A stretch of DNA of 20,007 nucleotides from a virus, in IMG/VR virus record IMGVR_UViG_3300046457_000069, positions 1 to 20,007 of that record. One strand, 5' to 3'. Below the pieces are notes generated by a model. The model did no database searches. It was not told the DNA's origin and saw only the letters and a list, made by a program, of their open reading frames with translations. Positions 1 to 20,007 of the stretch are shown piece by piece (the first letter of the stretch is position 1; the number at the start of each line of letters is the position of its first letter). Position numbers and translations under genes: made by a program.

Positions 1-375
1 GACCGCGTTCGTATCGGCTTCGAGGAACGACGCCGAGATGAGATAGACGATTGACTGCCCCGAAGTCGTCGGGGCCGGTGTGGCGAAGGTCTGCGCGGTC
101 TTGAGGATGCCTTGCTTCTGCGTAACCGTCGAATCGGCGGCGAGCGACGAATACGCGGTTGCGTCGAGCGCCGCTTGCGCATACACCGCGCCCGGCTGAA
201 CGACGACGTTCATCGCGGCGGGTGTGTTCGGGACGCACGCGAGACCGGTAAAAATCGTGCTCGTACCGAGAAAGTCTTGCGCGAACTGCCCGAGCGCAAA
301 GCCGACGTTTTTATTCGTGCTCAACAGGTCCGTTTCGAGCGGAACCTGCCCGGCGTAAATAATTTGACGATCCAA
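1..375 (-). CDS. Tail fibre / tail appendage protein, N-terminal part (runs off the left edge)
   Basis: The frame is open for 125 codons from 375 down to base 1, so only the N-terminus is present. The protein begins DRQIIYAGQVPLETDLL after the initiator and continues with small-residue, beta-rich sequence (PNTPAAMNVVVQPGAVYAQ). From memory this resembles the N-terminal part of myovirus tail proteins encoded after the baseplate genes, which attach fibres to the baseplate; that is recognition, not a search. No ATG fits the conserved-looking beginning. I place the start at TTG (373-375) because GGAG lies 7 bases upstream; the next in-frame ATG would remove over 50 residues. It follows the gpI-like gene, the usual site for fibre genes, and is separated from it by a terminator-like hairpin. 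The receptor-binding part lies outside the window, so specificity cannot be judged. Confidence 0.72.
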   Translation of the reverse strand, partial: MDRQIIYAGQVPLETDLLSTNKNVGFALGQFAQDFLGTSTIFTGLACVPNTPAAMNVVVQPGAVYAQAALDATAYSSLAADSTVTQKQGILKTAQTFATPAPTTSGQSIVYLISASFLEADTNAV

Positions 376-391
376 AGTGAATCTCCAATAG

Positions 392-414
392 AAAAAGCCC
401 GCTCGCGGCGGGCT
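392..414 (-). terminator. Rho-independent terminator-like hairpin between gpI-like and fibre genes
   Basis: Read on the minus strand: AGCCCGC, five-base loop, GCGGGCT, then a run of five T. The stem is 7 bp with the outer A-T pair. It lies 22 bases after the stop of the gpI-like gene and its U-tract ends 16 bases before the TTG of the fibre gene. It is one of four hairpins here with the same GCCCGC/GCGGGC stem. Confidence 0.75.
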
Positions 415-436
415 TGGTGATGCGTTTCGGCGTGGA

Positions 437-1105
437 TTAGTTACTGATGGCGACCCATGCAATCGTCGCGGCGGGCAAAACCGATGCGATCGCAGCGTAG
501 ATCGCCGCATCGGTGACACCGGTTGTCATATCGCCGATGTTTGCGTAAGCGGCGCGCGATGGCGTCGCGTATCCGCCGGGCGATGTGCCGTAACCCTGAA
601 GGTAGGGAAGGCCGGAGCCGGCCGGACGGTACGCGGTGACGAAGGCTTGATAGTTGAGTAGCAGCGAGCCGTATGCGCCGGCGACGCCGTAGCCGATGCC
701 GCCCGAGCGGTATGCGCCCGTATCCTGCGGCCGGGTCGGCTCGACGATCGTCGGCGCGCGACCGGTGAGGTCGGTCAAAATCTTCGTGATTGCCGCGCGT
801 GTGCCGCGCTCGCGCACGATGTTGATTTTGATCCGCGTCCGATAATTCGCGTCGGTCTCGTTCGGCAAGCGCCGAAGCCCGTTCGGGCCGAAGTAGTCGG
901 CCGCGGCAATGTCGAGCCAACCATCGGTCGACGTCTGAAGCCGGGTTTGCGCGAGCAGGTATTGATACGCCGCATAAACCGCGACGAACGCCGACGCGAT
1001 GCCGCCGAGCAGCGCATCGAGAATCGGCGAATCGGTCCCGAACCAACCGCTCGGCATGCGCGCCTTGATGCGCGCAAAAAAATCCGCTTGGTCTCCTGTC
1101 GCCAT
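437..1105 (-). CDS. Baseplate protein, gpI / Mu gp48-like tail protein
   Basis: A 222-residue protein starting MATGDQADFFARIKARMPSGWF. The N-terminal half is helical with a hydrophobic stretch around residues 28-50 (LLGGIASAFVAVYAAYQYLL), followed by a segment typical of baseplate-proximal tail proteins (DGWLDIAAADYFG, then NYRTRIKINIVRERGTRAAI). The C-terminal third is glycine- and tyrosine-rich. In P2/Mu-type phages the gene straight after gpJ encodes gpI or gp48, which joins the baseplate periphery to the fibres; position and size fit. Its ATG shares one base with the stop of the gpJ-like gene, so translation is probably coupled. A terminator-like hairpin follows its stop. The family call rests mainly on position plus the N-terminal pattern. 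Confidence 0.72.
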   Translation of the reverse strand: MATGDQADFFARIKARMPSGWFGTDSPILDALLGGIASAFVAVYAAYQYLLAQTRLQTSTDGWLDIAAADYFGPNGLRRLPNETDANYRTRIKINIVRERGTRAAITKILTDLTGRAPTIVEPTRPQDTGAYRSGGIGYGVAGAYGSLLLNYQAFVTAYRPAGSGLPYLQGYGTSPGGYATPSRAAYANIGDMTTGVTDAAIYAAIASVLPAATIAWVAISN

Positions 1106-2256
1106 TAGCTCACCGATACCGAAGTCGATTTGATAACCTGCTGATTCGTCGCTGCCAGGTCAGAAGTGCCGCCGTTCACCGTGAGCGTCAGAACGCTCGT
1201 CACGTCGCTCGACGCATCGATGGCGATCTGACCGAGCTTGAAGTAAGGGAGCGGCGCACCGAGCGGGAGCGTGTTGATATACGAGAGAAGCGCTTGCTGA
1301 ACGAGCGCGCACGTCGTCGAGTGATTCACGCCGGTCGATGTCGTTTGCAGCGTCATCACGACCGTCGCATTTACGACCGCGGGCGCGAACACGCCGAACG
1401 TCGACGTGAAGGGGCGCACCGCGTCGACGGCGTTATAAACCGCCGAGAGAACGGTCGAACCTGGGGCGCCGGTTCCGTCATCGACGACGACGAAGAAATA
1501 CCCCATCTGCGTAACGCCGGCCTTCGTCTGGTTCTCGGTGATCGAGTAGGTGAAGTTCGCGCCGAGCGCCGTGATTGCCGCGCCGATTGCCGCTTTCGTC
1601 GCTCGCGCGAGTGACGCGAGGTATCCGACGAAGCGAATGCGCGCGGCGGCGTCCGTTTCTGCGTCGACGCCGTTCACGAAGGCGAGCGCATTCGTCACCG
1701 TGTCGACGAAGGGAATCGACTGATAGAGCGCGCTGATGGCGCCCGCGCTGACGTTGCCCGACGAATCCGGCAGACTCAGCGAGTTCGAGCCGGCGGTGAT
1801 GCTCACGACCGAGCACGTAACAGACGCCGAGCCGGCCGCAATCACGAAGCCGCCGAGCGTCGCGCTATAGACGGCGTTCGTCGTGTCGACGACGACTTGA
1901 TACTGCTGCGATCCGTCGCCAGTCTGAACGATCGAGCCGACAGGAACGACCGCCTGCTGCGTCGTCGTGAAGCGCGAGAACGTGACCTGACCGCTTGCCG
2001 CTGTCGGGGCGAGCCGCGTGAATCCGTACTGCGCGAACCATGTATCGAGGTCCGCGCCGTTCGACGTCGCCGCGCGCGTGAGCGCGATCGCGCTCAGAAT
2101 TAGACCTTGGAGCCAGAGCGCGACCCATGCCGTACCCTCGCCGATGGCGCGGAGCACCGAGCCGATGACGAAGTTCACGAGAGTCGAAGCCGCGCCCTGC
2201 ACCGTCGTCGCAAACCCGGTGAGAATTTGCGTGAAGGATTGTGTATTGACGCTCAT
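1105..2256 (-). CDS. Baseplate assembly protein J-like (baseplate wedge)
   Basis: A 383-residue protein. The N-terminus (ILTGFATTVQGAASTLVNFVIGSVLRAI, residues 11-38) and the following LDTWFAQYGFTRLAPTAASG, then VTFSR and VPVGSIVQTGDGSQQYQV, match the usual order of gpJ/Mu gp47-type baseplate proteins, related to T4 gp6. These form the wedge ring that holds the hub and triggers sheath contraction. The middle part DAETDAAARIRFVGYLASLARATKAAI (about 203-229) is the characteristic helical segment of the family, and the C-terminus is beta-rich. The start ATG overlaps the gp25-like stop as ATGA; no strong Shine-Dalgarno is visible, so expression probably depends on coupling. Its own stop overlaps the next start by one base. 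Confidence 0.88.
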   Translation of the reverse strand: MSVNTQSFTQILTGFATTVQGAASTLVNFVIGSVLRAIGEGTAWVALWLQGLILSAIALTRAATSNGADLDTWFAQYGFTRLAPTAASGQVTFSRFTTTQQAVVPVGSIVQTGDGSQQYQVVVDTTNAVYSATLGGFVIAAGSASVTCSVVSITAGSNSLSLPDSSGNVSAGAISALYQSIPFVDTVTNALAFVNGVDAETDAAARIRFVGYLASLARATKAAIGAAITALGANFTYSITENQTKAGVTQMGYFFVVVDDGTGAPGSTVLSAVYNAVDAVRPFTSTFGVFAPAVVNATVVMTLQTTSTGVNHSTTCALVQQALLSYINTLPLGAPLPYFKLGQIAIDASSDVTSVLTLTVNGGTSDLAATNQQVIKSTSVSVS

Positions 2257-2651
2257 CGGTTGATGTCGAAGGAAAGGAGTTCGGTTTCGCCGGTTATGAC
2301 GTCGGCATATTGGATGTTCACGGTCGCGCCGTTGTTAAACGGGATGACATCGATCACCGGCGCCGGCGTGCGCGCGACGCTAGGGAACGAAACGACGATG
2401 CTGCGCACGAGCGCCCGAATCTCGTTCACGTTGAGCGCGCTACCGATGCGCCGCGGCAGCGACGCGCCGAAGTCGGGATGATCCGAATAATCAGCGGTCG
2501 CAAGCGGGTTGCCGGCGCGGTCGAAGAGGGCGGCGTTCGTGAGCAGGCCGCGCAAGATTTGTTGCTGCGTCGTGTCGGTCGAGTTCGCGAGCGCGAGGTC
2601 GCCCGAGGGGGAGACGTTTAGGTCATTCCCCCAATAATGAAACACGTCCAT
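2253..2651 (-). CDS. gp25/gpW-like baseplate wedge protein
   Basis: A 132-residue protein beginning MDVFHYWGNDLNVSPSGDLAL and containing the segment GSALNVNEIRALVRSIVVSF (about 74-93) and a beta-strand end (NNGATVNIQYADVITGETELLSF). Length and order of elements fit the T4 gp25 / P2 gpW family, a small wedge component that contacts the first sheath ring. I start at 2651 because AGGA lies about 8 bases upstream and only 4 bases separate it from the stop of the spike gene; the longer open frame to 2993 is arginine-rich antisense-type sequence overlapping the spike gene. The 3' end overlaps the gpJ-like start (ATGA). The order spike, gp25, J, I is the standard baseplate order. Confidence 0.86.
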   Translation of the reverse strand: MDVFHYWGNDLNVSPSGDLALANSTDTTQQQILRGLLTNAALFDRAGNPLATADYSDHPDFGASLPRRIGSALNVNEIRALVRSIVVSFPSVARTPAPVIDVIPFNNGATVNIQYADVITGETELLSFDINR

Positions 2652-2655
2652 GCGG

Positions 2656-3288
2656 TTATTCCTGCTGAGTCGGCGCGTTCGATGTGACAGTCGACCCGCC
2701 GGATTGAACGCCCGTAACCGGGTGCGTGTGACCGTTGTAGATCGATCGCATTTGCGACATCGTGTGCGAGTTAGACGCGGTGTTGTCTTGAATGTCGGCC
2801 TTGCTCGTGACGTTCTGATTGACGTTGAGCGTGTGATCCATCTGCACCGGGCCGACGAAGTGATGTTGCGTCGCCGTGTAGGTGATGCTCGACGTCGCGG
2901 TGACGGTAATCGTGCCGTCACCGTTGAACTTGAGCGCGCTCCCGCTTTTGTGGACGATGTACGTGTCGCCAGAAGGAACCGCCGGCGGCACATTCACGTT
3001 CGAAAAGAACCGCCCGAGGATGCGCGGTGCGGCCGGGTTCGCTTCACTGAACGAGACCTGCACCATGTCGCCAAGGTTCGGGCCGCACACAATTCCGAAG
3101 CCGTTGCCGACGCCGATCGTGCCGAGCGGAATCCAGCCGGCAACCTCAACGCCTTCGGGCTGAATCGTGACCTTTACCGCGTGCTTCGCCGGGTCGTATG
3201 ACGTGATGATTCCGGTCAGCGGCTTCGAGAGGTCGAGCATCGCGAGCGCCGCGCGCTGACTCATCGCGTTAGCGAGATGGCGCCCCAT
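2656..3288 (-). CDS. Baseplate spike protein (gpV / Mu gp45-like)
   Basis: A 210-residue protein. Residues about 20-95 form an OB-fold-like domain (GIITSYDPAKHAVKVTIQPE, then GWIPLG and GDMVQVSF). This is followed by a linker and a repetitive beta segment (about 105-180; TITVTATSSITYTAT, NVNQNVTSKADIQDN), as in trimeric beta-helix spikes that pierce the outer membrane. Near the C-terminus GHTHPV (residues 186-191) contains an HxH motif; in P2 gpV and phi92 gp138 histidines at the spike apex bind iron. Here about 20 further residues follow. The start overlaps the hub gene stop by one base (TGATG). Function call is firm; metal binding is inference from the motif. Confidence 0.87.
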   Translation of the reverse strand: MGRHLANAMSQRAALAMLDLSKPLTGIITSYDPAKHAVKVTIQPEGVEVAGWIPLGTIGVGNGFGIVCGPNLGDMVQVSFSEANPAAPRILGRFFSNVNVPPAVPSGDTYIVHKSGSALKFNGDGTITVTATSSITYTATQHHFVGPVQMDHTLNVNQNVTSKADIQDNTASNSHTMSQMRSIYNGHTHPVTGVQSGGSTVTSNAPTQQE

Positions 3289-4418
3289 CAGGTTAGCTCC
3301 TGGGTGTCGGGTGAATGGTTCTTTGCGCTGACGGTCAGCGTGTATCCGCTGTCAAAACTCAGCGCGCGCCGCAGCGAATCGGGGTAGTACGTCTGATCGA
3401 ACGCCGTGCCGGTGCCGATGAGTTGAACGAGGCTCGCGACCGTCAGCGCGTCGTTTCCGGCGGCGGGAATCGTGAACTCGCATCGCATCTCGTGCTGGAT
3501 GATCTGCGCGTACTTCGCTTGCGCGAACTGCAAGACCTTTTCCTGCGTCAGATTCGGGACGCTGTAATAGTAGGTTTGCGATCCGCTGCCGACCTGCGAG
3601 GCGCCAGGCTTGACCGTCGTCTGCTTGCTCGGCGGGTAGGTCGTCGTGAACGTCTTTTGCGCTGCGTCATTCCACGATCGCACGACGACGACGATTCCTT
3701 TCGATACCGTCAGCGCGCGTTCGAGCTTGAGCGCTTCAACGTTGCTGCGCGAATAGCCGACTTCGCCATCGGGCGGCGTCCAGGTGACGCGAAACGGCGT
3801 GACGCTCGCCGGGTCCGGCTTCGGGTGAAAGTTGAGCGTTTGACCGTCGACCCAAACATAAAACTGTTCGTTGCGCGCGAGTTCGCAGAGCAAATCCCAT
3901 TCGGTGCGCGCCGCGGTCATCTTCTCGTGATCGATTTCGTAAAACTTGCCGGCGAGCGTCTTTGTCGCCGTGACATTGGCGGTCATGCCGTGCCGCTGCG
4001 CGAGGATTTGCGCAATCTGCGACGCGGTTTTGTTCTGCCATTTTTCCGTCGTCTTGGCGTCGATGAAAACTCGCGTGAGGTCACGACCGGATATGTGAAC
4101 CTCGCCTTTTACCGGGTCATATTCGAGCGCGTCGACCTGCCCGTAAATGAGCGAGGTCAATTCTTCGGCCGTCCAATTCAGGCCGTCCGCGGGGATGCCC
4201 GCGAATATCTCAACGAAAATTTCGGTCTGACTGGTGAGCCATGCGAGACTGCGATCGGTCGGCAACTTGTTCGCGGCGAACGTGACCGAAAAGGTGTCGG
4301 CGCTCAAAAAGTTGTTGTTATCAACCTCGAACTCCGTCCAACCCTTGATGCCCGATAGGGCTTCGCCCTTTGCCGCTAACTTCACCGCGCCGCGTACCGC
4401 CTGGGCGGTGTTAGGCAC
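3288..4418 (-). CDS. Baseplate hub protein, gpD / gp27-like (phage late control D type)
   Basis: A 376-residue protein of the size of P2 gpD/T4 gp27-type hub proteins, which form the ring between tube and spike. Supporting segments: an N-terminal beta barrel with FEVDNNNFLSADTFSVTF (about 29-46), YGQVDALEYDPVKGEVHISGRDLT (about 92-115), then the helical domain TASQIAQILAQRHG and the WDLLCELARNEQFYVWVDGQTLNFHP stretch (about 174-199), characteristic of the family. It starts with GTG at 4416-4418, preceded by AGGAGG at 8 bases spacing, and overlaps the end of the LysM gene by 8 bases. The next gene is the spike that sits on this hub. Confidence 0.87.
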   Translation of the reverse strand: MPNTAQAVRGAVKLAAKGEALSGIKGWTEFEVDNNNFLSADTFSVTFAANKLPTDRSLAWLTSQTEIFVEIFAGIPADGLNWTAEELTSLIYGQVDALEYDPVKGEVHISGRDLTRVFIDAKTTEKWQNKTASQIAQILAQRHGMTANVTATKTLAGKFYEIDHEKMTAARTEWDLLCELARNEQFYVWVDGQTLNFHPKPDPASVTPFRVTWTPPDGEVGYSRSNVEALKLERALTVSKGIVVVVRSWNDAAQKTFTTTYPPSKQTTVKPGASQVGSGSQTYYYSVPNLTQEKVLQFAQAKYAQIIQHEMRCEFTIPAAGNDALTVASLVQLIGTGTAFDQTYYPDSLRRALSFDSGYTLTVSAKNHSPDTQELT

Positions 4419-5364
4419 TTAAAATACCTCCTGAATCGTCGGTGTACGGAGGAATCGTGACCGCTTGATTTCCGCTGATGTTCGTGTCGCCGCCGAGTTG
4501 CGGGTTCGCCTTCTGCAACGCCGTCCAACCGCTCACCTTGCCGTAATACTTCGATGCGAGGTCAAAGAGCGAGCCGCCGGAGACCTGAACGGTTTTCACG
4601 CCGCTGTTGATCTGCCCGACGTTCGAACCCATGCGCCCGAGAACGCTATTCAGGTTCACGAGCGCGGCTTGATTCGTCATCGCATTAATTTGCGTGCTGA
4701 GTTTCGCAACGTTCGTCGAGAGCGGGTTATTCGGCAGAATGCCGCCGAGCGTCGTGACGCTTTGCAGTGTGTTTTCGGTCGACGAAATCAGGACTTGCAC
4801 CTGCGAGCGCACGGCGTTGAGCGGTTGCAACACGCTGTTGAGCGTGCTTTTTGCCGCACTCGCGAACGACGAGACCGTGCTGATAGCCGAGTTGAGCGAC
4901 GCCATCGGCGCGGCGAGCGAAGGGAAGCCCGACGCCAGCGTGTTCGCGGTCGCGAGGTCGCCGCTCATCAGGTCGTCGATCGTCGGCACAGCGCCGCCGC
5001 CATCGTCGTTCAGATAGTCTTGAACGACCGTGCATGAGATGCGGTACGGAATCTGATAATCACGCTGATAGTCCGCTTCGAACTCGGTGATGACGACTTT
5101 GTACAGAAATTCCGACCATGACAGCGTGAGCGGCAAGCCGTCGTCGTGCATCGACTTCAGCGTGAGCGCGCGATCGAGCGCCGTTGTGCCGACGAGCCAA
5201 CCTGACCAGTCGAGCGGCGCGTGATCGGCGCCGAGCATATCGACCTGACGAGCGCCGCCGACCAGCCGGTGAACAATCGCCTGATGCCGCGACCGAACGT
5301 TGATGTGCTCGGGAATCTCGTACTCAGAGAATACGAAATCGCCTAGGGTGAGAACGGTCGCCAT
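4411..5364 (-). CDS. LysM-domain baseplate/tail protein
   Basis: A 317-residue protein in three parts. Residues 1-118 form a compact beta-rich domain (FVFSEYEIPEHINVRSRHQA, then LSWSEFLYKVVITEFEADY) like the N-terminal domain of baseplate proteins encoded between tape measure and hub. Residues about 125-250 are low-complexity, Ser/Ala/Asn/Leu-rich and probably helical. Residues about 256-306 are a LysM module (GGSLFDLASKYYG, WTALQKANPQ, ending VTIPP). LysM domains bind peptidoglycan or, in T4 gp53 and relatives, hold baseplate parts together. The start overlaps the tape measure stop by one base. Exact family (gp53-like versus DNA-circulation type) is not resolved. Confidence 0.78.
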   Translation of the reverse strand: MATVLTLGDFVFSEYEIPEHINVRSRHQAIVHRLVGGARQVDMLGADHAPLDWSGWLVGTTALDRALTLKSMHDDGLPLTLSWSEFLYKVVITEFEADYQRDYQIPYRISCTVVQDYLNDDGGGAVPTIDDLMSGDLATANTLASGFPSLAAPMASLNSAISTVSSFASAAKSTLNSVLQPLNAVRSQVQVLISSTENTLQSVTTLGGILPNNPLSTNVAKLSTQINAMTNQAALVNLNSVLGRMGSNVGQINSGVKTVQVSGGSLFDLASKYYGKVSGWTALQKANPQLGGDTNISGNQAVTIPPYTDDSGGILSA

Positions 5365-7232
5365 TAGTAAGCCATCCCTGCGGACGCTTGTCCGAACGTG
5401 AAGTCGAAGGTGTTCGAGTTGCCCGGTGCGCTCGCGTCTTTCGCCATTTGCTTAGACAGCACTTCACCGACCTTTTTCGAGTCGAGATAGACGTCGCCCT
5501 GCTTTCCGCCGGCGCCTGCTTGCGCGGCGGTCCTTACGTTCGATGACGGCTCTTTGGGTTGAGCCGGCGCGGCGCCAGGAGCGCGAGGAGGCTCGTATGA
5601 AGCCGGCGCCGCACTAGGAGCACGAGGCGGCTCGTATGAGGCCGGCGCGGCGTCAGGAGTGTGAGTCGGCTCATCGGCCGAAGCCGGCGCGACAGCGGGC
5701 GCATCCATCGCGCCGACGCCGGGTATCGTCGCTGCTCCCGGCATTTTTCCGTCGCCGCCGAGCCATGTCGGGCGGTGCTCCCACAGCCCTTTAAGCGTGC
5801 CCCAAAACCCGACAAGCAAGCCGGTCACGATCGGGATTGCAACCGCAAGACCGCCGACCACCCATGCCAAACCGGAGCCAAGACCAAGCGCGCCGGCGAG
5901 CGTCGTGACAACGCCAATCGTTACAGCGATGACGCCACCGATCGCGAGGAACGCGGCGAACATTGCCATCGAGACAGCGACAACCTTCACGAGCGCCGGG
6001 TGATCCTTCGCGAAGCCCGCGACCGACTCCATGATGTCGGCGAGTTTGCTCAAACCCTTGATCGCCATCGGAAGCACGGCGATACCGACGCGCAACATGA
6101 GGTCGTGCCATTTCGCCGACAGGATCGTGAACTGCTGATCGAGCGGCGAACCCTTCGTTTTGAGCGATTCGTCGAGACCCTTTTGCTTTCCAACCGCCTG
6201 TTCGGAAGCATCCATAAGCGTGCTTTCGCGCTGGAAATTGCCGATCAGTTTGCCGCCCGTCGAACTGCCGATGATCTGATCGACCATTCGCCGCCCGGCG
6301 TCATCGTTCGCGCCCGCCGCCTTGTAGAACTCGGGCATGTGCTTCAGAACCCATTTGTCGGCGTCGAGTTGCAGAGTCGTCGCGTCGATAACGTGCCCGC
6401 CCTGATCCATGACGCCCCATTTCTTCAGCTTTTCAAGCTGATAGCCGCCAGTCGGGCCGTTGAATCCAACGTGCGCGAGCATGCGGTTTTGGAGTGTGCG
6501 CAGCGCGACACCGAAGCCCGGCCCCATCTGCTGCATAATCGGCTCGGCGCGAGCGAGAAAGCCGTTCGAGACCTTCTGCAAGTCGGCAGGATCAGCCGCA
6601 AAGATCGCGCGCAGAGTCCCCGCCTTCAGCGTGCCGTTCCCGGACGCCATCAGCTTATAGAGCAGGTCGGCACGCTCTTCGGTGTTCACGCCGTTATTGA
6701 ACCCGCCGCTCAGTTCGAGCGCCTTGACGAAGCTTTGGCGCTCGGCGTCAGACGTGTGCTTACCGCTCGCCTTGTCGATCGCCTCCATCTTTGCCAGGAT
6801 CGGCGCGAGGCGCAGCGTATGGTGAGCGTCGTCGCGCCCGGCATCGCGCGTCAGTGCGAACGCCTCGACGGCGACGCCCATTTTCTCGTTGACCGACAGA
6901 TTGCGAATCGACTTGTCGTTGTTCGCCCAATCTGTGATCGACTGCAACTGCGCCAGCTTGGCGCCGTTGCTCATAATGTCGTTTTGTAGCTTGACGAACT
7001 TGTTCGCCTCTTCGAGCGGGCTTTTAAAAGCCATCGCAAGACCAACGCCCATGCCCGCACTTAGTGCGCCGCCGAACATAAGCTTTGTCGCGCCGCTCAT
7101 TCGCGAAATGGATTTACGCAAGCGCTCTGCGGCATGTTCGGCGTGTCCGAACTGGTTTGCCATTTGCAAAAGGCCGTGCGATACTCCATTCAGCAGGGAT
7201 ACTCGGACCCCAATGCGGAATGCTTCAAAAAT
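5364..7232 (-). CDS. Tape measure protein with probable ATT start
   Basis: 622 residues if begun at ATT (7230-7232). The first ATG (7163) would remove FEAFRIGVRVSLLNGVSHGL, a segment typical of tape measure N-termini. A near-perfect Shine-Dalgarno AAGGGAGGT (7237-7245) sits 5 bases before ATT; no ATG, GTG or TTG lies in frame between the upstream stop and that site. The remaining part has a hydrophobic patch (about 51-69), a long helical middle, membrane-like segments at about 414-478 (MAMFAAFLAIGGVIAVTIGV), Pro/Ala repeats at about 515-557, and a C-terminal DVYLDSKKVGEVLSKQM segment common in tape measures. Role: sets tail length, fills the tube, and probably helps DNA cross the inner membrane. 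It is short for the family, predicting a short tail. Identity is strong; the ATT start is inference. Confidence 0.85.
   Translation of the reverse strand: MFEAFRIGVRVSLLNGVSHGLLQMANQFGHAEHAAERLRKSISRMSGATKLMFGGALSAGMGVGLAMAFKSPLEEANKFVKLQNDIMSNGAKLAQLQSITDWANNDKSIRNLSVNEKMGVAVEAFALTRDAGRDDAHHTLRLAPILAKMEAIDKASGKHTSDAERQSFVKALELSGGFNNGVNTEERADLLYKLMASGNGTLKAGTLRAIFAADPADLQKVSNGFLARAEPIMQQMGPGFGVALRTLQNRMLAHVGFNGPTGGYQLEKLKKWGVMDQGGHVIDATTLQLDADKWVLKHMPEFYKAAGANDDAGRRMVDQIIGSSTGGKLIGNFQRESTLMDASEQAVGKQKGLDESLKTKGSPLDQQFTILSAKWHDLMLRVGIAVLPMAIKGLSKLADIMESVAGFAKDHPALVKVVAVSMAMFAAFLAIGGVIAVTIGVVTTLAGALGLGSGLAWVVGGLAVAIPIVTGLLVGFWGTLKGLWEHRPTWLGGDGKMPGAATIPGVGAMDAPAVAPASADEPTHTPDAAPASYEPPRAPSAAPASYEPPRAPGAAPAQPKEPSSNVRTAAQAGAGGKQGDVYLDSKKVGEVLSKQMAKDASAPGNSNTFDFTFGQASAGMAY
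5562..5690 (-). repeat. Tandem 39-bp repeat coding Pro/Ala-rich 13-residue units in the tape measure
   Basis: The tape measure contains APASYEPPRAPSA followed directly by APASYEPPRAPGA, preceded by a degenerate 14-residue copy (APASADEPTHTPDA) and followed by a truncated APAQPKEP. The 39-base period is visible in the DNA: GGCTCGTATGA recurs at 5590 and 5629 on the plus strand. It is probably a flexible linker between the membrane-like region and the C-terminal segment. Confidence 0.85.
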
Positions 7233-7236
7233 TTTG

Positions 7237-7245
7237 ACCTCCCTT
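7237..7245 (-). promoter_or_regulatory. Strong Shine-Dalgarno that sets the ATT start of the tape measure gene
   Basis: Minus-strand AAGGGAGGT, one base away from the ideal AAGGAGGT core, followed by 5 bases and then ATT. Any ATG lies at least 60 bases downstream, far beyond working distance. Its GGAG can pair with the preceding CTCC over a four-base loop (GAAG), so the site could be partly hidden in a 4-bp hairpin. Confidence 0.6.
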
Positions 7246-7256
7246 CGGAGTTGACA

Positions 7257-7481
7257 ATGAGAAGTCGGTTAGGCTTTAGACTCCACGATTGGGCCGCGTC
7301 AAACTTCAGCGCGCCTCAATATCCGCGCTCGCGCGCAGTCTTTATCGAGCGCACGAGCGGATTCGATCGATTCTTTGCGATTTGGATGCGATCGCTCAAA
7401 GTGATCGCGCTGACGATTGTCGGCGCCGTACTTTGCGCCGCCCTGTTTTGCATCGTCGCTATGTTCGCCGCCGCGCTTTAA
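7257..7481 (+). CDS. Small single-span membrane protein candidate, opposite to the tail operon
   Basis: A 74-codon ORF on the plus strand inside an otherwise minus-strand module. It starts with ATG 6 bases after GGAG (7247-7250) and ends 4 bases inside the end of the gp10-like gene. Residues 1-48 are basic and aromatic (MRSRLGFRLHDWAASNF); residues about 49-72 form a clear membrane segment (VIALTIVGAVLCAALFCIVA) ending the chain, so it could be a tail-anchored inner-membrane protein. No minus-strand gene explains this 245-base gap, the largest in the array. I recognise no family. Possible roles include an accessory 'moron' such as superinfection exclusion, or a lysis/membrane helper; none is shown. 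No convincing promoter was found upstream. It could also be a chance ORF. Confidence 0.45.
   Translation: MRSRLGFRLHDWAASNFSAPQYPRSRAVFIERTSGFDRFFAIWMRSLKVIALTIVGAVLCAALFCIVAMFAAAL
7275..7302 (-). promoter_or_regulatory. Candidate sigma70-type promoter for the tape measure gene
   Basis: Minus strand: TTGACG (7297-7302), 16-base spacer, TCTAAA (7275-7280). The -35 matches consensus at 5 of 6 and the -10 at 4 of 6. Transcription would start near 7268, giving a leader of about 36 bases before the ATT start. It lies in the only long gap of the array. Such matches occur by chance, so this is tentative. Confidence 0.3.
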
Positions 7482-7981
7482 TCGCCATCACGAAGGCGCG
7501 CGCCGGTCATTTGAGTCGACGACTCGACGCCGCGCCCGAGAAAACCGCGCAGCAAAACGTCGTGCCATATCGCACGAATCGCCTCTTCGTTTTCCACGAC
7601 CGCCGGCCCGAGGAAAGGGCGGGGCGGGATTTTGTTCGTTCCTAATTCCTGATATACCGCGACGTCTGACGTCGAGCCGATCACCGCATCGAACCCTTGA
7701 ACGGCATGCCCCATCGAATCGCGAAGCTCGCCAGTACGCAGCAGCGGGTCGTTTTCCGAAAAGCCTTTTTCGATCCGATCCTGCTTCGTGAAATCAGCGA
7801 GTTCCGGCCAGGACGGGAAATGCCCGACTTCGGGTTGATAGTGACCGAACTTTTTGCGCGCGGTGTTCTCGATTCGCTCTGCGACAGCTTCGAGGCCGTG
7901 CCCTAAGTGCGAATGGACGGCGGGAATCATCGTCTGCGTGACGTGATTCTGAAACGCGCCGAGACTGGCAAATTCCAGCAT
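7478..7981 (-). CDS. HK97 gp10-like tail/neck component
   Basis: A 167-residue protein with the HK97-gp10/virion-morphogenesis pattern: LLRTGELRDSM (residues 80-90), a short strand region VIGSTSDVAVYQELGTNK, then IPPRPFLGPAV (118-128). The family comprises tail-completion or head-tail joining proteins. The N-terminal 60 residues are helical and rich in His. The start is supported by AAGGAG 8 bases upstream, inside the end of the chaperone extension, and the ATG shares one base with that stop (TAATG). The position is uncommon: between tail assembly chaperone and tape measure rather than in the neck region before the sheath. Its function here may be tail-specific. Confidence 0.74.
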   Translation of the reverse strand: MLEFASLGAFQNHVTQTMIPAVHSHLGHGLEAVAERIENTARKKFGHYQPEVGHFPSWPELADFTKQDRIEKGFSENDPLLRTGELRDSMGHAVQGFDAVIGSTSDVAVYQELGTNKIPPRPFLGPAVVENEEAIRAIWHDVLLRGFLGRGVESSTQMTGARLRDGD

Positions 7982-8157
7982 TATTTGCGCTCCTTGAATT
8001 CCATTCGACCGTAGTCGAATTCATTGCCTTCGAATTCCGAGAACACAATACAAAATGCCGCTCGCGTAGCGTCATCGAGAGAGAACGCGACGTCGAACGG
8101 CATATTGTTTCGCACGAGCCAAAGGGACTCGCGAACCGCCACAGAGCGCGCTAGTTT
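7981..8157 (-). CDS. -1 frameshift extension of the tail assembly chaperone (GT-type product)
   Basis: After the slippery site A-AAA-AAC (8154-8160) the -1 frame is open for 57 codons (CTA GCG CGC ... CGC AAA TAA), giving LARSVAVRESLWLVRN then MPFDVAFSLDDATRAAF and an acidic end. The fused product would have about 186 residues. Tail assembly chaperones upstream of tape measure genes make a minor extended form by programmed frameshifting (lambda G/GT is the model); the extension recruits tail subunits to the tape measure. An independent gene from ATG 8103 is the alternative, but no Shine-Dalgarno precedes it and 17 further in-frame codons would be unused. The stop overlaps the next start by one base. 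Confidence 0.68.
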   Translation of the reverse strand, partial: KLARSVAVRESLWLVRNNMPFDVAFSLDDATRAAFCIVFSEFEGNEFDYGRMEFKERK

Positions 8158-8540
8158 TTTACTTCTTCTCGCTGCGCTTCGGGCGATTCGCCGCCGAAGT
8201 TTTCCATGACCGCATTCATGACAGCGGTCACGCCTTCCTCGTCGAGACGTTGAATCGTCGCCTCGATTTCGCGCTCTGTGTTCGGATAATTGACCGCGGC
8301 GCCGTTGATCGACGCGACGAATGTGATTGGAATCACCATCGACACGTAGACCTGATTTTTTGCCGCTTCGCCGAGAATCTTGACGAGCCGGAACTGCGAC
8401 AGAACGCCCGGTTTCTTCAGCGTCACCGTCAAGCCGTTCGGCGTTTCGATCGTCACCGCTTCAGCGGCCTTTTTAACGAGTTCCTTCGAAGGCGTGTCAG
8501 CGACAACCGCTGCTTTCTTCCGGACGTTGACTGTCGTCAT
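8151..8540 (-). CDS. Tail assembly chaperone (G-type product)
   Basis: A 129-residue protein between tube and tape measure genes. It has a basic N-terminus (MTTVNVRKKAAVVADTPSKE), a strand region ETPNGLTVTLKKPGVLSQFRLVKIL (about 32-56), a hydrophobic middle (VYVSMVIPITFVASINGAAV) and an acidic C-terminus (NAVMENFGGESPEAQREEV). Size, place and the frameshift at its end fit the tail assembly chaperone, which coats the tape measure before tube polymerisation and is absent from the virion. AAGGA lies 7 bases before the ATG. The last sense codons AAA AAC, directly before TAG, form the slippery site, so some ribosomes read on into the next frame. No sequence family is claimed. Confidence 0.78.
   Translation of the reverse strand: MTTVNVRKKAAVVADTPSKELVKKAAEAVTIETPNGLTVTLKKPGVLSQFRLVKILGEAAKNQVYVSMVIPITFVASINGAAVNYPNTEREIEATIQRLDEEGVTAVMNAVMENFGGESPEAQREEVKN
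8154..8160 (-). other. Programmed -1 ribosomal frameshift site A-AAA-AAC
   Basis: On the minus strand the zero-frame codons are GTA AAA AAC TAG. The heptamer A AAA AAC has the exact X-XXY-YYZ phase for a -1 slip and the stop follows immediately, a known enhancer of slippage. The -1 frame continues 57 codons. I could not identify a clear downstream pseudoknot by eye. Confidence 0.7.
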
Positions 8541-8555
8541 TTTTTTCCTTGTGGG

Positions 8556-8984
8556 TTAGAGCTTGATGCGCTGTTCTGCGACAAACGAAAGCTTTTGCTT
8601 CACGGTCGCGTCGCCGGCGAAATCGCCCGCATCTTCGAGTTTGAAAATCACGCCGACGAATTGATACTGCGACACGACGCCGCTTGCTTCGGTGATGGTT
8701 TCGGTGATGGTCGACGGCGCAAGGTCGAGGCCGGCGTAAAAGTTCGCCTCTTCGCTCGCGAAATAGTCGTCGAGCGTCGAGTCCTGCCGTTCGACTTCGA
8801 ACGAGCCGGACCAGCCGTCAGGGAACCGAAGGTGACGCGTGCGGCCGTCGAGACCCTTCACCTTGACGTCGGTGATGTCGGGTTTCGCGGTGAACTTAGT
8901 GACCAGCGCAAGATTCAGCGGACCGTTCGGCGTCTGGATATTCACCGAGAGGTCGCGACCGATAGTAAAGCCGTTGAGCGGCAT
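8556..8984 (-). CDS. Tail tube protein
   Basis: A 142-residue beta-rich protein (MPLNGFTIGRDLSVNIQTPN...), straight after the sheath gene. The pattern of an early strand pair, PDITDVKVKGLDGRTRHLRF (about 34-53), DGWSGSFEVERQDSTLDDYF (about 56-75) and a C-terminal region with YQFVGVIFKLEDAGDF is typical of myovirus tube proteins that stack as hexameric rings inside the sheath. Start: GAGG lies 8 bases before the ATG. It is separated from the sheath gene by a terminator-like hairpin whose U-tract ends 15 bases before the start. The chaperone gene follows after 15 bases. Confidence 0.88.
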   Translation of the reverse strand: MPLNGFTIGRDLSVNIQTPNGPLNLALVTKFTAKPDITDVKVKGLDGRTRHLRFPDGWSGSFEVERQDSTLDDYFASEEANFYAGLDLAPSTITETITEASGVVSQYQFVGVIFKLEDAGDFAGDATVKQKLSFVAEQRIKL

Positions 8985-8999
8985 GTTTGAGCCTCAAAG

Positions 9000-9021
9000 A
9001 AAAAGCCCGCGCGAGGCGGGC
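9000..9021 (-). terminator. Terminator-like hairpin between sheath and tube genes
   Basis: Minus strand: GCCCGC, five-base loop, GCGGGC, then five T. It begins 6 bases after the sheath stop and ends 15 bases before the tube ATG. Placing a partial terminator here could set the sheath-to-tube transcript ratio or stabilise the sheath mRNA end. Confidence 0.75.
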
Positions 9022-9027
9022 CGGGTT

Positions 9028-10578
9028 TTACTGAACGCTCGACTGGATTTGAACCGTCTGACCGCCTTGCAGGTTGATGACGAAGAACAGCACCACCGAC
9101 AGGTATTTGACCTTGACGTCGGCTTGCATGTACCCGTTCGCGACCGCCGAATCAGGGTTGTTCGCCTTGTCGATCTGCACCGTGAACGGCGCCTGCGTCG
9201 GGCTGTTGACGTCGCCAATCATGTTCAGGCGCCAGAGGTTCGACAGGAACGCTTGCATCGCCGATTTCACTTCGTTGCGAAGGTCAACCGTCTGATTGCG
9301 ACCAATCACCGTGCCGAATGCAGCCGCGAGCGTGAGCGCGAGGTAATTCGTCATGCGTGTGTAGTTGTCGCCGTCCTGGCCCGCCGTGCTCGAAGCGTTG
9401 CCGCCCGTCTGCGTCGCGTAGTAATTGCCGCCCGGCGACGGGTTGCCGATCACGTCGAGACGCGCCTGATTGATCGCGCCGATTTCCGCGCTCGTGTAGG
9501 GCAGGTTTTGCGCGGTGCGTTGCGTGCCGACGATGCCGTAGAGCGGTTTGTTCAGGCTCGATTGCTCCGGCGACAGCGCGGCTTGCTTTCCCGCCCAGAA
9601 CGTAGCCGGCCCGAGCAATCGGTTCTGACTGTTCGTCGCATCGAAGTACGTCACCCAATCGCCCACGAACACCTTGACGCCGTAGCCATCGGCGCCGGCC
9701 GTGTTCAGCGCGGTCGAGACCGTCGTATAGTTCGCGCTCGGGGCGCCCTGCAAGCCGAAATAGATGCCTTCGGAGAGAGCGAACGCGAGCACCGTCGACG
9801 CGGCGGTAAGGTCCGAGTGATCGACCAAGCAACCGACCTGCGCGCCAGTGCCGCGCAAGCAATACATGCCCTTGCGCGTGCCGGCGTTGCCATCGACGCC
9901 GACGAGCAGAGCGTCGGTGAGCGTCGTCGTGCCGTCCGTGCCCGATGCGAACGTTGCCGGCGTCGTGATGTTCGGCGCGGCGGTTGCCGGGCCGGCGGTT
10001 GCAACGACGAGTTGCGACGGGCCGCGAACGTTCGACTGACCGTTGTTGATCGCGTTGACGACGTTCGTCCACAGCGCAGCGCCCGTTCCGGCGATGTTGT
10101 CGAACACTTCAGCCTGAACGCCAGGAAGCGAAATCGTCAACTTGAACGTGCTCGCCTTCGTGCCGGCGGTCATCGCCGCAGTGATCGAGTTGCCGCGCGT
10201 GCCGGTGTAGAACGCCGTCAGGTTCGCGCCGATCGCCGGCGTTGCTGCGGTGTCCATCAGCTTGCCGGTCGCTGCGACGTCGGTGCCGTCCGTGACGCGC
10301 ACGTATTGAACGGCGGTCGCGCCTTGCAGGAAAAACACGTTCATCGCGGTCGCGAGGTCGTATTTGCGCACCATCGGAGCGCCGAGCCATTGCGTCACGT
10401 CATTCGGCGAGCCGACGAGCACCGGCGCATTCACCGGGCCCCATGAGCCGATGCCGACCGCGCCGAGAATGTTCGACGGGACGCCGTTGATGATGAGCGG
10501 CGGCGGCTGAATCGACAGATAGACGCCGGGCGCGGAAAGGGCGCTGAAATTAAGCGAGCCAGCTTGATAAATCGGCAT
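9028..10578 (-). CDS. Tail sheath protein
   Basis: A 516-residue protein with the sheath N-terminus APGVYLSIQPPPLIINGVPS followed by VGIGSWGPVNAPVLVGSPND (about 41-60) and DLATAMNVFFLQGATAVQYVRV, as in Mu gpL/T4 gp18-type sheaths. The middle is Ala/Thr/Gly-rich (inserted beta domains) and the C-terminal domain (TRMTNYLALTLAAAFGTVIG, then NLWRLNMIGDVN and KVKYLSVVLFFVINLQGGQTV) is the conserved contractile core. The sheath contracts to drive the tube through the envelope. A near-perfect Shine-Dalgarno AAGGAGG lies 8 bases upstream inside the end of the 55-residue gene, as expected for an abundant protein, and the ATG overlaps that stop (TAATG). Confidence 0.92.
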   Translation of the reverse strand: MPIYQAGSLNFSALSAPGVYLSIQPPPLIINGVPSNILGAVGIGSWGPVNAPVLVGSPNDVTQWLGAPMVRKYDLATAMNVFFLQGATAVQYVRVTDGTDVAATGKLMDTAATPAIGANLTAFYTGTRGNSITAAMTAGTKASTFKLTISLPGVQAEVFDNIAGTGAALWTNVVNAINNGQSNVRGPSQLVVATAGPATAAPNITTPATFASGTDGTTTLTDALLVGVDGNAGTRKGMYCLRGTGAQVGCLVDHSDLTAASTVLAFALSEGIYFGLQGAPSANYTTVSTALNTAGADGYGVKVFVGDWVTYFDATNSQNRLLGPATFWAGKQAALSPEQSSLNKPLYGIVGTQRTAQNLPYTSAEIGAINQARLDVIGNPSPGGNYYATQTGGNASSTAGQDGDNYTRMTNYLALTLAAAFGTVIGRNQTVDLRNEVKSAMQAFLSNLWRLNMIGDVNSPTQAPFTVQIDKANNPDSAVANGYMQADVKVKYLSVVLFFVINLQGGQTVQIQSSVQ

Positions 10579-10745
10579 TATTTAGCCTCCTTCGCGACCT
10601 TCACGCATTTGTCGGCGTGACCTTCGTCGATCACCTTCTGAATTTCGGCCGCGTCACTGATGCGCGTTCCGCGCTCGGTGAAGCCGAATTGATGCAGCAC
10701 GACGAGTTCGAAATCGAACGTCGGCGCGTCGTCTTGCTTTGCCAT
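10578..10745 (-). CDS. Small conserved-looking protein between neck and sheath genes
   Basis: A 55-residue protein: MAKQDDAPTFDFELVVLHQF, then GFTERGTRISDAAEIQKVID and a basic Lys-rich end. It starts 14 bases after the tail-terminator-like gene and its TAA shares a base with the sheath ATG. Gap-free packing, coding-type codon use and the fact that it carries the sheath Shine-Dalgarno in its last codons support a real gene. Small proteins at this spot exist in other myoviruses, but I recognise no family or function. It could assist sheath polymerisation or simply couple sheath translation. The nearest purine-rich site upstream (AGGA) is rather far, about 13 bases. Confidence 0.68.
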   Translation of the reverse strand: MAKQDDAPTFDFELVVLHQFGFTERGTRISDAAEIQKVIDEGHADKCVKVAKEAK

Positions 10746-10759
10746 GTGGGAGAGGGTTC

Positions 10760-11596
10760 CTAGACGGGTTTTAGAACGGCGCCTGCATCGGTCACGATGT
10801 TTAGGTCGCCGACAATGACTTGCGGCGCATTGATGACCTTCGTCGTCGAGTAATCGACGCGATAACGGAGGTCACGACGAAAGAGCCGCGCTTTCTCGCC
10901 GATGTCCTGCTGCGGGCTGTCCGCGTAGATGATTCGCGCGTTGAAGCCATCGGGCATTGCGAGAAACACGAGGTCGGCGAGATTCGGATCGATCACGTTG
11001 ACGAGCGCCGTGCGTTGAGCCGGCGTGCTGCACCAAAGCGTGATTTGAAACATGCGGTCTTGGTTTTTGATAACCTTGATCGCGGTTCCGGTGCCGCCCG
11101 TTCGCAGCGCGCCGAGCGCTGCATTCGCGGGCAGAGTGATGTTCGCGCCCGAGCTTGTCGTGCCGGGATAGTCCTGCGCGATGACCGCGGCGAGCGCGGC
11201 GGCGATGCTCGTCAGCGTGTCGGTCGGCTGCACCGCGTAGGAATACGGCGAGTTGCCGACGAACACTGCGAGGTTTTGCGCCGAGAAAGGAACAGGCATT
11301 GCGCCGCCGACTGTTACTACGCTGCCCGCCTTCGCGAGCGTGATCGTCGGGGCAAAGGTCGCGAGCGGTTGCCAGCCCTGCATGTAGCGGGTCGTTTTGC
11401 GCTCGGTCGCGGTTGCGTAGATCGACACATGCGCGACGCCGGCCGCGAGGTCGGAATCGAGCGTTGCGGCTGTCGGCCAACCGGCGCCCACGCGAACAGG
11501 AAAGCCGACCGCCGAAGGGTTGTTCGTGCCGTTCGGGTAGAGCCAACCTGCGATCAACCCGACGAGCACGTTCTGCACATCAGAAACGTCGCTCAT
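10760..11596 (-). CDS. Neck / tail terminator-like protein with inserted beta domain
   Basis: A 278-residue protein: VQNVLVGLIAGWLYPNG (about 7-23), VGAGWPTAATLDSDLAAGVAHVSIYA (about 36-61), and a C-terminal domain AQRTALVNVIDPNLADLVFLAM with KARLFRRDLRYRVDYSTTKVI (about 235-255). The outer parts look like a tail-completion/tail-terminator fold. Residues about 90-170 (FVGNSPYSYAVQPTDTLTSI, AAALAAVIAQDYPG) look like an inserted Ala/Thr-rich beta domain that could decorate the neck. The position directly before the sheath fits the protein that caps the tail and joins it to the head. Start: ATG overlaps the preceding stop (ATGA); the longer open frame to 11743 lies inside the neighbouring gene. 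Family assignment is positional. Confidence 0.6.
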   Translation of the reverse strand: MSDVSDVQNVLVGLIAGWLYPNGTNNPSAVGFPVRVGAGWPTAATLDSDLAAGVAHVSIYATATERKTTRYMQGWQPLATFAPTITLAKAGSVVTVGGAMPVPFSAQNLAVFVGNSPYSYAVQPTDTLTSIAAALAAVIAQDYPGTTSSGANITLPANAALGALRTGGTGTAIKVIKNQDRMFQITLWCSTPAQRTALVNVIDPNLADLVFLAMPDGFNARIIYADSPQQDIGEKARLFRRDLRYRVDYSTTKVINAPQVIVGDLNIVTDAGAVLKPV

Positions 11597-12237
11597 GTCT
11601 GCCCCTGTTGCGCGGTGATTCTCCAGCCGAGGTCCGTCAATTCCGCGCTCGACACGATGTAGCGGCGCCCGAGTTCGTCGGCGATCAGGTCGCCCGCGCG
11701 CAGGATGACGCCGGGAGCCGCCGGGAGCAGCACCGCCCACCACGCATCACGAACGTCACCGGGCAGCGCGACGCCGCCTTTCTCGCCCTTCGTGCCTTGC
11801 AGCACCGAAGCCGGCCAGCCGGTCATGAGCGGCGTTTCGTTCGCCGCGGTCGTGCCTTCGTAGTCGGTGACGGCGCCGTATGCGGTTTGAACCTGCGGGC
11901 GCGTGATATTGACCGTGCGATTGCACTCGACGACGAGAATCGGCAAAAGCGGCTGTTGAGCGGCGACGAAGAATTTCCCGGTATCGCCGATGAGGTAATC
12001 GCCGACCTGCGTCACGCGCCCGTCCATCACGGCGAACCATATCGGCTTGCCGTATTTGTTCGGGCGCCGATAGGTCATATCTTCGGCGTTCAGACTCGCG
12101 AGAAAGCCTGTCGCAACGATCGTCGCGGCGCTCATATCGGCAGAAGTCGGCCGGTAGAGCGTGAAGGCATTGCCGAGGCGCTTCGCGACCTGCGCATATC
12201 CCTTGTAGACCTGGGCTTGTGCTTTGGCGCCGTCCAT
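11593..12237 (-). CDS. Head-completion / head-closure-like protein
   Basis: A 214-residue protein: an N-terminal helix (MDGAKAQAQVYKGYAQVAKR), then FTLYRPTSADMSA and beta-rich sequence, WFAVMDGRVTQVGDYLIGDTG (about 68-88), FFVAAQQPLLPILVVECNRT (about 90-109), and a C-terminal part ending GRRYIVSSAELTDLGWRITA. Pattern and place between capsid and tail-terminator-like genes suggest a head-closure/stopper or neck-joining protein; the ending resembles small beta-barrel stopper domains. The ATG shares one base with the preceding stop (TGATG), and its stop overlaps the next start (ATGA). I do not recognise a named family with certainty. Confidence 0.58.
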   Translation of the reverse strand: MDGAKAQAQVYKGYAQVAKRLGNAFTLYRPTSADMSAATIVATGFLASLNAEDMTYRRPNKYGKPIWFAVMDGRVTQVGDYLIGDTGKFFVAAQQPLLPILVVECNRTVNITRPQVQTAYGAVTDYEGTTAANETPLMTGWPASVLQGTKGEKGGVALPGDVRDAWWAVLLPAAPGVILRAGDLIADELGRRYIVSSAELTDLGWRITAQQGQT

Positions 12238-12620
12238 CAGACCACCAGCGTGATAGATGCGCCGCCGGTGACGTCGAAAGCCGGGCCGGGCGGGATGCCG
12301 AAGAACGCGCACAAGCGCCGGCGCGTCGAGTCGAACAGCGCTTCACGGTCGCGCTGCTCGTTTTTGTTGTGCGTCCATACCGCGGCGACGTCGGTGTCGA
12401 GGTTGTCACTCGTGCCGTAGATCGCCGTTTCGAGCGCGGTCAACTGCGTGAGGTAGTTCGTCACTACCGCCTCTTCGGCGTCTTGCATGTTCGACATGCG
12501 AAATTCGAGCGTGCCGTAATGCTGATAGAAGCGATGCCCGAACGCCTGAACGGGTTGCCCGCCGAAGAGCGGAAAGCCGCAGAAGCGCCGAACATCGACC
12601 CGTTGAGCGTCGGTGAGCAT
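12237..12620 (-). CDS. Head-tail connector-like protein
   Basis: A 127-residue, mostly helical protein: MLTDAQRVDVRRFCGFPLFG, then HRFYQHYGTLEFRMSNMQDA, EEAVVTNYLTQLTALETAIYG (about 49-69) and a final NEQRDREALFDSTRRRLCAF segment. A small helical protein soon after the capsid gene is usually the adaptor docking onto the portal ring (gp15/gp6 type), so a connector role is likely, but that is by position and secondary structure, not a recognised family. The ATG overlaps the preceding stop (TAATG) and its own stop overlaps the next start (TGATG), so it sits in a tightly coupled four-gene group. Confidence 0.6.
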   Translation of the reverse strand: MLTDAQRVDVRRFCGFPLFGGQPVQAFGHRFYQHYGTLEFRMSNMQDAEEAVVTNYLTQLTALETAIYGTSDNLDTDVAAVWTHNKNEQRDREALFDSTRRRLCAFFGIPPGPAFDVTGGASITLVV

Positions 12621-12895
12621 TAGCCTTGCTCTCCATTGATGCCGAGCAAGCGCGCGCCGCGCTCGATCAGCAGTTTGATTTCGGCTTTCGCCGTCACGAC
12701 TTCACCCGCGAGCCATGCTTGCAGGTCGCCGGCTTCGTCGTAAAAGCCGTGAGGCGCCGCGAGCGTCACCGATTCCGGCAACGCGGGCGCATTCTTTGCC
12801 GCCTTGGCGGGCTTCGTGACCTTCGGTGCGTCTATCGGTGCATCCGAGGTCGCGAGAGGCGCCTGTGCGCCTTCTGGCGCGGTTGCGTCACTCAT
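12620..12895 (-). CDS. Small head-module protein of unknown function
   Basis: A 91-residue protein. Residues 1-40 are a disordered Ala/Pro/Lys-rich tail (MSDATAPEGAQAPLATSDAP). Residues 41-91 form a compact segment: VTLAAPHGFYDEAGDLQAWL, GEVVTAKAEIKLLIERGARL. I recall similar short proteins after capsid genes of other phages, including Mu-like ones, without a firm function; it might be a capsid decoration or head-completion factor. The start at 12895 is set by GAGGT shortly upstream; the longer frame to 13066 runs through a terminator and into the capsid gene. It starts 12 bases after the U-tract of that terminator. Confidence 0.62.
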   Translation of the reverse strand: MSDATAPEGAQAPLATSDAPIDAPKVTKPAKAAKNAPALPESVTLAAPHGFYDEAGDLQAWLAGEVVTAKAEIKLLIERGARLLGINGEQG

Positions 12896-12907
12896 GATTA
12901 CCTCGTG

Positions 12908-12943
12908 AAAAGGGGCGCGCCGGATTTGCCGAACACGCGCCCC
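12908..12943 (-). terminator. Terminator hairpin after the major capsid gene
   Basis: Minus strand: GGGGCGCG, 16-base loop, CGCGCCCC, then TTTT. The 8-bp stem begins 8 bases after the capsid stop. The stem differs in sequence from the four GCCCGC-type hairpins, but its place just before a start codon (12 bases) is the same. Confidence 0.72.
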
Positions 12944-12951
12944 ATGACCGA

Positions 12952-14262
12952 TTAGGCCGATTCGATCACGACGGCGCGCTTGTAATAGCTGTTCGTCGCG
13001 GTCGGGATGATGTTTTGGTTCGCGGTGATGTCGGTCGGAACCGCGAAACCGCCGATCCAGTACCACGACTGCGCGATGATCTGTTGCAGGCGGTCGAGCG
13101 GTTCGCGCGTGACCATTGCAACGCCGTCGAGCATTTCAATGAGCGCGTTGTCGTCGCCGATGTCGTTGTTCGAAATCGCCTCGTAATCGCCTTCGATCAG
13201 CGCGCCTTGACCGCACATGATCCCGCGGTGCACGTTCACGCCGGCGAGCGATTGCTGCGGGGCTTCGGTCGTCGGGATGATGCGCAGACCCATGATTTCG
13301 ATGACTTGACCGGTCTTGAATTCGGTCGAGCCGTACTGACCTTGATAGAGCAGCTTGAAATCCTGATCTTTGAACAGGCCCTTCAACTGCGCGTTGTCGG
13401 CGTAGAAGTTGTACAGGCCGCCGATCGTCGGCACGCGGTTGTTGCGCAGCACCGTCACGCCGGCGAGCAGGTCTTGCATCGTGAGCAGGTCAGTCCCGAC
13501 GATTGCGGACGTCGAGAGCTTGCTGTTCGGACGCAGCACCGAAGCGGCGTTCGAAGCGATGACCGAGTTACCGGCCGTTGCATCGGCGACGGTCACGTTG
13601 CCCGAGAACGTCAGCGTGCCGCTCACTCCTTGCGGTGCGGTCGACACGTTCGAGCCGTCGACAGCGACGCCGGTCAGCGTGTACGAATTGCCGTTCGCGA
13701 AAACGACCGTCAGCGTGTTCGAGCCCGAGACCGGGACCAGAACGCCGTTTGCGCTCACATACTGGAAGCCGCGCACGTCGTCGACAGCAACCGTCGCCGC
13801 CGGAGCGCCGAGGGTCGTGCGAACGCGGGTGTTGCCCGACAGGTATGCGCCGAACAGCTTGTTACGCGCGAGACGGTCGAGCGATTGCATCGCCTGAACG
13901 CCGTTCACATGCGCGTTCTGGAGGAACTGCGACGCGATGCCGACGCGAGTCGTCACCATGTTCAGGTCCATCGTGTCGCCGTACATATCGATGCCGAGCG
14001 TGTACTGCTCGATGGTCCAGCCGGACGGCGTGAGACCGTTGTCGAGGTTCGTGTTGCCGGCCGGGTTCAGCGGAGCCGTAACGGGCGCCTTCAGGCCGCG
14101 GCGGGTCTTGGTGATCGTTTCACCGACCGCGTTCGCGAACTTCTCGCGATCGGCGACGGCGCGGTAGGTGATTTGCGATTCCAGACCCGCTTGGAATTCG
14201 CGAGCCAGGAAACCTTGCTGAATCGCCGGTTGAAGAGCGGCGGGGAAATTGCTGATCGGCAT
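12952..14262 (-). CDS. Major capsid protein
   Basis: A 436-residue protein beginning MPISNFPAALQPAIQQGFLA, with the capsid-like pattern SQITYRAVADREKFANAVGE, LGIDMYGDTMDLNMVTTRVG (about 89-108), DRLARNKLFGAYLSG, and a C-terminal half with IMGLRIIPTTEAP and CGQGALIEGDYEAI. Residues about 145-244 are a Val/Thr/Ser/Gly-rich beta insert (SGSNTLTVVFANGNSYTLTG) that probably forms a surface Ig-like domain. Start: I take 14262 because AAGGA lies 10 bases upstream; a 12-residue longer frame would run through the terminator hairpin. The scaffold gene precedes it and both are flanked by hairpins. Capsid identity is firm; the exact family (HK97 fold, N4 gp56-like or similar) is not resolved. Confidence 0.88.
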   Translation of the reverse strand: MPISNFPAALQPAIQQGFLAREFQAGLESQITYRAVADREKFANAVGETITKTRRGLKAPVTAPLNPAGNTNLDNGLTPSGWTIEQYTLGIDMYGDTMDLNMVTTRVGIASQFLQNAHVNGVQAMQSLDRLARNKLFGAYLSGNTRVRTTLGAPAATVAVDDVRGFQYVSANGVLVPVSGSNTLTVVFANGNSYTLTGVAVDGSNVSTAPQGVSGTLTFSGNVTVADATAGNSVIASNAASVLRPNSKLSTSAIVGTDLLTMQDLLAGVTVLRNNRVPTIGGLYNFYADNAQLKGLFKDQDFKLLYQGQYGSTEFKTGQVIEIMGLRIIPTTEAPQQSLAGVNVHRGIMCGQGALIEGDYEAISNNDIGDDNALIEMLDGVAMVTREPLDRLQQIIAQSWYWIGGFAVPTDITANQNIIPTATNSYYKRAVVIESA

Positions 14263-14283
14263 GTGTGATGCGTCCTTAAAAGC

Positions 14284-14306
14284 AAAAAGCCCGCGCAATG
14301 GCGGGC
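14284..14306 (-). terminator. Terminator-like hairpin between scaffold and capsid genes
   Basis: Minus strand: GCCCGC, six-base loop, GCGGGC, then five T. The U-tract ends 21 bases before the capsid ATG. Because capsid protein is needed in large excess over most others, full termination here would be unexpected unless a promoter lies within the scaffold gene. Confidence 0.75.
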
Positions 14307-14340
14307 TTCGTTGGATGGGTTACTGCTCGGTTCGGGCGGG

Positions 14341-14943
14341 TTAGCGCGACGCCTTCAGGTACGCCGCTTTTTGTGCCTCGTAATCCTTCGCGTCTGCGGT
14401 GCGAACATCGACCGGCTTCGGGGCGCCGGCGGGCGGCGTCTTGCTCGTGCTCGACGTGCTCACTGCGGCGAAGAGGTACGGTTTCGCCTTCTTCGCGGCG
14501 TCGAACAGTTCGTCGGCGCCGATGAGGTCGCCTTTCTCGTCGAGTTTCACGCCGGCGAGGTCGAGCACCTTCAGCGCGTCGTTCACGTCGACGACGCCGT
14601 GCTTCGCAGCGACCGCTTTCAGTTCGGCGCGCAGCACGCGATCGTTCGCGGCTTGTTCGGCCTTCGTGAGCGCGTCTTTGCTGCCGGTTTCGAGTTCCGC
14701 GACCTTCGCTTTGAGCGTCGAGAGTTCGGTGTCGCGCTCGCTGATCTTCAGCCGCCACGACTTGTTTTCTTCGCGCAGTTCGCTCACGTACTCGCGGGAA
14801 AATGACTCTTTCGGCGCCGCCCGGTTGTCCGGTGCGTTGCCGCCGGGGTTGTCGTCACCTTCGACGCCGAGGCGGAACGTTGCGGAGAAGCCGAGCAGGA
14901 AGGAAAGTAGATTCGAGATTCGCATGTGTTTGGATTCGGGCAT
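14341..14943 (-). CDS. Capsid scaffolding protein
   Basis: A 200-residue hydrophilic protein upstream of the capsid gene. Residues about 48-88 (SREYVSELREENKSWRLKIS, ERDTELSTLKAKVAELE) form a heptad-like coiled coil; residues about 95-150 are helical with ANDRVLRAELKAVAAKHGVV, DALKVLDLAGVKLDEKG; the end is Lys-rich. This is the gp20-like pattern of phage scaffolds, which direct capsid assembly and then leave. The N-terminus (LLSFLLGFSATF) is unusually hydrophobic for a scaffold. I use the first ATG (14943), with AGGG-type purines upstream; ATG at 14925 lacks a Shine-Dalgarno. The gene is bracketed by two terminator-like hairpins. Confidence 0.8.
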   Translation of the reverse strand: MPESKHMRISNLLSFLLGFSATFRLGVEGDDNPGGNAPDNRAAPKESFSREYVSELREENKSWRLKISERDTELSTLKAKVAELETGSKDALTKAEQAANDRVLRAELKAVAAKHGVVDVNDALKVLDLAGVKLDEKGDLIGADELFDAAKKAKPYLFAAVSTSSTSKTPPAGAPKPVDVRTADAKDYEAQKAAYLKASR

Positions 14944-14961
14944 CTGCCCGCCCTAAAAATG

Positions 14962-14984
14962 AAAAAAGCCCGCATCGAGCGGGC
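14962..14984 (-). terminator. Terminator-like hairpin between methyltransferase and scaffold genes
   Basis: Minus strand: GCCCGC, five-base loop, GCGGGC, then six T, the longest U-tract of the set. It lies 26 bases after the methyltransferase stop and ends 18 bases before the scaffold start. Confidence 0.8.
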
Positions 14985-15010
14985 CGTTCGGTGTTGCGCA
15001 TCTGCGCGGC

Positions 15011-15733
15011 TTATGCTGCAAGTAAATCTTTCGGCGCCGCTTCAGCGATGCGCCGTGTTGCGATGGCGAAGTAATCCGCGTCGCGCTCGATGCCGATGAA
15101 TCGTCGGCCAGTGCGCGCGGCTGCGACGCCAGTCGTGCCGGAACCCATGCAGTTATCGAGCACCGTGTCGCCTTCGTTCGTGTACGTGCGGATTAGGTAT
15201 TCCATCAGCGCGACGGGCTTTTGCGTGGGATGAACGCCGCGCTTCGCGTTCGAGAACTCAATGATTGAGGTTGGGTAATACTCGTCATTGACGACCGCGG
15301 CAGCGTGCGCCGTGTCGAATAGGTTGCTTTTCCCGCCACCCTTCGCGCGCATCTGACCTTTACGCATCTGCGGCGAATACGCGTGCGGCTTCACACTGAA
15401 AACGCAAACGTCCTCGTGAACCTTCAGCGGTTGCCGCTTCGCCAGAAATGGGTTTCCTGAGATTTTCTTATCCCAAACCCACGAATAGCGAAAGTCTTTC
15501 AAGTTCGACGCGATCAGCGCCGTCGTGAACGGCTGACTCGCCGTAAGCACAATCGCCGCGTTCGGCTTCGCTATGCGCCGGTACTGCGCCCATAGCGGCT
15601 CAAACGGAATCACGCTATCCCACTTGCACGCCGTCGTGCCGTAGGGCAAATCGCACAGAATCAAATCCACGCTCTTATCGGCGAGCGTCGCCATCACGTC
15701 GAGGCAATCGCCCAGGCGCAAATCTACGTCCAT
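15011..15733 (-). CDS. Phage DNA adenine methyltransferase (beta class)
   Basis: A 240-residue protein with the N6/N4 methyltransferase motifs in beta order: catalytic motif IV DLPYG (residues 28-32), then HPTQKP (168-173), then the S-adenosylmethionine site DNCMGSGTTG (193-202). DLPYG suggests N6-adenine rather than cytosine. The length is normal for a stand-alone enzyme, and no restriction endonuclease neighbours it. Role, inferred: methylates the phage genome to escape host restriction, or marks DNA for packaging timing. It sits inside the head operon, between portal and scaffold, where a MuF-like head protein or protease is often found. Its ATG shares one base with the portal stop. The recognition sequence cannot be read from this. 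Confidence 0.9.
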   Translation of the reverse strand: MDVDLRLGDCLDVMATLADKSVDLILCDLPYGTTACKWDSVIPFEPLWAQYRRIAKPNAAIVLTASQPFTTALIASNLKDFRYSWVWDKKISGNPFLAKRQPLKVHEDVCVFSVKPHAYSPQMRKGQMRAKGGGKSNLFDTAHAAAVVNDEYYPTSIIEFSNAKRGVHPTQKPVALMEYLIRTYTNEGDTVLDNCMGSGTTGVAAARTGRRFIGIERDADYFAIATRRIAEAAPKDLLAA

Positions 15734-17211
15734 TAATTCCCCGTATTGTCTGGAATCGGCTTGATAGCCGTCGCCTTCGCGATTTCGCGAGCGTCCGCAT
15801 CAGCGGTTTCGCCCTTGATCCGCGTGAGTTCGGCGGGAACGTCCTCGACGTCGTATTGCTCGGCGATCGACTCCGTTGCGGTCTGCTTCGAGAGCAAGCC
15901 GCCCGACGTCAGTGCGCCGAGCGTCGTCGCCTCGTTGGTCTTGTCGGCCCAGGTCGGGCTATACCATGCCGGCCATTTCAGCGCGAACGGCTTGTCGGTC
16001 TTGATGGCGGGAATCTTCTCGCCGTTCGAGTCGACCAACGCGGCTTTCTGCGACGCCTTCGCGATCATGCGATAGAGTTGCAGCAAGCCTTTCTCGCCGT
16101 AGGAGATGCGCAGCTTGTCGGCGAGCCAGATAAGCGCCTGATTCATGAGTTCCATCGCGCGGCCCGACTGCGCGGCGGCGATCTTGTCGGCGTCGGCCTT
16201 GTTGCCGTGAATGGATTCGAGCGCAACTTGTCGCGCGAGGCGCACGTATTCGAGCAGCGCGTTCGTGCCGTCGCCGCTCATTTCGAGCAACTTCGCGTCG
16301 CCGTCAGCGCCGACCGTGATCGCGTTGCCGGCGCCCTTGACGAGCGAGCCGCCTTGACCTGTTGCCGGCTCTTTGATCATCAGCGTCGGGTCGCTCGCGT
16401 ACTTCAGCGCGCGCCCGCCTTGCGAGAGCAGGTAATCGAGTTCGATGTTCGTGTCGATCGCCTTCGCGAACGTGCATTTGCCGTCGATGTCGTCGCCGCC
16501 TGGGAGGTTGCGAATCCAGACGATAGGCACGAAGCCGAGCGCGTGCGAGACCGAGCGGCCGGCGTCGCGCGTCATCGCTTCCGGGTCGTTTTCCTTCGCG
16601 ACCGGCATCGGGACGAACCATGATTCGGCGCTTTGATCCCATTCGCGCCGGAACCAGTAATCTTTCGCAAGGTCGTCGTCGCCGATCGGATAGCCGAGCG
16701 CCTTGAGCGCGCGACCCTTCGTTTTGTACAGTTCGACGACTTTCGCGAGCGTGTCGGGCGCGTCGGCCTGCCACACAGGCGTGAGGTATTGCGTGTTCAG
16801 TGCGTCGAAGAACAGCCGATTTTTCAGCACGCGCATCAGCACCGCGACCGAGCCGACCGAGCCGCGCGTCGCCGCGTCGATCATGGTCTCGTTCAGGTGA
16901 CAATCCTTCGCGATCGCTTCGAGCGATTCGGCCGCGCCGGCGTTCTCGCTCGTGACCTTCGGGAAATGCTCTTCGCTGAACAGCAGGCCGACCGAATCAT
17001 CGACGACCGACGAGCAGAGCGCGTAACGCACTGATGGCCGGCGATCGCGCAGCGGAATGTACTCTTCGGATTCGTTCTTCTCGGTGTGAAACGAGTGGGG
17101 CAGCACGTCGTATTGCGTGCCGTCGAGAACAGCCGTCAAACAACCGACTGTGTGCGCTCGATCGGGTAAATCATTGTCTTTCGGGTGTCGGTCTCGGAGA
17201 GATTTCCACAT
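15733..17211 (-). CDS. Portal protein
   Basis: A 492-residue protein directly downstream of the terminase. Portal-like features: N-terminal YIPLRDRRPSVRYALCSSVV, VDDSVGLLFSEEHFPKV (about 70-86), a wing region with IDAATRGSVGSVAVLMRVLK, GFVPIVWIRNLPGGDD, and the helical clip/stem QGGRALKYASDPTLMIKEPA, followed by EYVRLARQVALESIHGN and a C-terminal crown that is acidic and Ala-rich. The pattern is like SPP1 gp6-type portals. Twelve copies form the DNA channel that TerL docks on. The start lies directly after the stop of the 61-residue gene (TGAATG). Its stop overlaps the methyltransferase start by one base. Confidence 0.85.
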   Translation of the reverse strand: MWKSLRDRHPKDNDLPDRAHTVGCLTAVLDGTQYDVLPHSFHTEKNESEEYIPLRDRRPSVRYALCSSVVDDSVGLLFSEEHFPKVTSENAGAAESLEAIAKDCHLNETMIDAATRGSVGSVAVLMRVLKNRLFFDALNTQYLTPVWQADAPDTLAKVVELYKTKGRALKALGYPIGDDDLAKDYWFRREWDQSAESWFVPMPVAKENDPEAMTRDAGRSVSHALGFVPIVWIRNLPGGDDIDGKCTFAKAIDTNIELDYLLSQGGRALKYASDPTLMIKEPATGQGGSLVKGAGNAITVGADGDAKLLEMSGDGTNALLEYVRLARQVALESIHGNKADADKIAAAQSGRAMELMNQALIWLADKLRISYGEKGLLQLYRMIAKASQKAALVDSNGEKIPAIKTDKPFALKWPAWYSPTWADKTNEATTLGALTSGGLLSKQTATESIAEQYDVEDVPAELTRIKGETADADAREIAKATAIKPIPDNTGN

Positions 17212-17397
17212 TCAATGAATCCGGTATAGGGTGAGATGCGTCGAGCCGATCATTCCGCCGTCAGGCGTGTGCATGAGAACCGCCGAGATGGTTTCAAGCG
17301 AGGTCTCTTCGAACATCGTTTCGATGTTGATGTCGACGTACTCGGGTTCGATGACGTGCATCGAATACAGCGTCGAAAACGAATTGATTTTGCTCAT
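17212..17397 (-). CDS. Small protein between large terminase and portal
   Basis: A 61-residue acidic protein: MSKINSFSTLYSMHVIEPEY, VDINIETMFEETSLETISAV, ending HTPDGGMIGSTHLTLYRIH. Its ATG overlaps the TerL stop (ATGA) and its stop directly abuts the portal ATG, so it is fully embedded in the operon. The codon pattern is less GC3-biased than its neighbours, possibly a newer gene. I recognise no family; a packaging accessory role is only positional guesswork. The longer open frame to 17565 lies over the end of TerL and is not credible. Confidence 0.65.
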   Translation of the reverse strand: MSKINSFSTLYSMHVIEPEYVDINIETMFEETSLETISAVLMHTPDGGMIGSTHLTLYRIH

Positions 17398-18752
17398 CGA
17401 ATCATGTGCTCCGATTGGTGACGCTTCGCGGGGATATGAACGAACTTCGTGAACAGGTAATAGCCGATCGCGTCGGGAACGTGATCGAAGCCGAGTTCCT
17501 TGTCCGGATCGTTCGTGCCTTCCTTGTAGATCAACTGCTCTAGGCACTTGACCGTTTCTTTGCACGACGGGTCGACGAAGTAATGGCGCGTGCCGTCCGC
17601 AGACTTGATGCGCCCGTTGACGTAATTGATCCGGTCGCGCACCAGAGGGTGAGCGTCCATCGCGATGACCGTGAAGCCATACGAGCGAAGAATCGAAATA
17701 TCCGTTTTGCCTTGTGCGCTCGTCTTGCGTTGCGCGCCGGCCGGATCGGGGTAGATCGTGATGTGATCGAGCTTCGGCTTTAGCGGGTCGAACGACGGCA
17801 GACCGTAGGCGTCGCGCAGCACGCCGGCCATTTCATCGGTATTCGACGTCGGAATGACGTGCTCGGCGATACACCAGATTTCGCCGTTCGCTTGCTCCTG
17901 GTGAACGACCGCCGACATCGGATTTACGTTAAAGTCCATACCGATGTGAAGCGGGAGCGCCGGGTTATACGCGCACGGCTTGACCGATTCTTTCCGGTGA
18001 AAGTCGTAATAGACGCGCCCGCTGTAGTTCTCGAACGAGCCTTCATATTCCTGTCGGAACGTTCTAGGGTCGAGCGTGCGGCGCGCGGCTTCGACCTCTT
18101 CGGGCGGGACGTTTCCGCCTTGCACTGAGGTATAGAGCCACGATTTGTGATCCGGCTCGCCGCCGTCCTGCCCGGCAACATACGAGTCATAGCAATGGTT
18201 GAAGCCCTTCGGCGTGCCGATGCGCAGGCAATGCCCGCCGACATACTTGATGCCGTCGATTTCGTATTTGCACGTCGACAGCATCGGGCGCAAAACTTCT
18301 TTCCACGCCTCATAGGGGCAATCCGCCCATTCGTCGACGAGCGCGAAGAACAAGCCGGAGCCGCGCAGGTTGTCGTATTCATTGAGACCGACAATCCGGA
18401 TGATGTGCCCGGTTTTGAGCAGAATGAAACACTCGGATTCGTTCGGCTTGCCGTCGATCCATGCGCGCGGGATAGCTCGCTTCAGTCGCCGCCAGAATAC
18501 GCGCTTGGCTTGCTTGAACGTCGGCGCCGCATACCAGATTTCGTCATCGGGGCTTACTTTCCAGCGTGCCGCGAGTTGCGCAGCGCGGCGCATCTCTTTC
18601 GCGCCGAGAAACGTCTTGCCGAATCGGCGCCCGCACACCGCATCGCGGAAACGGGCCTTCGGTTGCCATCCCCATGCGTAAATGTTCGCCTGCTTCGGCG
18701 TTAGCTGGATCGACTCGAATACGCTCGTCGGCCCTGTTGGTCGTTTCGCCAT
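17394..18752 (-). CDS. terL: Terminase large subunit
   Basis: A 452-residue packaging motor with all key parts. ATPase: Walker A GRRFGKT (residues 41-47), Walker B LFFALVDE (134-141) with D140/E141, and coupling motif RIGTPKG (177-183). Nuclease (RNase H-like): GMDFN with D273, YPDPAG with D336, and FDHVPDAIGY with D424/D428, supplying the acidic metal-binding set. It cuts concatemeric DNA and pumps it through the portal. It starts one base after the stop of the TerS-like gene. Length is normal and no motif is missing. The deviant Walker A (GRRFGKT) is common in phage terminases. Confidence 0.95.
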   Translation of the reverse strand: MAKRPTGPTSVFESIQLTPKQANIYAWGWQPKARFRDAVCGRRFGKTFLGAKEMRRAAQLAARWKVSPDDEIWYAAPTFKQAKRVFWRRLKRAIPRAWIDGKPNESECFILLKTGHIIRIVGLNEYDNLRGSGLFFALVDEWADCPYEAWKEVLRPMLSTCKYEIDGIKYVGGHCLRIGTPKGFNHCYDSYVAGQDGGEPDHKSWLYTSVQGGNVPPEEVEAARRTLDPRTFRQEYEGSFENYSGRVYYDFHRKESVKPCAYNPALPLHIGMDFNVNPMSAVVHQEQANGEIWCIAEHVIPTSNTDEMAGVLRDAYGLPSFDPLKPKLDHITIYPDPAGAQRKTSAQGKTDISILRSYGFTVIAMDAHPLVRDRINYVNGRIKSADGTRHYFVDPSCKETVKCLEQLIYKEGTNDPDKELGFDHVPDAIGYYLFTKFVHIPAKRHQSEHMIR

Positions 18753-18753
18753 A

Positions 18754-19308
18754 TCAGAGAATCGGCTTTTCGGGGATCGGCTCGTCAGGCGAGATGAATG
18801 TGTCTGTCGCCGTCATGCCGCCGTCATCGCCGCCGCCGCCCGCCTCGCGCTCGATCCGCAGCAGTTCGGCGCGCGTGCGTTCGAGCGATTCAATTCGCCG
18901 CGCGATGCGCTCGACGTGCTCGCCGTAATCGACGCGCTTGCGCACCGTTTCATCGCCTGGGCCGAACTCGGACGCCTCGCGATCGTGACGCTGCACGACT
19001 TCGAGGCCGTCTTTGTCGCTCTCGAACGCCTTCGCCTCTGCATCTAGCGCCCGGCGCATGCGGAACCGCAGCAGCGTGATTTCCGCGTCAAGCGTGCCGA
19101 TGCGCGCCGTCACCGCGTCGAAGTCGCCTTTTTCCTCATCGGTCAGGAACTTCCCGTAAATGCCGTGCTTCGTGGCGTGTTGGTTCTGCTTGGGCGCCCC
19201 GTCCGATGCGCCGCCGTGAATGCGGCAGACGGTTTTACCGGGGACCGCCTTCGCTTGGCACTGCGCGCCAGTGGAGCGCGCGAACGCCTTGCATTGCGCG
19301 CGCTTCAT
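18754..19308 (-). CDS. Terminase small subunit-like protein with zinc-knuckle-like N-terminus
   Basis: A 184-residue protein. The N-terminus has C6, C17, C28 and H31 in a C-x10-C-x10-C-x2-H arrangement, then HGGASDGAPKQNQHATKHGI (residues 31-50), a motif common in small proteins encoded upstream of terL. A coiled coil follows (about 95-165; EHVERIARRIESLERTRAEL) and an acidic tail. TerS proteins recognise the packaging site and regulate TerL; place and size fit. I choose ATG 19308 because AGGAG lies 6 bases upstream. A longer frame starting at 19362 would include the inverted repeat and lacks such a site. TerS identity is by position and pattern; zinc binding is inference. Confidence 0.72.
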   Translation of the reverse strand: MKRAQCKAFARSTGAQCQAKAVPGKTVCRIHGGASDGAPKQNQHATKHGIYGKFLTDEEKGDFDAVTARIGTLDAEITLLRFRMRRALDAEAKAFESDKDGLEVVQRHDREASEFGPGDETVRKRVDYGEHVERIARRIESLERTRAELLRIEREAGGGGDDGGMTATDTFISPDEPIPEKPIL

Positions 19309-19319
19309 TGAATCTCCTG

Positions 19320-19347
19320 TTGACATATGCTCTCGTTCGGGTAGTAT
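19320..19347 (+). promoter_or_regulatory. Candidate promoter for the rightward small genes
   Basis: TTGACA (19320-19325, perfect), 16-base spacer, TAGTAT (19342-19347, 4 of 6). Transcription would start near 19354, about 29 bases before the GTG start of the first gene. The left arm of the inverted repeat fills the spacer and the right arm lies just after the start point, so a bound dimer would block the promoter. Confidence 0.5.
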
Positions 19348-19374
19348 TTCAGAACAGCACAACCCGAACGAGAG
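19330..19374. repeat. Perfect 13-bp inverted repeat in the divergent intergenic region
   Basis: CTCTCGTTCGGGT (19330-19342) and its exact reverse complement ACCCGAACGAGAG (19362-19374) are separated by 19 AT-richer bases. It lies between the divergent TerS-like and rightward genes. It may be an operator, a terminase-recognition or cos-type site near terS, or an RNA hairpin. Nothing else in the window repeats these arms. Confidence 0.85.
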
Positions 19375-19382
19375 GATACGAA

Positions 19383-19520
19383 GTGAAAACGACGAGAACC
19401 GTCTACGTGAACATTTTTCCCGGCGGTCACGCGGACTGGTACGAGACCGAAGCCGAAGCCCGCGCCGGACTCAACGCACGCGCGCTGAAAATCGCCGTGC
19501 CGGTCACGTTCGAGGTCTGA
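19383..19520 (+). CDS. Small hypothetical phage protein
   Basis: A 45-residue protein, initiator then KTTRTVYVNIFPGGHADWYE, TEAEARAGLNARALKIAVPV. It looks like a strand-helix-strand mini-domain. Start: GTG at 19383, with GAGAGGA 6-7 bases upstream inside the right arm of the inverted repeat. A longer frame from 19206 lies antisense to the TerS-like gene and is rejected. It is the first of three tightly packed rightward genes. I recall similar short proteins near terminase genes in Burkholderia-type phages, without known function. Confidence 0.68.
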   Translation: MKTTRTVYVNIFPGGHADWYETEAEARAGLNARALKIAVPVTFEV

Positions 19521-19521
19521 C

Positions 19522-19671
19522 GTGCCCTATGTGAAGTGGTGGATTTACCGGGGCGCCGCGCTTGTCGCGACGCTGATGCAGAAAACCGAGAGCGGGGCGC
19601 TTGAACTCGCCGCGCTGATGACGCAGATTCCGAGCGATCAACTGATCGCACAGACTAGGGAGCGGAAATGA
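19522..19671 (+). CDS. Small hypothetical phage protein
   Basis: A 49-residue protein (GTG start; PYVKWWIYRGAALVATLMQK, TESGALELAALMTQIPSDQL). GAGGT lies 5-6 bases before the start, overlapping the end of the preceding gene, and its stop overlaps the following start (ATGA). The N-terminal half is amphipathic and partly hydrophobic but too short for a confident membrane segment. No family recognised. Packing and Shine-Dalgarno support it as real. Confidence 0.62.
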   Translation: MPYVKWWIYRGAALVATLMQKTESGALELAALMTQIPSDQLIAQTRERK

Positions 19672-20007
19672 CAGACAACAAACGCGCGGCAGACGATGCG
19701 AAGCGCTATCGCGAATGGAAGCACCTGCGCGAGCACGGGCGGTGGAGCAACGGCGTGCCGAAATGGGCACGCAATTATGCGGGTCGGATGGATGACATGA
19801 CCGCTGCCGTAGCTGTGATTGAGGAATTGGCCTCACTGTCGTCCCGCGCCGATGGCGGCAAGGATTCGAGCGATGCGCGGGATGCGGAGCGGTATCGGCG
19901 AATCAGGCTTGGGCTGTCCGATGTGCACGGCGATGTATATGCGATGGTATTTGCTGGCGATGGAGACTATCCGGAAGACGGCGATGACTTGGATCGCATC
20001 GTGGACG
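19668..20007 (+). CDS. Hypothetical phage protein, N-terminal part (runs off the right edge)
   Basis: Open from ATG 19668 to the window edge, 113 codons, no stop. The start has GGAG 5 bases upstream and overlaps the preceding stop (ATGA). Residues 1-40 are basic and charged (MTDNKRAADDAKRYREWKHL, then WSNGVPKWARNYAGRM); the rest is acidic, with DAERYRRIRLGLSDVHGD and GDGDYPEDGDD. The segment DDAKRYREWK is echoed later by RDAERYRRIR, perhaps an internal duplication. No family recognised. The gene order beyond the edge is unknown. Confidence 0.68.
   Translation, partial: MTDNKRAADDAKRYREWKHLREHGRWSNGVPKWARNYAGRMDDMTAAVAVIEELASLSSRADGGKDSSDARDAERYRRIRLGLSDVHGDVYAMVFAGDGDYPEDGDDLDRIVD

Follow-up and report, generated by a model that had tools for sequence, protein, structure and literature searches.

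The start of the tape measure frame

Tape measure proteins are needed in few copies per virion, and the question raised by the late genes of the virus record IMGVR_UViG_3300046457_000069 is whether synthesis of such a protein can begin at an ATT. The codons AUU, AUC and AUA differ from AUG in the third base alone and are poorly read by the initiator tRNA under the surveillance of initiation factor 3 (IF3). The DNA analysed (the window; 20,007 bases, positions 1 to 20,007 of the record) carries its late genes on the minus strand, encoding terminase, portal, capsid, tail sheath, tube, chaperone, neck, tape measure and baseplate proteins that were identified by PHROG matches for some and by position alone for others (Table 1). 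The tape measure gene sits in the tail module after the sheath, tube and chaperone genes, and its product matches phrog_28 (tail length tape measure; E 6e-13), as do the proteins of relatives with ATT, ATC or ATA starts. Among named phages, a nucleotide search returned no match; a search with the protein found only distant tape measures (Burkholderia and Acidovorax phages) plus one Arsenophonus plasmid record. The gap between the neck and tape measure genes holds a small antisense gene on the opposite strand, just upstream of the tape measure start.

In the chaperone gene, a slippery A AAA AAC (8151-8160, minus strand), kept in most relatives, lies immediately 5′ of the TAG; a −1 shift there would lengthen the chaperone to the TAA at 7983-7981, overlapping the ATG of the neck gene.

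Table 1. Features of the tail module and of the tape measure start region in the window.
Feature	Position	Strand	Remarks
Tail sheath	9028-10578	-	PHROG match
Tail tube	8556-8984	-	By position
Tail chaperone	8151-8540	-	By position, with frameshift site
Neck / tail completion protein, upstream gene of late operon	7478..7981	-	PHROG connector families phrog_222, phrog_5, phrog_26
Small antisense/divergent gene	7257..7481	+	74 aa, one predicted membrane helix; homologues in most relatives
In-frame TAA, upstream limit of frame	7269..7271	-	Read directly
Shine-Dalgarno AAGGGAGGT	7237..7245	-	Read directly; also conserved in TTG-type relatives
ATT start codon, tape measure gene	7230..7232	-	Homologous codon only TTG/ATG/GTG/ATT/ATC/ATA; protein similarity starts here
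TTG 7169-7167 and ATG 7163-7161	7161..7169	-	Candidate automatic starts, judged internal codons
Promoter-like TTGCCA-17-tgcGATACT	7157..7185	+	Inside tape measure codons, directed toward antisense gene
Tape measure protein gene	5364..7232	-	622 aa counted from ATT; phrog_28 match; full-length relatives

Read directly on the minus strand, the frame runs from the TAA through 12 sense codons, none of them ATG, GTG or TTG, to the ATT, which is followed by TTT GAA GCA. An earlier reading of this DNA from its letters alone (the sequence-only reading) had proposed the ATT as the start and the stretch between the TAA and the ATT as free of canonical starts, as is now confirmed. Its spacing of 5 bases between a near-perfect Shine-Dalgarno (SD) sequence and the ATT holds when measured from the GGAGG core, the spacer between the whole AAGGGAGGT and the ATT being 4 bases (CAAA). 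The first canonical in-frame codons 3′ of the ATT are the TTG and the ATG of Table 1, which it had likewise named as the probable automatic choices; neither has a well-placed SD.

Conservation of the N-terminal residues

The 21 residues that an automatic start would lose (I-FEAFRIGVRVSLLNGVSHGL) form the best conserved part of the tape measure protein. The IMG/VR relatives can be aligned starting with the codon that follows the ATT, similarity beginning exactly there; the segment FEAFRIGVRVSLLNGVSHGLLQM has the highest conservation in a protein that is otherwise down to 38% identical, and E3, A4, I7, G8, L13 and N15 are invariant among 22 divergent proteins. Across codons 2-21 change is mainly synonymous, also in comparisons involving genes that start with ATT, ATC or ATA (together, ATH): 5 synonymous and 0 non-synonymous changes separate the window from its near relative L002, while 7 and 1 separate the ATT-type L087 and L141, and 12 and 5 separate L087 and L068. 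Beyond its start, each ATH-type gene is intact (~580-630 aa), and its first codons are under purifying selection. The DNA 5′ of the start codon is unrelated between lineages, often with a stop within a few codons.

Since conservation starts at the ATT codon while the DNA upstream of it is unrelated among lineages, the N-terminus is placed there, and shorter start calls therefore lose 21-23 conserved residues. The roughly 20 residues that the sequence-only reading had assigned to the protein are conserved in dozens of relatives, and similarity among homologues does not end at MANQF but extends upstream to the ATT codon. These comparisons indicate that translation of the tape measure very probably starts at ATT 7232-7230.

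Start codons across relatives

The relatives' codon at the ATT position, which had been suggested as a check, is TTG in the nearest group (L002, L003, L007, L008, L060 and others), ATG in most of the remaining relatives farther off and GTG in one bacterial prophage. ATT itself was found in the window plus nine other contigs (L040-L043; L058; L068; L084/L092; L087; L141), ATC in five (L053-L057) and ATA in one (L128), so that 16 contigs including the window, the 15 others from many separate metagenomes, carry an ATH codon. Counted as distinct 51-base contexts, there are 17 ATG, 5 TTG, 1 GTG, 8 ATT, 1 ATC and 1 ATA (ATH, 10 of 33). The tally was made with a pattern that fixes only residues after the start codon, and no further codon was seen among its matches; because the whole viral collection was scanned with an ATH as well as an NTG version, the tally was not selected for ATT. 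In bacterial prophage relatives the codon is ATG or GTG. The 394 sampled Burkholderiaceae isolate genomes yielded no isolate with ATT at this start, and order- and class-wide searches added almost nothing.

In a tree built from residues 2-140, seven changes of the ATH state are counted; grouping all ATH carriers in one clade is rejected (AU test; p 1e-45). The ATH codons are carried by six leader types. A near-identical leader (GGGGGCTAAA) is common to L040 and L092, and another to L053 and L068, whose tape measures are distantly related; start regions thus appear to have been exchanged by recombination, which probably contributed to the spread of ATH codons, and the independent origins may therefore number about five to six, not seven. 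No canonical in-frame start lies upstream of the codon in the window, L087, L141, L068, L058 or L128 (the in-frame stop being a TAG 5 codons back in L087 and standing 66 codons back in L128). In L040/41, L092 and L053 an in-frame TTG occurs 8-14 codons upstream, and these are thus weaker cases than the window. As judged from sequence, AUU is a real start codon here, and isoleucine-codon starts recur across this tape measure family.

Shine-Dalgarno strength and neighbouring genes

The duplex of AAGGGAGGT with the anti-SD has a predicted energy of ~ −12.8 kcal/mol, which is one of the strongest values for the window genes tested. Across the relatives, predicted pairing of the anti-SD in the 16S tail ranges from −7.4 to −12.8 kcal/mol for ATH leaders, from −9.8 to −12.8 for TTG leaders and from −3.3 to −9.1 for ATG leaders. 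The ATH sites thus have a strong SD, and it lies at normal spacing; their leaders pair more strongly than ATG leaders (Mann-Whitney p 0.001, relatedness not corrected for).

The ATH codons are specific to one gene. Around 140 distinct ATG, GTG or TTG starts, and no credible ATH start, were counted in the late genes nearby in these loci (LysM protein, hub-like protein, neck, chaperone, tube, sheath and two baseplate genes), so a general preference of these phages for ATT was rejected. Odd codons in these genes were traced to offset alignments (an in-frame ATG 1-2 codons upstream), weak matches and misplaced window starts. A phage-encoded initiator tRNA reading AUU was likewise rejected, as none was found in the window or in three larger ATH contigs: no tRNA gene was detected in the window or in contig G008, and only tRNA-Cys in G011 and tRNA-Ala in G007, in contigs that may be incomplete.

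Proposed weak initiation and the alternatives

Start position, recurrence, SD pattern and gene specificity are properties established by sequence comparison. With high confidence, if slightly less than for the start position, we favour the explanation that the ATT is the start, that fMet-tRNA is placed on AUU by means of the strong SD and that the weak codon most likely limits synthesis. The SD would position the ribosome so that the initiator fMet-tRNA is accepted on AUU, with a mismatch at the third base only, and the protein would begin Met-Phe-Glu-Ala-Phe. A modest rate could be reached either by a good codon (ATG) with a poor SD or by a poor codon with a good SD, and the most likely role of the latter would be to hold down production of a protein of which each virion needs few copies. 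In the window, initiation is probably de novo, because the neck gene ends ~245 bases upstream. In L053, L068 and L092, a long upstream ORF ends 1-4 bases before the ATT or ATC codon, and translational coupling may aid initiation at the isoleucine codon.

The recurrence of a weak codon beside a strong ribosome-binding site suggests that a low rate of tape measure synthesis is often deliberate. We infer that AUU would be read by fMet-tRNA with reduced yield and with IF3 in control, the dose being the target of selection. Raised IF3 inhibits non-canonical starts (PMC2268962), and in Staphylococcus aureus starts at AUU or AUA that are preceded by extended SDs reach ~10% of the AUG level when cells grow in minimal medium (PMC13009471). 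A low-dose, IF3-sensitive reading is plausible from the pattern of SDs and start codons and from such published AUU and AUA measurements in other genes. Judged by its parts, dose control by the weak start is about an even call, and IF3-linked regulation as the selected function is less probable than that. Likewise tentative, at less than even odds, is the general proposition that a contractile-tailed phage family repeatedly evolves AUU, AUC or AUA at its tape measure as a dose setting, which would make synthesis of the ruler sensitive to IF3 and host translation, with the SD compensating.

The strongest alternative also takes the ATT as the start, and its probability overlaps that of the favoured explanation: the weak codon would have no regulatory role and would have arisen by drift that a strong SD or coupling tolerates. 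We regard it as possible though somewhat doubtful. Non-ATG codons do go with stronger SDs, and an upstream gene ending 1-4 bases before the codon, as in L053, L068 and L092, could make a poor codon tolerable. The antisense gene may also bear on the pattern, since in most ATG-type relatives its ATG and that of the tape measure overlap as CATG. Such an overlap would keep the tape measure from changing its ATG, with the SD of the tape measure lying within antisense codons, and may account for the ATG in many relatives. TTG and ATT occur where the two starts are separated, as in the window, and overlap versus separation may explain much of the codon pattern; the antisense gene is, at the same time, absent from some ATG and some ATH relatives. 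Against drift, neighbours with equally strong SDs (sheath, −12.2 kcal/mol) keep ATG or TTG, and the change to ATH is repeated yet confined to the tape measure gene.

Entry into the frame by ribosomal frameshifting or stop read-through from an upstream gene, in place of initiation at the ATT, is very unlikely. The site is A/T rich (AAAATTTTTG), a long open +1 frame crosses it in L087 and L141, and L058 has an ATG at −5 in the +1 frame and L053/L068 a GTG at −8; however, the window and L040/L041 have neither a long upstream ORF nor a credible start in either other frame, and in the window the upstream DNA is taken up by the antisense gene. Moreover, frames, leaders and preceding sequence vary by lineage, whereas the codon and the SD spacing are kept.

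Equally little credence is due to a start at TTG 7169 or ATG 7163 behind a frame that is open by chance: these are the first canonical in-frame codons, but neither has an SD at normal distance, the 21 codons upstream are the best conserved of the gene with mainly synonymous change, and the ATG or TTG of the relatives stands exactly at the ATT position. It is highly improbable that the ATT stems from faulty sequencing or assembly, or from a mutation that recently inactivated an ATG or TTG: it lies one base from ATG, with TTG in the nearest relatives, yet ATH codons occur in 15 further contigs from separate metagenomes and several divergent lineages, in genes that are otherwise intact and whose first codons are under purifying selection.

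Relation to known AUU starts

AUU starts as such are already known (infC, pcnB, S. aureus cvfC1), and what appears notable here is their repeated evolution with all three isoleucine codons. Escherichia coli pcnB likewise uses AUU, and its translation is described as limited by the inefficient start (Binns and Masters 2002, as cited in PMC13009471); it is a single host-gene case, whereas here AUU, AUC and AUA recur in a phage structural gene within one family. E. coli infC, whose AUU is described as discriminated by IF3 (Sacerdot et al. 1996 and Butler et al. 1986, as cited in PMC2268962 and PMC13009471), is the gene of IF3 itself and controls its own expression, unlike the tape measure, which has no evident feedback loop. 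In S. aureus, strong extended SDs likewise direct the non-canonical starts of cvfC1 (AUU) and of ccpN and infC (AUA), and reporters of cvfC1 and ccpN gave ~10% of AUG in one medium (PMC13009471). Those start codons are conserved among relatives, while that of the tape measure varies; those genes are chromosomal and their starts were shown by ribosome profiling (PMC13009471), while the present ones are phage genes known from their sequence.

Burkholderia phage Mica and other P2-like phages share the gene order, with the tape measure after tube and tail chaperone; the Mica tape measure has an ATG start and no FEAF N-terminus, and it is ~22% identical in the middle part of the protein. The literature searched, whose coverage was incomplete, yielded no description of a phage tape measure started at AUU.

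AUU-type starts have been regarded as oddities found in a few host genes, and ordinary start callers do not propose them. Annotated tape measures of this group are thus liable to be ~20 residues short, losing their best conserved segment; other genes are probably affected as well. With about a third of the sampled start contexts being AUU, AUC or AUA, the family offers a natural series of one site with six codons and graded SDs, in which the idea that weak starts determine protein stoichiometry during virus assembly can be tested directly.

The antisense gene and a promoter-like site

Homologues of the antisense protein in most relatives share the motif RLHEWAAxxFxxxQYP. The gene has a pN/pS of 0.07-0.5 among near relatives, and the hydropathy of its product reaches a maximum of 2.9; no PHROG family (query from 7260), Pfam family or named-phage match was found for it. 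Its location by the tape measure and its small membrane form resemble those of superinfection-exclusion proteins such as HK97 gp15, a lead that makes it a candidate gene of this kind; exclusion by HK97 gp15 is overcome by changes in the tail tube or tape measure (PMC10883804). The promoter-like site within the tape measure codons is the sole sigma-70-like match in 7000-8000 (0.2 expected) and may be the promoter of the antisense gene. Its AATGGAGTATCGCACGG is kept at the DNA level in relatives whose protein is ~38% identical.
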